Positions 1 to 64,000 of a stretch of 64,000 bases of DNA are shown here, piece by piece. Source of the DNA: Arenibacter sp. 6A1 (GTDB taxonomy: Bacteria; Bacteroidota; Bacteroidia; Flavobacteriales; Flavobacteriaceae); assembly GCF_012272855.1 (NCBI RefSeq), contig NZ_JAAXCQ010000008.1, forward strand, positions 124,001 through 188,000. Direction: 5' to 3'. Numbering within the stretch: the first letter of the stretch is position 1; each line of letters begins with the position of its first letter. Under the pieces are notes generated by a model that did not search any database, was not told the origin of the DNA, and saw only the letters and a list, made by a program, of their open reading frames with translations. The translations under genes were made by a program, and so were the position numbers.

Positions 1-1178
1 GAGGCAAATTTAGTTTAGACGAAAATGCCATGAACCAACTTCTAGAACAAGCCAAAATTATAGGCTTAGATGGTCTATTGGTAACCTCTACTTGTAATAG
101 AACAGAACTACACGGTTTTGCCCAGCATCCCTTTCAGCTTATAAAATTGTTATGTGACAATACCCTTGGTTCTATTGAGGAATTTCAAGATGTTGCCTAC
201 GTATACAAAAACAACGAAGCCATCAACCACCTATTTAGGATGGGTACCGGCCTGGATAGTCAAATTTTGGGCGATTTTGAAATCATCAGTCAATTAAAGC
301 AGAGTTTTTATCGCTCTAAAAAACAAGAATTGACCAATCATTTCATAGAGCGCCTGTGCAATTCTGTCATCCAAGCCAGTAAGCGTATCAAAAATGAGAC
401 TGAAATTTCTTCGGGAGCTACCTCGGTAGCTTTTGCCTCTGTGCAGTACATCACCAAAAACGTTCCGGATATTTCCGATAAGAATATCTTATTGTTCGGG
501 ACTGGTAAAATTGGAAGAAACACTTGCGAAAACCTAATTAAACACACCAAAAATTCCCATATCACCCTTATTAACCGTACCAAGGACAAGGCCGAGAAAA
601 TTGCGGGCAAGTTTAATTTGGTGGTTAAAAATTACGGGGACCTACAGGCCGAAATCCGAAATACGGATGTTCTGATTGTAGCTACCGGAGCACATTCGCC
701 TACCATTTCCAAGGAACTCATACACACCAAAAAACCGTTGTTGATCCTTGACCTCTCCATTCCCAAAAATGTGTCTGATGATGTCACGGAACTAGAGAAT
801 GTTAGCTTGGTACATTTAGACCATCTTTCGCAAATGACAGATGACACCTTGGAACGCAGAAAACAATTCGTGCCCCATGCAGAGGTCATCATAGACGAGG
901 TAAAAGAAGAATTCATCAAGTGGTTGGAAACCAGAAAATTTGCCCCTATCATCAAGGCTTTAAAGAAAAAATTAAAGACGATGAAAGACGAGGAGCTCGA
1001 TTTCCAGAGTAAAAAACTTTCAGATTTTAACGCAGATCATGCCGATATCATCACAGACCGCATCATCCAAAAAATCACGAAACAGTTCGCCAATCATTTA
1101 AAAGATAACGAAGTAGATTCCGATACCAGTTTAGACCTCATACAAAGAGTTTTTCAACTAGAACCAGAATCTAAATGA
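1..1178 (+). CDS. hemA: Glutamyl-tRNA reductase (5' partial)
   Basis: Reduces glutamyl-tRNA(Glu) to glutamate-1-semialdehyde, the first committed step of C5-type tetrapyrrole synthesis. The gene runs off the left edge: the frame is open from base 3 (GKFSLDENA before the Met at 30), which matches the usual N-terminal region of the family, so the Met at 30 is internal. Visible are the catalytic-Cys motif TSTCNRTE (Cys about 22 residues after that Met), the SQILGDFEI substrate region, and an NADPH-binding LLFGTGKIGRNT glycine motif. The C-terminal helical dimerisation domain is complete. Its stop overlaps the hemC start (ATGA), indicating an operon. Confidence 0.96.
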   Translation, partial: GKFSLDENAMNQLLEQAKIIGLDGLLVTSTCNRTELHGFAQHPFQLIKLLCDNTLGSIEEFQDVAYVYKNNEAINHLFRMGTGLDSQILGDFEIISQLKQSFYRSKKQELTNHFIERLCNSVIQASKRIKNETEISSGATSVAFASVQYITKNVPDISDKNILLFGTGKIGRNTCENLIKHTKNSHITLINRTKDKAEKIAGKFNLVVKNYGDLQAEIRNTDVLIVATGAHSPTISKELIHTKKPLLILDLSIPKNVSDDVTELENVSLVHLDHLSQMTDDTLERRKQFVPHAEVIIDEVKEEFIKWLETRKFAPIIKALKKKLKTMKDEELDFQSKKLSDFNADHADIITDRIIQKITKQFANHLKDNEVDSDTSLDLIQRVFQLEPESK

Positions 1179-2098
1179 GTAAAACAATAAGAATTGGCAC
1201 CAGAGATAGCCAACTGGCCCTTTGGCAAGCCACTACCGTACAACAACAACTAGAGGCTTTAGGATATAAAACAGAGATCGTTTCGGTAAAATCTACCGGG
1301 GATTTGTTATTGGACAAACCGCTGTACGAACTCGGTATCACTGGAATTTTTACCAAAACCCTCGATGTTGCCATGATCAACGGCCAGGTCGATATTGCGG
1401 TACATTCTATGAAGGACGTACCCACCTTATTGCCCAAGGGCATTGTACAAACCGCCGTATTGCCACGTGCCAATACCCGCGACATTTTAGTGTACAAGGA
1501 GCTCGATTTTTTAAACGGTACGGGCACTATAGCTTCTGGAAGCCTTAGAAGAAAAGCACAATGGCTTAACAAATACCCAACCCATTCCGTAGAAGATATC
1601 CGCGGCAACGTAAACACCCGCTTGCAAAAATTACAGGACAACTCCTGGAATGCGGCCATTTTTGCCAAAGCAGGCCTAGAGCGTATTAACGTACTGCCAG
1701 AAAAATATATTGAACTAGACTGGATGGTTCCTGCCCCTGCGCAAGGTGCCATGGTAGTTGTTTGCATGCAAAACGATCCCTTTTCGCAAGAAGCCGTTGC
1801 CAAACTAAACCATCACCCTACAGCGATATGTACCCATGTAGAACGTCAATTTTTACAGGTATTGGAAGGTGGCTGTACTGCCCCTATAGGAGCCTTGGCC
1901 ATCATAGACAAAGACCAACTTTCCTTTGAAGGATTGTTGCTTTCCCTAGACGGCAAACAAAAATTAGAAATCAAAAAAACGATTCCCGTTTCCGAATACC
2001 AAGACTTAGGAAAGTCACTGGCCCTAGAAATTTTACAAAACGGGGGAAAAGCTTTAATGGCCGATATAAAAACTAATTTAGCCCAAGAAAAGGCCTAA
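1175..2098 (+). CDS. hemC: Porphobilinogen deaminase (hydroxymethylbilane synthase)
   Basis: Polymerises four porphobilinogens into hydroxymethylbilane in the cytoplasm. The 307-residue length is normal. N-terminal IRIGTRDSQLALWQA and HSMKDVP (catalytic Asp81) are typical, and LEGGCTAPIGA carries the Cys (about residue 234) that anchors the dipyrromethane cofactor. It starts 4 bp inside the hemA stop and is followed 23 bp later by hemD, so it is co-transcribed with its pathway neighbours. Confidence 0.97.
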   Translation: MSKTIRIGTRDSQLALWQATTVQQQLEALGYKTEIVSVKSTGDLLLDKPLYELGITGIFTKTLDVAMINGQVDIAVHSMKDVPTLLPKGIVQTAVLPRANTRDILVYKELDFLNGTGTIASGSLRRKAQWLNKYPTHSVEDIRGNVNTRLQKLQDNSWNAAIFAKAGLERINVLPEKYIELDWMVPAPAQGAMVVVCMQNDPFSQEAVAKLNHHPTAICTHVERQFLQVLEGGCTAPIGALAIIDKDQLSFEGLLLSLDGKQKLEIKKTIPVSEYQDLGKSLALEILQNGGKALMADIKTNLAQEKA

Positions 2099-2121
2099 CC
2101 TCAGCACCAATTTTTTCACCT

Positions 2122-2805
2122 ATGTCTATGTCTGTACTATCTACCAAAAAGCTTAGTGCATCCCAAAAGGAATTGCTTGGCCACGCCCAATTATCGGTGG
2201 TGGATTACGACGCCATTACCATAAGCTTCAAGGATTTTACCATAGACCAACAGTACCCCAACTTAATATTTACCAGTCAAAATACGGTAAACGCCTATCT
2301 GGGGCAACGCGCCCTATCCTCCCCCACCAACCATGCCTTACCAAAGGCCTTTTGTGTAGGAGAAAAAACCAAGGCATTGCTAGAAGAACACGGTTTTGAA
2401 GTGGTAGAAATGACCCATTATGGCAAAGAACTGGCCCAAAAATTGGTAGAGAAGTACAAGACCGAGTCCTTTCTGTTTTTATGTGGCAATAAACGAAGGC
2501 ACGAGATTCCAACTGCTTTGGCCCAGCACCATATTAATTTTAAAGAAGTACAACTCTATAACAATACCCCAAATCCGGTAGCGTTTAAGGACAATTTTAA
2601 GGCCGTATTATTCTTTAGTCCAAGCGGGGTAGAGAGTTTTACCGCCGCCAATGCCATCAAAGAAAGTATTGCTATTTGTATTGGGACTACCACGGCAGAA
2701 GAAGTAAAAAAGCACAGCAACAATATTGTTATTGCCGCCAAACCCACCCTGGAAAGTGTTTTGGAAAAGGCCATTGAAACCCTAACAGCCAAAAGAATTA
2801 ATTAA
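2122..2805 (+). CDS. hemD: Uroporphyrinogen-III synthase
   Basis: Closes and isomerises hydroxymethylbilane to uroporphyrinogen III. The 227-residue protein has the two-lobed HemD pattern: an [14 protein letters not shown] stretch in lobe 1 and [13 protein letters not shown] then [12 protein letters not shown] in lobe 2, all usual for this poorly conserved family. The call is strongly supported by position between hemC and hemE. Two further in-frame Met codons lie within three residues of the chosen start, so the exact start could shift by a codon or two. Confidence 0.92.
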
Positions 2806-2842
2806 TGGATTCCTGCTACGGCAGGACTTACAGCACTTTAGT

Positions 2843-3871
2843 ATGAGTATAAAAAACGACTTATTTTTAAGAGCCTTAAAAGGAGAAACAGTAGAGCGCC
2901 CACCAGTATGGATGATGCGCCAAGCGGGGCGTTACTTGCCCGAATTTATGGCTATTCGCGATAAATACGATTTCTTCACCCGTTGCAGAACTCCGGAATT
3001 AGCCAGTGAAATTACCGTACAACCTATTCGCCGTTACGGCATGGATGCGGCCATTCTCTTCAGCGATATTCTAGTGATCCCGCAAGCCATGAACATAGAA
3101 GTGCAAATGAAGCCCAATTTTGGACCTTATTTGCCTAATCCGGTACGCGATCAAAAAGGTGTGGACGAGGTTATCGTTCCCGATGTTAACGTAGAGCTCG
3201 ACTATGTGATGCAAGCCATTAAGGCCACCAAGGAACTCCTAAACGACGACATTCCATTAATCGGTTTTGCCGGTTCGCCATGGACCATCCTTTGTTATGT
3301 AGTGCAGGGCCAGGGTAGTAAAACCTTCGACAAAGCCAAGGAATTTTGCTTTACCAACCCTATTGCCGCTCACCAATTATTGCAAAAAATCACCGATACC
3401 ACCATTGCCTATCTTAAAGCAAAGGTAAAAGCCGGGGTCAATGCCGTTCAGGTATTCGATTCTTGGGGCGGTATGCTTTCCCCGACCGATTATCAGGAAT
3501 TTTCCTTTCAGTACATCCAACAAATCGTTGATGCCCTTAAAGACGAGGCTCCGGTAATCGTATTTGGAAAAGGATGCTGGTTTGCCTTGGGCGACATGGC
3601 CAAATCTGGTGCCGCGGCCCTTGGGGTAGACTGGACCTGCTCGGCCAGAAATGCCAGGTACCTCTCTGGAGGAAATATTACCCTGCAAGGGAATTTTGAT
3701 CCGGTAAGATTGTTGTCGCCACCGGCAGAAATCAAGAAAATGGTTACCCAAATGATCAATGAATTTGGTAAGGACAAGTATGTGGTCAACCTAGGGCACG
3801 GCATTTTGCCACATGTCCCTCTAGACCACGCCAAGGCCTTCATAGATGCGGTAAAAGAATATAAACAGTAG
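2843..3871 (+). CDS. hemE: Uroporphyrinogen decarboxylase
   Basis: Decarboxylates the four acetate side chains of uroporphyrinogen III to give coproporphyrinogen III. The 342-residue protein begins with the hallmark [16 protein letters not shown], followed by [10 protein letters not shown] (catalytic Asp), [12 protein letters not shown] and [11 protein letters not shown]; the C-terminal [11 protein letters not shown] is also conserved. It follows hemD by 37 bp; a small CCTGC/GCAGG hairpin (2812-2825) lies in the gap. A composite palindromic repeat begins 3 bp after the stop, so transcription to hemF may be attenuated here. Confidence 0.98.
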
Positions 3872-3873
3872 TA

Positions 3874-4003
3874 TTTGGGCGTCACCCTTTTTCCGCTTTT
3901 CAGCGGCAAAAGGGTCGCGCTTTCCGTTTTATCTTTTATTTTTATCTTTTACTTGCCTAAGGGCAAGATAAAAATAAAAGGATGTCTCTTCAATCGCTTA
4001 CGC
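3874..4003 (+). repeat. Composite palindromic repeat, copy 1 (long AT-rich variant)
   Basis: Begins TTTGGGCGT and ends CGCTTACGC, sharing the frame of four other copies in the window (16144, 33297, 55543, 56696). It contains two hairpins. The first pairs ACCCTTTT-tCCGCT with AGCGG-c-AAAAGGGT around 3883-3915. The second pairs an AT-rich arm at 3931-3945 plus CTTGCC with GGCAAG plus the arm at 3968-3983. The central arm differs in sequence from the other copies yet still folds. It sits inside the haem operon between hemE and the EI24 gene. Confidence 0.75.
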
Positions 4004-4015
4004 AAAATGGCTAGT

Positions 4016-4777
4016 ATGCTTAAACATATATTAGGAGGTATAAAAGCTTATTCGGGTACTTTTCGTCTCATTGCTACCCTAAGACTCTGGAAGTATTTTT
4101 GGATTCCAATTATCATTAGCCTACTCACAGCAGCACTCATCATCACAGCTGCCTATTCCCTATCAGATGCTATAGGCCTTTTTATTTCCCAAGCTTGGGT
4201 CTGGGAATGGGGAAAGGAAACCTTTACGGTCATCAGCGAAATTTTAGGAGGCCTACTCATCCTACTATTGGGGTTTATCCTTTACAAACATATCGTCATG
4301 GCACTATCGGCACCTTTTATGAGTCCGGTATCCGAAAAAATAGAGGAACATCTCCTTGGAAAAAGCAACCACAACCATAGAAAAACGTCCTTTATGGAAC
4401 AACTTTGGCGGGGAATCCGAATCAACCTTCGGAACTTAAGTATGGAACTTTTACTGACCCTTCCAATTTTGCTATTGGGACTTATTCCCGTCATAGGAGT
4501 GGTAGCTACCCTACTTTTATTTGCAGTGCAGGCGTATTATGCCGGCTTTGGAAATATGGATTATACCTTAGAACGTCATTTAAAATATAAGGACAGCCTT
4601 CTCTTTGTCAGAAAAAACAAAGGAACAGCCATAGGCAACGGTATCGTTTTTATGCTTTTTCTGTTTATCCCCGTCCTAGGCGTTATTTTGGTGTTGCCCC
4701 TATCGGTCACCGCAGCGGCCGTTAAAACGGTAGAATTATTAGAAGCAGAAAATAAGATCGCAAGGGTCCCCAATTAA
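4016..4777 (+). CDS. EI24-domain (CysZ-like) membrane protein
   Basis: A 253-residue inner-membrane protein of the EI24/CysZ type, with hydrophobic segments near residues 25-50, 65-90, 140-170 and 215-240 and basic loops between. CysZ of E. coli is a sulfate channel, but the substrate here is unknown. The reading frame is open upstream to 3875, but that part lies in a palindromic repeat, so the start is set at the Met at 4016 (MLKHILGGIKAY matches related proteins); the Met at 4007 is an alternative. Placed between hemE and hemF, as is common in flavobacteria, so a link to haem metabolism is possible but unproven. Confidence 0.85.
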   Translation: MLKHILGGIKAYSGTFRLIATLRLWKYFWIPIIISLLTAALIITAAYSLSDAIGLFISQAWVWEWGKETFTVISEILGGLLILLLGFILYKHIVMALSAPFMSPVSEKIEEHLLGKSNHNHRKTSFMEQLWRGIRINLRNLSMELLLTLPILLLGLIPVIGVVATLLLFAVQAYYAGFGNMDYTLERHLKYKDSLLFVRKNKGTAIGNGIVFMLFLFIPVLGVILVLPLSVTAAAVKTVELLEAENKIARVPN

Positions 4778-4863
4778 TTTCGATGGCGCAATTATAGACC
4801 ATCACATCCAAGAAGAAAACTAAAGGAACGTCTGTAAAAAGAGGGTTCCAAGAAAAATATACT

Positions 4864-5775
4864 ATGAAAGATAAATTTTACGAATACATTCTAAAATTAC
4901 AAGACACCATCACGGCCAAGTTAGAAGCGGTAGACGGAAAGGCAACTTTTAAAGAAGACCTTTGGCAACGTCCCGAAGGTGGTGGCGGTCGCTCTAGGGT
5001 TATAGAGAACGGGGCCGTTTTTGAAAAAGGAGGAGTCAATATTTCAGCCGTGCACGGGGCACTGCCAGAAAGCATGCAGAATTATTTCGGGGTTCAAGAT
5101 GCCGATTTTTTTGCCTGTGGCCTTAGCCTGGTCATCCACCCAAAAAACCCTATGGTACCTACCGTACATGCCAATTGGCGCTATTTTGAAATGTACGACA
5201 AGGACGGGAAATTGGTAGACCAATGGTTTGGCGGCGGACAAGACCTTACCCCCTATTACCTCTTCGATGAAGATGCCCAACACTTTCACGAGGTGTGTAA
5301 AAATGCCTGCGATAAGCACAACCCTAGCTTCTATGCTACCTACAAAGAAAAATGCGATGCCTATTTTTGGAATACCCATAGAAATGAAGCCCGTGGAGTA
5401 GGCGGACTTTTTTATGACTATTGCAAGGCTACGGATACCATGTCTATGGAAGATTGGTATGCTTTTGAAACCGAAGTAGGGAATAGTTTTTTAGAAGCCT
5501 ATGTTCCCATTGTAGAAAGGAGAAAAGACCTACCTTATACTCCGGAACAACGCCATTGGCAAGAAATACGCCGTGGCCGGTATGTAGAATTTAACCTGGT
5601 ACACGATAAAGGTACCTTGTTTGGCCTAAAAACAAATGGCCGTATAGAAAGTATTCTGATGAGTCTACCCCCACATGTACAGTGGGTATACGACCATCAT
5701 CCGGAAAAAGACAGCGAAGAAGAACGCCTGCTAAAAGTACTGGCACAGCCTAAAGAATGGGCTAAAACCTCCTAA
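4864..5775 (+). CDS. hemF: Oxygen-dependent coproporphyrinogen-III oxidase
   Basis: Uses O2 to decarboxylate two propionates of coproporphyrinogen III to protoporphyrinogen IX. The 303-residue sequence carries the HemF signatures RPEGGGGRSRV, HANWRYFEMY, GGGQDLTPYYL and RGRYVEFNLVHDKGT, with the conserved His residues. Presence of the aerobic enzyme implies growth with oxygen; the anaerobic HemN is not in the window. It is 86 bp after the EI24 gene and is followed by a tiny Lys-rich gene. Confidence 0.98.
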   Translation: MKDKFYEYILKLQDTITAKLEAVDGKATFKEDLWQRPEGGGGRSRVIENGAVFEKGGVNISAVHGALPESMQNYFGVQDADFFACGLSLVIHPKNPMVPTVHANWRYFEMYDKDGKLVDQWFGGGQDLTPYYLFDEDAQHFHEVCKNACDKHNPSFYATYKEKCDAYFWNTHRNEARGVGGLFYDYCKATDTMSMEDWYAFETEVGNSFLEAYVPIVERRKDLPYTPEQRHWQEIRRGRYVEFNLVHDKGTLFGLKTNGRIESILMSLPPHVQWVYDHHPEKDSEEERLLKVLAQPKEWAKTS

Positions 5776-5784
5776 AAAATAATT

Positions 5785-5964
5785 ATGGGTAAGAAGGGGA
5801 AAGAAAAAAACACGCTCAACAAGGCAAAACACACCAAGTTGATGAACCGAAAGAAAAACAAGCTCAAAAAGGAAATTGAAACCCGAAAGGAGCGCCTAAA
5901 GGAAATTGTCACCAAACATTTGGAACAGCAAAAAGCCCAAGAAAAAGAAAACGATAATAAATAG
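5785..5964 (+). CDS. Small Lys-rich hypothetical protein (59 aa)
   Basis: Starts 9 bp after the hemF stop. About a third of its residues are Lys, with Glu, Asn and Gln making up much of the rest and few hydrophobics, so it is highly charged, probably a single long helix or coiled coil and soluble. There is no signal peptide or Cys. Close spacing to hemF and to the next gene suggests co-transcription. Function unknown; it could bind nucleic acid by charge, but nothing shows this directly. A spurious A-rich frame cannot be fully excluded. Confidence 0.6.
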   Translation: MGKKGKEKNTLNKAKHTKLMNRKKNKLKKEIETRKERLKEIVTKHLEQQKAQEKENDNK

Positions 5965-6008
5965 CTCTATTGCCTCTCATTGAGGTATGGCTGCCTAAAA
6001 CCCATGTT

Positions 6009-6395
6009 ATGAACTGTCCTTGTGGAACCCAAAAAACGTATTCCGAATGCTGTGAACCGGCGCATAAAAACATTTCATCGGTTACCACTGCCGAACAGTT
6101 AATGCGCTCTAGGTACACCGCCTTTGTCATGGCCAACGGCGATTATCTCATGGAAAGCCACCATAGCAGTACCCGCCCTACTTCGGAAAAAGACGCTATT
6201 GTAAGCTGGGCAAAATCGGTCAGCTGGATTCGATTAGAGGCTTTAGAAACTACCAAGGGCGGCCCTAGCGATACGGAAGGCACCGTATCATTTAACGCCC
6301 TGTTTCTTGAAAATGGCGAAGTAGACGTCATCCGCGAAAAATCGGCCTTTGTAAAAGAAAATGGCCATTGGACCTATGTGGGATATGCAACATAA
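6009..6395 (+). CDS. YchJ-family SEC-C motif protein
   Basis: 128 residues. The N-terminus is a SEC-C zinc-binding motif, CPCGTQKTYSECC (Cys3, 5, 14, 15), followed by an NTF2-like YchJ domain with EQLMRSRYTAFVMANGDYL, SWIRLEAL and the C-terminal FVKENGHWTYVGY. The frame is open to a TTG at 5970, but ATG at 6009 places the Cys motif at the extreme N-terminus as in relatives. Biochemical role unknown; the zinc knuckle resembles that at the C-terminus of SecA. Confidence 0.88.
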   Translation: MNCPCGTQKTYSECCEPAHKNISSVTTAEQLMRSRYTAFVMANGDYLMESHHSSTRPTSEKDAIVSWAKSVSWIRLEALETTKGGPSDTEGTVSFNALFLENGEVDVIREKSAFVKENGHWTYVGYAT

Positions 6396-6488
6396 AAGAC
6401 GAAATCCTCTTAGTCGACACCCTCTTATTTTAAAACATTTTTAACCTTTCATCGGTAGGAGTTAAGTTTCATGTACACTTAGTTCCCT

Positions 6489-6496
6489 TATCTTTG
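6489..6496 (+). promoter_or_regulatory. hemB promoter, -7 box
   Basis: TATCTTTG fits the Bacteroidota -7 consensus TANNTTTG exactly. A TTTC at 6467-6470, 18 bp upstream, is a weak match to the -33 TTTG. The box lies 19 bp before the hemB start codon, so hemB can be transcribed separately from hemACDEF. Confidence 0.65.
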
Positions 6497-6497
6497 A

Positions 6498-7490
<993 letters not shown>

Positions 7491-7529
7491 GATCCAACAT
7501 AAAGCAGCACTCCTAAAGAGTGTATTGGG

Positions 7530-7584
7530 CAGCTTAAACAAGCCTTGTGACTAAGAACAACAAGGCTCGTTTAAGCTGTTTTTT
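7530..7584 (+). terminator. Rho-independent terminator after hemB
   Basis: Arms 7530-7548 and 7560-7578 (CAGCTTAAAC-A-AGCCTTGT type) pair over 19 bp with a single mismatch, with an 11-base loop, followed by six Ts. It overlaps the upstream extension of the next frame, which supports the later start for that gene. Confidence 0.9.
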
Positions 7585-7603
7585 CATAATAAAACTAACA
7601 AAC

Positions 7604-8113
7604 ATGAAGCTTCTCCTTCCCTTTTGTATTTTTTTCCTATCCCTTTCCCTTAAGGCTCAAGACCAAGTAATACCCACTTTTTTGGAAAAATGGGAAAATT
7701 CCAAAACCTATTTATTAAAGATTGCTCAAGCCATGCCATTAGAGCAATACGATTATAAACCTACACCGCGCGCAATGAGTTTTAAGGAACAGTTGCAACA
7801 TATTCAGCAAAATATGGACTGGCTCCGTAGCAGCTATCTACAACAAAGCGAACAAAAAGTAAAAAAATCATCTCCAGAAAATGAAAAAGAACAACTTATA
7901 GCGGAGCTTTCCAATGCCTTTGATGCGCTTTCCATCGCCCTTGGCGAAATCCCTACTTCCGAATTAGCCACAAAGGTTGATTTCTTTGCCGGGGAGAAAA
8001 CCAAGCTCCAAATTTTAAACCTGTTACAGGACCATGTGACCCATCATCGGGGCCAACTGATCGTTTACTTAAACCTCAACCAAATAACCCCGCCCAAATA
8101 TATAGGATGGTAA
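7604..8113 (+). CDS. Exported DinB-like protein
   Basis: 169 residues. Residues 1-19 form a signal peptide (MKLLLPFCIFFLSLSLKAQ). The mature part is a DinB/YfiT-like four-helix bundle: MSFKEQLQHIQQNMDW supplies one candidate His ligand and DHVTHHRGQLIVYL the other His pair, the usual metal-site pattern. An upstream in-frame ATG at 7547 lies inside the hemB terminator, so ATG at 7604 is preferred. The substrate of this family (often thiol-dependent transferases) is unknown here. Confidence 0.85.
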   Translation: MKLLLPFCIFFLSLSLKAQDQVIPTFLEKWENSKTYLLKIAQAMPLEQYDYKPTPRAMSFKEQLQHIQQNMDWLRSSYLQQSEQKVKKSSPENEKEQLIAELSNAFDALSIALGEIPTSELATKVDFFAGEKTKLQILNLLQDHVTHHRGQLIVYLNLNQITPPKYIGW

Positions 8114-8308
8114 TTCCTGAGATAAATAGATAACTACAGTGAAATGGATTTTTGTGCTACAAGCCTATAGGAAAAAACCGGTCAGAACATGCCCACCGTC
8201 CTTAACTATCCAAGCTATTGCCGGTCAATTGCTAAAGAATTTCTAAATAAAATCTGAATATTTAATTAATTACTACCTTAGTATGAAAACATAATTTTAA
8301 AATAATTT

Positions 8309-9430
8309 ATGGGTTTACTACTATTTTATGCGTTTTTAGCAATATTAATATCCTTTATATGTTCCATCTTGGAAGCGGTTTTACTAAGTGTTCCACAAAC
8401 CTATATCAACCTAAAGAAAAAAGAGGGAAAATCGTATGCCCTAGGTTTAGAGGTTTTAAAAAAGGATGTGGACAAACCCCTAATAGCCATCCTCACCTTA
8501 AACACTATCGCCCATACTGTTGGGGCCATACTAGTGGGAGTACAAGCCAAAGTAGCCTATAACGAACTCTACACCGACACAGAGACTTCCTTTCTAGGGA
8601 TGCAGTTCACTGAAGGTGCTATGGTAGGATGGGTGTCGACCTTCATGACCATTTTAGTCTTAATAGCGTCGGAAATCATCCCAAAAACCATCGGAGCTAC
8701 CTATTGGAAACAATTGTCGAACATTACGACAAAAACGTTGAATGTATTGGTATGGGGCCTTAAGTGGACCGGAATATTATGGCTTTTACAAATCTTCACC
8801 AAGCTTATTGGAAAACGCGGAGAACACGAAAGCGTACTGAGCCGGGAAGACTTTAGTGCCATGACCGATATTGCCCATGAGGAAGGGGTTTTTCAAGAAT
8901 CAGAATCTACCATTATTAGAAACCTGTTATACTTTGATGAAATATTGGTCAAGGATGTCATGACGCCAAGGGCCGTCGTAAAAATAGCCTCGGAAGAGAC
9001 CAGTATTAAACAATTCTTCGATGCTAATCCTAAAATGCCATATTCTAGGATTCCGGTATATAGCAAAAGAGTAGATAATATCACCGGGTTTGTACTAAAG
9101 GACATGGTTTTGGAAGAAATGATACGCACAGATGGCGAGGCCCCGCTGTCTTCGATAAAGAGGGATATTTTAATCAGTAAACGAAATACCCCCATCCCCG
9201 AACTGTTTCAAACCTTTATCGCTAAAAAGGAACACATAGCCCTTGTAGTAGACGAATACGGATCGGTTAGTGGGGTGGTGAGCATGGAGGATATTTTAGA
9301 AACCCTTTTGGGCCTGGAAATTATGGATGAAAGTGATAGCGTGGAAAACCTGCAGCACTTGGCCCGTAATAATTGGAAGGAAAGAACCGAGCGTATGAGG
9401 CAAGCCGAGAAAAATAAAACCGACGACTAA
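8309..9430 (+). CDS. CNNM (DUF21) and CBS-pair membrane protein, HlyC/CorC type
   Basis: 373 residues. An N-terminal DUF21/CNNM domain (about 1-190) has four hydrophobic segments (near 1-25, 55-80, 105-125, 145-160). It is followed by a CBS pair, VKDVMTPRAVV to GFVLKDMVLEEMI, then ISKRNTPIPELFQTF to VSMEDILETLLG (about 210-335). The C-terminal CorC_HlyC domain found in longer members is absent. Likely divalent-cation transport or its regulation (Mg/Co by family); no evidence for haemolysin activity. Its stop overlaps the next start by one base, indicating translational coupling. Confidence 0.9.
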   Translation: MGLLLFYAFLAILISFICSILEAVLLSVPQTYINLKKKEGKSYALGLEVLKKDVDKPLIAILTLNTIAHTVGAILVGVQAKVAYNELYTDTETSFLGMQFTEGAMVGWVSTFMTILVLIASEIIPKTIGATYWKQLSNITTKTLNVLVWGLKWTGILWLLQIFTKLIGKRGEHESVLSREDFSAMTDIAHEEGVFQESESTIIRNLLYFDEILVKDVMTPRAVVKIASEETSIKQFFDANPKMPYSRIPVYSKRVDNITGFVLKDMVLEEMIRTDGEAPLSSIKRDILISKRNTPIPELFQTFIAKKEHIALVVDEYGSVSGVVSMEDILETLLGLEIMDESDSVENLQHLARNNWKERTERMRQAEKNKTDD

Positions 9431-9903
9431 TGGACATCGCCCATATTCCCACCCCCTTGGGCACTGCCAAAATAGAAGGCGATGAAAACGGCCTATCTAA
9501 AATTACCGTCCTTGATGGGGAGGAAACAATCACGGATGTTATTCCTGAAACTCTTGAAGATGCAGTGTACCAACTACAAGAGTATTTTAAGGGCGAGCGG
9601 CAAGAGTTTAGCCTAACGTTAAACCCAGAGGGAACAGATTTCCAAAAAAGGGTATGGAAGGCTTTAAAACGCATTCCATATGGGAAGACTGCCTCTTATA
9701 TGGAACTCTCCAAACTAGTAGGGGATGTAAAGGCCATAAGGGCCGTGGCGGCCGCCAATGGAAAAAATCCCTTGTGGATTGTAATCCCCTGCCATAGAAT
9801 TATTGGCAGCGATGGCTCCCTCACTGGATATGCCGGTGGTTTACACCGAAAAAAATGGCTGTTAGAACACGAGCAGCCCGTAAAACAACAGTCCTTATTT
9901 TAG
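9430..9903 (+). CDS. Methylated-DNA--protein-cysteine methyltransferase
   Basis: Repairs O6-alkylguanine by suicidal transfer of the alkyl group to Cys121 in the IPCHRIIG motif. 157 residues: a short N-terminal RNase-H-like domain, then the DNA-binding winged helix with FQKRVWKALKRIPYG (about 71-85) and RAVAAANGKNP (104-114). It lacks an Ada regulatory domain, so it is an Ogt-type enzyme. It overlaps the CBS-protein gene by 1 bp. Confidence 0.96.
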   Translation: MDIAHIPTPLGTAKIEGDENGLSKITVLDGEETITDVIPETLEDAVYQLQEYFKGERQEFSLTLNPEGTDFQKRVWKALKRIPYGKTASYMELSKLVGDVKAIRAVAAANGKNPLWIVIPCHRIIGSDGSLTGYAGGLHRKKWLLEHEQPVKQQSLF

Positions 9904-10178
9904 ACTGAGTAGTTTTTCCTGACAATAAAAAACGCTTTCCCCGGTCCATAAAAAGCATTTCAGCGAACTTTTGACACCGCTTGCCCCATTGTTGCCCTAT
10001 GAATCATAAAATCCAAAAACCTACAAAAGACCATAGGGTTGGTTTTATAATTACAACGGCAGAAAAATCCCTGAGATAAAACGCCAGGGGCACCCCATAA
10101 AAATCGCCTTTAAAAAATGTCCTTATTTTGTATATTGTAAGCAGTTTTAGCTTTCAATTTAAAAATACAGGCCTCTAA

Positions 10179-10892
10179 ATGTTACATAAAATAAAATTAG
10201 ACAATATTCTGTTTTTAGACATTGAAACGGTTCCGGAGCAGGAAAGTTATAAGCTCTTGGATGCGGAAAAACAAGAATTGTGGGAGCATAAATCCAGCTA
10301 CCAAAGAAAAGAGGAATTTACCGCGGAAGAGTTTTATGACCGGGCTGGTATTTGGGCCGAATTTGGGAAGATAGTGACCATCTCTGTTGGATATTTTCAT
10401 TTTAAAGGAAATAACCGGACTTTTAGGGTTACTTCTTTTTACGGGGACGAATCCGATCTGCTAAAAAACTTTAAGAACCTCTTGGATACCCATTTCAATC
10501 ACCCTAACCACCTTTTATGTGGACATAACGGGAAAGAATTCGATTTTCCCTATATCGCCAGAAGGATGATTATCAACGGAATAAATTTACCCGAAAAATT
10601 AAACCTATTTGGCAAAAAACCATGGGAAATAGCACATATAGACACCATGGAGCTTTGGAAATTTGGAGATTATAAGCACTATACTTCTCTGAAATTAATG
10701 GCCAATGTTCTCGGTATTCCCTCCCCAAAAGAAGATATAGATGGCAGTATGGTAAACACTGTTTATTACCAAGAAAAGGATTTGGACCGCATTGTAAAAT
10801 ATTGCGAATTGGATGTGATTACCACTGCCCAAGTATATTTACGTCTTTGCAACCAAGCTCTGTTATCGCCCGAAGAAATAAAAAGGATATAA
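10179..10892 (+). CDS. PolB-like 3'-5' exonuclease domain protein
   Basis: 237 residues spanning a free-standing DnaQ-fold exonuclease of the DNA_pol_B_exo2 type. ExoI is LFLDIETVP (Asp14, Glu16), ExoII is GHNGKEFDFPYI (Asp122), and ExoIII is YCELDVITTAQVY (Tyr208, Asp212), giving the full DEDDy set. No polymerase domain follows. Probably a DNA or RNA trimming nuclease; the role is not established. The 275-bp gap upstream holds no gene that I could see. Confidence 0.92.
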   Translation: MLHKIKLDNILFLDIETVPEQESYKLLDAEKQELWEHKSSYQRKEEFTAEEFYDRAGIWAEFGKIVTISVGYFHFKGNNRTFRVTSFYGDESDLLKNFKNLLDTHFNHPNHLLCGHNGKEFDFPYIARRMIINGINLPEKLNLFGKKPWEIAHIDTMELWKFGDYKHYTSLKLMANVLGIPSPKEDIDGSMVNTVYYQEKDLDRIVKYCELDVITTAQVYLRLCNQALLSPEEIKRI

Positions 10893-10948
10893 GCCCGTCC
10901 ATAAATCCGTCAGCGATTATAATAACACCGGACAGGCTTTCAATATAA

Positions 10949-13192
10949 TTATGTTTTATAAAACTTAAATGACTTGGTCCCTTCTAGGTCTACCAGGGTT
11001 AAAATGTAGAGCCCAGGCTGCATATCGGCGATATAAATTGTCTTATCTACAGAATGGCCCTTTTTTACGGTATTGCCTGCAGGAGATATAATGCTGTAAA
11101 ACAGCTCCGGCGTTACCTCCCCTTGAAAGTGGATATATTCCTGAACGGGATTGGGATAAATAACAATACCCGGTTTGTTATCCTCTATAGGGTCCTGATC
11201 TACCACAGGGTCCTGACCTATTACAGGTCCCTTATCCATACCCCCTTCGATGTCTTCATCTTTTCCTTGAAAATGAAATGCATATTCTTCGCTGTACCTA
11301 GAACTCGCCCTATCCGAACAAAAGGTTTGTACCTTAAAGATATAATCCTTCCCGGCCACTAAATTTGTCATGGTATAAAAGGCATCAAATATAGTGGTGG
11401 TCGTCCACTCCTGAGCCTCCTTTTCCTTGTACTGAACTTGAAAGAGAGCATCGGTATTGGCCTTCCAGGTAAAGGTAACCTCGGTAATTTCCTTTTTGGT
11501 CAGTGCCACCTCTTGGGGCACATCCAAAACACAATCGTTTAATGCTATTCCGGAAACAATAAGGGAAAAGTTTTGGGATTCATTTGTCAATTGTCCCTTA
11601 TGGGTAACCACCAAGGTGTATTCTCCTTGGGCGTTCTCTATGGTGATTTTTTCAAAAGGATCTACTTTGTTATCTCCTTGAAAAGCGGGACTTTTTGCTC
11701 GGCTTGCATTTAATTTCCAAGGAAAATAGGTCCCAACACCTTGTTGTATACGGATATCCAAATCGTTTACCAAGGCAGCGCTCATATCGTTTAAGGTACC
11801 TGTATTTACTTTTCCGCTGGCCGGATCGGTCCATGAAATAGAAGCCAATAAAGGATCTTTACCATTGGCCCTTAGGGTATAGGTCTTTGTTTCTCCTTGC
11901 TTAAGCGTCTCTTCCTTTATTAAGGAAGTATAGCCGTTATTGGTAATAACATCTGCGGCCGATTTAGAATTTATCACTCCCCAGCCCATAGTGTAGTCCG
12001 GGCCAGGGGCAGCAACGTCATCGGCACTGTGGAGTACCAACCCTTTTAGGGTAGCGGCTTTCATAAAACGGCCTTCTATTTTTTGATGGTATTCTTGCAA
12101 TAATAACATAGCACCGGTAACTCCTGGGGTAGCCAGTGAAGTACCAGAGGCCTTTACATACTCATCATTGCTATTGCTCCCTGTGGTATATACATTGGAG
12201 CCATAGGCAGCAATATCGGGTTTTATACGTCCGTCGTCTATAGGGCCAAAGCTGCTATAACCAGCTATGGAAGCTTCTAACAGAATTCCATTGTCATCGG
12301 TAGAAATATTGGCTGCGGCCACGGTAACTCCATTTTTTGAAGTGGCAAATCCTAAAAGCATATCATAACCTTCCTCTCTTGTCCCAGAAACAGGAGACTC
12401 ATTGTCGCCGCTCCTTTGGGCATTTCCGGCAGCTGTTACCATTAAGTAATACGGTGCATTGACCATAATATTGTCCCAATCCCTAGAAATATCAATGTAG
12501 GAGCCAAAATACCAGTCCGGTACCTGACTACTACTGATCCCATAAGAATGGTTCGATAAAAGAAGGCCATTGGCGGCCATTTCGGCCACCTCTATTTTAT
12601 CCCTTCTCCAATCGTTTGAAATTGCTTTTGCTTTATAGGCCACCCCTTTGGATTTATAGTCTTTCCCTGAAGCTACCAAAACTCCCATAATCTTAGTGGC
12701 ATGCGAATTTACCAGCTCACTGCCATCCTTGACCGTTACTCTCGAATCAAATTCCTGGTGATTTACCAAGGCCGCTCCTGCATCCCACACCCCTACCAAC
12801 ATATCTTCTCCATGGAGTTCTAAACCTAGAAACTCTTTATCTTGAAGCATATTTACTCGGTTGGCATTGTTTAAAAAAGTACTATATGTTCTGTAGTAAA
12901 TTGGAGTACCGTCTGCACCTATAGAAGTAAGGGCACTATAATTTCCATCAGGAAGCTTTTCGCTTAGTTTCCAGCCCTTTGCGTTAGCCGTGGCTAATAA
13001 AGTATTCTTTTCGTGCGTAAATTCTTGTTTAAGCTTATCGGTAAACATCCCCAATTTGGCAGTACGATACTCCTCCTTTATTCCTTGGATTTGTTTTGGG
13101 GTTTGAGAAATTGATTTATAAGAAACAAGACTTAGAAATGTCAAAAAGAGATAAATTCTAAGCGCTGTCAATTTAGGTTTTACGTACGTCAT
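10949..13192 (-). CDS. T9SS-sorted S8 (subtilisin) serine peptidase
   Basis: 747 residues. Signal peptide about 1-30, propeptide-like region about 31-115, then the subtilase domain with catalytic Asp137 (VWDAGA), His164 (NSHATKIMG), oxyanion Asn256 (AAGN) and Ser352 (SGTSLATPG). A beta-rich pre-C-terminal domain follows, then a fibronectin-III-like domain (about 560-650), an Asp/Pro-rich linker with short repeats, and a C-terminal T9SS type A signal (GIVIYPNPVQEYIHFQG onward). Predicted to be exported by Sec and then by the type IX system to the surface or medium; a scavenging protease. Transcribed after the nuclease-family gene with a 173-bp gap and its own -7 box. Confidence 0.95.
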   Translation of the reverse strand: MTYVKPKLTALRIYLFLTFLSLVSYKSISQTPKQIQGIKEEYRTAKLGMFTDKLKQEFTHEKNTLLATANAKGWKLSEKLPDGNYSALTSIGADGTPIYYRTYSTFLNNANRVNMLQDKEFLGLELHGEDMLVGVWDAGAALVNHQEFDSRVTVKDGSELVNSHATKIMGVLVASGKDYKSKGVAYKAKAISNDWRRDKIEVAEMAANGLLLSNHSYGISSSQVPDWYFGSYIDISRDWDNIMVNAPYYLMVTAAGNAQRSGDNESPVSGTREEGYDMLLGFATSKNGVTVAAANISTDDNGILLEASIAGYSSFGPIDDGRIKPDIAAYGSNVYTTGSNSNDEYVKASGTSLATPGVTGAMLLLQEYHQKIEGRFMKAATLKGLVLHSADDVAAPGPDYTMGWGVINSKSAADVITNNGYTSLIKEETLKQGETKTYTLRANGKDPLLASISWTDPASGKVNTGTLNDMSAALVNDLDIRIQQGVGTYFPWKLNASRAKSPAFQGDNKVDPFEKITIENAQGEYTLVVTHKGQLTNESQNFSLIVSGIALNDCVLDVPQEVALTKKEITEVTFTWKANTDALFQVQYKEKEAQEWTTTTIFDAFYTMTNLVAGKDYIFKVQTFCSDRASSRYSEEYAFHFQGKDEDIEGGMDKGPVIGQDPVVDQDPIEDNKPGIVIYPNPVQEYIHFQGEVTPELFYSIISPAGNTVKKGHSVDKTIYIADMQPGLYILTLVDLEGTKSFKFYKT

Positions 13193-13219
13193 TTTTCAAT
13201 TACATTAAGATTGGGGGTA

Positions 13220-13227
13220 CAAATGTA
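13220..13227 (-). promoter_or_regulatory. -7 box of the S8 peptidase promoter
   Basis: Reads TACATTTG on the minus strand, matching TANNTTTG, 27 bp before the start codon. No good -33 box at the expected distance. Confidence 0.5.
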
Positions 13228-13365
13228 ATCTCGCCTCCAAACATAATCGTTTAAAGTGCCTAATTATTCGATGAATAGCACTAAATTTTTTTAAAATAAG
13301 TAAATTACCTAATTATGAAGCTCTTATATTTTTACAATTTAAATTCTATATCTTACTATGCTCTC

Positions 13366-14340
13366 TTACTTTTTTAATTCTAATTGTATGTAAACGGGAA
13401 AATGATCGCTAATTCCACCCAAGTATCTACTTCCTACATACGTCCTAAACGGACTACCCTTATACTTTCCTTTGCATTCCTTTAAATGTTCTACATCAAA
13501 AATATTGGCATCGGCCAATGTAAGGGTTCCCTTTTTATCTGTCAGGAAATTAGGAGACAGCAATATCTGATCGAAAAGACACCATGATTTCTGATAATTA
13601 ACGCTTCCCCTTTTAGGCGTTTGTAATTTTTCAATAGGATTGTACAGACTATTGAAACCTTTTAAGGTTTGTATGCTCACAGAAGAGGGGTCATCATTAA
13701 AATCGCCCATCACCACATAACTGGCGTTAGGATATTTTTTTTCGATGTCCGTCATAAATCCAGTGATAGTGTTGGCCGCAATAATTCGTTTGTATTCCGT
13801 TGCTAGGTCACCATCCCTTTTGGAGGGCCAATGATTTACAAAGAGATGCATCGGTTCTCCGTTGAGTTTTCCCAAGACATATAATATATCCCTAGTACCC
13901 TCTGGAACAGCGTTGCCACCATCTACGACCAAGGGAATGGCTTGTGAAGCAACAACTTCAAAAGTCTCCTTATTGTACAAAAGTCCGGTATCTATCCCCC
14001 TATCATCGGCACTGTCGTAATGTATAAAATCATAGGGCACTGTTTTTAGGGGCTCGGTTGCCAGAAGCTCTTGCAAGACCAATTTATTTTCTACCTCGGC
14101 AACACCCACCAGGTCCGGAGGGCGTCCTGTAGATGATGTCCCAATTTCACTAATGGTAGTGGCCAATTGTTGTAGTTTTCTTCTATACCTATGGGTGGTC
14201 CATCTTTTAACACCCTTGGGGGTAAAATCTGCGTCTAGGGTATCTTCGTTTTCAAGGGGATCGAAAAGGTTTTCTACGTTATAAAAGGCTATGGTATGGC
14301 GGGTAATGGCCTTTTTTCTCTTAAAAAATGAAAAATTCAT
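13366..14340 (-). CDS. Endonuclease/exonuclease/phosphatase-family protein
   Basis: 324 residues with the metallophosphoesterase motifs of the EEP fold: FYNVENLFD near the N-terminus, VGVAEVENK (metal-binding Glu), NHWPSKRDGD, MGDFNDDP, and the final SDHFPVY (Asp-His pair). No signal peptide is evident; the N-terminus is basic. The substrate could be nucleic acid, a phospholipid or an inositol phosphate; the sequence does not decide. Divergent from hflX, 78 bp apart. Confidence 0.92.
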   Translation of the reverse strand: MNFSFFKRKKAITRHTIAFYNVENLFDPLENEDTLDADFTPKGVKRWTTHRYRRKLQQLATTISEIGTSSTGRPPDLVGVAEVENKLVLQELLATEPLKTVPYDFIHYDSADDRGIDTGLLYNKETFEVVASQAIPLVVDGGNAVPEGTRDILYVLGKLNGEPMHLFVNHWPSKRDGDLATEYKRIIAANTITGFMTDIEKKYPNASYVVMGDFNDDPSSVSIQTLKGFNSLYNPIEKLQTPKRGSVNYQKSWCLFDQILLSPNFLTDKKGTLTLADANIFDVEHLKECKGKYKGSPFRTYVGSRYLGGISDHFPVYIQLELKK

Positions 14341-14394
14341 TCAATTTTGTGATAGGATTGCGAAAATACAAAAAATCCCTTGCCAACTATTGAT

Positions 14395-14402
14395 TAGATT
14401 TG
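14395..14402 (+). promoter_or_regulatory. hflX promoter, -7 box
   Basis: TAGATTTG matches TANNTTTG, 16 bp before the hflX start codon, implying a very short leader. Confidence 0.55.
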
Positions 14403-14418
14403 TACTTTAAATTGATAT

Positions 14419-15630
14419 ATGCTAGAAAAGAAAACCATAGAATACGAGAAGGCTGTACTAATCGGTGTCATGAACAGGACACAGAACGAAGAAAAGGTTA
14501 CGGAATATCTGGATGAATTGGAATTCCTGACCTATACGGCCGGTGGTGAAGTAAGCAAGCGTTTTGTTCAACGTATAGACCTTCCCAACCCTAAGACTTA
14601 TATCGGTAGCGGTAAAATGCTCGAGGTAGAAGCTTATGTTGTAGAAAACAACATTGGCACCGTCATTTTTGATGATGAGCTTTCTCCGGGGCAACAACGA
14701 AATATAGAACGGCAATTAAAGTGTAAGATCTTGGACCGTACAAGTTTAATATTGGACATTTTTGCCCAAAGGGCCCAAACCAGTTATGCCCGTACCCAGG
14801 TAGAATTGGCCCAATACGAATATTTACTTCCGAGACTAACCGGATTGTGGACTCACTTGGAACGTCAAAAAGGGGGTATTGGAATGCGTGGACCAGGGGA
14901 GACTGAAATAGAAACCGATAGACGTATTGTCCGTGACCGTATTGCTCTTTTAAAGAAGAAGCTTTTAAAGGTAGACAAGCAAATGGAGACGCAAAGAGGT
15001 AACCGTGGCGCTTTGGTGCGGGTTGCTTTGGTAGGGTATACCAACGTGGGAAAATCGACCCTAATGAATGTGATCAGTAAAAGTGAGGTATTTGCAGAAG
15101 ATAAACTCTTTGCTACCCTAGATACCACGGTAAGAAAAGTGGTCGTAGGAAACCTGCCCTTTTTGTTGACCGACACCGTAGGTTTTATTAGAAAGTTGCC
15201 TACTCAATTGGTAGAAAGTTTTAAAAGTACCTTGGACGAGGTTAGGGAGGCCGATTTATTGTTACATGTAGTAGATATATCGCACCCCAATTTTGAGGAC
15301 CATATAGACTCTGTAAACCAAATTTTGTCGGAGATAAAAAGTAACGACAAGAGAACCATCATGGTTTTTAATAAAATTGACCAGTTTACCCATGATACCA
15401 TTGACGAGGACGACCTTATTACCGAAAAAACAAGCAAACACTTTACCATAGACGAGTGGAAGAACACTTGGATGCAAAGGGTTGGCGATAATTCGATTTT
15501 TATATCGGCCTTGAACAAAGAGAATTTAGAAGAGTTTAGAAAAAGGATATACGATGAGGTAAGGGACATTCATGTGACCCGATTCCCATATAACAACTTC
15601 CTGTATCCAGAAAATTTGGACGAATACTAG
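14419..15630 (+). CDS. hflX: Ribosome-associated GTPase HflX
   Basis: 403 residues. An N-terminal HflX domain (about 10-110, with YIGSGKMLEV and VIFDDELSPGQQRN) and a helical linker containing KGGIGMRGPGETEIE lead into a G domain: GYTNVGKST (Walker A, 206-214), DTVGFIRKLP (G3) and FNKIDQF (G4). HflX binds 50S/70S ribosomes and rescues stalled or hibernating ribosomes during stress. Monocistronic by context, with a -7 box just upstream. Confidence 0.97.
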   Translation: MLEKKTIEYEKAVLIGVMNRTQNEEKVTEYLDELEFLTYTAGGEVSKRFVQRIDLPNPKTYIGSGKMLEVEAYVVENNIGTVIFDDELSPGQQRNIERQLKCKILDRTSLILDIFAQRAQTSYARTQVELAQYEYLLPRLTGLWTHLERQKGGIGMRGPGETEIETDRRIVRDRIALLKKKLLKVDKQMETQRGNRGALVRVALVGYTNVGKSTLMNVISKSEVFAEDKLFATLDTTVRKVVVGNLPFLLTDTVGFIRKLPTQLVESFKSTLDEVREADLLLHVVDISHPNFEDHIDSVNQILSEIKSNDKRTIMVFNKIDQFTHDTIDEDDLITEKTSKHFTIDEWKNTWMQRVGDNSIFISALNKENLEEFRKRIYDEVRDIHVTRFPYNNFLYPENLDEY

Positions 15631-15795
15631 GTATAAAATCAATGCTTCCAAGGACCATTTATCGGAAAAAATGTACCATTGATTATTTACACCACAAAAC
15701 AAGCAGGGTTCACAACAAAAATAATCCTGGACAGAAGGAGTTGCCTATCTTTACTTTGTAATGAAACGATAGGTTTCCCCCAAAATCTAACGATC

Positions 15796-15861
15796 ATGAA
15801 AATCACAAAGTGCTACGGTTCCCCAAATCGACACTTAGCAACAAAAATGTTCGTCGTGTGA
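15796..15861 (+). CDS. Possible micropeptide gene (21 aa)
   Basis: An ATG-initiated 21-codon ORF (MKITKCYGSP at its start, ending TKMFVV) with one Cys and a basic N-terminal half. It is preceded by a near-consensus -7 box (TATCTTTA at 15746-15753) and a CCTATC/GATAGG inverted repeat (15744-15749, 15768-15773). A clear rho-independent terminator follows 41 bp after the stop. The frame is open upstream to 15679, giving 60 codons. The alternative is a small noncoding RNA whose ORF is accidental. Confidence 0.35.
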   Translation: MKITKCYGSPNRHLATKMFVV

Positions 15862-15902
15862 ACACCAAGTCTTACTAAAAGACCTGCTTATCTAAAGAAA
15901 AC

Positions 15903-15930
15903 GCCCACTGTAAAGTGGGCATTTCTTTTT
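15903..15930 (+). terminator. Rho-independent terminator after the 21-codon ORF
   Basis: GCCCACT (15903-15909) pairs with AGTGGGC (15914-15920) around GTAA, followed by ATTTCTTTTT. It is about 270 bp after hflX and could end either the hflX message or a short separate transcript. Confidence 0.8.
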
Positions 15931-15965
15931 ACACCCTTATGGTTTCTTTTGGCTATTTCCCCTTT

Positions 15966-16094
15966 TTAAATATACTTTCTTAGGCCGTAGGGTACAGGTG
16001 TAATGTTCGCACTTGCGTTTGCTTCGAAACCAAATTTTTGCATCAACTCAATTCCAATTAACCCATGGCCCTGGTACCATATTGATTCTAGCAT
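15966..16094 (-). CDS. Possible short ORF or gene remnant (42 aa)
   Basis: A minus-strand ORF starting MLESIWYQGHGLIG and ending PYGLRKYI, with codon use like the neighbouring genes. The hydrophobic/Gly pattern looks like a piece of a folded domain rather than random sequence, but I do not recognise it. It lies next to a palindromic repeat, so it could be the remnant of a larger deleted gene. Confidence 0.2.
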   Translation of the reverse strand: MLESIWYQGHGLIGIELMQKFGFEANASANITPVPYGLRKYI

Positions 16095-16143
16095 TATTAT
16101 TTTTTCATTACTACTGGTTATTTGCTTATTGATCCTTGTACCC

Positions 16144-16226
16144 GCGTTAGGGACCGCAGCGGCATCCCCGCAGCAGCGCAAGGGATATAGCGAAGTGCCC
16201 GCCCGACGAAGGAGGGAACGCCCAAA
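16144..16226 (-). repeat. Composite palindromic repeat, copy 2
   Basis: On the minus strand it reads GGGCGTTCCCTCC at one end and GGTCCCTAACGC at the other, with GCTATATCCC and GGGGATGCCGCTGC arms around a central loop. Almost identical to the copy at 33297-33379, which lies in the opposite orientation. Confidence 0.85.
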
Positions 16227-16464
16227 TTAGCATACTACAAGCTATTAGTGACGTCCGCCAACCTTTAACATACCACTTTATAGGCCTTCACAACAGTTTT
16301 CGATGCTTTCACAACATAAACCTGCCGCCCCTATTTCTTAGCCTTATATTTATGATATATCCGTGGCGACCTAGCTGCGACAAAACAAGATTGACAGCAA
16401 TTTGATGGGAATTAAAACCCTTCATCGGCAACATATAGATCCAAATTAACAAATCCTACATGCT

Positions 16465-16495
16465 AAAAAGGCCCTCGATAAAAGCGCCTTTTTTT
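16465..16495. terminator. Bidirectional terminator at the end of the suf cluster
   Basis: AAAAAGGC (16465-16472) pairs with GCCTTTTT (from 16486); A- and T-runs on both sides let it work in either direction. It lies 24 bp past the DUF3078 stop on the minus strand. Confidence 0.7.
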
Positions 16496-16518
16496 ATTTT
16501 GAACGAAGTAATTTTAGA

Positions 16519-17451
16519 TTACAAGGAATAGTTAAGCCCGATGAGCCAATAGGACTGCAGCTTATTGTCTACGGTACCGAAAGTAGGCACCGGATCTGTA
16601 GCTCCTGCATTAGCGATGGCATAACTAAGGGCCTCTTGTTTATTGCTCCTTAAACCAAAATCGAACCCTACCCCAACGACTTTCCATAGGGTATACCCAA
16701 AGCCATTGGTCCATGTCCAATTGGAAAAATCCGAACTTTTATAGCTCTGGAACATGGATAAATTGGTTTTAAAATTGATATTCCCAAGTTTTCTACTATA
16801 GTCTGCCACTATTTTAGCCCCCAAGGAAGATTCGAAAATAGTTTCCCCACTACTAAATACAAAGTTGTAGTTAAGAGGGTGCACCACGACCACCAAATCT
16901 GGAATGGGCGTCCAAGTGGCCCCAACACCAGTATCTAAATAGCCCGGATCGTTAAAGTTGTCTATGATGGTTGTCCTGTATTCTGCCAGGGCAGAAATGG
17001 CGAACTTACTACTTAGTTTTTGACCGTATAGGGACGATATGTTAAAAACATCGGAGGCCGCCTGAAAACTATTATCGTCGGTATCGATGTCCCTATCATC
17101 TATTCTTACCCAGCTTAAATTTATGTTGGCCGCATTTCTCCAAAAGAAGGTTTCTTTGGTAAGATTGGCATATCCGTTGAGGGTCACCCCTATATTACCA
17201 GCGTTGGAATTCGGAGTCCCCTTGGAATACCAGCTACTGAAACCGGAAAGGCTGACACCTATGGTACCAAAAGCACCTTTTTTCCATCCAGGCCAAGCAT
17301 CTATTTTTGATTGTACTGCCTTTAGATTGGATTGGATGGCAGCAATGGAGTCTTTTTTGAGTTTTTTCTGAGCTTTTAACTCGTCTAATGTTTGGGCAAA
17401 ACTAATATTGACTGCTAACAATAGCAGTATTGCCATGGCTAATTTTTTCAT
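16519..17451 (-). CDS. DUF3078 domain protein, predicted outer-membrane barrel
   Basis: 310 residues. Start set at ATG 17451, giving a clean signal peptide (MKKLAMAILLLLAVNISFAQ); the frame extends to 17568, but that would overlap the DUF2480 gene. A short Lys-rich coiled region (21-45) is followed by alternating beta-strand-like segments rich in aromatics (WYSKG, FFWRNAANINLSW, YWLIGLNYSL), as in DUF3078 proteins. The C-terminus YSL is compatible with outer-membrane insertion. Function unknown; it closes the suf gene row, as in other flavobacteria. Confidence 0.85.
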   Translation of the reverse strand: MKKLAMAILLLLAVNISFAQTLDELKAQKKLKKDSIAAIQSNLKAVQSKIDAWPGWKKGAFGTIGVSLSGFSSWYSKGTPNSNAGNIGVTLNGYANLTKETFFWRNAANINLSWVRIDDRDIDTDDNSFQAASDVFNISSLYGQKLSSKFAISALAEYRTTIIDNFNDPGYLDTGVGATWTPIPDLVVVVHPLNYNFVFSSGETIFESSLGAKIVADYSRKLGNINFKTNLSMFQSYKSSDFSNWTWTNGFGYTLWKVVGVGFDFGLRSNKQEALSYAIANAGATDPVPTFGTVDNKLQSYWLIGLNYSL

Positions 17452-17524
17452 GTTGCAAATAGTTTTAGTGTTCGTAGAATAGAAAGTTACAAAAAAAGAA
17501 AATGCCAAAAAAAGCTTGAATCCC

Positions 17525-18052
17525 TTATTTTGCTTTGAACAGGGGTACTGACGAACAAGCTTCGCCATACATAACGCTTTTGGCGACCGCCTGGATTTTA
17601 AGCAGTATCCACATATAGGCGTTGGGAGGCACAGGCTTATTAGAACAACCTTTAATGATCACCATCTTGTCTTGGTATTCGGAAACATCGAGCTTTTCCA
17701 ACACTGTTTGATACAGGGAGGTCTCTAATTGCTCTAAGGTACCCACCACCACTTTTTTGGCATAGGGCTGTAATTTAGACGCTATTAACATATAGGACCA
17801 TCCTGGTACGATAGCCTCTGTAGAACAGTTTAAGGCCACATAGGCGTCCTGGTACTGGCTCCAGTCGTGTGCTTCTAACTGCGCCCTAAAATCCTTTTCC
17901 CGTAATATAAAGCCCTCGTACAACCAATCCTTTATATCTATAAGAATACGGTTTCCCTTTGGGTAATAGTCTTCTAGATTAAACGTTATTAGCTTACTCT
18001 GAGCTACCCTATTTACGATTTCGGAATTATTTTCTAGGTCCTGAGATGCCAT
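17525..18052 (-). CDS. DUF2480 family protein
   Basis: 175-residue soluble protein typical of Bacteroidota DUF2480: ENNSEIVNRVAQSKLITFNLEDYYP at the N-terminus region, IDIKDWLYEGFILREKDFR, and a C-terminal KGCSNKPVPPNAYMWIL segment with a conserved-looking Cys. Found beside suf genes in many flavobacteria, suggesting a Fe-S-related role, but no biochemistry is known to me. Confidence 0.85.
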   Translation of the reverse strand: MASQDLENNSEIVNRVAQSKLITFNLEDYYPKGNRILIDIKDWLYEGFILREKDFRAQLEAHDWSQYQDAYVALNCSTEAIVPGWSYMLIASKLQPYAKKVVVGTLEQLETSLYQTVLEKLDVSEYQDKMVIIKGCSNKPVPPNAYMWILLKIQAVAKSVMYGEACSSVPLFKAK

Positions 18053-18183
18053 ATTGTGTTAAATTTTATACCTGTCCCACTCCCTTAGGTACAAGGCACC
18101 TAAGGGCAGGAAAAGTTGTTTTAAGCTTATAAAAGAGAAGGTCTCTTATGGAGTGTTGTGTACTACCGGTTAGATAGTGAAAC

Positions 18184-18516
18184 CTATAGCATGCCTAGTT
18201 CTAGCTTTGCTTCCTCACTCATTAAATCTTTTGTCCATGGCGGATCGAAGGTAATCTCTACCTCCACATCCTTAATTTCATCGATGGACTTCACCTTTTC
18301 TTCTACTTCCATCGGCAAGGACTCTGCTACCGGACAGTTGGGAGAGGTTAAGGTCATTAAAATTTTAACCTCTGTATCTTCGTTGACAAGAACGTCATAT
18401 ATCAATCCCAATTCATAGATATCTACAGGAATTTCCGGATCGTATATCGTTTTAATAACTCTTACTATTTTCTCGCCCAATGCTTGGGTATCTATATTTG
18501 TGATTTCTTCGCTCAT
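18184..18516 (-). CDS. DUF59 (MIP18-family) SUF-associated protein
   Basis: 110 residues from ATG 18516; an upstream in-frame ATG at 18579 gives an unconvincing extension. It has the DUF59 core: IKTIYDPEIPVDIYELGLIYDV, the Cys motif TSPNCPVAESLP (Cys61), and a DPPWTKDLMSEEA tail. Such proteins act in Fe-S maturation or repair (SufT-like). It follows sufE with an 87-bp gap, on the same strand. Confidence 0.92.
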   Translation of the reverse strand: MSEEITNIDTQALGEKIVRVIKTIYDPEIPVDIYELGLIYDVLVNEDTEVKILMTLTSPNCPVAESLPMEVEEKVKSIDEIKDVEVEITFDPPWTKDLMSEEAKLELGML

Positions 18517-18603
18517 TCTTATATAATTTATAGCCTTCTGCTTGTAAGCGCTGTTGCCTTGGCTTATTAAACCACCCATAGGGTATTTTGGCTACAGTAT
18601 TTA

Positions 18604-19026
18604 TTAATTTAATTGTGTCTGGTATGCAACGGCATACAACTTTAATTGCTTTATCATGCTCACCAAGCCATTGGCCCTCGTTGCCGACAAATGTTCTTTT
18701 AACCCTATTTCATCGATAAAGTCGGTATCGGCCTCTATAATTTCCATTGGTTTATGGTTGCTAAAAGCCCTCACCAGAATAGCGATAATTCCTTTGGTAA
18801 TAATGGCGTCGCTATCGGCAGTAAAAACCAAACGATCTCCCTCCAATTCGGCATGTACCCACACCTTGCTCTGACATCCTTTAATAATATTATCGTCGGT
18901 TTTGTATTGAGGCTCTATCATGGGCAAAGATTTCCCTAGCTCTATCATATATTCATAGCGCTGCATCCAATCTTCAAACATGGAAAACTCATCTATAATT
19001 TCTTCCTGAATTTCTTTAATGCTCAT
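18604..19026 (-). CDS. sufE: SufE sulfur acceptor
   Basis: 140 residues from ATG 19026. It accepts persulfide from SufS on Cys51 in the IIKGCQSKVWV motif and passes it to the SufBCD scaffold. Other family features are YEYMIELGKSLP and the C-terminal helix with SATRANGL. It is the first gene after the 306-bp gap that follows sufS. Confidence 0.95.
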   Translation of the reverse strand: MSIKEIQEEIIDEFSMFEDWMQRYEYMIELGKSLPMIEPQYKTDDNIIKGCQSKVWVHAELEGDRLVFTADSDAIITKGIIAILVRAFSNHKPMEIIEADTDFIDEIGLKEHLSATRANGLVSMIKQLKLYAVAYQTQLN

Positions 19027-19332
19027 AGCTAAATTTTGTTCAAAGGTACAATAAGTCTCGTTTCTAATCAACTCTATAGGCTAAGCTTAACAAAATTGCA
19101 TCCTATCTAAATGGTGAATAATGAAAGTGATATGGTTTCTCTGCTTCCTTTACCGCCAACAGATTTGCTGAGCTTTTTATTTTCCTCTCTTCCTCCCCTA
19201 CCTACCACGGTTAACGGTACTAGTACGGCTATAGTTTGTCAGAAAAGAGAAGGGGATAAAACCATCTCATTTTATCCCCTTGCTTATATATTTATATTGG
19301 CTGTCCTAACTATCCCTAGGACCTTCTTTACC
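19027..19332. other. sufS-sufE gap with 12-bp perfect hairpin
   Basis: 306 bp without a convincing gene. A perfect 12-bp inverted repeat, AAGGGGATAAAA (19250-19261) and TTTTATCCCCTT (19270-19281), lies about 50 bp after the sufS stop on the minus strand. It lacks a T-run, so it may be a processing or stability hairpin rather than a terminator. A 75-codon plus-strand frame here looks accidental. Confidence 0.6.
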
Positions 19333-20559
19333 TTATAACAACATTGCTCTGGCCCTTTCTACCGCAGCAACGAGCACATCTACTTCTTCCTTGGTGTTAT
19401 AAAAGCTAAAGCTAGCTCTTACGGTCCCGGGAATTTTAAAGAATTCCATTATCGGTTGTGCACAATGGTGCCCTGTTCTAACGGCCACCCCTAATTTATC
19501 TAAAATACTTCCTATATCATAAGGATGTATTCCTTCTATATTAAAAGATACCACAGCGGTTTTTTCTTTGGCGGTTCCGTAGATCTTTAGACCTTCGATC
19601 GCCAAGAGTTTTTCTGTAGCATACTGTAAAAGTTCGTCTTCATAGGCGGCAATAGCCGGAAACCCTATGGCATTCATATAGTCTAGTGCTGCCCCAAAGG
19701 CAATTCCACCACAAATATTGGGTGTTCCTGCCTCAAATTTATGAGGAAGGTCGGCATAGGTAGTTTTCTCAAAGGTAACCTCTGCGATCATCTCTCCCCC
19801 CCCTTGGTAGGGCGGTAATTTTTGCAACCACGCTTCCTTACCATATAACATGCCTACCCCTGTAGGGCCGCACATTTTATGTCCGGAGACCACGTAAAAA
19901 TCGACGTCCAATTGCTGCACATCGGCTTTGATATGCGGGGCTGCCTGGGCGCCATCGATAAGTACTGCCGCGCCTTTTTTATGGGCACTTTCTATAATTT
20001 CTTCAATAGGGTTCACCGTTCCAAGGGCATTGGAAACATGGTTACAGAACACTAGTTTAGTACGGTCTGAAAGTAATTTATGGAATTCCGCCATCACCAA
20101 CTCCCCTTCTAGATTCATGGGAATCACCTTTAAAATGGCCCCTGTACGCTCGCATAGCATTTGCCACGGCACAATATTGGAGTGGTGTTCCAAGGCAGAC
20201 ACCATTATCTCATCTCCCGGTTGTAAGATAGCGGCAAATCCGTTTGCTACTATATTAATACTGTGGGTAGTTCCTGAGGTCAATATAATTTCGTGTGCTT
20301 TCTCGGCATTGAAATGCTTTTGAACCTTCAGTCTGGCCTGCTCATAAGCATCTGTTGCCTCCTGGGAAAGCGTATGCACCCCTCTGTGAATATTTGCGTT
20401 GGTGTTGCTATAATAGTCCACAATAGTATCGATAACCTGTTGTGGGGTCTGGGAAGTAGCCGCATTATCTAAATATACCAATGGCTTGCCATTGACCTTC
20501 CTGTTTAAAATGGGGAAGTCCTTGCGAATCGCGACGATATCTAAAACGGTTTGTATCAT
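19333..20559 (-). CDS. sufS: Cysteine desulfurase SufS
   Basis: 408 residues, class V aminotransferase fold. Removes sulfur from cysteine for Fe-S assembly. The PLP Lys228 lies in VSGHKMCGPTGVGML and the persulfide Cys366 in RTGHHCAQP, the short-loop SufS (group II) arrangement. Also visible are YLDNAATSQTP and HRGVHTLSQEAT. Starts 42 bp after the sufD stop, with a terminator-like hairpin in between. Confidence 0.97.
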   Translation of the reverse strand: MIQTVLDIVAIRKDFPILNRKVNGKPLVYLDNAATSQTPQQVIDTIVDYYSNTNANIHRGVHTLSQEATDAYEQARLKVQKHFNAEKAHEIILTSGTTHSINIVANGFAAILQPGDEIMVSALEHHSNIVPWQMLCERTGAILKVIPMNLEGELVMAEFHKLLSDRTKLVFCNHVSNALGTVNPIEEIIESAHKKGAAVLIDGAQAAPHIKADVQQLDVDFYVVSGHKMCGPTGVGMLYGKEAWLQKLPPYQGGGEMIAEVTFEKTTYADLPHKFEAGTPNICGGIAFGAALDYMNAIGFPAIAAYEDELLQYATEKLLAIEGLKIYGTAKEKTAVVSFNIEGIHPYDIGSILDKLGVAVRTGHHCAQPIMEFFKIPGTVRASFSFYNTKEEVDVLVAAVERARAMLL

Positions 20560-20566
20560 AGTGGAA

Positions 20567-20592
20567 AAAATAATCCCTGCCGAAACAGGGAT
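20567..20592 (-). terminator. Terminator-like hairpin between sufD and sufS
   Basis: On the minus strand ATCCCTG (20592-20586) pairs with CAGGGAT (20579-20573) and is followed by a T-rich ATTATTTTTT, just before the sufS start. It could attenuate read-through inside the operon. Confidence 0.6.
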
Positions 20593-20601
20593 GGTATAGT
20601 A

Positions 20602-21918
20602 TTACAAATCGAAGCCTAAGTTAACTCCTAATTTGTTGGCAATAATTTTATTGATCCTTGTTTTTAATTCTGGGATCCTTACGCTTTCCAATACATTATT
20701 GGCAAAGGCATACATTAATAAAGCCCGAGCTTCTTTCTTAGGAATCCCTCTAGACTGTAAATAGAACAAGGCGTCCTTGTCTAACTGTCCAATGGTACAA
20801 CCGTGCGAACATTTTACGTCGTCTGCAAAGATCTCTAACTGCGGCTTGGTATTGATGCTAGCTTTATCGCTCACCAAAATGTTGTTGTTTTGCTGAAAAG
20901 CATTGGTCTTTTGGGCCAATTTTTCGACAATAATCTTACCGTTGAATACGCCGGTAGCATTTTCATCGTAAATTCCCTTATAATCCTGGTGACTTTCGCA
21001 ATTAGGCTCAATATGGTGCACCAAGGTATGGTGGTCTACCAATTGTTTTCCTTCAATAATAGTCACCCCTTTCATGGTCGATTCTATGCGCTCGCCATTT
21101 TGATAGAAATTAAGGTTGTTACGCGTTAATTTCCCTCCAAAGGAGAAGGTGTGTACTTTTACATGACTTGCATCTTTTTGATCGATGTAGGTATTATCGA
21201 TCAAAGAAGAAGAATGGGCATCGTTTTGGATCTTGTAATAATCTACGATGGCATTTTTAGCCGCGTATATTTCTGTTACAGCATTTGTCAACACCTCATT
21301 CGTCGTTAAACTTTGGTGGCGTTCTATAATTTGTAACTCGGCATTTTCCTCGGCGATGATAAGGTTCCTTGGCTGCAATAGCGCCGCGGCCTCACTACCC
21401 GTTGCAAAATGTATGATTTCTATTGGCTTCTTGGGTATCTTGTTCTTGGGAATATAGATATATGCCCCTTCCTTGCTAAAAGCAGTATTTAGCGAGGTCA
21501 AAGAGTCGTCCTTACAAGCAATCTTGTTAAAGTATACATCTATTACCGCCTTGTAGGTAGGCTTGTTCAATGCAGAACTCATTAGACATACATCGACACC
21601 TTCATGGGTTGTCTCTGAAAGAAAAGAGCTGTAAACCCCATCTACAAATACAATTTTATAGGTATCTATTTCATTCAAGAAATATTTTTTAACATCCTTA
21701 AATTCAAGGTTGCTTTCCATTTTCGGGAAAATGCTAAAATCTATTTTTTGAAGGCTATTTAAGGACGTATATTTCCAGGCCTCCTCTTTTTTAGAAGGGA
21801 ACCCTTTTGCTTCAAAATTCTTTATAGCTGCTGTTCTAATGTCATGTACCGGATTGTCTACATCGACATTATTCTCAAAAGCCAAGAAAGAGGAAACTAA
21901 TTTTTCTTTTAAATCCAT
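20602..21918 (-). CDS. sufD: Fe-S assembly scaffold protein SufD
   Basis: 438 residues. Beta-helix scaffold partner of SufB in the SufBC2D complex. Features: KKEEAWKYTSLNSL near the N-terminus, LVHHIEPNCESHQDYKG, ATGVFNGKI and the C-terminal DVKCSHGCTIGQLDKDALFYL motif. Lies 126 bp after sufC. Confidence 0.97.
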   Translation of the reverse strand: MDLKEKLVSSFLAFENNVDVDNPVHDIRTAAIKNFEAKGFPSKKEEAWKYTSLNSLQKIDFSIFPKMESNLEFKDVKKYFLNEIDTYKIVFVDGVYSSFLSETTHEGVDVCLMSSALNKPTYKAVIDVYFNKIACKDDSLTSLNTAFSKEGAYIYIPKNKIPKKPIEIIHFATGSEAAALLQPRNLIIAEENAELQIIERHQSLTTNEVLTNAVTEIYAAKNAIVDYYKIQNDAHSSSLIDNTYIDQKDASHVKVHTFSFGGKLTRNNLNFYQNGERIESTMKGVTIIEGKQLVDHHTLVHHIEPNCESHQDYKGIYDENATGVFNGKIIVEKLAQKTNAFQQNNNILVSDKASINTKPQLEIFADDVKCSHGCTIGQLDKDALFYLQSRGIPKKEARALLMYAFANNVLESVRIPELKTRINKIIANKLGVNLGFDL

Positions 21919-22044
21919 TGTTCACTTATTGTCGTCCCCTTACTAAATTGGGAACCTTATTTATTTTGAATATAATTGTTCCTAAATGATTCCTGCGCCC
22001 TGCTTTTATTTGCATATTTAGCACAACACAAGACGGCTTGTTAA

Positions 22045-22800
22045 TTACTTAACTACGGCCTCATTTTTTAACCAATCATATCCTTTTTCTTCCAATTCCA
22101 ACGCCAATTCCTTGGTGCCTGACTTTACGATTTTTCCATCGTGCAATACGTGAATAAAATCTGGAACGATATATTCTAACAAACGTTGGTAGTGCGTAAT
22201 AACGATTACCGCATTATCCTTTGTTTTTAGTTTATTAACCCCGTTGGCTACAACGCGCAAGGCATCGATATCCAAACCAGAATCGGTTTCGTCCAAAATA
22301 GCCAATTTAGGCTCTAACATAGCCATTTGGAATATCTCGTTACGTTTTTTCTCACCTCCTGAAAACCCTTCATTTAGGGAACGGGACAAGAATTTTCTAT
22401 CGATTTCTAGCAATTCCGATTTTTCACGGATCAATTTCAACATATCTTTTGCCGGCATATCTTCCAATCCCTTAGCTTTTCTAGATTCGTTGATCGCAGT
22501 TTTCATAAAATTGGTCACCGATACTCCAGGAATCTCTACTGGGTATTGAAAGGAAAGGAAAACACCTTTATGTGCTCTGTCTTCAGGAGAAACATCTTCT
22601 AGGTTCTCCTCATCCAATATCACTTCTCCTTCTGTAACCTCAAAATCTTCTTTACCAGCAATTACAGAAGCTAAAGTACTTTTTCCAGAACCGTTTGGCC
22701 CCATTATAGCATGTACCTCTCCTGCATTTACCGTTAGGTTTATACCCTTTAAAATTTCCTTATCTTCTACCCTTGCGTGTAAGTTGTTAATTTTCAGCAT
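22045..22800 (-). CDS. sufC: Fe-S assembly ATPase SufC
   Basis: 251-residue ABC-type ATPase that energises the SufBCD scaffold; it has no transmembrane partner. Walker A GPNGSGKST (about 34-42), SufC-type signature EGFSGGEKKRNEI, Walker B LAILDETDSGLD, and the H-loop IVITHYQRLL. Located between sufB and sufD. Confidence 0.98.
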   Translation of the reverse strand: MLKINNLHARVEDKEILKGINLTVNAGEVHAIMGPNGSGKSTLASVIAGKEDFEVTEGEVILDEENLEDVSPEDRAHKGVFLSFQYPVEIPGVSVTNFMKTAINESRKAKGLEDMPAKDMLKLIREKSELLEIDRKFLSRSLNEGFSGGEKKRNEIFQMAMLEPKLAILDETDSGLDIDALRVVANGVNKLKTKDNAVIVITHYQRLLEYIVPDFIHVLHDGKIVKSGTKELALELEEKGYDWLKNEAVVK

Positions 22801-22969
22801 CTTTTCTAAATTCTGTTTATTCTAATAATTGGGTGCCTTCGGCAATTTTTTAAAATCTTCTTTCTGATGTAGCGAAGCACTCATTGTTTCGTTCCTTAGA
22901 CATTGCCTTTGGGATATGACTTCACTACATGGTAATTAAAAACAGGGACTGTTTAGGCCTACTGTTTTT

Positions 22970-22988
22970 ATCGGGGAATGTCCCCGAT
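22970..22988. other. GC-rich hairpin between sufB and sufC
   Basis: ATCGGGGA (22970-22977) pairs with TCCCCGAT (22981-22988) with a 3-base loop, 12 bp past the sufB stop. No T-run follows, so it is more likely an mRNA stability or processing element than a terminator. Confidence 0.5.
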
Positions 22989-23000
22989 CATTACTTTTTA

Positions 23001-24446
23001 TTATCCAACGGAACCTTCCAAACTGATCTCCAATAATTTTTGGGCTTCTACCGCAAATTCCATTGGCAATTTGTTCAATACTTCCTTACTAAAACCGTTT
23101 ACAATTAACGCAATAGCCTTTTCGGTATCGATTCCTCTTTGGTTACAATAGAAAATCTGGTCTTCTCCAATCTTACTGGTAGTGGCCTCGTGTTCTATTT
23201 GTGCCGTACTGTTCTTTGCTTCGATGTATGGGAAGGTATGTGCTCCGCATTCGTTCCCCATTAATAGGGAATCGCACTGTGAAAAGTTTCTGGCATTCGC
23301 AGCCCTACTCCCTACCTGTACCAAACCTCTATAACTGTTTTGGGATTTCCCTGCAGAAATACCTTTAGAAATAATGGTACTTCTGGTATTCTTCCCTAGG
23401 TGGATCATTTTAGTTCCCGTATCTGCTTGTTGAAAGTTATTTGTTACGGCGATAGAATAAAACTCTCCAATAGAATTGTCTCCTTTCAATATACAAGAAG
23501 GATACTTCCATGTTACTGCTGAACCGGTCTCTACTTGTGTCCAAGAAATTTTTGCGTTCTTCTCACAGATTCCTCTTTTGGTCACAAAGTTAAAAACCCC
23601 TCCTTTACCTTCTTTATTCCCTGGGAACCAGTTTTGAACGGTAGAATATTTTATTTCAGCATCATCCAAGGCGATCAATTCTACTACTGCGGCATGCAAT
23701 TGATTTTCATCTCTTGAAGGTGCGGTACAGCCTTCCAAGTAACTCACATAACTACCTTCATCGGCAACTACAAGGGTTCTTTCGAACTGTCCGGTTCCTG
23801 CTTGGTTAATCCTAAAATAGGTAGACAGCTCCATAGGGCAACGTACTCCTTTAGGGATATAACAGAACGAACCATCGGAGAATACCGCAGAGTTCAAGGC
23901 CGCATAAAAGTTGTCTTTCTGTGGCACTACGGTTCCTAAATGTTTCCTTACCAGTTCCGGATGTTCTCTGATCGCTTCGGAGATAGAGCAGAAAATAATC
24001 CCTTTTTCTCCCAAGGTCTTTTTAAAAGTGGTGGCGACGGACACAGAATCCATTACGATATCTACGGCCACACCTGCCAATTTCTTTTGTTCGTCCAAAG
24101 AAATCCCCAGTCTTTTAAAGGTGTCCAACAATTCTGGATCTACCTCATCGAGACTATCGTACTTTGGTTTTTTGTTCGGTGCGGAATAGTAGGAAATAGC
24201 CTGAAAATCGGGTTTGTCGTAAGTTACATTTGCCCACTCCGGCTCTTCCATTTCTTTCCATATGCGAAAAGCTTCCAAACGCCATTCCGTCATCCATTCT
24301 GGTTCTTCCTTCTTTTTAGAAATTGCAATTACAACCTCTTCGTTCAAACCATTGGGAAACGTATCCGACTCAATATCAGTATAAAAACCATACTCATACT
24401 CTTTGGTCTCTAGTTCTTTCTTTAATTCTTCCTCTGTGTATGCCAT
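23001..24446 (-). CDS. sufB: Fe-S assembly scaffold protein SufB
   Basis: 481 residues, the core scaffold on which clusters are built. Shows [29 protein letters not shown] (the conserved Cys), [11 protein letters not shown] and the C-terminal [18 protein letters not shown]. Normal family length. The 200-bp gap to sufC contains a GC-rich hairpin. Confidence 0.98.
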
Positions 24447-24592
24447 AAATCAGCCCCCTTTTAACTCCTGTCCCCTTTACTGTTTTAGGGTAAGGAGATA
24501 TGTTTATTTTACTCTTTTTCTAAATTTACTCGTAGACCCCTTGGGATCTTATTCTTTACAAACCTTTTCCTTTCTAAAAAAGTCAATTTGGT

Positions 24593-24922
24593 CTATAATG
24601 AAAAACTTTCCCCACAACCGCAGGTTCTCTGTGCATTTGGGTTATTAAATACAAACCCCTTGCCATTAAGTCCGCCAGAATATTCCAAGACAGTACCCAC
24701 TAAATACAGAAAGCTCTTTTTATCGACTACGATCCGTACTGCATTATCTTCAAATATTTTATCGGACTCCAATGCTTTGTTGTCAAAATCGAGCTCATAG
24801 GACAAGCCGCTACAACCGCCGCTTTTTACCCCTACTCGCACATAATCCTTGCTAGCATCGAAGCCTCCCTCTGCCATAAGAGATATGACCTTTTGCTTGG
24901 CTATATCAGATACTTTAATCAT
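24593..24922 (-). CDS. A-type Fe-S carrier (IscA/SufA/HesB family)
   Basis: 109 residues. Three ligand cysteines are present: Cys37 in KSGGCSGLSY and Cys101/Cys103 in CGCGESFSL at the C-terminus. Delivers or stores clusters from the SUF machine. It is the first gene of the suf row, directly behind a consensus -7 box and palindrome. Confidence 0.95.
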   Translation of the reverse strand: MIKVSDIAKQKVISLMAEGGFDASKDYVRVGVKSGGCSGLSYELDFDNKALESDKIFEDNAVRIVVDKKSFLYLVGTVLEYSGGLNGKGFVFNNPNAQRTCGCGESFSL

Positions 24923-24935
24923 ACTTAATTGGATT

Positions 24936-24959
24936 TAATCTAAATAGATTACAAAGATA
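24936..24959 (-). promoter_or_regulatory. suf operon promoter with abutting palindrome
   Basis: On the minus strand a -7 box TATCTTTG (24959-24952, matching TANNTTTG) is directly followed by the inverted repeat TAATCT-ATTT-AGATTA (24951-24936), which would cover the transcription start. The position suits a repressor site. No clear -33 box. Confidence 0.6.
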
Positions 24960-25393
24960 GTACTTATATAGGGTTTTACCATACTTCCTAACATTATTCT
25001 AACGCATAGCACTATCAGCCTTTTCTATCACAAAAATAAAAGGGAAGGGCCGCTTTTAGAGGGCCAATTTTAAGCCTTTTTTTTATCGGTTTTCCCCCAA
25101 AGGGAAACGGTCTTTTAAAAGCCCGTTCTGGGACACCTACAAGACGTGGTCCGCTGCCTATTACCGCCGCTTCCTTTATTTGATTAAGTCAGTCTTTAAG
25201 CCCTCTCCCCGTATATTTTCCTCCTTTAGAGTGTCCTTCCACCTACCTCATTTTCAATGGTTTATTTTTTTAACAAAAGTACAATGATGACCTCCTTTAG
25301 AAACTAAAAAGCACTTTAAGGAGATACCCCAACAACCTAAGAAGCACCTTTTTGTAACAAAAAAGGTGCTGATCGCGCGGTTCCCTAACGGAT
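24960..25393. other. Intergenic region upstream of the suf operon
   Basis: About 430 bp between the suf promoter and the choice-of-anchor-B gene. Near its end a hairpin pairs AGCACCTTTTT (from 25343) with AAAAAGGTGCT (to 25370), a likely end signal for the gene at 25394-26614. No convincing gene; a minus-strand frame around 25030-25190 has no good start. Confidence 0.6.
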
Positions 25394-26614
25394 CTATTCT
25401 GATTTTTTTACGATAAATAGGCCAGAATTAATATCATTGATAATGATCTTCTTACTTTTAAAATACGGATATACCGTCCACGCCCCTTTACCCCCCGGGG
25501 AATTGTCTGCTGTATAGGTATCAAAATACCCTTGTTCGGTTATATCTTTCTGCGCTATTCCTGCGATGTTGAGCACCCGCATGCCAGCTGCATAATTGGC
25601 CAAAAAAAACTCCTTGCCCAAGACATATCCATTGTGATCTACCGCCCTAGTTTTTCCCAGGAAGGTATGGTGTAATACAGGGGCATCGAGATCTGAAAAA
25701 TCAAAGATCAGGGTTCGGGTATTGTATCCAAATCTTGACTCGTCGGCTTCATCGCCCAATAAAAAATAACGGTGATCCTCGGTCAACCACCCTTGGTGAG
25801 TGTACCCCAAATCTGGATAAGCGAACGATGCTATTCCGACAGGATTATCTTTATCGGTTACGTCTACAATGACAACTTTATCTTCATTTGCCCCAAACAA
25901 AATTTCCTTGCCACTATAATCCGTATCGGGACCATTGTAAACAACCACTTGCGCGTCATGGCAATAGCCCCCTCCTCCGTACCCACCAATGCCGACAGGA
26001 TTTTTAGGATCTTGAATGTTTATAAAATGAACTCCGCCGTTAAAGGCATCGTCCCTGGCCGTTCCTACGGCATAGGCAAAGCCCGTTGTTTCGTTTATGT
26101 GCAAATTGTGGCTGTTCCCAAAGCCCGTATACCGGGTATCGGCCGAAAACACCTGCGGTGTTGTACCAGACGTGCCCAATTTCGTCAGATCAAAAACCTG
26201 CATCCCATGACCCGAAGTTTCGGCCACGACAAAAGCATGGTTTTTGTAGACCTTGATATCTCGGGCCGAACTGGCTCCTGTAGCCGAGGGCAATTTTCCT
26301 AAATACACTACTTTACCGGCCTCGGTAATATCTACAAAGGCCACCCCATTGTTTAACCCAACCAAAGCATACTCTCTATTGCTCTCACTATCAGTCCACC
26401 CCCAAATATCATTCGCCGAAGTAGCATCCATTTCCGTCAAAGACAATTTGCCCAGCAGGTCATACCCATTGCAAGGATAAATATCCGCCATCCCATTTTC
26501 ACAAGGAACCACATTTTCTGCCGGCGGATTCACTATTAGGAGATCTGTATTCGAATCCTTGGAACATCCAAATACCAAAACCATTAAAACTGTAAAAACC
26601 CATAGCTTTTTCAT
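25394..26614 (-). CDS. Choice-of-anchor B / LVIVD-repeat lipoprotein
   Basis: 406 residues from ATG 26614. Signal peptide ends in a lipobox (VFGC, Cys17), so it is membrane anchored. The rest is a beta-propeller-like series of repeats: REYALVGLNNGVAFVDIT, HAFVVAETSGHGMQVFDL, DKVVIVDVTDKDNPVG and TLIFDFSDLDAPV, with GNSHNLHIN and CHDAQ metal-ligand-like His residues. The family is annotated choice-of-anchor B; function unknown. A further in-frame start at 26656 would bury the signal peptide. Confidence 0.88.
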   Translation of the reverse strand: MKKLWVFTVLMVLVFGCSKDSNTDLLIVNPPAENVVPCENGMADIYPCNGYDLLGKLSLTEMDATSANDIWGWTDSESNREYALVGLNNGVAFVDITEAGKVVYLGKLPSATGASSARDIKVYKNHAFVVAETSGHGMQVFDLTKLGTSGTTPQVFSADTRYTGFGNSHNLHINETTGFAYAVGTARDDAFNGGVHFINIQDPKNPVGIGGYGGGGYCHDAQVVVYNGPDTDYSGKEILFGANEDKVVIVDVTDKDNPVGIASFAYPDLGYTHQGWLTEDHRYFLLGDEADESRFGYNTRTLIFDFSDLDAPVLHHTFLGKTRAVDHNGYVLGKEFFLANYAAGMRVLNIAGIAQKDITEQGYFDTYTADNSPGGKGAWTVYPYFKSKKIIINDINSGLFIVKKSE

Positions 26615-26833
26615 AACCAACCAATTTAAAATGAAACAAATACACTTTAAAGGCAAGATTCATCAATCATCAAGATAAAGCCTGCCTTTACCTTGGTTTA
26701 CAGGTTGGTTAAAAATTTATTAGCTGGATAAGATCCAGGGATTGGGAGGAACAATTTTAAAAAATAAGAATAATGACAACCGACAATTTTAGGTTTATCG
26801 ATTCATAAAGATACAACATAAAAATATCCTACT

Positions 26834-26841
26834 TAAATTTG
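26834..26841 (+). promoter_or_regulatory. thiL promoter, -7 box
   Basis: TAAATTTG matches TANNTTTG only 4 bp before the thiL ATG, so the message would be leaderless or nearly so if this is the promoter. Confidence 0.4.
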
Positions 26842-26845
26842 CCGC

Positions 26846-27889
26846 ATGTTAGAAGATAAAAACCCACAAAAGACAAAGCTGGAGCAGTTGGGAGAATTTG
26901 GATTGATAAAGCATCTTACCAAAGATTTCACCCTACAGCAAAAATCCACTATCAAAGGTATCGGTGATGATGCCGCTGTACTCGATTTCAAAGATAATAA
27001 GGCTGTAGTTTCTACGGATTTATTGATAGAAGGGGTGCATTTTGACCTCGGCTATATGCCGTTAAAACATTTAGGCTATAAAGCCGTCATGGTAAATTTA
27101 TCGGATATCTACGCCATGAATGCTACGGCTACCCAAATAACGGTTTCCATAGCCATTTCCAATAGGTTTCCCCTCGAAGCCATAGAGGAGTTTTATAGCG
27201 GGGTGGCCTTGGCTGCAGAAATTTACAAAGTAGATTTGGTTGGCGGAGACACCACCACTTCTACCAAAGGCATGCTCATTAGCATTACCGCCATTGGAGA
27301 GGCCAAAGACGAGGAGCTCGCCTACAGAAACGGTGCCAAGCCCAACGACCTATTGGTAGTTACCGGCGATTTAGGCGCTGCATATTGTGGCCTGCAAGTC
27401 TTAGAAAGAGAGAAAGAAGTCTTTAAGGTGAACCCAAACAGTCAACCAGATTTATCGGCCTACACCTATGTGGTAGAACGACAATTAAAACCAGAGGCGA
27501 GAAGGGATATTAAAGAGCTGTTGAAATCCTTGGAAGTACAACCTACATCTATGATCGATATTAGTGACGGGCTTTCTTCGGAAATTCTACATCTATGCGA
27601 AGAAAGTCAGGTGGGCTGTAATTTATACGAGGATAAAATACCTTTAGATCCAACCGTGATAGCTGCTTGTGAGGAGTTTAATATAGACAGCACCTTGGTG
27701 GCACTAAGCGGAGGAGAAGATTACGAGTTGCTCTTCACCATAGATCAAAAAGATTTCTTAAAAATTAAAGGCAATCCAAATTTGACCGTAATAGGACATA
27801 TGACCGATAAGAATGAAGGAGCACATTTAGTGGCTCGTAACAATTCTAAAATTCCGATCACGGCACAGGGATGGAACTCATTTTCCTAA
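26846..27889 (+). CDS. thiL: Thiamine-monophosphate kinase
   Basis: 347 residues. Phosphorylates thiamine monophosphate to thiamine diphosphate. ThiL/PurM fold with GIGDDAAVLDF (metal and ATP site), VSTDLLIEGVHF, LSDIYAMNA, DLVGGDTTTS, DISDGLSSEI and ALSGGEDYELLFT. No other thiamine gene is nearby; it converges with a small minus-strand gene 7 bp downstream. Confidence 0.97.
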   Translation: MLEDKNPQKTKLEQLGEFGLIKHLTKDFTLQQKSTIKGIGDDAAVLDFKDNKAVVSTDLLIEGVHFDLGYMPLKHLGYKAVMVNLSDIYAMNATATQITVSIAISNRFPLEAIEEFYSGVALAAEIYKVDLVGGDTTTSTKGMLISITAIGEAKDEELAYRNGAKPNDLLVVTGDLGAAYCGLQVLEREKEVFKVNPNSQPDLSAYTYVVERQLKPEARRDIKELLKSLEVQPTSMIDISDGLSSEILHLCEESQVGCNLYEDKIPLDPTVIAACEEFNIDSTLVALSGGEDYELLFTIDQKDFLKIKGNPNLTVIGHMTDKNEGAHLVARNNSKIPITAQGWNSFS

Positions 27890-27896
27890 GAATTCA

Positions 27897-28148
27897 TTAG
27901 GCTACTTGCTGGGATTCTTTATGCCTTCTTTGATAAATATCTTCCAAGGTGTTATTGATATCCCGCTTTTCTGGAGTTAGGGCAGATAGGTTACCACTGA
28001 CATCGGTGGTAACTTGCTTTTTGCAATGCACACATTGATATTCTTTAATGTGATTTGTCACTCTCTTAGAAACAGCAAAATGGTGTCCTAGAATACCGCA
28101 GCAGAGCGCATTGAATTTTGAACCGAAAATTGATAATAGATTTTTCAT
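27897..28148 (-). CDS. Small zinc-ribbon-like hypothetical protein (83 aa)
   Basis: Contains CCGILGHHF (Cys16/17, His21/22) and CVHCKK (Cys39, Cys42), a spacing that could bind one zinc, similar to small DUF1660-like proteins. A basic, amphipathic C-terminal helix follows (about 55-80). No signal peptide. Function unknown; it is convergent with thiL and shares its downstream region. Confidence 0.65.
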   Translation of the reverse strand: MKNLLSIFGSKFNALCCGILGHHFAVSKRVTNHIKEYQCVHCKKQVTTDVSGNLSALTPEKRDINNTLEDIYQRRHKESQQVA

Positions 28149-28320
28149 AGGTCAAGATTTTTAAATGCAAAAATTAGTTTGGGCCTCTAATATGCAAAAA
28201 TTAACGTTAAAATTAAAAACTAAAAAGCATTAATTCTTTAATACTTTCAATACTCTAACGGCTACAAGCTTGTTTTATTGAATACCACCTGTTTTTTATG
28301 GGATTATTAATGTTAAAAAT

Positions 28321-28342
28321 CGGTTTTTTCGATAAAAAACCG
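28321..28342. other. Hairpin upstream of brnQ
   Basis: CGGTTTTTT (28321-28329) pairs perfectly with AAAAAACCG (28334-28342) around CGAT. It is 70 bp before brnQ and could be a leader hairpin or a weak terminator. Confidence 0.45.
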
Positions 28343-28413
28343 GTTTTAGCGTCAACAAGCATAGATTCTAGAGGGTGTTTTATAGGCAATCTTAGATCCA
28401 AAAAGCGATATAA

Positions 28414-29703
28414 ATGCTAAAATCGAAAGAAACCCTGGTGACCACCTTTGCCCTATTTTCCCTGTTTTTTGGGGCAGGAAATTTAATTTTACCCCCTTTT
28501 CTAGGATTCCAATCTGGCCATGCTTGGTGGTTGGTAGCCATTGGCTTTTGTCTTTCTGCAGTATTGGTGCCCATATTAGGGATATTGGCCCATGCCAAAC
28601 TACAAGGCACTATCTATGACTTTGGAAAGAAGGTGTCTCCTGATTTTAGCCTAATATACTCCTTACTTATATATGGTATTGCCATAGCCCTCCCTTCGCC
28701 CAGGACAGCCTCGGTAACCCATGAAATAGCCATACAACCTTATTTTACTACTTCTTCCCTACTTACAAGTATCCTATATTTTTCCCTAGTCTTTATTTTT
28801 GCCATCAACAGATCAAAAATCCTGGATATCCTAGGCAAGATTCTGACTCCGGCCATCATTATCATTTTACTTCTAATCATAGGCATCACTTTATTTGGAC
28901 TCGATTTTAGCTTTGGCAACGCCTCATTCCCCAGTCCGCTCAGTGCCGGTATTTTGGAAGGGTACCAAACTTTTGACGCTATAGCAGCTATTGTCGTTGG
29001 TGGAGTGATCATCATTTCTATCAATCAGAAAAACAACAATGCCACCTACCACGATAAGAAAAAGCTCATTGCTACGGCAGGCTGGTTAGCTGGTTTGGCC
29101 TTGTTTTTAATCTATACTGGACTCATTTTTTCCGGATCGGTATTGCACCACCACTTTGATGATGATGCCAGCAGAACCGAACTATTAAAAGGGATAAGCC
29201 AAATAAGCCTTGGCAGTACTGCCAACCTCTTACTCAGTCTTTTGGTAAGCCTTGCCTGTTTTACGACAGCTGTAGGTATTGTTACGGGGACATCGGACTT
29301 TATAAAGGATAGGTTTCACAATTCCCAAAAAGCGTATATCATTACTGCCATGGTTGGCTGTCTTTTAGGGATAGTTATAGGACAGTTTAATGTGGCGTAT
29401 ATTATAACGATTGCCCTACCCGCTTTAATGTTTATTTACCCCATTACCATAGTACTTATCCTATTGAATGTAGTGCCCGAAAAATATGGTTCCTCCTTGG
29501 TTTTTAGGACAGTAATCTTCGTCTGCATCCTTTTTAGTATCCCCGACTTTTTAGCAAGTATTGGAGTTTCGTTAGGGACAGAAGGAAATGCTATACTTGG
29601 CTTGATTCCTTTTAGCGAATACAGTTTGGGCTGGGTATTACCGGCCCTTATAAGTTTTGTGGCAGCGAACTATTTTCACGGCCGCCGGTCTACCACTAAT
29701 TAA
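28414..29703 (+). CDS. brnQ: Branched-chain amino acid transporter, BrnQ family
   Basis: 429-residue membrane protein with about 12 hydrophobic segments. The LIVCS signature starts it: LFSLFFGAGNLILPPFLG, which includes the unwound helix of the Na+ site. Imports Leu, Ile and Val, coupled to sodium or protons by family. Stands alone, with a bidirectional terminator 20 bp after the stop. Confidence 0.95.
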   Translation: MLKSKETLVTTFALFSLFFGAGNLILPPFLGFQSGHAWWLVAIGFCLSAVLVPILGILAHAKLQGTIYDFGKKVSPDFSLIYSLLIYGIAIALPSPRTASVTHEIAIQPYFTTSSLLTSILYFSLVFIFAINRSKILDILGKILTPAIIIILLLIIGITLFGLDFSFGNASFPSPLSAGILEGYQTFDAIAAIVVGGVIIISINQKNNNATYHDKKKLIATAGWLAGLALFLIYTGLIFSGSVLHHHFDDDASRTELLKGISQISLGSTANLLLSLLVSLACFTTAVGIVTGTSDFIKDRFHNSQKAYIITAMVGCLLGIVIGQFNVAYIITIALPALMFIYPITIVLILLNVVPEKYGSSLVFRTVIFVCILFSIPDFLASIGVSLGTEGNAILGLIPFSEYSLGWVLPALISFVAANYFHGRRSTTN

Positions 29704-29723
29704 AAAACAAGCACAAAAAAAAA

Positions 29724-29747
29724 GAGCTGGTACGGACCAGCTCTTTT
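29724..29747. terminator. Bidirectional terminator between brnQ and the aminopeptidase gene
   Basis: GAGCTGGT (29724-29731) and ACCAGCTC (29736-29743) around ACGG, with an A-run before and TTTT after. Serves the two convergent genes. Confidence 0.85.
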
Positions 29748-29783
29748 CATATATGTTGCTGCCGTTGGGCAAGCTAAGAATGC

Positions 29784-31076
29784 CTAGGCATTCATCAATG
29801 CTTCAATTTCCTCTACGGTAATAGGAATATTCCCCATCAGGTTAAAAGGAGCTCCGGTTTCCTGAATCACTACATCATCTTCTAAGCGGATCCCCATATT
29901 CTCCTCAGGGATATAGATTCCCGGTTCTACGGTAAAGACCATATTGGCCTTCATTGGTGTTTTTAAGGCTCCGTAATCGTGGGTATTCAATCCTATATGG
30001 TGACTGGTACCGTGCATGAAGTACTTTTTATAGGCTGGCCAGTTTTTATCCTCGTTCTGAACATCGGCCTTGTCCAACAGTCCCAAACCTAATAGTTCAG
30101 AAGTCATTATCTTACCAACTTCTTTATGGAAATCTGCCCAAATAGTTCCTGGCACTAACATACTGGTAGCCTCGTCCTTTACTCTAAGAACAGCATTGTA
30201 TACCTCTTTTTGACGAGGGGTAAACCTTCCGTTTACGGGAATGGTACGGGTTAAATCACTAGAATAGTTGGCGTATTCTGCCGCAACATCCATCAATAAC
30301 ATATCCCCATCCTTACACTCGCGGTTATTCTCTACATAATGTAATACGTTGGCGTTGTTTCCAGAGGCTATGATTGGGGTATATGCAAATCCCTTAGATC
30401 TGTTACGGATAAACTCGTGCAACAATTCGGCCTCAATCTCATGCTCCCAAACCCCTGGCTTTACAAAGCTCAATAAACGTCTAAATCCTTTTTCGGTAAT
30501 GTTACAGGCAGTTTGCATCAAGGCTATTTCTTCTGGCTCTTTTACACCCCTGATATCTTGTAAGATAGGATTGCTCTTCTCCCATTTGTGGGCAGGGTAA
30601 TCTTGCTTACATTTAATTATAAAGCGGTCTTCCCTTGTTTGGGTCTCTACCGCCTGACGGTAGTGCTCATTGGTATTAAAGTATACTGTCTCGGCCTCGG
30701 TCATAAGATCAAAAAAGACCTTGTCAAAATCGGTCAACCAGTAGATAGAGGCAATCCCCGATACTTCAGTGGCTTTCTCCTTGGTTAATTTAGCTCCCTC
30801 CCAAACAGCGATATGGGCATTGGTTTCGCGCACGAAAAGAACTTCACGGTGCTTTTTATCGTGGGCATCCGGAAACAACAATAGAATAGTTTCTTCCTGG
30901 TCGGCTCCTGATAAATAAAAAAGATCCCTGTTCTGTTCAAAAGGCATGGTACTATCTGCCCCGATAGGATAAATATCGTTAGAATTAAAGACCGCAATAC
31001 TGTTCGGCTTCATCTGGGCCATAAACTTTTTGCGGTTTTTTATAAACAAATTCTGATCTATTTGCTCGTACTTCAT
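29784..31076 (-). CDS. Xaa-Pro aminopeptidase (M24B family)
   Basis: 430 residues from ATG 31076. N-terminal creatinase-like domain (1-170), then a pita-bread M24 domain with metal ligands in MDVAAEYANYSSDLTRT (two Asp), HGTSHHIGLNTHD (His), TVEPGIYIPEENMG (Glu) and IRLEDDVVI (Glu). Removes N-terminal residues preceding proline; cytoplasmic, no signal peptide. The frame is open to 31202, but that runs through the promoter and a possible structured leader, so the later start is preferred. Confidence 0.93.
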   Translation of the reverse strand: MKYEQIDQNLFIKNRKKFMAQMKPNSIAVFNSNDIYPIGADSTMPFEQNRDLFYLSGADQEETILLLFPDAHDKKHREVLFVRETNAHIAVWEGAKLTKEKATEVSGIASIYWLTDFDKVFFDLMTEAETVYFNTNEHYRQAVETQTREDRFIIKCKQDYPAHKWEKSNPILQDIRGVKEPEEIALMQTACNITEKGFRRLLSFVKPGVWEHEIEAELLHEFIRNRSKGFAYTPIIASGNNANVLHYVENNRECKDGDMLLMDVAAEYANYSSDLTRTIPVNGRFTPRQKEVYNAVLRVKDEATSMLVPGTIWADFHKEVGKIMTSELLGLGLLDKADVQNEDKNWPAYKKYFMHGTSHHIGLNTHDYGALKTPMKANMVFTVEPGIYIPEENMGIRLEDDVVIQETGAPFNLMGNIPITVEEIEALMNA

Positions 31077-31104
31077 AGCTATATTTTTGTTGTTTTTAAG
31101 ATTA

Positions 31105-31207
31105 AAAAGAGGCTGCATTACGCCATTTCGCAGTCGCCCGCAAGAATCCCCATAAAGAATACCTACTGAGACTATTGCAGCTTTTATTTTTTGTCCTAGC
31201 AAATTTA
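31105..31207 (-). promoter_or_regulatory. Aminopeptidase promoter and possibly structured 5' leader
   Basis: The -7 box TAAATTTG is at 31207-31200 (minus strand). The leader then holds GCTGCA (31181-31176), which can pair with TGCAGC (31117-31112), followed by CTCTTTTTAATC, a weak terminator-like arrangement. Inside it AGTC (31173-31170) can pair with GACT (31135-31132). CTGC at 31133-31130 could compete for the same TGCAGC. Leader length is about 115 nt. Possibly an attenuator or riboswitch-like RNA; no known class recognised. Confidence 0.35.
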
Positions 31208-31551
31208 AGAAATCATAAGTGCTTCACACATTTTAACTCATAATCATTTCCTAAGAATTCCCCTTCACGTTCCTAGGCCTTCTTTTTTTAAAATCAAATA
31301 ATTCTCTTTTAACCTCCTTATTTATTGTTTCTAAGGGTGCTAGGTAATAAACATAGCTGAATTCATCTTTGCGACCAGTTTTCGGTCATGCCCGTTTCAT
31401 AAAAGCTAAAAATTTTATGCCAGAATCTGCCCGCACCTCTAATCCCTCAATCTTAAAAAAGAGCCACCAAATACTTCCTTAAGGTGCATTTTGAATGCTA
31501 TCTTTGAAGAAAATTTCAAGCATTAGTAACACTCTGTCCAAACTGTAAACC
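31208..31551. other. Intergenic region between two peptidase genes, with M28 promoter
   Basis: 344 bp upstream of both the aminopeptidase (minus) and the M28 peptidase (plus). TATCTTTG at 31499-31506 matches TANNTTTG, 45 bp before the M28 start. Otherwise AT-rich with no gene. Confidence 0.6.
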
Positions 31552-33282
31552 ATGCGCCATTATATTCTGCTCCTTGTACTTGCTACTACAACCCTGGGAT
31601 GTGCCCAACAAAAAGAAGCTACCGGGAAAACCGATGATTATTTTAACCTTGTCCGCGACCACTATACAGGAGAAAAGGCTTTAGAAACCACCGCTTATGT
31701 AGCGCAATTTTGGCGAGTGGTAGGCAACGAGGGGTTTAATAAGAGCATCTATAAAATAGCGGCAGAACTAGAAGCTGCCGGGTATGTTTTGGAAGATAAG
31801 GCCGATAAAAATGATCGGTTGCGCTACCGCATCGAAAAAAGAGCTTTACAAAAGTCTACTTGGGAACCTGTATCTGCCACCCTCCGGATTCTTGGCGACG
31901 AGGATGCCCCACTACTATCGTTCAACAGCAACCGCAATATGGTATATATCAACTCCGTATCCACCCCAAAAACAGGGAGTACTGCCGAGGTAGTATATAT
32001 AAAGGACAAGGAAGACCTCAAAACTACAAATGTTAAGGGAAAAATAATCTTTACGGAACGCCAGGCAAGGGATATTTATTTGGAAGGGGTGCTTGAAAAA
32101 GGAGCTATTGGAATATTCAGTTATGACAACCCTTCATATTTACAACCCGAAAAGAACAGCACCTCCATACAATTTAGGTCCCTCCCCCATCACCCTAAAA
32201 ACCGTTGGGGAATTGCGCTTTCTTATCGGGCCAAAGAACACTTAAAAGCCAAGTTGGCCCAAGGCCCTGTAAGTGCCACAGTGACTATTGACACTAAAAT
32301 TTATCCTTCTGAGGAGCTAACCCTTATTGCCGAAGTCTTGGGCGCCGAATACCCCGACCAACGTCTTGTTTTTAGTGCGCATGTACAAGAGCCCGGCGCT
32401 AATGACAATGCTTCTGGGGTAGGAGCACAATTAGAAATGGCAGCCCTCACCGCCAAATTAATGGCCAAGGACGCGATAGACCCGCAACGAACCCTTACTT
32501 TTCTTTGGGGCGATGAAATTATATCGACCAGAAGATATATACAGGAAGACCCGAAAAGGGCCGCCGATATTAAATGGGGCATCAGTTTAGATATGGTAGG
32601 AGAAAATACGGCATTGACCGGCGGTACTTTCTTGATAGAAAAAATGCCCGACCCCTCGGCCATTTGGACCAGAGGTAATGACAAACACTCGGAATGGGGC
32701 GGAAAAAAACTCGCCCTAGAAGATATGAAACCACACTACCTCAACGATTTTATACTGTATAATTTTATGCAACAAGCAGGTTTCGCCCAATGGGTAGTGA
32801 ATACAAACCCTTTTGAAGGCGGTAGTGACCACACCCCTTTTTTACATGCCGGCATTCCCGGATTATTGCTTTGGCATTTTACCGACCAATTTTACCATAC
32901 CGATAACGACCGTATGGACAAGGTGTCGCAAGAAACGCTAAAGAATGTAGGAACGGCCGCCCTAGTTAGTGCCCTCACCTTGTTAAATGGCGACACCTAT
33001 ACCGCTGTTGATATTATTGAAATTATCAAAAAAGCAGCACTAGACCGTTTATCCAATGAATTTATAATTAGTGAAAAGGCAATTAAGGCAGGCAATAGCC
33101 CCAAAAATGAAATTGAAATCTTAGACGCTTGGGAAGACTGGTACCTTAAAGCCATTGCCACTACCATGGATATGGCGTCCCCAGAAAACACGGCCTATCT
33201 AGAGAAATCTATCCTAATGGCGCAGTCCGTTATAGAAATGCAGGCCAAGCTTTTTAAATCAGAATTGGAAAAGAAGAAATAG
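31552..33282 (+). CDS. M28-family metallopeptidase lipoprotein
   Basis: 576 residues. Signal peptide with lipobox TLGC (Cys17). A PA-like insert (about 115-230) precedes the M28 zinc domain: SAHVQEPGANDNASG (His and Asp ligands), LWGDEI (Glu), LDMVGEN (Asp) and FYHTDNDRMDKV (His). The catalytic region reads GDE rather than the usual EE. Likely an exported aminopeptidase/carboxypeptidase anchored to a membrane. Confidence 0.92.
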   Translation: MRHYILLLVLATTTLGCAQQKEATGKTDDYFNLVRDHYTGEKALETTAYVAQFWRVVGNEGFNKSIYKIAAELEAAGYVLEDKADKNDRLRYRIEKRALQKSTWEPVSATLRILGDEDAPLLSFNSNRNMVYINSVSTPKTGSTAEVVYIKDKEDLKTTNVKGKIIFTERQARDIYLEGVLEKGAIGIFSYDNPSYLQPEKNSTSIQFRSLPHHPKNRWGIALSYRAKEHLKAKLAQGPVSATVTIDTKIYPSEELTLIAEVLGAEYPDQRLVFSAHVQEPGANDNASGVGAQLEMAALTAKLMAKDAIDPQRTLTFLWGDEIISTRRYIQEDPKRAADIKWGISLDMVGENTALTGGTFLIEKMPDPSAIWTRGNDKHSEWGGKKLALEDMKPHYLNDFILYNFMQQAGFAQWVVNTNPFEGGSDHTPFLHAGIPGLLLWHFTDQFYHTDNDRMDKVSQETLKNVGTAALVSALTLLNGDTYTAVDIIEIIKKAALDRLSNEFIISEKAIKAGNSPKNEIEILDAWEDWYLKAIATTMDMASPENTAYLEKSILMAQSVIEMQAKLFKSELEKKK

Positions 33283-33296
33283 CAATTGCAGTGGTA

Positions 33297-33379
33297 TTTG
33301 GGCGTTCCCTCCTTCGTCGGGCGGGCACTTGGCTATATCCCTTGCCCTGCTGCGGGGATGCCGCCGCGGTCCCTAACGC
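33297..33379 (+). repeat. Composite palindromic repeat, copy 3
   Basis: Starts TTTGGGCGTTCCC and ends GGTCCCTAACGC, 15 bp after the M28 peptidase stop. Near-identical to copy 2 with a few substitutions (for example GCTGCGG versus GCCGCGG near the right arm). Confidence 0.85.
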
Positions 33380-33491
33380 ATCATTTTACAGACAAGAAGC
33401 CTTCCGGTTAAAGTCGTATTCATAGCCCAGAAAGATCAAAAAAACAGGGGCAATCTTTTGGACAAAGGTGGCGATACATCACTTAATAGAT

Positions 33492-34334
<843 letters not shown>

Positions 34335-34365
34335 TCGCTACCTCCATATAAAAGCTACCTAATAA

Positions 34366-34404
34366 TTTTTATCCCAACAATTACAATCCTTGTTGGGATA
34401 AAAA
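34366..34404. terminator. 15-bp hairpin after the DUF3050 gene
   Basis: TTTTTATCCCAACAA (34366-34380) pairs with TTGTTGGGATAAAAA (34390-34404), a perfect inverted repeat starting 31 bp after the stop. There is no separate T-run, so termination efficiency is uncertain. Confidence 0.6.
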
Positions 34405-34760
34405 CCATAGGACCACTTCCCAAAGTTATTTTCAACCTACTACTGCGAGCTGTCATTATTACCCAAAGACTATAATTCCTAGAAAAATAAGAGCATTAAC
34501 CCTTTCTCTACTCCTAAAGTTCCACTTCCATCCTTACACTTGGACATATAAAATTATTTTAGTACCTTAAAACATCTAACCGTAAGCATACTAGCCTTTT
34601 ACAAAGCAATTGATTTCTTTAAAAACTGGCGCTTTAGCACTCCCCTAAAAGAAAGCAAGCTTACGGCATCTACAAAATGTGATTTTTGTCTAACTAGGAT
34701 GGCTACCTTATCGCCCTAATCAAAACCTATTGCTTATTAATATTAACTAATATATAATTT
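34405..34760. other. AT-rich intergenic stretch
   Basis: About 355 bp with no gene. An 8-bp inverted repeat, CCGTAAGC (34580-34587) and GCTTACGG (34659-34666), is the only structure I see; its arms are 71 bp apart. Confidence 0.5.
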
Positions 34761-35768
34761 ATGGGACCTCATTTTTTCTCTCTTCGTATACGGCCTATAC
34801 TTTCTTTAATGCTACTTCCCATCATCTTTTATTCTTTATCTGCTTGTAAAAAATCCAAGAGTCAAGTACACAATGCCCAAATGCGGCTTCAAAACAAGGA
34901 TATTATAGAGGTGGTTACCCAAAATATGGATTTCCAAACGGTAGATACTATTCCATCGGGCTGGCATACGTTTCGGTATACCAACAAATCTAAAGAACCC
35001 CATTTCTTTTTATTGGACAAATACCCCGAGGACAAAACCATTAAAGATGCAGAAAAAGAAGTAATGCCTGTGTTCCAAAAGGGAATGGATCTGATCAATG
35101 AGGGAAAGACGGCCGAAGGTTTTGCCACACTGAACAGCTTACCTACTTGGTTTTTTAAAGTCGTTTTCTCCGGAGGATCGGCTATGGTATCGCCCGGGGA
35201 ACAAAGTGTAACGACCTTATTTATGGAACCCGGATATTACGTGATGGAATGTTATGTAAAAATGTCCAACGGAATATTCCATTCGACCATGGGAATGACC
35301 AAGGAACTTATAGTAACCCAAGAACTTTCGGACGGCGAACCTTTAGTCCCCAATGTAAGGATCACCATTTCGAGCACCGAGGGCATTGAATACGATTCCC
35401 CTATTCATAGCGGGCCACAAGTATTTTCCGTGTTTTTTAAAGACCAAATCTCCCATGAAAATTTCGTTGGCCACGATGTAAACCTAGTTCGTTTGCATAA
35501 GAATGCCGACCTCACTATTTTAGAAAATTGGATGAACTGGGCAGATCCTGAGGGATTGATGAGCCCGGCCCCAAAGGGAGTTACCTTTTTAGGGGGAGTC
35601 AACGACCTACCTAAGGGAAAAACGGGGTATTTTAGTACCACCCTAGAACCAGGGCATTACGCTTTTATTGCAGAAGTCCCAAATGCACGAAGCAAAAAAA
35701 TGTTTCAACCTTTCACAGTCCAGGAACCAACTCAAGAAGCCAAAAACACCCCCTTTCCTAAAAAATAA
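34761..35768 (+). CDS. Lipoprotein with two cupredoxin-like halves
   Basis: 335 residues, lipobox LSAC (Cys29). Two beta-rich halves (about 45-190 and 195-322) end in similar motifs: EPGYYVMECYVK and EPGHYAFIAEVP. In the first half His81, Cys164, His174 and Met177 or Met179 have the order and spacing of a type-1 copper site (His, then Cys-x9-His-x2-4-Met). The second half lacks the Cys. I do not recognise a named family. It precedes a LysR regulator and a YeiH-type exporter on the same strand. Confidence 0.7.
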   Translation: MGPHFFSLRIRPILSLMLLPIIFYSLSACKKSKSQVHNAQMRLQNKDIIEVVTQNMDFQTVDTIPSGWHTFRYTNKSKEPHFFLLDKYPEDKTIKDAEKEVMPVFQKGMDLINEGKTAEGFATLNSLPTWFFKVVFSGGSAMVSPGEQSVTTLFMEPGYYVMECYVKMSNGIFHSTMGMTKELIVTQELSDGEPLVPNVRITISSTEGIEYDSPIHSGPQVFSVFFKDQISHENFVGHDVNLVRLHKNADLTILENWMNWADPEGLMSPAPKGVTFLGGVNDLPKGKTGYFSTTLEPGHYAFIAEVPNARSKKMFQPFTVQEPTQEAKNTPFPKK

Positions 35769-35872
35769 ATAGGCTAAACCTTATCCTTTTAGAATCTTGT
35801 TCTTTTTGCAGGATTCCCTATCTTCAATTTTTTAATTAAAATAGGGACTCCTCCCCACAGACTACTTGTATT

Positions 35873-36766
35873 ATGTTCGATTTCCGTCTAAAAGTTTTCC
35901 ATACCGTTGCCAAACGACTCAGTTTCACAAAAGCTGCCAAGGAACTATTTATCACCCAACCGGCGGTCACCAAACATATCAAGGAGATAGAGAACTACCT
36001 CAACATTAAGGTTTTTGAAAGAAAGGGGTCTCAAATTCTGTTAACCCCTGCCGGAAAAATTTTATTGGATCATACCGAAGCCTTGTTTTCAATATACCGG
36101 GAACTAGAATTTGAACTGAATACTATAACCAAGAATTATAACGGAAGGTTGCGAATTGGGGCTAGTACCACCATTGCCCAATATATATTGCCACAGTTGC
36201 TAGCCGGTTTCCACCAAAAATTCGGTCATATTAAAGTTTCTTTAATCAATGGAAATACGGAAAAAATAGAGGCGGAACTACAAGCCAACACCATAGACCT
36301 CGGCATTATAGAAGGTAAGACCAAGAAATCTAATTTTAAATATGAGGAATTCATAAAAGACGAAATCGTTTTGGTAGCCAATAGCCAACATCCCTTGGTA
36401 AAAAAGCAACCTATATCCCTTGAGACACTGAAAACGGTCCCCATATTATTACGGGAGCAAGGCTCGGGAACCCTAGAGGTCATAGATCACCACCTTAAAA
36501 ATACAGCATTAAAAACCTCGGATCTTTCCCTAGAAATGGAATTGGGCAGCACAGAAAGCATTAAAAACTATCTATACCACAGCAATTCTGTCGCTTTCCT
36601 ATCCATCCACTCCGTTTTTAAAGAACTCAAAAACAACGACTTTAGCATCCTAGATGTGGCTGATCTGAACATCGGCCGCCACTTTTACTTTATACAACCC
36701 CAGGGGCAGACAGATCCCTTATCCGAATTATTTAAAAAATTCGCCCTTCATTATAACTTTAAGTAA
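35873..36766 (+). CDS. LysR-family transcriptional regulator
   Basis: 297 residues. Winged HTH at 1-60 (FHTVAKRLSFTKAAKELFITQPAVTKHI pattern), then a periplasmic-binding-like effector domain with LRIGASTTIAQYILPQLL and LREQGSGTLEVIDHHL. Members beside yeiH respond to sulfur compounds in other bacteria; here that is inference from position, 78 bp before the exporter gene. Unlike many LysR genes it is not divergent from its presumed target. Confidence 0.93.
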   Translation: MFDFRLKVFHTVAKRLSFTKAAKELFITQPAVTKHIKEIENYLNIKVFERKGSQILLTPAGKILLDHTEALFSIYRELEFELNTITKNYNGRLRIGASTTIAQYILPQLLAGFHQKFGHIKVSLINGNTEKIEAELQANTIDLGIIEGKTKKSNFKYEEFIKDEIVLVANSQHPLVKKQPISLETLKTVPILLREQGSGTLEVIDHHLKNTALKTSDLSLEMELGSTESIKNYLYHSNSVAFLSIHSVFKELKNNDFSILDVADLNIGRHFYFIQPQGQTDPLSELFKKFALHYNFK

Positions 36767-36844
36767 TGGTGCATTACAGATGGTGATTTCCATAAAGTGG
36801 TATAATAGAGGACCTTTGTCCTATAATTAATACCAACTTTCCAA

Positions 36845-37816
36845 ATGGGAATGCAAAAGAAAATAGTTTTAGGCAATTGGATTCAGAAAAGCATTACTAC
36901 CAGAGAACTACTGTTTTTAATAATGGTGGTCTTATGCTTAACGCCTTTTATATCTCCTCCAATAGCCCTTTTATTGGGTTTGATCGTTGCCCAATGGATA
37001 GGACATCCCTATTTACACCTCAACCATAAGGCTACTCATTTGCTACTTCAAGTATCTGTTGTGGGCCTAGGGTTTGGCATGAATATGAACAGCGCATTAA
37101 AGGCCGGAAAAGAAGGAATTCTTTTCACTATAGTTTCTATTATCAGTATTCTTGTCATTGGTTTTTTTATGGGCAAAGCCCTCAAACTGGACAAAAAAAC
37201 TTCTTATTTAATCTCGGTAGGAACAGCCATCTGTGGGGGCAGTGCCATTGCCGCTATTTCTCCAGTAATAAAAGCCAAGGAAAACCAAATCTCCATCGCC
37301 ATTGGTACAATTTTTATCCTTAATTCCGTAGCCTTGTTTGCATTTCCTGCCATAGGATCGGCCTTAGATTTATCCCAGACCCAATTTGGAATGTGGTGTG
37401 CCATTGCTATTCACGATACCAGCTCCGTGGTTGGTGCAGCCAGCAAATACGGGGACAAGGCCCTGGAGATTGCTACTACCGTAAAATTAGCCAGAGCTTT
37501 GTGGATTATCCCCCTAGCCTTTTTATCTACCTATGTGTTTAAAAATAAAGGCGGCAACATTAAAATCCCCTACTTTATTGGTTTGTTTGTTTTGGCTATG
37601 ATGGCAAATACTTATATCCCTTTTGTTCAGGAATATAGCCAGTACCTTAGCGGTATTGCCAAGGCCGGTTTAACCCTTACCCTATTCCTAATTGGCTGTG
37701 GGTTAAATAGAAATGTCCTAAGTGCCGTTGGCTACAAACCACTTTTACAAGGAATAGTCCTATGGATCTTCATTGCAGGCGGCGCCCTTTGGGCCATCAT
37801 GAGTTTTAGCGCATAG
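36845..37816 (+). CDS. YeiH-family putative sulfate/sulfite exporter
   Basis: 323 residues, about nine or ten transmembrane segments. Conserved YeiH (UPF0324) stretches: GLGFGMNMN, VGTAICGGSAIAAISPV, AIAIHDTSSVVGAA and the late GLTLTLFLIGCGLNR. Some homologues (TauZ) are proposed sulfite exporters. The first Met is preceded by an alternative start two residues later. A small AGGAC/GTCCT hairpin (36810-36821 region) separates it from the LysR gene. Confidence 0.9.
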   Translation: MGMQKKIVLGNWIQKSITTRELLFLIMVVLCLTPFISPPIALLLGLIVAQWIGHPYLHLNHKATHLLLQVSVVGLGFGMNMNSALKAGKEGILFTIVSIISILVIGFFMGKALKLDKKTSYLISVGTAICGGSAIAAISPVIKAKENQISIAIGTIFILNSVALFAFPAIGSALDLSQTQFGMWCAIAIHDTSSVVGAASKYGDKALEIATTVKLARALWIIPLAFLSTYVFKNKGGNIKIPYFIGLFVLAMMANTYIPFVQEYSQYLSGIAKAGLTLTLFLIGCGLNRNVLSAVGYKPLLQGIVLWIFIAGGALWAIMSFSA

Positions 37817-38104
37817 CATCAGAACAACACATATACCAATCTATTAATTCAGCCAAAAAACATGTTATGCTGTCTTTTTTATAGCACGGTTTTTTATCGA
37901 TGTTCAGACTAGTTAGTTGGTAGCGTGATGTTTTACCCGTAACACTGTCTTATTTTCCCTTCTAACGGAACAAACAGTCGATAAAATACCCCCTTTACAA
38001 TATAAGGCGCCCTACTTTTTAACTGCAAACCAACCGCTTAGTATAATAGCCGATAAACTCCATAGCAGATAAACCAGCGACTCCCTAAGCCATTCCCTAA
38101 GCTA

Positions 38105-39082
38105 TTAGGCCAAATCTACTGTGCCCACATGCAACAAAGCATCGCCTTGGTTTACCACCCCCTGGTGGTTTATACAAAACACATAGCCGTCATAGGGCGC
38201 TTTTATTTCTTTGACATACTTGGCAAAGGTATCGGACACAATTCCCAATACCTGATTTTTTTTAATGGGGGTACCGTTTAAAACCTTGGGCACGAACATG
38301 CCGGCCGTGGGTGCTCTAAGCCATCTTCTTTGTGATAAATGAATCGTTGGGGGTCTTTTATCCTTTCCGGAACTACTTTGTGGTGTCATTTTAAAATATG
38401 TAAGGATATTTTGTATCCCTTGAATACCCTCTACAATGGCAGAATGGTCAAAACGCATGCTTTCGCCTGCCTCGTAAACAATGGTTGCAATGCCTTTGGT
38501 ATAGGCTACTTTTCTAAAAGAATTGGCTATGAGTCCAGAGGGAAAGCTAAATGGGGCATTAAAGATTTCTGCCAATAGCTTACTGTCCTTGTCATCTTTA
38601 GTGAACCGTGTTTGCGGATAATTAGCCAAGCGCCCACCTCCGGTATGTAAATCGATCCCAAAATTTATCAAGGGAAATATTTGGGTTGTATAATAATAGG
38701 CGATTCTGCTGGCCAAGGAGCCAGTTTTAGAGCCCGGAAAGCTGCGGTTGACATCCTTTCCGTCGGGGACGTCCCTAGAAAAGTGCAAAAACCCAAATAC
38801 ATTCAGCAACGGCACCACAATGACAGCGCCACGCTGAATTTTAAATTTCTTTTTTTGCAACATACGGCGAACAATTTCTATCCCATTGATCTCATCCCCG
38901 TGCAATCCGGCCTGGATTAAAATAACCGGCCCCGGTTCTGTGGCATTCACCACATAAATTGGGATATCTATGATGGTACCCGTTGGCAAACGGTCTATAT
39001 TAATATGCAGCCATTTTTCTTGCCCCGGAGCTACCTTTTCACCACCGATAACGATGTCCTTATTTTCCAAAAAACTTTCCAT
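38105..39082 (-). CDS. Succinylglutamate desuccinylase/aspartoacylase-family protein
   Basis: 325-residue zinc carboxypeptidase-like enzyme (M14 fold). Ligands: QAGLHGDEINGIE (His61, Glu64) and the later GIDLHTGGG His; RSFPG binds carboxylate and VYEAGES contributes the catalytic Glu. A C-terminal beta-barrel domain (about 235-325) is present. The substrate (N-acyl amino acid or peptide) cannot be told. Divergent from sdhC, 182 bp apart. Confidence 0.9.
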   Translation of the reverse strand: MESFLENKDIVIGGEKVAPGQEKWLHINIDRLPTGTIIDIPIYVVNATEPGPVILIQAGLHGDEINGIEIVRRMLQKKKFKIQRGAVIVVPLLNVFGFLHFSRDVPDGKDVNRSFPGSKTGSLASRIAYYYTTQIFPLINFGIDLHTGGGRLANYPQTRFTKDDKDSKLLAEIFNAPFSFPSGLIANSFRKVAYTKGIATIVYEAGESMRFDHSAIVEGIQGIQNILTYFKMTPQSSSGKDKRPPTIHLSQRRWLRAPTAGMFVPKVLNGTPIKKNQVLGIVSDTFAKYVKEIKAPYDGYVFCINHQGVVNQGDALLHVGTVDLA

Positions 39083-39213
39083 AAATCACCTACTATTTAC
39101 TGTTTTAACCTTGATCTATACCATTTTTCCTCAAGTAATTGAGGCTTCTACAAATGACAGCAGCGGCAATTTCTTTAAATTGGTTCTAAATACCATACAT
39201 AATTTAAACAAAG

Positions 39214-39245
39214 TTTGTGAATAAGTCGCCAGAACTGTAGATTTG
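39214..39245 (+). promoter_or_regulatory. sdhCAB promoter
   Basis: TTTG (39214-39217), 20 bp spacer, TAGATTTG (39238-39245): the best match in the window to the Bacteroidota promoter TTTG-N19-TANNTTTG. The sdhC start follows 19 bp later. Confidence 0.75.
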
Positions 39246-39264
39246 TCCTTAAAAATAGTAACCA

Positions 39265-39942
39265 ATGAGTGGATTTTTAAACTCTTCGATCGGCAGAAAG
39301 TTTACCATGGCCCTTTCAGCCCTTTTCTTAATGTTATTTATCTTACAACATTTCGCCATCAACATTTTATCCGTTTTTAGTCCGGACAGCTTTAATGAAA
39401 TCTCGCACTTTATGGGTACAAACCCATTGGTACAGTTTGCATTACAACCGGTCTTGCTATTTGGAGTAATCTACCATTTTGTAATGGGGTTCATCCTAGA
39501 GATAAAGAACAGAAATGCCCGTACCGTGAAGTATTACAAAAACAACGGTGCTGCAAATTCTACTTGGATGAGTAGAAACATGATTTGGAGTGGAGGGTTT
39601 ATCTTGGTATTCCTTGTAATTCACTTTATCGACTTTTGGTTTCCTGAAATCAATACTAAATTTATTCAGGGAGACATGTCTGGTCTTCTGGCCGATGGAG
39701 AAGGCTATCGTTACTACGAGGAACTGACCCATAAGTTTGTTCCTGTTTGGAGGGTTGCCCTATATTGTGTAGGCTTTGTATTTCTTTCTTTACACTTACT
39801 TCATGGCTTTAATTCGGCCTTTCAGTCTGTAGGAGCCAACAACAAATACATAAAAGGGTTAAAAGGATTTGGAAAGGCATACGCCATTTTAATTCCGTTA
39901 GGATTTATCTTTATTGCGCTTTTTCACCATTTTAACCATTAA
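39265..39942 (+). CDS. sdhC: Succinate dehydrogenase cytochrome b subunit
   Basis: 225-residue membrane anchor with five hydrophobic segments and His residues for the haem ligands (LQHFAINIL, YHFVMGFILE, LVIHFIDFW, LHLLHGFNSAF). Belongs to the single-polypeptide b558 type (as in Bacillus and Bacteroidota), so no separate sdhD is expected. First gene of sdhCAB; transfers electrons to menaquinone. Confidence 0.95.
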   Translation: MSGFLNSSIGRKFTMALSALFLMLFILQHFAINILSVFSPDSFNEISHFMGTNPLVQFALQPVLLFGVIYHFVMGFILEIKNRNARTVKYYKNNGAANSTWMSRNMIWSGGFILVFLVIHFIDFWFPEINTKFIQGDMSGLLADGEGYRYYEELTHKFVPVWRVALYCVGFVFLSLHLLHGFNSAFQSVGANNKYIKGLKGFGKAYAILIPLGFIFIALFHHFNH

Positions 39943-39957
39943 TAATACTATTTACTT

Positions 39958-41973
39958 ATGTCTGTATTAGATTCTAAAGTACCTAAAGGTCCGTTAAAGG
40001 ATAAATGGACCGACTATAAAAATCATATCGATTTAGTAAACCCTGCCAACAAACGTAATATAGATGTTATTATCGTTGGTACTGGTTTGGCTGGGGGATC
40101 AGCAGCGGCTACTTTAGCCGAACTAGGATATAACGTAAAAGCATTCTGTTACCAGGATTCTCCTCGTAGAGCACATTCTATTGCTGCCCAAGGGGGAATT
40201 AATGCTGCAAAAAATTACCAAGGCGATGGGGATTCTACCTATCGTTTGTTTTATGACACCGTTAAAGGAGGAGATTACCGTTCCAGAGAAGCCAACGTAT
40301 ATCGTTTGGCAGAGGTATCGGCCAATATTATTGACCAATGTGTGGCCCAAGGGGTTCCTTTTGCCCGTGATTATGGTGGACAATTAGACAACCGTTCTTT
40401 TGGAGGGGTTTTGGTTTCCCGTACCTTTTATGCCAAAGGGCAAACTGGCCAGCAATTGTTATTAGGGGCTTATTCTGCCATGAACAGGCAAATTGCCCGT
40501 GGTAAGATAGAGATGTTTAACCGCCACGAAATGTTAGACGTGGTAAAGGTAGACGGAAAAGCTCGTGGTATCATCGCACGTAACTTGGTTACCGGAGAAA
40601 TAGAGCGTCATTCTGCCCATGCAGTCGTTATTGCTTCGGGAGGATACGGAAACGTTTATTTCCTTTCTACCAATGCTATGGGATCTAACGCTACGGCAGC
40701 TTGGAAAATACATAAAAAAGGGGCGTTCTTTGCCAACCCTTGCTATACCCAAATTCACCCTACCTGTATCCCTCGTTCAGGAGACTATCAGTCTAAATTG
40801 ACATTGATGTCGGAATCCTTGCGTAATGATGGACGTATCTGGGTTCCCAAGAAAATGGAGGATGTTTTGGCTATTAGAAGCGGTAAATTACAACCTACAC
40901 AAATAAAAGAAGAAGATAGGGATTACTATTTGGAAAGAAGATACCCTGCTTTTGGAAACTTAGTGCCTAGGGATGTTGCTTCTAGGGCGGCCAAGGAAAG
41001 ATGTGATGCCGGATATGGTGTCAACGCTACTGGAGAAGCCGTTTACCTAGACTTTAAATCGGCTATAGAACGTTATGGAAACGAGCAGGCCAAACTACAA
41101 GGTTTAAACAACCCTAGCAAAGAAAAAATCACCGAATTGGGAGCGGCTATTGTAAAAGCCAAATACGGAAACCTTTTCCAGATGTACGAGAAAATTGTAG
41201 ATCAGGACCCTTATAAAACCCCTATGATGATTTACCCAGCGACCCATTATACCATGGGAGGTGTTTGGGTAGACTATAACCTTATGACTACAGTAGAAGG
41301 CCTGTACTGTATTGGAGAAGCAAACTTCTCTGACCACGGTGCCAACCGTTTGGGAGCTTCGGCCCTAATGCAAGGATTGGCCGACGGATATTTTGTATTG
41401 CCATACACTATTGGCGATTATTTATCCAATGAAATCCGTACCGGTAAGATCCCGACGGACAGTCCAGAATTTGAAGAAGCAGAAAAGGAAGTTACCGAAA
41501 AAATCAACTTCTTTATCAATAACAAAGGTTCGCACTCCGTAGACTATTTCCATAAAAAACTTGGAAAGATCATGTGGGACAAATGTGGAATGTCTAGAAA
41601 CGCTACAGATTTAAAAAAGGCTATGGCCGAAATTAAAGCTGTTCGCGAAGAGTTCTACAAAGAGGTAAATGTTCCTGGTGCTGCCAATGAAATGAACCCA
41701 GAATTAGAGAAAGCAGGTCGTGTGGCCGATTTCTTGGAGCTTGGAGAATTATTCGCCAAGGATGCCCTTATGAGAGAAGAATCTTGTGGTGGTCACTTTA
41801 GGGAAGAATCTGTAGAGCTAGATGGCGAACAAAAAGGAGAAGCGAAACGTAATGATGACGATTTTGCCTTCGTAGCTGCATGGGAATACAAAGGGGAGCC
41901 AGCAGATGCCGTCTTGCACAAAGAGCAACTGGAATTTAAGGATATAGAGCTAAAACAAAGAAGTTACAAATAA
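39958..41973 (+). CDS. sdhA: Succinate dehydrogenase flavoprotein subunit
   Basis: 671 residues. FAD-binding [16 protein letters not shown] region at 36-50; His73 in AHSIAAQGG is the covalent FAD attachment site. Succinate-binding [12 protein letters not shown], and the Arg-containing catalytic segment with [14 protein letters not shown]. Starts 15 bp after sdhC. Confidence 0.98.
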
Positions 41974-42046
41974 TATTGTCATGAGCTATAGGTGGTGTGC
42001 CTTGAGAGTATACACTACTTAGCACTCATTACTCAATACATAAGAT

Positions 42047-42793
42047 ATGAACCTGACATTAAAAATTTGGAGACAACAAGGACCACAGGACAAAGGTAAA
42101 ATGGTCGATTATAAGGTGAGCGATATTTCGGAACATATGTCTTTTTTAGAAATGATGGATGTTTTGAACGAGCAGCTTATAAACAAAGGCGATGAACCAG
42201 TAGCCTTTGACCATGACTGTCGTGAAGGAATCTGTGGAATGTGCTCTATGTACATCAATGGAGAAGCCCATGGTCCGGACAGAGGGGTAACTACCTGCCA
42301 ATTGCATATGCGTATGTTTAAGGACGGGGATACGATTACCATAGAACCTTTTAGAGCCAAGGCATTTCCTGTAATAAAAGATTTGGTAGTCGATAGAAGT
42401 TCTTTTGACCGTATTCAGCATGCGGGCGGATTTATATCTGTGAACACTTCCGGAAATACTCAAGACGCCAATGCGATCCTGATAGACAAGCACGATGCCG
42501 ATACGGCTATGGATGCCGCTACTTGTATTGGTTGTGGCGCTTGTGTGGCTAGTTGCAAAAACTCTTCGGCAATGTTGTTCGTTGGGGCAAAAGTATCTCA
42601 ATACGCCCTATTGCCACAAGGACAGGTAGAAGCAGTAGACCGTGTGAAAAATATGGTCGCTCAAATGGACCTGGAAGGTTTTGGTAACTGTACCAATACC
42701 GGGGCTTGTGAAGTAGAATGTCCAAAAGGTATTTCTCTAGAAAACATCGCACGTATGAACAGAGAATTTTTAAGCGCAAATATAAAAAGCTAG
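42047..42793 (+). CDS. sdhB: Succinate dehydrogenase iron-sulfur subunit
   Basis: 248 residues with all cluster cysteines: [15 protein letters not shown] and the later TTC for [2Fe-2S]; [13 protein letters not shown] and [12 protein letters not shown] for the [4Fe-4S] and [3Fe-4S] clusters. Last gene of the operon, followed by a strong terminator. Confidence 0.98.
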
Positions 42794-42821
42794 TTCTGGC
42801 AACTGTTTAAATTTAAATACA

Positions 42822-42854
42822 AAAACCCCAAACCTACCGGTTTGGGGTTTTTTT
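42822..42854 (+). terminator. Rho-independent terminator of sdhCAB
   Basis: AAAACCCCAAACC and GGTTTGGGGTTTT arms around TACC, then a run of Ts (to 42854). 13 perfect pairs. Confidence 0.95.
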
Positions 42855-42926
42855 ATGCCTTACTCACAGACATTATTGTGGCGAATATCCATGAGCTCTA
42901 AAACCTAGATAAAGCACAAAATACCC

Positions 42927-45710
42927 TTAGGATCGTATTCGTTGCATCCCAGATCGGGGACGACTATTTATATTCATATTTTGCCCTGCAAACCGTCCAA
43001 ATTTATAGCTGAAAGTAAGCATGAAATATTGCTCCAATATCTTGCTTTCAGCATCCTGAATAAAGTCCTCTGAAATGGTTCTAACATACCCATTGTTCTT
43101 TCCTAAGATATCATACCCAACCAATGTCAGCGTCCCTTTTCCTTCCCATAACTGCACCCCTAGACCAGCATTCCAAAAAACAGCGTCCCCATCAAAGGCA
43201 TCTCCCACCCTACTGTTATAACGATACGAAACCTTATTGGTCAAAAAGGCATCTTTAAAAAAATAAATAGAAGAATTCAACTGTAAGTTTTGAACAAAAT
43301 AGGCATTGTCATCATAAATATCGGTATCGTAAATAGTCTTGTTTAGCGCGTAGCTGTAGGAGGCATTAAAATCTAATTTTTTGTCATAGGCATACCTAAA
43401 GGATATGGAAGGTCTAATCACAGAAGACTCGGCCGTAAACTTTACACCGTTCTGTATAGAGAGGTTGTTCCTAAAACTTCCATGAAGCCTTAGGTTGAAA
43501 TTCATATTCGCATGCTGACTAAAATAGGTTTTGGTGATCGCCGTATTGCCCCTTAAAGAATAATCGCCCTGTATATTGGTATAGGTAGTGTATTTTATAA
43601 GATCTTCGTCGGTTATAGTAGTATTGATAATCTTGTCTTGTACAAATCCGGCCGCTGCATCTCCGGTGATATTAATGTTGTGAAAGGCCAAATTATTCTG
43701 ATATTGAAAACGCAGGTCATGGTTCACCGCAGGCTCCAAAAATGGGTTCCCCGTACGTATATGCAATTGGTTGTTGACATCGGGTACCGGTTGTAACTGG
43801 CCGATAGAAGGCACATCTACATTTTGATCGTAATGTAGGTTGATGTTTTTATAACCGTTGGCATCCCTATACTGAATTCTCCCCGAATAGGTCAGATAGT
43901 TAAAATCGGCCTTAAAATTGCGAGCAACATTAATTTCATCTTCGTATTTCCTAAAGGTATTGGTGTAGTTCCCCGAAGCTTCAAATCGAAATCCTTTATA
44001 GTCGTATCGAACCCCTAAGGCAGGGCGTACCGTTGTCGTCAAATAGTTGTTTTCGGTACTCAGTCGTTGGTTAAATTCGTCATAACTCCCTACTTCCGTA
44101 TTAAAATCGTACACATATTTTTCATTGGTGCTATTGCCAACTTGAACCCAATATCTTGGAATGATCCTGAAATCTGTAAACAATTCTTTGTTCCAACTTG
44201 CGTTGAGGGCTATATTGGAATTAAGGTTTTCAGATTCGTTAATTTGATCCTGTATATTGGTCGTGTTCTTTTTATATAATATGTTTTCGGAATATCTTTT
44301 ACCACTAGACTGGTCCTTGCTGATATTGGTAGACAATCCGATATGAAAATAGTCGCGCCTTCCCCCTAGCCTTGGGGTTACACTAAAATTATTACTGAAA
44401 TTATAGGAGTCTGACATCCCTTGATTTCTCGACGTATAGTCGCTCACCAAATCTCCATTGGTTTCTGTAGATTGTGTGGTTTCTTGATTAAAAGAGTCCG
44501 AATTTGATATTTTAAAATCGGTACTATTGGCAATTTGAACCCTAGTGTTAGCCGATTTATTTTTGGGCTCTACTAAAAACTTCATATCAAGATTGGCAGT
44601 ATGGCTATCAGAATCCCCACTGCTATTTTTCTTGGAATTAGTGATATAATCTAGGTCTGGCAAAAAGTTTTCCCTTCTTGTTTTTTGTTCGGTTTCCCTA
44701 TTTTGAGCACTGTACCTATAATTGCCATTGATCCGCGTTTCGTTCCATTTTCCCTTAGAAAAATTACTCCCCAGAAAACTAGATTCCAAATACCCATTAC
44801 TGGTATCCGTATCGGGCAAACTATTAAAGCCCTTAGACATATTAATGTTGTTGGTCCCAGAGATCACCCCCAATTGTTTTCCTTCTATCAATTGAAAAAG
44901 GTTCGCATTGGCCTGGTATTTATCGTCTGTTCCATAGCCACCGGCAACATCCCCGAAATAACCTTTATTTTTCCCTTTTTTAATTTTCAGGTTCAGCTCC
45001 TTTGTCCCAGAATCCGATGCCTCGCCCGTAAATTTTTGCAAATCTGTTTTAAAATCGGTGACTTGAACCTTATCGATCACCACACTGGGTAGATTTTTAA
45101 TGGCGATATTCCCGTTCTTTTCCCCAAAAAAACGCATCCCGTCTACATTAACGGCCTCTACTTCTATCCCGTTATGGGTAATAATCCCGTCCAGATCTAT
45201 TTCGATCCCCGGAAGCTTTTTTAGCAAATCTTCTACCTTATCATTGGGAAGGGTCTTAAAACTATCGGCATTGTACTCTACGGTATCTTTCTTCATCAAC
45301 ACCGGGGGCGCTTTACCTACTAAAAACACTTCTGTTAGCTCTTCTAGCTGTTCCTCTATAGTAATATCTCCTAGGTACAATCGCTCTTCCTGGGGCACCT
45401 CTATATCTCGGCTATAGGTTTTGTATCCCAAATAAGCCACCTTAAAAAGAAGATTGGACTGGGTTTCGGCATTGACGCGAATAGAAAATTCTCCTTTTTT
45501 GTTGGTAATAGCATAGGCCATGGTAGTGGAGTCTTTTATACTCTGTACAAAAACGGTAGCCCCTTCCAAGCTGGTTGCCTCCTTATCAATCACCAAGCCC
45601 TCAAGGGCGAATTTTTGGCTCATCGCACTAAAGGACGCCAAGAGAAATACCAAATATACCAGTGTTTTCAAACTAAATGTTTTTGTGGCTAAAGAACGCC
45701 AGATTAACAC
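42927..45710 (-). CDS. Outer-membrane beta-barrel protein with carboxypeptidase-like regulatory domain
   Basis: 927 residues. Signal peptide about 1-31 (ends FSAMSQ), then a carboxypeptidase-regulatory-like beta domain (KFALEGLVIDKEATSLEGA, about 32-120). A plug-like region follows (NDKVEDLLKKLPGIEIDLDG, VNVDGMRFFGE), then a long run of amphipathic strands to the C-terminus (OMP_b-brl_3 style). It resembles TonB-dependent receptors but has no clear TonB box and lacks a SusD partner, so substrate and energy coupling are open. Confidence 0.88.
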   Translation of the reverse strand: MLIWRSLATKTFSLKTLVYLVFLLASFSAMSQKFALEGLVIDKEATSLEGATVFVQSIKDSTTMAYAITNKKGEFSIRVNAETQSNLLFKVAYLGYKTYSRDIEVPQEERLYLGDITIEEQLEELTEVFLVGKAPPVLMKKDTVEYNADSFKTLPNDKVEDLLKKLPGIEIDLDGIITHNGIEVEAVNVDGMRFFGEKNGNIAIKNLPSVVIDKVQVTDFKTDLQKFTGEASDSGTKELNLKIKKGKNKGYFGDVAGGYGTDDKYQANANLFQLIEGKQLGVISGTNNINMSKGFNSLPDTDTSNGYLESSFLGSNFSKGKWNETRINGNYRYSAQNRETEQKTRRENFLPDLDYITNSKKNSSGDSDSHTANLDMKFLVEPKNKSANTRVQIANSTDFKISNSDSFNQETTQSTETNGDLVSDYTSRNQGMSDSYNFSNNFSVTPRLGGRRDYFHIGLSTNISKDQSSGKRYSENILYKKNTTNIQDQINESENLNSNIALNASWNKELFTDFRIIPRYWVQVGNSTNEKYVYDFNTEVGSYDEFNQRLSTENNYLTTTVRPALGVRYDYKGFRFEASGNYTNTFRKYEDEINVARNFKADFNYLTYSGRIQYRDANGYKNINLHYDQNVDVPSIGQLQPVPDVNNQLHIRTGNPFLEPAVNHDLRFQYQNNLAFHNINITGDAAAGFVQDKIINTTITDEDLIKYTTYTNIQGDYSLRGNTAITKTYFSQHANMNFNLRLHGSFRNNLSIQNGVKFTAESSVIRPSISFRYAYDKKLDFNASYSYALNKTIYDTDIYDDNAYFVQNLQLNSSIYFFKDAFLTNKVSYRYNSRVGDAFDGDAVFWNAGLGVQLWEGKGTLTLVGYDILGKNNGYVRTISEDFIQDAESKILEQYFMLTFSYKFGRFAGQNMNINSRPRSGMQRIRS

Positions 45711-45820
45711 TTTGACTCCCTAAAGGAATAAAGGTTTAAAGAACAGTTGTTAATAAGTTAAAATCTTAATTGCCCTAAGCTATATCCAAAAGGAAACTTA
45801 AAAATGAAGTATCTTTAGGA

Positions 45821-46321
45821 ATGGCCAAGAAGTACGCTATAGATAGAATCATCGTCCCTCGTTTTAACGAGGCTGCCGGATTTTATACCACTCCCGAACG
45901 CTCAAAGATGATGGCTAAAATAAGAGGCAAGAATACCAAGCCCGAATTAGCCTTTAGAAAAGCGCTATGGAAATTAGGGTACCGCTACCGAATCGATTAT
46001 AAAAAGCTGATTGGAAAACCAGATATCGTCCTTCAAAAATACGAGACGGCAATATTCATAGACGGAGAATATTGGCATGGATATAATTGGGCCAACAGAA
46101 AGTCATGCATTAAAACCAATGCGGCCTTTTGGATCCCAAAAATAGAACGAAATATGCAGCGCGACCTAGAGGTTTCCATGGCTCTAAAAAATCTCGGATA
46201 TACCGTATTCCGATTTTGGGCACAGGAAATTAAAATGGATTTGGAGGGCTGTTTACAAAAGGTCGTACTGCATTTAGAAGGACACAGCTCCTACAATGGC
46301 GCTACTTCACCACAAGACTAA
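45821..46321 (+). CDS. Very-short-patch-repair (Vsr)-like endonuclease
   Basis: 166 residues. TPERSKMMAKIRGKNTKPELAFRKALW, then GKPDIVL (catalytic Asp68) and FIDGEYWHGYNW (His86), then FWIPKIERNMQRDLE, all as in Vsr. In E. coli Vsr the corresponding HGCFWH stretch supplies a zinc Cys; here it is GEYWH, so at least that ligand is missing. No cytosine methyltransferase is nearby. Near-consensus -7 box TATCTTTA ends 4 bp before the ATG. Probably mismatch nicking, or a relative with another DNA role. Confidence 0.85.
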   Translation: MAKKYAIDRIIVPRFNEAAGFYTTPERSKMMAKIRGKNTKPELAFRKALWKLGYRYRIDYKKLIGKPDIVLQKYETAIFIDGEYWHGYNWANRKSCIKTNAAFWIPKIERNMQRDLEVSMALKNLGYTVFRFWAQEIKMDLEGCLQKVVLHLEGHSSYNGATSPQD

Positions 46322-46371
46322 CCCTTCTTTTGTATACCTTTATAAACAGCACTAACGTCAACTTTAAAAAC

Positions 46372-47529
46372 ATGCCAACTTTTAGATCTGCAATCGTATC
46401 TAAACTGCCTCTTGTAAAGACCACCATTTTTACGACTATGGGGCAATTAGCCCAAAAGCACCAAGCGATTAATCTTTCTCAGGGATTTCCCAATTTTGAA
46501 CCCGATCCTGAATTGATTGCTTTGGTGACCGAGGCGATGAACCAAGGCTTTAACCAATATGCACCTATGGCCGGACTATGGTCGCTACGCGAAATAATAG
46601 CCGAAAAAATTGAGGCCTTGCATGGCCAATCCTACGATCCCGAAACCGAGATAACGGTAACGGTAGGGGCAACACAAGCCATTTTTACGATCATTACGGC
46701 CTTTATTTCCCCTATGGATGAAGTAATACTCTTTAAGCCCGCCTACGACTGCTATGAGCCTGCCATTAGGCTTAATGGCGGCATTCCGGTTGGCGTACAA
46801 CTAAAGAAGGACGATTTTACCGTAGATTGGGACGAATTCCGCGCCAAGATTACACCAAAAACAAAAATGGTGGTCATTAATACCCCCCATAATCCTAGTG
46901 GCACCATATTATCAAAGGCCGATATGATACAGCTACAAGATTCCTTGAAGGACACCGGAATCATAGTTATTAGCGATGAAGTGTACGAACATATTATTTT
47001 TGACGGCCACGAACACCAAAGCGCCTCTCGCTTTCACGATTTGGCGCAACGGACCTTTGTTTGTTCCTCCTTTGGCAAGACCTTTCATATTACGGGATGG
47101 AAATTAGGCTATTGTGTGGCCCCGGCCGAATTAATGAAGGAGTTTAGAAAAACACACCAGTTTAACGTTTTTAGTGTCGACCATGCAGCACAAAAAGCGA
47201 TGGCCGATTATTTAAAGACACCTCAGCATTATCTAGACCTGCCAAAATTTTACGAACAGAAGCGCAATCTGTTTGTTGCTGGCCTAAACGGTTCTAGGTT
47301 CACCATTAAACCCTGTAGCGGTAGTTATTTTCAATTGTTAGACTATTCGGCCATAAGCGAGGAAAACGATATGGAATTTGCAGAGCGCTTGGTAGTGGAG
47401 CACAAAATTGCCAGTATTCCCCTTTCTGGCTTTAATACCGAAGACAAAACCCAAAAATTAGTGCGATTTTGTTTCGCAAAAACCACTGAAACCCTAGAAA
47501 AGGCCACGGCTGTCCTGAGAACTATATAA
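46372..47529 (+). CDS. Methionine/kynurenine-type aminotransferase (class I)
   Basis: 385 residues from ATG 46372 (a TTG at 46330 would only add 14 residues). PLP enzyme with INLSQGFPNFEPD, TVGATQAIF, NTPHNPSG, ISDEVYEHIIFDG and the PLP Lys236 in CSSFGKTFHITGWKLGY. The SQGFPNF and SFGKTFHITGWK motifs match YbdL-type methionine aminotransferases. Likely the last step of methionine salvage or amino-acid breakdown. Confidence 0.92.
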   Translation: MPTFRSAIVSKLPLVKTTIFTTMGQLAQKHQAINLSQGFPNFEPDPELIALVTEAMNQGFNQYAPMAGLWSLREIIAEKIEALHGQSYDPETEITVTVGATQAIFTIITAFISPMDEVILFKPAYDCYEPAIRLNGGIPVGVQLKKDDFTVDWDEFRAKITPKTKMVVINTPHNPSGTILSKADMIQLQDSLKDTGIIVISDEVYEHIIFDGHEHQSASRFHDLAQRTFVCSSFGKTFHITGWKLGYCVAPAELMKEFRKTHQFNVFSVDHAAQKAMADYLKTPQHYLDLPKFYEQKRNLFVAGLNGSRFTIKPCSGSYFQLLDYSAISEENDMEFAERLVVEHKIASIPLSGFNTEDKTQKLVRFCFAKTTETLEKATAVLRTI

Positions 47530-47649
47530 AACCCTACTTCCAAAGCGTTTTTGATATTGGAGATTTACCCTAAAAATACCTGATAAAAGAATCGGATAGG
47601 TTTAAAGAAATTGGATTTCAGAGGTACGCAATGCAAAAGAAGACAAACT

Positions 47650-47683
47650 AAAAAGAGCGATGCCTGCAGGTATCGCTCTTTTT
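47650..47683 (+). terminator. Terminator after the aminotransferase gene
   Basis: AAAAAGAGCGAT and ATCGCTCTTTTT arms (47650-47661, 47672-47683), 12 pairs, 10-base loop, U-run in the arm itself. Works in both directions. Confidence 0.85.
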
Positions 47684-47739
47684 AAACCCTTTATATGCCA
47701 TAGCATACTCTTGTCGGGTTTCAACGAACGGCCAGGCCG

Positions 47740-47847
47740 TTACAACATAAATAACTTTTTAATCAGATTGATGATCCCTCGAAAAAAATCGTTCGGATAC
47801 ACTTGAATCTCTTCTTGTTTAGGGGAGTGGTTAAGCTGGACTTCCAT
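47740..47847 (-). CDS. Possible small protein gene (35 aa)
   Basis: ATG at 47847, stop at 47740. The N-terminal half is polar (MEVQLNHSPKQEEIQV) and the C-terminal half is a basic amphipathic or membrane-active helix (FFRGIINLIKKLFML). It sits alone in the 477-bp gap between the aminotransferase and scoB, facing the shared terminator. Codon use looks normal. It is short enough that chance cannot be excluded. Confidence 0.35.
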   Translation of the reverse strand: MEVQLNHSPKQEEIQVYPNDFFRGIINLIKKLFML

Positions 47848-48006
47848 ACATTATATTTTTATCGTTATTAGATTTGGGATCCACCACTTGGTGGTGAATT
47901 TAAAAAATAACGCCTCTTTTTAAAATTTGTTGTAGTCAAACTAAAAAAAATTTCTCCCCTTCTATCCAGCTAAATGTTGGTTGCTTAAAACGGTTATAAA
48001 GTCTTG

Positions 48007-48660
48007 CTACAGTTCCATTTCGGGAATCTCGCCTTCAACGATCAGGGTCCCTTCGGTGGCCTTTATTATTTCTTCTACACTTATTCCAGGAGCCCGCTCT
48101 AATAGCTTAAAACCCTTAGGAGTTACTTCTAAAACGGCAAGGTTTGTGACTATTTTTTTTACGCATCCCACGCCAGTCAATGGCAAGGAGCATTTTTTTA
48201 ACAACTTAGACTCCCCAGCCCTATTGGTATGCATCATAGCGACAATAATATTTTCTGCCGAGGCCACTAAGTCCATTGCCCCGCCCATTCCTTTCACCAT
48301 TTTTCCTGGAATTTTCCAATTGGCAATATCCCCGGTCTCGGAAACTTCCATAGCCCCTAAAATAGTCAAGTCTACATGTTGCCCACGGATCATCCCAAAA
48401 CTGGTCACAGAATCGAAGAAAGAGGCTCCTGGCAAGGTGGTAATGGTTTGTTTTCCCGCATTGATAATATCGGCATCCTCTTCCCCCTCAAAAGGAAAGG
48501 GCCCCATTCCCAACACCCCATTTTCACTTTGGAACTCTACACTAATATCGTCACGGACAAAATTGGCCACCAAGGTAGGAATACCTATCCCTAGGTTAAC
48601 GTAATATCCGTCTCTTACTTCCTTTGCAATGCGTTTTGCGATTCCGTTTTTATCTAACAT
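48007..48660 (-). CDS. 3-oxoacid CoA-transferase, subunit B
   Basis: 217 residues. Catalytic Glu lies in FQSENGVLGMGP; VNLGIGIPTLVANF and KGMGGAMDLV are typical of the SCOT B subunit. With subunit A it moves CoA from succinyl-CoA to acetoacetate in ketone-body or amino-acid catabolism. Separated from the A-subunit gene by a four-helix-bundle gene, an unusual break of an otherwise adjacent pair. Confidence 0.95.
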   Translation of the reverse strand: MLDKNGIAKRIAKEVRDGYYVNLGIGIPTLVANFVRDDISVEFQSENGVLGMGPFPFEGEEDADIINAGKQTITTLPGASFFDSVTSFGMIRGQHVDLTILGAMEVSETGDIANWKIPGKMVKGMGGAMDLVASAENIIVAMMHTNRAGESKLLKKCSLPLTGVGCVKKIVTNLAVLEVTPKGFKLLERAPGISVEEIIKATEGTLIVEGEIPEMEL

Positions 48661-48787
48661 AATGTTTCAATTTGAAAATTAATTAATGTAACAATGAACC
48701 AATTAAACAATGTAACAATTACTGAAATAGCAATGTAAAAGGCTATCATATCGTAAACTTGCACTTTGTTAACTCGTAATCATTATT
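48661..48787. repeat. Low-complexity AACAAT-type repeats, downstream side of the four-helix-bundle gene
   Basis: Recurrent degenerate motif, as in AATGTAACAATGAACC and AATTAAACAATGTAACAA (48686-48722). A similar AT-rich motif (CATTAAACAATTGGTACATT) lies near 49331-49350 on the other side of the gene. Confidence 0.4.
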
Positions 48788-49141
48788 TTAACGCCCATTC
48801 TTCATACTAGAGCTGACAATTTTATATAAAATCAATCCTAGTTCATCGACACTTTCCTTTAGTTTTAAATCGAATGGATAATATTGTGACCTTTCACATA
48901 ATACTAGCCAATACTTAGTTTCTTCGAGTTCCTTTAGGGCTATTTTCATTTTGTGTATAAAGTCGGCCCTACTTTCTGCATTTTGGGCTTCATGAATATT
49001 AGCTCCTATACTGGTCCCCGACTTTAATACTTGTTGGGCGACGACATACTTTCTTTTTTCAAGCAACAACTCGGAAAACTCAATAATTTTAAGGGCGAAT
49101 TCTATGGATTTTTCAATGACAACATTTTCCTTTTTTAACAT
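48788..49141 (-). CDS. Four-helix-bundle protein (S23/IVP family)
   Basis: 117 residues, all helical: IEKSIEFALKIIEFSELL, YVVAQQVLKSGTSIGANIHEAQNAES, FIHKMKIALKELEETKYWL and a C-terminal helix. This is the family found in intervening sequences of bacterial 23S rRNA genes and as a mobile-looking single gene in Bacteroidota. Here it lies between scoA and scoB, flanked by low-complexity repeats. Function unknown. Confidence 0.9.
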   Translation of the reverse strand: MLKKENVVIEKSIEFALKIIEFSELLLEKRKYVVAQQVLKSGTSIGANIHEAQNAESRADFIHKMKIALKELEETKYWLVLCERSQYYPFDLKLKESVDELGLILYKIVSSSMKNGR

Positions 49142-49348
49142 TGTTAATCCTATATATTATTGGGTTCATGAGATGCTGTACAAGATGTTCATAAAGTCAA
49201 TGCTGTCCTTCTATTGGCCCTCTTAAATGTTTTTTCAATTAATTCATTTTCAATTTAAATAGACAATACATAAATCCATGGATGCAGCTACGTTTTATAC
49301 TTCCCACACCAATTAATTTACACATTGCTTCATTAAACAATTGGTACA

Positions 49349-50047
49349 TTATTTTTTTCTTACCGTCAACTGTTCTATTCTTTTCTCATAGTCTTTTCCT
49401 TGAAAAATTCGTTGAACAAATATACCGGGCACATGAATTTCATTGGGGTCCAAGGATCCTGCTGGCAAGAGTTCTTCTACTTCGGCCACGGTAATTGTTG
49501 CCGCCCCGCACATAGCCGGATTAAAGTTCCGTGCCGTTCCCTTAAAAATCAGGTTACCGGCCTCATCGCCTTTCCATGCCTTTACAAAGGAAAAATCGGC
49601 TTTAAAAGCCTCTTCCAAAACGTACATTTTACCGTTAAACTCTCTGGTTTCTTTACCTTCGGCCACCTCGGTGCCATAGCCTGCGGGTGTATAGAAAGCA
49701 GGGAAACCGGCCTGTGCGGCCCTGCATTTTTCTGCCAAGGTACCTTGAGGGGTCAATTCTACTTCCAATTCCCCACTGAGCATCTGTCGTTCAAACTCAT
49801 CGTTTTCCCCCACATAGGAAGAAATCATTTTTCGGATCTGATGTTTGTGCAACAATAGCCCAAGGCCAAAATCGTCTACCCCGGCATTGTTGGAAATACA
49901 GGTAATATCCTTTACCCCTATCTTCACCAGTTCCGCAATTATATTTTCCGGAATACCACACAATCCAAATCCACCTACCATAAAGGTCATTCCATCCTTT
50001 ATTCCCTTTAATGCTTCTTCTACGTTTGCAACAGTTTTCCGTATCAT
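49349..50047 (-). CDS. 3-oxoacid CoA-transferase, subunit A
   Basis: 232 residues from ATG 50047 (a TTG three codons earlier is possible). CoA-binding [15 protein letters not shown] is at the N-terminus; TFAEKC-like [19 protein letters not shown] and RTFNP-like [12 protein letters not shown] follow. Same strand as subunit B but 688 bp upstream of it. Confidence 0.95.
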
Positions 50048-50114
50048 CCTTATCAATTGTTAAAAGTTCTATGCATTTAGCAGTATGCCGATGCTCTAAA
50101 ATACAGATTTTTTA

Positions 50115-50154
50115 ACAAAAAAAGCCCTTAACTTTTAGATAAAAGTAAGGGCTT
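50115..50154 (-). terminator. Second terminator downstream of the PBP1A gene
   Basis: On the minus strand AGCCCTTACTTTT pairs with AAAAGTTAAGGGCT around ATCT, followed by seven Ts (50122-50116). Confidence 0.8.
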
Positions 50155-50202
50155 AATTTCTGAGGTTCCGTGCACTATCCAAGGAACCAAACTGGTATTG
50201 CT

Positions 50203-50230
50203 ATAAAAAAAATATCCCGTCAGTGACGGG
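50203..50230 (-). terminator. First terminator downstream of the PBP1A gene
   Basis: CCCGTC and GACGGG arms (50216-50230) followed on the minus strand by ATATTTTTTTT. With the hairpin at 50122-50154 it forms a tandem pair before scoA. Confidence 0.85.
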
Positions 50231-50253
50231 ACATTTCTATTGGTATGTAATTT

Positions 50254-52590
50254 TTAAAAATCTAAATCGTCATCGGTATCAATAAGGTCATCGCTTTCCG
50301 ATTCGGTATCCGAACAGTCGACGTTTAGGGAGAGTTCCTCTGGTCTTACAAAGTCTTCTTTAGATACCCCAATATCCTCATTGGCATAATTCTTTTTCAT
50401 ATATAATCCCCAAATTGGCAAGGCCATCGAGGCTCCCTGTCCGTAGGTAATAGTCCTAAAGTGCGTAGCCCTATCTTCGCCACCAACCCATACTCCTGTC
50501 ACCAAATTGGGCACCATTCCCATAAACCAGCCATCACTTTGGTTTTGAGTGGTTCCGGTCTTCCCGGCAATAGGGTTTGTAAAGGCATAGGGATATCCGG
50601 TAATAATTTCCTCGTACATCTTATTATACTTTTCGGCACCGGTAGTTCTTAATCGCGTACCCGATCCTCCTTGGGTTACCCCAGACATCAGGTCAACCAT
50701 GGCATAGGCCACATCGCTACTGAGTACATCCCTGGTTACCGGAACATATTCGTAAAGTACAGTCCCATTTTTATCTTCTATTCTGGTGACCATTACTGGT
50801 TTTACATACACCCCCTGATTGGCAAAGGTACCATAGGCCCCTACCATCTCGTATACGGTAAGATCGGCAGTTCCCAAACCAATAGAGGCTACTTCTGGAA
50901 GATTCCCGGTAAGACCTAGGTTTTTAGCCATAGAAGCTACCGCGGTGGGTCCTACCTTGTCCGTTAATTGGGCCGTAATGGTATTTACGGAATTTGCCAA
51001 AGCCTGCTTTAACGTCAGCATTTCCCCACTGTACTTTCCATTGGAGTTTTTAGGGCACCAAGGTTCCGGGTTCCCGTATTTATTGGCTTCCACACAATAA
51101 TGTATATCTGGAAGAACATCGCAGGGAGACAAACGCAACTGATCAATGGCGGCAGCATATACAAATGGCTTAAAGGTAGAACCTACCTGTCTGGCCCCTT
51201 GTTTTACGTTGTCGTATTGAAAGTGCTTATAATCTACTCCCCCAACCCAAGCTTTTATATGGCCTGTTTGCGGTTCCATAGACATCATAGCTGTTCTAAG
51301 GAAAGACTTGTAATAGCGAATAGAATCTATAGGTTTCATCACCGTATCCTTTTCTCTGCTTTCGCTGTTCCAATCGAATACCGTCATGGGTGTAGGCTGA
51401 TAAAAAGATTCACGGATTTCCTTGTCAGACTTCCCCTCTCTTTTCATAATCCTCCATCTAGGAGAGTTCTTTATGGCTCTTTCCATGATACGGTCGGCCT
51501 CCCCCGGATTTTCTTCTATAAAAGGGGCCGTTTTATTTCTGTCGGGCGTATTTTGATGAAAGAATTCCGCTTGTAATTTCTTCATATGCGCCACCACGGC
51601 CTCTTCTGCATTACGCTGCATACGAGAGTCTATGGTCGTATAGATTTTTAGGCCGTCCAAATTGATATTATAGCGGTTTCGTTCTCCTTCTAGGGCTGGT
51701 TTAGGGTTCTTATCAATCCAATCTTTCATGAACTTTTTAAGTTCCATCCTAAAATAAGTCGCCAATCCTTCGCTATGGGATTCAGGGTTAAAATTGATCT
51801 CCATTTTTAAGGCCTGAAGCGAATCTTTCTCTGCTTGGGTGATATAGCCGTATTTGGCCATCTGTGCCAAGACCGTATTCCTTCGGTTAAGCACTAGGGC
51901 TTCTCTACGTCTTGGATTGTAGTAAGAAGAATTCTTTAACATCCCTACCAAAACGGCGGACTCCTCTATTTTTAGTTTTTGTGGTTCTTTCCCAAAATAA
52001 ATCTTGGCTGCCGATCTAATACCGTCTGCACTATAGTTAAAATCATAGGTATTTAGGTACATGGCTATGATTTCTTCCTTGGTATACTGTCTTTCCAGAC
52101 GTATCGCAATCACCCATTCTTTAATTTTTTGGATAATCGTTTCAAAGGTATTTTTAGAACGCACCCCCACAAATAGTAGTCTTGCCAACTGCTGTGAAAT
52201 GGTACTGGCCCCTCCTCTAGAACCCATAAAAACTGCAGCCCTAAGGGTTCCTTTGGCATCTATCCCAGAATGTTGGTAATACCGGGCATCTTCGGTAGCT
52301 ACCAATGCCTGAACGATGTTTTCGGGAAGATCTTCAAAATTTACCGGAGTACGGTTGTCTGCCAAGTAATATTTCCCAAGGGTTTCCCCGTCCGCAGAAA
52401 TGATTTCCGAGGCTAAATTTGTTTGAGGGTTCTCTAAACTCTCAAAGGTAGGCATCTCTCCCAACCCCCCTTCTGAGGCTATGAAAAAGATTAAAACTAC
52501 AGATAAAACACCGGTTAGGAACAGTATCCAAAACCATTTGATGAATTTAAAAAAACTGGTATTCTTTTTTTTCTTTGATTCGGTTGCCAT
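50254..52590 (-). CDS. Class A penicillin-binding protein (PBP1A)
   Basis: 778 residues. Short cytoplasmic tail, transmembrane helix (about 18-38), GT51 glycosyltransferase domain with catalytic Glu100 in VATEDARYYQHSGID, then the transpeptidase with Ser471 in GSTFKPF, the SVN motif (NSVNTIT) and KTGTTQN. Acidic Ser/Asp C-terminal tail. Polymerises and crosslinks peptidoglycan. 5 bp after gldH, so co-transcribed with it. Confidence 0.97.
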   Translation of the reverse strand: MATESKKKKNTSFFKFIKWFWILFLTGVLSVVLIFFIASEGGLGEMPTFESLENPQTNLASEIISADGETLGKYYLADNRTPVNFEDLPENIVQALVATEDARYYQHSGIDAKGTLRAAVFMGSRGGASTISQQLARLLFVGVRSKNTFETIIQKIKEWVIAIRLERQYTKEEIIAMYLNTYDFNYSADGIRSAAKIYFGKEPQKLKIEESAVLVGMLKNSSYYNPRRREALVLNRRNTVLAQMAKYGYITQAEKDSLQALKMEINFNPESHSEGLATYFRMELKKFMKDWIDKNPKPALEGERNRYNINLDGLKIYTTIDSRMQRNAEEAVVAHMKKLQAEFFHQNTPDRNKTAPFIEENPGEADRIMERAIKNSPRWRIMKREGKSDKEIRESFYQPTPMTVFDWNSESREKDTVMKPIDSIRYYKSFLRTAMMSMEPQTGHIKAWVGGVDYKHFQYDNVKQGARQVGSTFKPFVYAAAIDQLRLSPCDVLPDIHYCVEANKYGNPEPWCPKNSNGKYSGEMLTLKQALANSVNTITAQLTDKVGPTAVASMAKNLGLTGNLPEVASIGLGTADLTVYEMVGAYGTFANQGVYVKPVMVTRIEDKNGTVLYEYVPVTRDVLSSDVAYAMVDLMSGVTQGGSGTRLRTTGAEKYNKMYEEIITGYPYAFTNPIAGKTGTTQNQSDGWFMGMVPNLVTGVWVGGEDRATHFRTITYGQGASMALPIWGLYMKKNYANEDIGVSKEDFVRPEELSLNVDCSDTESESDDLIDTDDDLDF

Positions 52591-52595
52591 AAAAC

Positions 52596-53081
52596 CTATC
52601 GATTACTTTTTTCTATTTGGTATCCCACGTCGGTAATACCTTCTAATTCTACAAGGCCGTCTACGCTGCCATTTTTTCGCATGGCATGCATTACTTCTAA
52701 GGTATACGCTCCCGATGACGGTAATAGGAGGTTTTCTTTATACCACAATTTATTTTCCTTTAGACTTCCGTAACCGCTGCCCAGCCATTGACCGTTGGGC
52801 TTGGCCATTTCGTATTCTAAGGTGTCCCTAACCATATTGCCATCGGGCATTGTTAGGGTCGCTATTAAAAAAAGGTTGCTATAGGCATACGTATTATCAT
52901 TTCTAACAGCCAGGAACAAATTGTATGGTTGCAGGGTATCTAGATCCTTAAAAGTAAACTGCATAATGCTGTCCTTGTGCCACCCATTGTCATCAGTAGC
53001 TTTAAACGCTGATCGCAACGGGGGTTCGCCACAAGAAACCAATACTACCGCTCCTATGAGTGCCCAAAAAATCCTAAGCAT
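52596..53081 (-). CDS. gldH: Gliding motility lipoprotein GldH
   Basis: 161 residues from ATG 53081. Lipobox LVSC (Cys17). HKDSIMQFTFKDLDTLQPYNLFLAVRNDNTYAYSNLFLI and DTLEYEMAKPNGQWLGSGYG fit GldH, which is needed for flavobacterial gliding. The upstream ricT gene ends 8 bp inside its start, so translation is coupled; a longer frame to 53234 overlaps ricT and is rejected. Confidence 0.9.
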   Translation of the reverse strand: MLRIFWALIGAVVLVSCGEPPLRSAFKATDDNGWHKDSIMQFTFKDLDTLQPYNLFLAVRNDNTYAYSNLFLIATLTMPDGNMVRDTLEYEMAKPNGQWLGSGYGSLKENKLWYKENLLLPSSGAYTLEVMHAMRKNGSVDGLVELEGITDVGYQIEKSNR

Positions 53082-54255
53082 TATTTGCTGGTTTTTTTCT
53101 GAAATTTGTTCTTTTCTTATTCTTGTTCCTGTTCTTGTTATTGTTGTTCCTGCGCTTTTTAGGCTTATCGAAACGGGTAAGGCTGTCTTGCCCCACAACA
53201 TTTTCGAATACTTTTTCTGCTTCTTCCTGAACATTTTCCAAGGCGTATTCTTCCAAACTAGCCACCTTTTCTCTTTTCTTGTTCTTTTCCAAGATTTCGT
53301 TTACGTGGTCTTTGGACAACATATGCCAATTAGCGGGCTCGTCTTTATACGAAAACCAAAGGGCAGCTTTAAAGATATCCACTTTCTGACAAAAGGCCAT
53401 TCCCTTCTCGGTAAACAACCTCGTATCCTGTCCTGGAAAGTCCTTTAAGGCATCTAAGTACACATCGAGCTCGTAGTTCAAACAACATTTAAGTTTTCCA
53501 CATTGCCCTGCTAATTTCTGAGGGTTTAGGGAAAGTTGCTGATACCGTGCCGCCGAAGTACTTACGGACCTAAAATCTGTCAACCAGGTAGAGCAGCACA
53601 ATTCGCGGCCACAAGAACCAATACCTCCCAAACGTTGGGCTTCTTGGCGGTAGCCTATTTGACGCATTTCTATACGGATCCCAAAAGCCTTGGCCATATC
53701 CTTGATCAGCTGACGGAAATCGACCCTGTCTTCTGCGGTATAGTAAAAAGTAGCTTTGGAACCATCGCCTTGGAATTCTACATCGGAGATTTTCATCTGT
53801 AGCTTAAGCACAATGGCTATTTCCCTGGCGCGTTTTTTAATTTCGTCCTCCCTATCCCGACATTTTTGCCAAATATCGATATCCTTTTGCGAGGCTTTTC
53901 TATAAAGCACGGGGAGTTCCGGATTGGTATAATCCTCTTTTTTCTTTTTCATCTGTACCCGTACCAGTTCCCCGGTCAAGGTTACCATTCCTACATCGTG
54001 TCCGGTAGCTGCCTGTGTGGCCACTACATCCCCGATAGAAAGTGATAGGTTCTCAGAATTCCTAAAGAACTCTTTTCTACTATTTTTAAAACGGACTTCC
54101 ACACAGTCAAATGGTTTTTCGCCATTTGGGAGTGTCATATTGGAAAGCCAATCAAAAACCGTCAATTTATTACAGCCATCAGTGCCGCAAGTACCATTGT
54201 TCTTGCATCCACGTGGCTGTCCGTCCTTAGCGGTTGAACAACTGCTACAACCCAT
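53074..54255 (-). CDS. ricT: PSP1-domain protein, RicT-like
   Basis: 393 residues. Begins MGCSSCSTAKDGQPRGCKNNGTC-like Cys-rich motif, then a PSP1 domain containing FRQLIKDMAKAFGIRIEMRQIG and the Cys motifs GIGSCGRELCCSTWL and GKLKCCLNYE, which bind Fe-S clusters in B. subtilis RicT. C-terminal tail is Lys/Arg/Asn-rich. In Firmicutes RicT with RicA and RicF promotes RNA processing; the partners are not in the window. Overlaps gldH, a common flavobacterial pair. Confidence 0.88.
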   Translation of the reverse strand: MGCSSCSTAKDGQPRGCKNNGTCGTDGCNKLTVFDWLSNMTLPNGEKPFDCVEVRFKNSRKEFFRNSENLSLSIGDVVATQAATGHDVGMVTLTGELVRVQMKKKKEDYTNPELPVLYRKASQKDIDIWQKCRDREDEIKKRAREIAIVLKLQMKISDVEFQGDGSKATFYYTAEDRVDFRQLIKDMAKAFGIRIEMRQIGYRQEAQRLGGIGSCGRELCCSTWLTDFRSVSTSAARYQQLSLNPQKLAGQCGKLKCCLNYELDVYLDALKDFPGQDTRLFTEKGMAFCQKVDIFKAALWFSYKDEPANWHMLSKDHVNEILEKNKKREKVASLEEYALENVQEEAEKVFENVVGQDSLTRFDKPKKRRNNNNKNRNKNKKRTNFRKKPANNA

Positions 54256-54268
54256 ATTTAGTATGTTG

Positions 54269-54300
54269 ATTTAGGAAGTACCAAAAAGTACTTCCTAAAT
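54269..54300 (-). other. 13-bp perfect hairpin just upstream of ricT
   Basis: ATTTAGGAAGTAC (54269-54281) pairs perfectly with GTACTTCCTAAAT (54288-54300). It lies 13 bp before the ricT ATG and 85 bp after trhO, without a T-run. It may be a leader structure controlling ricT/gldH/PBP1A, or the 3' end of trhO mRNA. Confidence 0.5.
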
Positions 54301-54385
54301 TTGATTCATAAATTTATTAGACGTAAAGATAGTATAAATTGTGCCAGTTTGGAAAAGTATATCGGGAGAAGCCCTATGGGGTAGA

Positions 54386-55417
54386 TTACTTCTTAAACTT
54401 TAACACTTCAGAACGTCCTTTTTTAAAGATTTTATTGCTGACGGTTTTTCCTTTTCTAAGCTTTTTCTGCTCTTCGAACGGAAGGGCATGTATGTCCTTA
54501 CAGTCTACAGAACAGCAGTTATCCATGGCCTCAGCACAAGTTTCGCACTGAATAAACAGTAAATGACAAGCCTCATTGGCGCAATTTACATGCGTATCAC
54601 ACGGGCTTCCACACTGGTGGCAATTAGCGATAACATCTTCGGTAATCCGTTCTCCCCTACGATGGTCGAATACGAAGTTTTTACCTAGAAATTTATTCTC
54701 TAGTTTTTTGTTGGTTACTTGGCGGGTGTACTCAATAATACCCCCTTCTAGTTGGTACACATTTTTAAAGCCTTTGTGCTTGTAGTAGGCACTGGCCTTT
54801 TCGCAACGGATACCTCCGGTACAATACATCACCAGTTTTTTGTCTTCTTTATGTTCGGCCAAATCCTTTTCAATAATATCCAAGGAATCCCTAAAGGTAT
54901 CCACATCGGGGGTAATGGCGTTTTTAAACCTTCCAATCTCACTCTCGTAATGGTTTCGCATATCTACCAAAACGGTATTGGGGTCTTCAATAAGCTCGTT
55001 AAACTTCTCCGCATCTACGTGTATCCCTTTGTTGGTCACGTCAAATGCATTGTCCTCCAGCCCATCGGCAACAATCTTTTCGCGCACCTTCACCTTTAGT
55101 TTTAGGAAGGACATATTATCTTGTTCTATGGCGATGTTTAAGCGCACATTTTCCAAGAAAGTTATACTGTCCAGGTGTTCTTTAAAGGCTTCAAAATTCT
55201 CTGCAGGAACAGACAACTGTGCATTAATTCCCTCGTGGGCCACGTATATTCTGCCCAAAACATCGAGCTCGTTCCAACGAATAAATAAGTGGTTACGAAA
55301 TATAGACGGATTCCCGATTTGTGCGTATTTGTAGAAAGAAATCGTTAGGCGTTCTTGCCCAGCCTCTTCAATAAGAGCCGCTCTCTCCTTAGCACTTAGC
55401 GTATTGTACAGTTGCAT
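54386..55417 (-). CDS. trhO: tRNA uridine(34) hydroxylase TrhO (rhodanese family)
   Basis: 343 residues. N-terminal acylphosphatase-like domain (about 20-115), rhodanese domain with YCTGGIRCEKASA (Cys199, Cys205), and a C-terminal Cys-rich zinc-ribbon region (ANCHQCGSPCDTHVNC, CETCAE). Oxygen-dependent 5-hydroxylation of U34 in tRNA. C-terminal tail is Lys-rich. Confidence 0.95.
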   Translation of the reverse strand: MQLYNTLSAKERAALIEEAGQERLTISFYKYAQIGNPSIFRNHLFIRWNELDVLGRIYVAHEGINAQLSVPAENFEAFKEHLDSITFLENVRLNIAIEQDNMSFLKLKVKVREKIVADGLEDNAFDVTNKGIHVDAEKFNELIEDPNTVLVDMRNHYESEIGRFKNAITPDVDTFRDSLDIIEKDLAEHKEDKKLVMYCTGGIRCEKASAYYKHKGFKNVYQLEGGIIEYTRQVTNKKLENKFLGKNFVFDHRRGERITEDVIANCHQCGSPCDTHVNCANEACHLLFIQCETCAEAMDNCCSVDCKDIHALPFEEQKKLRKGKTVSNKIFKKGRSEVLKFKK

Positions 55418-55877
55418 GCTATACTAATATTTTTAAGTTAAAGAATAATTTTACAGCTGCAAAAATAAAACTTATCCCTCGGCCTAAAAAGGATATTGTC
55501 ACTTTTTATAGGGAGACGCTTCTTGCTGGCCATCATCCGTGCTTGGGCGTTCCCCTATCGGGTCGCTCTTTCCGCTGTATCTTTTTTAGCCGCCTGCGGC
55601 CGCCAAAAAAGGATGCCGCTGCAATAGCTAACGCTTTTCAGTGAACAATAAACAATTAGCAATTAACAATAGTGTACGTCCCTGATCAGCGTTGACCGCT
55701 TGTACACCTTAGGTCCATGCATCTTCTTACTCTAGCAGCACCTTTTAGCAAGCTATCAGGCCGTGCCACTTATATATAGCTAAGAGGTTATATACGCAGT
55801 TTAGTCCTGATATATTTATTTGCCCACTCAACTTAGAGGTATAATCGCTCTTTTTGTTAAATTCCTTACCTTAACTA
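55418..55877. other. Upstream flank of the RAYT gene
   Basis: 460 bp holding palindromic repeat copy 4 (55543-55634), then AT-rich sequence with short AACAAT-type repeats (about 55640-55668). No gene recognised before 55878. Confidence 0.6.
55543..55634 (+). repeat. Composite palindromic repeat, copy 4 (left flank of RAYT)
   Basis: TTGGGCGTTCCCC at the left, AGCTAACGC at the right. Central hairpin: CTTTTTTaGCCG-CCTG-CGGCcgccAAAAAAG. The arms differ from copies 2, 3 and 5, yet fold. Confidence 0.85.
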
Positions 55878-56594
55878 GTGGACAGTAAATGGTATAGGCA
55901 ACGAGTAAGAAACATTGACTACAAAATTGCATTAGGAAAAATCATTATAGAACTTGCTTCCAAGGGAAAAGGATTATACTCCTACGAGTATGTTGTTAGA
56001 GAAGATAAAAGCAACAAAGAAAAACAAGAAATAAAATGGCGGATAAATTCAATAACATATAGAATACCGTCTGCCCGTTTACAATCGTGGGATTATGGTA
56101 ACAGTGGATTATATTTTATAACAATCTGTACCAAAAATCGCGAACATTATTTTGGTAAAATTTTAAATGTTGAAATGCATTTGTCAGAAATTGGGAAAAT
56201 TGTAAAATCAGAATGGACCAAAACATTTGATATGCGCCCTGATATGAATTTGAAAATAGATGAATACGTTGTTATGCCCAACCATTTTCACGCAATAATT
56301 ATGATTGGTGAAAACCGATATAATACCGGTGATGGCAATGGTACCGATACGGACGCAATGCGCGGTACCGATTCCAAAACCAACCAATTCGGTCCGCAAT
56401 CAAAAAATTTGGCATCCGTAATTCGTGGGTTTAAAATTGGGGTAACCACGAACGCGCGTAAAATAAACCCTGATTTTGCCTGGCAACCGCGTTTTCACGA
56501 TCACATCATTAGAAACAACGTATCATTAGAAAAAATCCGAAATTATATCATCAACAATCCTACCCGATGGAAGGCTGATAAATTTCATAATTGA
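55878..56594 (+). CDS. REP-associated tyrosine transposase (Y1_Tnp/IS200-like), start region disrupted
   Basis: The HUH nuclease core is intact: WDYGNSGLYFITICTKNREHYFG, VVMPNHFHAIIMIG (metal His136/His138) and the catalytic-Tyr segment YIINNPTRW (Tyr223). The open frame begins with an atypical GTG at 55878, and about its first 55 residues match nothing typical. In another frame ATG 56036 reads MADKFNN then stops, and the familiar YRIPSARLQSWDYG continues in the main frame. So the original start was probably lost by a small indel around 56057. It is a RAYT that may be inactive. No partner transposon ends or resistance genes. Confidence 0.75.
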   Translation: MDSKWYRQRVRNIDYKIALGKIIIELASKGKGLYSYEYVVREDKSNKEKQEIKWRINSITYRIPSARLQSWDYGNSGLYFITICTKNREHYFGKILNVEMHLSEIGKIVKSEWTKTFDMRPDMNLKIDEYVVMPNHFHAIIMIGENRYNTGDGNGTDTDAMRGTDSKTNQFGPQSKNLASVIRGFKIGVTTNARKINPDFAWQPRFHDHIIRNNVSLEKIRNYIINNPTRWKADKFHN

Positions 56595-56695
56595 ATAACA
56601 AAATTAAATTACCAAATTAAAAAAACAATAATATGCCAGTCCCGCAATTCTGCGGAAGAGATACTGATTACATTTTTTATTGTTCCCTGTTTTCC

Positions 56696-56775
56696 GCGTT
56701 AGGGACCGCAGCGGCATCCCCGAAGCGGAGCGAGGGATATAGCGAAGTGCCCGACCCGATAGGGAAACGCCCAAA
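56696..56775 (-). repeat. Composite palindromic repeat, copy 5 (right flank of RAYT)
   Basis: Reads GGGCGTTTCCC to GGTCCCTAACGC on the minus strand; centre ATCCCTCGCTCCGCTTCGGGGAT folds as a hairpin (ATCCC/GGGAT). Inverted relative to copy 4. Confidence 0.85.
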
Positions 56776-56845
56776 AAACTACAATAATAATGAGCTAACC
56801 GATTATGGGGAGGATACTTCCTAGCCAGATCCGGGAAGCCTAAAT

Positions 56846-56878
56846 AAAAAGGGCCCTGGAAAATCCAAAGCCCTTTTA
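56846..56878. terminator. Terminator-like hairpin
   Basis: AAAAGGGC and GCCCTTTT arms with an inner TGGA/TCCA pair. It lies beyond the RAYT repeat and could isolate recA. Confidence 0.65.
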
Positions 56879-57233
56879 TGGTCAATATTTCTTGTATCAA
56901 TTTAGTGGTCTTAACCGCTTAAAATAAAATATTGACCCACCACCTTATTGTCTACCAAAACAATAAGCAAGCATACTTGAGTTAGTTATTTCTTGGATGC
57001 TATATTTCTAAAAAGGTTGCGCTGCAGTTCCAAAAAACTCCAAAAAAACGTTGAAATTCACTGTTTTAAGGTTTTAATACAAGATCTCCTTAAAATCCAC
57101 TTCGTCTTTAGCTGTTTTTAAGGGGGACATTTTACAAAATAAAAAAGGTCTTGATATCTTCTAATAATTTAGTCCTAATAGAGGGGATTATGCAAAAAGA
57201 ATTGGTTATTTTGCAACTCTAATACATTATGAA

Positions 57234-58241
57234 ATGAGTTCTGAGAAAGATGCAAAATTAAAAGCGTTAAAGCTTACCCTTGATAAATTGGATAAAACTT
57301 ACGGTAAAGGTGCCGTCATGAAAATGGGAGATTCCGTGGCTCAAGATATCGAAGTAATTTCTTCGGGTTCCTTGGGTTTAGATGTCGCTTTAGGAGTGGG
57401 CGGTTATCCTCGTGGCAGGGTCATAGAAATTTACGGTCCTGAATCTTCGGGAAAAACTACCCTAACCCTTCACGCCATGGCGGAGGCTCAAAAAAAGGGC
57501 GGTATTGCAGCTTTTATCGATGCAGAACACGCTTTTGATCGTTTTTATGCACAAAAACTAGGAGTAGATATAGACAACCTTATCATTTCTCAGCCCGATA
57601 ACGGAGAGCAGGCATTGGAAATTGCAGACAACCTTATTCGTTCTGGCGCTATTGATATTGTAGTAGTCGATTCTGTTGCCGCTTTGACACCTAAGAGTGA
57701 AATTGAAGGTGAAATGGGCGACTCTAAAATGGGGCTTCACGCTAGGTTAATGTCACAAGCCTTGCGAAAATTAACCAGCTCTATTAGCAAAACAAAATGT
57801 ACCGTAATATTCATTAACCAATTGCGTGAGAAAATTGGGGTGATGTTCGGAAACCCAGAAACGACCACTGGTGGTAACGCGCTTAAGTTTTACGCCTCGG
57901 TACGTTTAGATATCCGTAGGTCTTCGCAAATAAAAGATACCGATGGAGACGTACAAGGAAACAAAACCCGTGTAAAAGTGGTTAAAAACAAAGTGGCCCC
58001 GCCATTTAGAACGGCAGAATTCGACATTATGTACGGAGAGGGTGTTTCTAAAGTAGGGGAGATCATTGACCTTGGGGTTGAGTTCGAAATTATTAAGAAA
58101 AGCGGCTCTTGGTTTAGTTATGGCGATACCAAACTAGGACAAGGAAGAGATGCCGTAAAAAATCTATTGCTAGACAATCCGGAACTTTTTGAAGAACTGG
58201 AACTAAAAATAAAAGAGGCCATCAAAGCCCTGAAAGCATAA
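57234..58241 (+). CDS. recA: Recombinase RecA
   Basis: 335 residues. Walker [10 protein letters not shown], Walker [11 protein letters not shown], RecA signature [14 protein letters not shown] and the L2 loop region [14 protein letters not shown]. Strand exchange and, where present, LexA cleavage. No recX follows. Two terminators in a row lie downstream. Confidence 0.99.
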
Positions 58242-58248
58242 CAACAAA

Positions 58249-58273
58249 ATCCCGATACCCTCGGGATTTTTTT
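58249..58273 (+). terminator. recA terminator 1
   Basis: AATCCCGA and TCGGGATT arms around TACCC, then Ts. Starts 8 bp after the recA stop. Confidence 0.9.
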
Positions 58274-58297
58274 ATGCCCCCTCCTACCAAAAAATTA

Positions 58298-58325
58298 ATC
58301 CCGATACGCTCGGGATTTTTTTTTT
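58298..58325 (+). terminator. recA terminator 2 (duplicate)
   Basis: Same arms AATCCCGA/TCGGGATT around TACGC, followed by ten Ts. It appears to be a tandem duplication of the first terminator. Confidence 0.9.
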
Positions 58326-58483
58326 GCCTACACGCAACCTTTAAGCATAAGTTTCATCTAAAAAGAAAAAGCAACTGTTATAAAATGCCGGCCGATAATT
58401 GTACAATAGAAGTACGGTTTAGAAGATGTTGTTTTACCATAGTATAAAAGTCATTTGTAACAAAAACTTAAAAAAAGGACCCC

Positions 58484-58909
58484 ATGAAAAAAATGTTGTT
58501 TTTAATGTTCACTGCTATTGCCTTATTAAGCTCTTGCGATACGGATAATGATATCAATTTTCATTACGAAGCATTGGAAATAAAATCTGTAGAAATGCCC
58601 GAGTCTTTTAACCGCGGTGATATTTATACGATAAAAGTTACTTATCTTAGACCTGATAACTGCACTTATTTTGAAGGTTTTGACGTTGTTAGAGAAGAAG
58701 TTACCACTAGGAACATTGTAGCGGTGGCCGCTGTTTTCGATAACGAGGAGGAATGCGTTGCGTTAAACACGGAGCAAGTAGCGACTTTTAAATTTGAGGT
58801 TTTATACCAAGACCCCTACCTATTCCGATATAGAACAGGAAAAGACGAGAACGGCGAACCTACCTATTTAGAAATAACGGTTCCCGTGAACGACCCATCA
58901 ACGGATTAA
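58484..58909 (+). CDS. Hypothetical lipoprotein (141 aa)
   Basis: Lipobox LLSSC (Cys18) after a short signal peptide. The mature part is beta-rich and acidic with a Cys pair (NCTYF and EECVA, Cys66 and Cys98 approximately) that could form a disulfide. I do not recognise the family. It lies 34 bp before the ECF sigma gene on the same strand, so it may belong to that regulon. Confidence 0.8.
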   Translation: MKKMLFLMFTAIALLSSCDTDNDINFHYEALEIKSVEMPESFNRGDIYTIKVTYLRPDNCTYFEGFDVVREEVTTRNIVAVAAVFDNEEECVALNTEQVATFKFEVLYQDPYLFRYRTGKDENGEPTYLEITVPVNDPSTD

Positions 58910-58942
58910 TTCGATTATAAGAAGCATAAGCTAGGTTAAATT

Positions 58943-59488
58943 TTGAGCAACCAAATTGCGCTAATCAATAATTGCAAAAAAGGCAACAGACAAGCCCAAG
59001 AAGAATTGTACCGGAAATACTCCCGTGTACTGTTCGGGATTTGTCTCAAGTACTCGCGCAATAAAACGGAGGCCGAGGACAGCCTGCACGATAGTTTTAT
59101 GACTATTTTCAGCAAAATTGACCAGTACAAGGAAAAGGGCTCTTTTGAAGGATGGATGAAACGCATTACCATTAATACCGTCCTTCAAAAATACCGCCAA
59201 GAACAAATACATGCCGATATCCCAGAAAACCTCGAAGAGGAAGAAACTACGGAAGATTTGGCGTACGGTTCTTTGGATTTAAACACCCTTTTGAGCTATA
59301 TTCAAGAATTGCCAAACAAGTATCGGATAACTTTTAATTTGTACGTTCTAGACGGTTATAGCCATAAAGAAATTGCTGAAATGCTCGGCACTTCCTTGGG
59401 AACCTCTAAGTCTAACCTTTCTAGGGCCAGAACAATATTAAAGGAAAAAATAGAGGCAGATAGGCCCAAAATAGGCTTGGAAAAATAA
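58943..59488 (+). CDS. ECF-type RNA polymerase sigma factor
   Basis: 181 residues. Sigma-2 region YSRVLFGICLKYSRNKTEAEDSLHDSF and GSFEGWMKRITINTVL; sigma-4 region LPNKYRITFNLYVLDGYSHKEIAEMLGTSLGTSKSNLSRAR (HTH). The only start that keeps the N-terminus is TTG at 58943: an in-frame stop lies two codons upstream, and the next ATG is inside sigma-2. The neighbouring membrane protein 65 bp downstream is the likely anti-sigma partner. Confidence 0.92.
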   Translation: MSNQIALINNCKKGNRQAQEELYRKYSRVLFGICLKYSRNKTEAEDSLHDSFMTIFSKIDQYKEKGSFEGWMKRITINTVLQKYRQEQIHADIPENLEEEETTEDLAYGSLDLNTLLSYIQELPNKYRITFNLYVLDGYSHKEIAEMLGTSLGTSKSNLSRARTILKEKIEADRPKIGLEK

Positions 59489-59552
59489 CTGTGACACCAA
59501 AAAAACGATTAAGCTAGGGCAATGCTTGCTATTTGTCCGATTAAAATATCAT

Positions 59553-61016
59553 ATGAGTAACGATTTAGACAAAATATTTAAAGAAAAACTAGGCGACTTC
59601 CAAGAGCTACCGGACGATAAGGTTTGGCAGGCGATTGAAGCTTCCTTGGACAAAAAGACCCCCTCCAGAAAAGTAATTCCGCTGTGGTGGAAGCTGAGCG
59701 GTATTGCTGCCTTATTCGCCCTGCTTTTCTTTGCCATTGGCCCTCTCTTTACTTCGGATCCCCTTGTTCCGGTCATTACCGATATAGAACATAAGGAGCC
59801 TGCTACAAAACAGCCAGAAGCTTCTCCTTCTGTGACACCCCCGGTGATGGTAGACTCCCAAAACGAGTCCACCAATGACCATAGCCCGGCACACACTTTA
59901 AAAGAAAACAATTTTACCACTAAAGAAACTGAGACTACTATTGTTGCTGCTGACAAAACCACTGTTTCACCTTCGGGTAATGCCCATAAAGATCAACCAT
60001 TAACGACTACAAACAATTCCCATCCGCGTCTCCCAAAAAACATGGAGAACACTTTGGCGACTGCAGATCAAAACAAACAAACGACAGAACCAGACAGCCC
60101 CTTGGATAGTGATATACAACTTGCCGAGGAGGATAAAAAACCATCGGCTACGGATAAGTTGGGAGTACCCCCCTCTCCTACAGCTACGGAATTGGCCGAA
60201 AAGGAGGATGCTAAAAAATCTATTTTTGATGAGATTAACAATGCTACTGAAGAAACTATAGCCCTAGAAGAAGATCAGAAGGGAAAATGGTCTGCCGGAC
60301 CTAGTATTGCCCCTGTATATTTCAACGGAATGGGGACGGGTTCGCCCATAAACACCATGCTAGCATCTAACAGCAAGACAGGTAACCTTACCATGAGCTA
60401 TGGTGTTACCGTAGCCTATAAGGTCTCTAAAAAACTAAGCGTTCGTTCGGGAATTCACAAGGTAGATTTTGGTTACAATACCAATGATGTTTCCTATACC
60501 TCGTCTTTTAACGCTGCATCGGCCAAATCACAATTAAAAAACATCAATTATAGCAATTCGGCGAAATCGATCATTTTTAATGATCCCAACACCAATGTAA
60601 TCCCTAAACCACAGGGCATTATGGCCATGGATGTTATCGGTAAAAATGTTACTAGGAAGGGAACCATGGGACAACAACTAGGCTATGTAGAAATACCCCT
60701 AGAATTGAACTATGTACTGTTGGATCAAAAATTCGGCATCAACCTTATTGGAGGGGTAAGTTCTTTAGTCTTAACGGACAATTCCGTGGTATTGGAGTCG
60801 AGCGGACAGACTACTGAGATTGGAGAAGCGAACAATATTAACGACTTAAATTTCAGTACCAATATTGGGTTTGGCCTTAACTATAAATTTTCGAAAGCTT
60901 TTAAGTTTAATGTAGAGCCCATTTTTAAGTACCAGTTAAACACCTTTTCGGATACTTCGGGCAATTTTAATCCTTATTCCCTTGGGGTCTATAGCGGATT
61001 TAGCTTCAAATTCTAA
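59553..61016 (+). CDS. Anti-sigma-like membrane protein with C-terminal outer-membrane barrel
   Basis: 487 residues from ATG 59553. A cytoplasmic N-terminus (1-47), one transmembrane helix (about 48-66), a Pro/Thr/Glu/Lys-rich linker (67-245) and a beta-barrel-like C-terminal part (246-487) with alternating strands that ends in YSGFSFKF, the aromatic ending of outer-membrane barrels. Coupled in context with an ECF sigma factor. The N-terminus may bind the sigma factor, but I see no named anti-sigma motif. Confidence 0.8.
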   Translation: MSNDLDKIFKEKLGDFQELPDDKVWQAIEASLDKKTPSRKVIPLWWKLSGIAALFALLFFAIGPLFTSDPLVPVITDIEHKEPATKQPEASPSVTPPVMVDSQNESTNDHSPAHTLKENNFTTKETETTIVAADKTTVSPSGNAHKDQPLTTTNNSHPRLPKNMENTLATADQNKQTTEPDSPLDSDIQLAEEDKKPSATDKLGVPPSPTATELAEKEDAKKSIFDEINNATEETIALEEDQKGKWSAGPSIAPVYFNGMGTGSPINTMLASNSKTGNLTMSYGVTVAYKVSKKLSVRSGIHKVDFGYNTNDVSYTSSFNAASAKSQLKNINYSNSAKSIIFNDPNTNVIPKPQGIMAMDVIGKNVTRKGTMGQQLGYVEIPLELNYVLLDQKFGINLIGGVSSLVLTDNSVVLESSGQTTEIGEANNINDLNFSTNIGFGLNYKFSKAFKFNVEPIFKYQLNTFSDTSGNFNPYSLGVYSGFSFKF

Positions 61017-61054
61017 GTCGCCCTAAAAAACAGATCAGTATAAAAAATTGCTGT

Positions 61055-61819
61055 TTAGGCAGTTTTCTCTTTATATGCCTTGGCATCTTTTTCCAAGGCT
61101 TCCAGGATTACCTTTCTAGTGTCTTCTTTCAGCTGAGATCTTTTGTGGTCCTCAATATGAGCGGTAGGTATAAAGCGATGTACCAAAGCGCGAATTTTCC
61201 CTGGTCCACCACTATAAAAGCTAAAAGAAAAACGTTTTTTATTGTCGAAAAAAGTAATAGGCACTATTGGAATACTATGGGCTACCGCCATTTTAAAAGC
61301 CCCTTCCTTAAACTGATCTAGGACAATATGTTCCTCGGGCACCCCACCTTCAGGGAAAATGCAAATACTTAGTCCTTGGTCCAATCGTTTTTGCGCCCTT
61401 CGGTATACCCCGGTTCTACTCTTACTACACTCCCTATCGACCATAATACATACCCGCTTATAAAAGAATCCGAATATAGGGATCTTTACCAGTTCTTTTT
61501 TTCCGATAAAGACAAAGGGGTTTTTACTGATCTTTAACATCAGCATAATATCTAACATACTGGTGTGGTTGGCCACCAACATATAGCTCTCTCCTTTCAC
61601 AAAGGGCTGTTCTCTTTTAATAACCGGCACACAGCCCATTCCATAAAGGATACAGTTGGCCCATATGTTGCGAGCAATCCAAAAGAATTGCGGATAGGTC
61701 CTTTCGGACAAGCAGAAGAGTACCAAAAAGGGAAACATCAATAAAATGGGGAGGGCCACCAAAATATAAAACCAAATTCGATAGAGCGTAAAACCGATTT
61801 TCTTTAGGAATAAAAACAT
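61055..61819 (-). CDS. 1-acyl-sn-glycerol-3-phosphate acyltransferase (PlsC-like)
   Basis: 254 residues from ATG 61819. N-terminal membrane segment (about 8-38); catalytic NHTSMLD (His85, Asp90), FIGKKEL, and FPEGG, the phosphate-binding block. Makes phosphatidic acid from lysophosphatidic acid. The longer frame to 62071 overlaps trpS and is rejected. Confidence 0.92.
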   Translation of the reverse strand: MFLFLKKIGFTLYRIWFYILVALPILLMFPFLVLFCLSERTYPQFFWIARNIWANCILYGMGCVPVIKREQPFVKGESYMLVANHTSMLDIMLMLKISKNPFVFIGKKELVKIPIFGFFYKRVCIMVDRECSKSRTGVYRRAQKRLDQGLSICIFPEGGVPEEHIVLDQFKEGAFKMAVAHSIPIVPITFFDNKKRFSFSFYSGGPGKIRALVHRFIPTAHIEDHKRSQLKEDTRKVILEALEKDAKAYKEKTA

Positions 61820-61863
61820 GAAATCAAAAGTAACAAATTTAGGACCTAATTTAGGATTTCTTT

Positions 61864-61871
61864 TACCTTTG
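61864..61871 (+). promoter_or_regulatory. trpS promoter, -7 box
   Basis: TACCTTTG matches TANNTTTG, 21 bp before the trpS ATG and inside the 73-bp divergent region with the acyltransferase gene. Confidence 0.6.
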
Positions 61872-61892
61872 TCTTTCTTTGAAATTAAAATA

Positions 61893-62861
61893 ATGGCAAG
61901 AATATTAACAGGAATACAAAGTACGGGCACTCCCCACTTAGGAAATATTTTAGGAGCAGTGATGCCCGCCATAGCAATGGCCAACGATCCGAAAAACGAA
62001 TCGTTTTTATTTATTGCTGACATGCATTCGCTTACCCAAATAAAAAATGGGGAAGAACTGCGTGCCAACACCTATGCTGTTGCTGCAACATGGCTGGCCT
62101 TTGGCTTAGATATTAATAAAACGGTCTTCTATCGCCAGAGCGATGTGCCACAGACCACGGAGCTTAGTTGGTACCTTAGTTGTTTCTTCCCGTACCAGCG
62201 CCTTACTTTGGCCCATTCTTTTAAGGACAAGGCCGATCGCTTAAGCGATGTGAACGCCGGACTTTTTAGTTACCCCATGCTAATGGCCGCAGACATCTTA
62301 TTGTACGATGCCGAAATAGTTCCAGTCGGAAAAGATCAATTGCAGCATATAGAAATGACCCGCGATGTGGCGTCTAGGTTCCACGCCCAATTGGGAGATA
62401 CCTTTGTTATGCCAGAGGGGAAAATACAGGAAGAAACCATGTATGTTCCCGGTACCGACGGTGAAAAAATGAGTAAGAGTAAAGGAAACTTGATCAATCT
62501 TTTCCAAACCGACAAAAAACTCCGCAAGCAAATTATGGGGATCCAAACCGATAGTAAGGGTATGGAAGAACCAAAGGACCCAGAAACGGACAATGTTTTT
62601 GCTATTTATAAAATATTGGCTTCCGAGAGTCAGATCGAGGAAATGCGTGCCAATTACTTGGGCGGCAACTATGGTTACGGCCATGCCAAACAAGCCTTAT
62701 ACGAGCTTATCGTTGAGAAATTTGCCGATGCCCGTGAAAAGTACAATTACTATATGGAGCACTTAGAAGAGGTAGATGCAGCCCTTACCATAGGCGCCGA
62801 AAAAGCTAAAAAAGTAGCCGACGAAGTACTACAACGCGTACGTACAAAAGTAGGATACTAA
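61893..62861 (+). CDS. trpS: Tryptophanyl-tRNA synthetase
   Basis: 322 residues from ATG 61893. Class I HIGH variant TGTPHLGN, KMSKS in GEKMSKSKGN, and DILLYDAEIVPVGKDQLQHIEMTRDVA. Charges tRNA-Trp. Longer upstream extension is rejected as it runs through the promoter and the divergent gene. Confidence 0.97.
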   Translation: MARILTGIQSTGTPHLGNILGAVMPAIAMANDPKNESFLFIADMHSLTQIKNGEELRANTYAVAATWLAFGLDINKTVFYRQSDVPQTTELSWYLSCFFPYQRLTLAHSFKDKADRLSDVNAGLFSYPMLMAADILLYDAEIVPVGKDQLQHIEMTRDVASRFHAQLGDTFVMPEGKIQEETMYVPGTDGEKMSKSKGNLINLFQTDKKLRKQIMGIQTDSKGMEEPKDPETDNVFAIYKILASESQIEEMRANYLGGNYGYGHAKQALYELIVEKFADAREKYNYYMEHLEEVDAALTIGAEKAKKVADEVLQRVRTKVGY

Positions 62862-62882
62862 ACAACCCAATAAAAATACATG

Positions 62883-62915
62883 CCCTGGCCGTAGCACTTA
62901 CTGTCAGGGTTTTTT
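62883..62915 (+). terminator. Weak terminator after trpS
   Basis: CCCTG (62883-62887) and CAGGG (62905-62909), loop 17, then six Ts. Confidence 0.5.
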
Positions 62916-62975
62916 ATATCCGCTATTGTCGGCCAAATTCCCATAGAACTCTCCTACAATTAGGGCCTGACATTA

Positions 62976-63049
62976 TTATACCAATCAGTACAACAATGAG
63001 TCCAAAGTTATCTTATGAAGTTTGTTTTATTTTAAACCCATTGGTATAA
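62976..63049. repeat. Widely spaced 10-bp inverted repeat
   Basis: TTATACCAAT (62976-62985) and ATTGGTATAA (63040-63049), perfect, 54 bp apart, between trpS and dprA. The shape fits a very short MITE-like element or a long-loop hairpin. Confidence 0.45.
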
Positions 63050-63077
63050 AAACTCTGACGCTTCTTTTAATTAAGCT

Positions 63078-64000
63078 TTAAATAGCCTCAAAGAGTTTTC
63101 CCGGCAAGGGCCTTACAACCCCTTTCATTTCCATATTGAACAAGGTAGAAGAGGCCTTAAAAATTGGAAGTTGGCAGTCTAGGGCGATACTGTCGAGCAT
63201 TTGCTTCCCATGGGTCTGCAGATATTTATAAATACTATTCTCGGTAGCGTCCATTTCTACGAACAGTTGTTTTTGCACTCCCTTATCTGACGGTTTTTCT
63301 ACTTCCCAACCCAACATATAAACAAGGTCAGCGGCCGAGGTCAACATCTGTGCCTTTTGTTGTTTAATCAGGGTATTACAGCCCAAGCTATATTTATCGG
63401 TCACCCTCCCCGGGACGGCAAACACCTCTCTGTTATAGCTATGTGCACAATCTGCTGTCACCAAACTACCCCCTTTATCGGCAGACTCTATGACGATGGT
63501 AGCCTCGCTCAGCCCGGCAATTATACGGTTCCTTCTTAAAAAATTCTCTCTTTCCGGATGGCTATTACTTCTAAACTCCGTAAAAAAACCACCATTTTTA
63601 TTCACCTCGTTTACATATTTACCGTGTACCATGGGATAAATCTGGTTAAGGCCATGTGCCAAACACCCAATGGTTTGCAGTCCGTGCTTGATGGCTGCCT
63701 TTTGTGCACAGATATCGACCCCATAGGCAAATCCGCTGACAATCACCGGATCTAAGGGCGCCAAGGCAGCAATAAACTCCTCAATAAATGCCTGGCCGTA
63801 ACTGGTCATATTCCTAGTCCCCACCACACTGATCATTTTTTTGTTTTCCAGGGCCATATTCCCCGTCTTAAACAGCAATAAGGGGCTATCGATACAATGT
63901 TTTAAATTTTTAGGATATTCTGGATCGGTAAAATAAGAATAGGCAATGTTTTCTCTTTGGATAAATTCATATTCCGACTCGGCCAATTCAAGGTATTCCC
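63078..64000 (-). CDS. dprA: DNA-processing protein DprA (5' partial)
   Basis: Rossmann-like DprA domain: SVVGTRNMTSYGQAFIEE, SGFAYGVD, FLRRNRIIAGLSEATIVIESADKGGSLVTADCA, then a C-terminal winged helix (about the last 65 residues). Loads RecA on incoming single-stranded DNA in transformation. The gene continues past the right edge: the frame is open through 64000, and the codon at 63984-63986 is an internal Leu rather than a start. Confidence 0.95.
   Translation of the reverse strand, partial: EYLELAESEYEFIQRENIAYSYFTDPEYPKNLKHCIDSPLLLFKTGNMALENKKMISVVGTRNMTSYGQAFIEEFIAALAPLDPVIVSGFAYGVDICAQKAAIKHGLQTIGCLAHGLNQIYPMVHGKYVNEVNKNGGFFTEFRSNSHPERENFLRRNRIIAGLSEATIVIESADKGGSLVTADCAHSYNREVFAVPGRVTDKYSLGCNTLIKQQKAQMLTSAADLVYMLGWEVEKPSDKGVQKQLFVEMDATENSIYKYLQTHGKQMLDSIALDCQLPIFKASSTLFNMEMKGVVRPLPGKLFEAI

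Follow-up and report, generated by a model that had tools for sequence, protein, structure and literature searches.

Do palindromes that frame a transposase gene, and that recur elsewhere in the same genome, belong to that transposase? The question is raised by a locus in the window (the whole stretch of DNA that was analysed, 64,000 nucleotides from Arenibacter sp. 6A1), where the gene for a REP-associated tyrosine transposase (RAYT) stands between two such repeats. From this arrangement the first-pass annotation inferred a native REP family together with its transposase. The features concerned are collected in Table 1.

Table 1. Features of the window, with positions counted from its first base
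Feature	Position	Strand	Basis
Long Flavo-1 element, hemE/EI24 intergenic	3874..4003	-	Rfam 58.8 bits at 3909-4016; gene names via Pfam
Type A copy	16144..16226	+	Sequence; in G009 a near-identical element in the same position, flanks dissimilar
Type A copy, common to G009	33297..33379	-	Sequence; without Rfam match
Left flanking element, type B (Flavo-1)	55545..55634	-	Rfam RF01705 45 bits (cut-off 42) at 55557-55633; ends set from copies
Spacer, left element to ORF, starting with CAATAAACAATTAGCAAT-like heptads	55635..55877	.	Sequence
RAYT / TnpA_REP-like Y1 transposase ORF, 238 aa	55878..56594	+	ORF, profile, fold, alignment
Usual place of the in-gene palindrome, 3' of the HUH motif; only GGTACCGATACGGACGCAATGCGCGGTACCG here, degenerate by eye	56340..56372	+	Sequence
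Right flanking element, type A; 3' hairpin B-like on inspection	56696..56775	+	Sub-threshold Flavo-1

The gene was initially described as that of a tyrosine transposase, and profile, fold and conserved residues agree in identifying it as a RAYT. The NCBIfam model NF047646 (REP_Tyr_transpos) matches the ORF at 61.5 bits, under its cut-off of 80, and Pfam Y1_Tnp does so at 18.6 bits, under its cut-off of 23. The top Foldseek match of an AlphaFold model (mean pLDDT 76.8) is 4ER8, in which a RAYT is complexed with a REP hairpin (E 3.5e-6), with transposases of the IS200/IS605 type next in line, and His136, His138 and Tyr223 are invariant in an alignment (n = 24); the protein has the Y1 HUH fold with both the HUH motif and the catalytic tyrosine. 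Among 80 homologous loci from public genomes, none aligns before query residue 32, and because most align only from residue 61 (base 56058), the first ~60 residues of the window ORF lie outside the RAYT family. The structural model is weak over the same residues (window 55878-56057).

The palindromes beside the gene are likewise present in opposite orientation, as had been claimed, and their GCGTT ends point inward. Three further copies had been listed, at 3874-4003, 16144-16226 and 33297-33379; all three exist, but they are not of one kind. The five copies in the window fall into three kinds, namely type B (55545), type A (56696, 16144 and 33297) and a longer element (3874-4003). Together they are members of a large, catalogued, hairpin-forming family of flavobacterial repeats, Flavo-1 (Rfam RF01705), a computed RNA motif from Weinberg et al. 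2010 (PMC2864571) that is matched in 135 of 219 genomes sampled from the Flavobacteriaceae. The gathering cut-off of 42 bits is passed by the type B left flank and by the 3874-4003 copy. Type A falls short of it: the right flank scores 27.6 bits at 56688-56760 (E 0.00048 for the 251 bases searched), and the 33297 copy has no Rfam match at E up to 1 (33250-33430 searched). The element between hemE and the EI24 gene occupies the same position in each of the 11 relatives retrieved for that site and is therefore an old resident rather than a recent copy.

The claim of a dispersed palindrome family held when the count was extended to the whole genome. The pattern GGCATCCN{10,40}GATAYAGC has 105 + 104 = 209 matches, against 0 + 0 for the reversed control; CCCGATAGGGNAACGC with up to one mismatch has 43 matches, against 0 for its control, and at least 40 copies are 95-100% identical to the 83-bp copy. 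Such abundance is confined, within the genus, to this genome and that of one other species (G009), which has 182 pattern copies; the other 16 congeners have 1-7 each. Counts with the Rfam model at E up to 0.001 run in parallel, with 68 in the window's own genome, 64 in G009 and 5-10 in each of the other 16, and all Flavo-1 counts are floors, as 150 candidates were scored per genome in the genus set and 20 per genome in the 219-genome set. Collected from the two abundant genomes and some congeners, type A comprises 79 distinct sequences (72 of them of 81 nt) and type B 50 (43 of them of 89-93 nt). Their consensus begins GCGTTAG, their lengths are 78-101 nt, and they share one plan: an outer GCGTT/AACGC stem, an inner stem of three pairs, an AGCGG..ATCC core, a central hairpin and a CCC/GGG hairpin. 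The elements are extragenic, just 4 of 83 lying inside a mechanically predicted ORF.

Two smaller regularities were seen in and around the elements. Three bases of the central loop of type A (window 16175-16177, for example) vary almost freely while the rest hardly vary. Heptad-like ATTGTTN repeats (such as window 55640-55670) adjoin the GCGTT end in 12 of 27 type B copies and 9 of 67 of type A; the opposite side has them in 1 of 27 and 2 of 67, respectively.

Pairs of A and B facing one another recur well beyond the RAYT. Whole contigs (0.54 Mb of the window's own genome and 1.35 Mb of G009, chosen for synteny or size, some pairs being already known from pattern lists) contain eight close pairs, less than 1.5 kb apart; in every one an A is paired with a B, GCGTT ends inward, and they represent six distinct sites, two of which are common to both species. 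A further 20 stretches, chosen for close copies or a nearby RAYT, yielded 17 pairs, 15 of them divergent and two (L176 and L184) convergent with very short spacers. Elsewhere in the family Flavo-1 is mostly single, a close divergent pair being found at one of 20 loci from other genera. Nineteen spacers, drawn from 24 stretches and one more pair after three very short ones were dropped (L176, L184, L185) and L187, L192 and L195 were left out (one element only detected), were searched by tblastn for RAYT sequence, which was present in three: the spacer at the window locus and two spacers with a decayed RAYT (C2:164k of the window's own genome and C49:124k of G009). Other spacers hold repeated filler, and that of G009 C36:280k (L193 447-1096, between B and A) contains two neighbouring genes, one for a HigB toxin (Pfam PF09907, 110.8 bits) and one of the helix-turn-helix kind; at the same site in the window's own genome (C59:23354-24319) the spacer is 94.7% identical over 937 bp. 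Near-identical spacers also occupy different loci, as at C10:53k and C10:79k of the window's own genome (92% over 283 bp) and at the two loci with decayed RAYTs (95% over 422 bp). Integron attC sites were considered because of this cargo and rejected: the elements are inverted and not tandem, and the order of the boxes differs.

The history of the window's own pair can be followed at the recA site, between recA and a rhodanese-like gene that is presumably trhO. The distance between these genes is 1816 bp here, 1076 bp in G009 and 479-581 bp in the other 16 congeners. G009 has both elements at the same places, and a 209-bp part of the spacer between left element and ORF is 83% identical to its spacer there. 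Apart from a short remnant that resembles its middle part, the RAYT gene is lost. As elements and remnant share one site, the frame, and probably the RAYT too, predates the split of the species, and the frame outlived the RAYT gene in G009.

Foremost among the alternatives is the reading first offered, in which A and B are the REPs of this RAYT, an autonomous B-RAYT-A unit spread both in the ancestor of this species and G009, and most RAYTs then decayed. A RAYT or its remains between B and A at three loci, and the remnant between both elements in G009, are what such a history would leave; that 16 of the 19 spacers lack a RAYT match by tblastn is not. Copy number speaks against it as well. The survey of 219 genomes (218 genera, 91 genomes with a RAYT match) found both Flavo-1 and RAYT in 71, Flavo-1 only in 64, RAYT only in 20 and neither in 64, a significant association of presence (odds ratio 3.55, p 2e-5) of which shared ancestry or genome size may be the source. 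Copy number is another matter: in the 30 genomes with at least 15 Flavo-1 matches (20 candidates scored per genome), a RAYT match is present in 14 and absent from 16 (odds ratio 1.27, p 0.56). Copies in relatives without any RAYT had been named beforehand as evidence against the inference, and those 16 genomes supply it. The genus repeats the pattern. Congeners G002, G011 and G013 have 7, 8 and 5 Flavo-1 matches and no NF047646 match; G010 combines four RAYT matches with six of Flavo-1, and G009 two weak ones with 64. G009 has no match to the window RAYT, and one of its two weak NF047646 matches contains an internal stop. As a general rule, over the 219 genomes and the 18 genomes of the genus, the RAYT as amplifier of the elements was rejected.

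Nor do other RAYTs keep such company. Flavo-1 was found beside 0 of 35 other RAYT loci (30 from the family search, four from G025 and G019, plus L032; two of the 35 in the window's own genome) and beside 0 of 20 window-type loci from public genomes (20 of the 80 being scanned), in Rfam scans that covered ~1.5 or 2.5 kb of flank, less at contig ends, and that could miss A flanks, as type A falls under the Rfam cut-off or goes unmatched. A loose core pattern had 0 matches in 38 RAYT records, some of them overlapping. Outside these 55 loci, nine congeners have a RAYT-like NF047646 match (40-46 bits) 0.9-1.5 kb from the Flavo-1 element beside hemE. This is one shared site with the EI24 gene in between; eight of the nine have the match (L379 3141-3497, for example) in the interval from EI24 to hemF, while in the ninth (G015) the stretch ends first. 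The two genomes with ~200 copies, G009 and the window's own (window 4777-4864), lack the RAYT-like match beyond EI24. The flanking pair is also far from typical. A test of whether it is closest to the consensus had been proposed; the right A copy ranks 61 of 61, the farthest of the A sequences ranked, and the left B copy 20 of 36 (against a B consensus typed by hand from the alignment). A and B, moreover, start with neither the GTAG nor the CGTC tag of short REP palindromes.

What keeps the RAYT in play is this one lineage. Six RAYT-derived loci were found in the window's own genome, and three adjoin an A or B element: the window RAYT, the decayed C2:164k and the decayed C58:256k, the last with a B element ~165 bp away and a counterpart in G009. 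The three that do not are C58:86k, C30:0.2k and C58:246-249k, and by arithmetic from the 209 copies ~2.6% of the genome is no more than 250 bp away from one of them. The decayed C58:256k gene, however, represents another type of RAYT; the relative of that type at C58:246k comes with its own palindrome. Within the genus the two ~200-copy genomes are the only two of 18 with the GTAG palindrome of the window's RAYT (described below), a coincidence that favours the RAYT as source; the joint occurrence in two congeners is one evolutionary event.

This rival palindrome often lies inside the genes of the window RAYT's relatives. Window-type loci (75, that is the 80 minus five without the motif) have an in-gene palindrome, with arms of at least 9 bases within ~430 nt after the HUH motif, in 59 cases, against 32 of 369 control windows; it starts within 250 nt of the HUH motif in 52 of the 59 and reads GTAG..CTAC in 32. 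Insertion of a palindrome inside the gene has been published for TnpA_REP subclass 2.4, as that group is described in PMC6006769. L032, a relative in the window's own genome, holds one too, and the G009 remnant is similar to the degenerate stretch of the window gene. Among 40 genomes (the window's own and 39 relatives), GTAGAGACG..CGTCTCTAC occurs at six places in the window's own genome, two in G009, four in G025 and none in the other 37; all three genomes that have it contain RAYTs or decayed RAYTs of the window's kind, and G019 has a match to the window RAYT yet none to the strict pattern. On these pattern matches, the palindrome that tracks the window's kind of RAYT among the 40 genomes is GTAG..CTAC.

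A second type of RAYT was seen at C58:246.3-249.4 kb (L392 1860-4920). There are two copies, one of them interrupted, with GCTAGCGCGAGCGTCACGCTCGTGCCGGC upstream and, downstream, many tandem units of ~147 bp that repeat the gene end and this palindrome in inverted form. The type may belong to TnpA_REP subclass 2.6, and this locus is the better candidate for a true RAYT-REP unit in the genome.

Copy number, flanks elsewhere, consensus ranks and rival palindrome, taken together, do not support a native REP family with its transposase at the window locus. That A and B are the REPs of this RAYT is accordingly unlikely, even if a RAYT may have played some role in the repeats of this one lineage.

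Selection rather than mobility could in principle account for the numbers, if Flavo-1 were a functional RNA within transcripts. Rfam lists the family as sRNA, and the pairing of type B is conserved with covariation. In 37 of the 50 distinct B sequences, 95.2% of cells remain paired under the plan. Cells changed on both sides number 62, whereas shuffling yields 24 on average (none of 500 shuffles reaching 62) and slid controls yield 1-26; the inner stem, for example, shows a compensatory change from GCU/AGC to GGG/CCC. At paired places G-U outnumbers A-C (33 vs 9 in B, 5 vs 0 in A), an excess that suggests a single functional strand, whether of RNA or of single-stranded DNA. The constancy of the hemE-side copy, the greater conservation of the element than of either flank (below) and the surroundings of type A, with 25 of 45 copies flanked by convergent genes and one of 45 by divergent genes (background gaps: 15 and 22 of 101), would all suit an RNA. 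Against this, in the F. psychrophilum transcriptome described in PMC9723704 Flavo-1 matches seem to fall without distinction in sense or antisense of transcribed regions, many lying outside them, and the number of matches jumps from 5-10 to 64-68 between congeners. An RNA role as the reason for the high number is very unlikely. Intrinsic terminators were a separate candidate, rejected by inspection: the order of T-run and A-run around the B hairpin is wrong for one.

How the copies behave over time was followed by comparing 102 elements of the window's own genome with stretches of G009. Synteny was two-sided for 41, of which 35 have an orthologous copy; it was one-sided or inconsistent for 17, and 44 had no usable G009 match. 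Among 33 orthologues of the same type, median identity is 95% in the element, 82.5% in the 3' flank and 66.7% in the 5' flank, where chance gives ~49%. The 5' flank is the worse of the two in 26 of the 33 (p 0.0003), an asymmetry carried by type A (20 of 23); in type B it is not significant (6 of 10, p 0.19). At two orthologous places the species differ in type, one having A and the other B (C59:220728 and L083 in the window's own genome, C36:80760 and C34:103510 in G009). The script found no G009 copy for six elements with two-sided synteny, two of which (C59:52497 and C59:140144) do have one by eye. What is left of C2:147696 in G009 is an 18-bp scar of the sort that deletion between AGGGA repeats could leave, and the B element of C2:164k has no B at its G009 counterpart; L018 and L060 make up the six. 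Among the 41 elements, with the first four of these six inspected by eye, no empty site that would prove insertion was obtained. C12 of the window's own genome and C34 of G009 gave no syntenic pair; the end of C34 matches C3 of the window's own genome.

That the pair around the RAYT is a mere coincidence of dense intergenic repeats is scarcely credible, for although close pairs are about as frequent as random spacing predicts (3 vs 2.9 expected in the window's own genome, 5 vs 4.0 in G009), random placement would not make all eight divergent and join A with B in each, and G009 has both of the flanking elements in the same position.

The history that we consider probable is that of an independent Flavo-1 family which expanded before the split of the two species, with the RAYT as cargo between two of its elements and not as their amplifier. 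A lineage-specific form of Flavo-1, ~80-95 nt long, would have multiplied to ~200 copies before this species and G009 parted, and most copies would have stayed in place since, as they have in the stretches compared. A and B copies often face each other with GCGTT inward and so frame a spacer, and DNA by the GCGTT end is gained and lost faster than that on the other side, as measured for type A. The cause of this turnover is probably recombination or template switching between near-identical structured copies, processes that may also move spacers. The RAYT would then be one cargo item of one frame, like the two decayed RAYTs, the HigB toxin-antitoxin pair and the filler, its lack of association with the repeats suggesting that it did not amplify them; its kind may instead work on the palindrome so often found inside the gene of its relatives. 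Possible, though doubtful, is a more specific version, in which Flavo-1 is an oriented hairpin site acting at the level of DNA, its 5' side captures and releases DNA, and A+B pairs are exchangeable cassettes that move RAYTs, a toxin-antitoxin pair and debris between loci.

These results tie an unexplained Rfam family to concrete behaviour: lineage-specific expansion, divergent composites and one-sided turnover. In the open-licence literature no report was found of Flavo-1 as a dispersed or mobile DNA element or as linked to a RAYT. The results also carry a warning, in that a RAYT between two palindromes is not in itself a RAYT-REP pair.

Several known systems bear comparison. With TnpA_REP subclass 2.4, as characterised in PMC6006769, the window RAYT shares the motifs NH[IFV]H and YIxNNP (here NHFH and YIINNP), relatives that are mostly from Bacteroidota with cyanobacteria too, and an in-gene palindrome in most of the relatives examined; it differs in that the palindrome is degenerate in the window gene and that Flavo-1 elements frame the gene, unlike the 55 other RAYT loci. 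Subclass 2.6 of the same account comprises RAYTs from Bacteroidetes with atypical structures on their flanks, found repeatedly in the genome, a description that fits the window locus in host group and in its recurrent, atypical flanks, but the motif of that subclass is YIH[QN]NP whereas the window protein has YIINNP. REP, REPIN and BIME systems, as presented in PMC3733652, are built on short REPs (20-40 bp) tagged with GTAG or CGTC. The window family resembles them as a set of dispersed extragenic palindromes that form inverted pairs, one of them around a RAYT; it departs from them in its elements of 80-95 nt with two unlike ends and no GTAG tag at the end, in a copy number untied to the RAYT, and in spacers of up to 1 kb with unrelated cargo. 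With the Flavo-1 RNA, as described in PMC2864571, the window elements share the core AGCGG-ATCC-hairpin-GGAT-AGCGG-AAAG. To this core the window family adds an outer GCGTT/AACGC stem and a second hairpin, and it differs further in a type A that lies under the cut-off, in its ~200 copies and in its divergent A/B composites.
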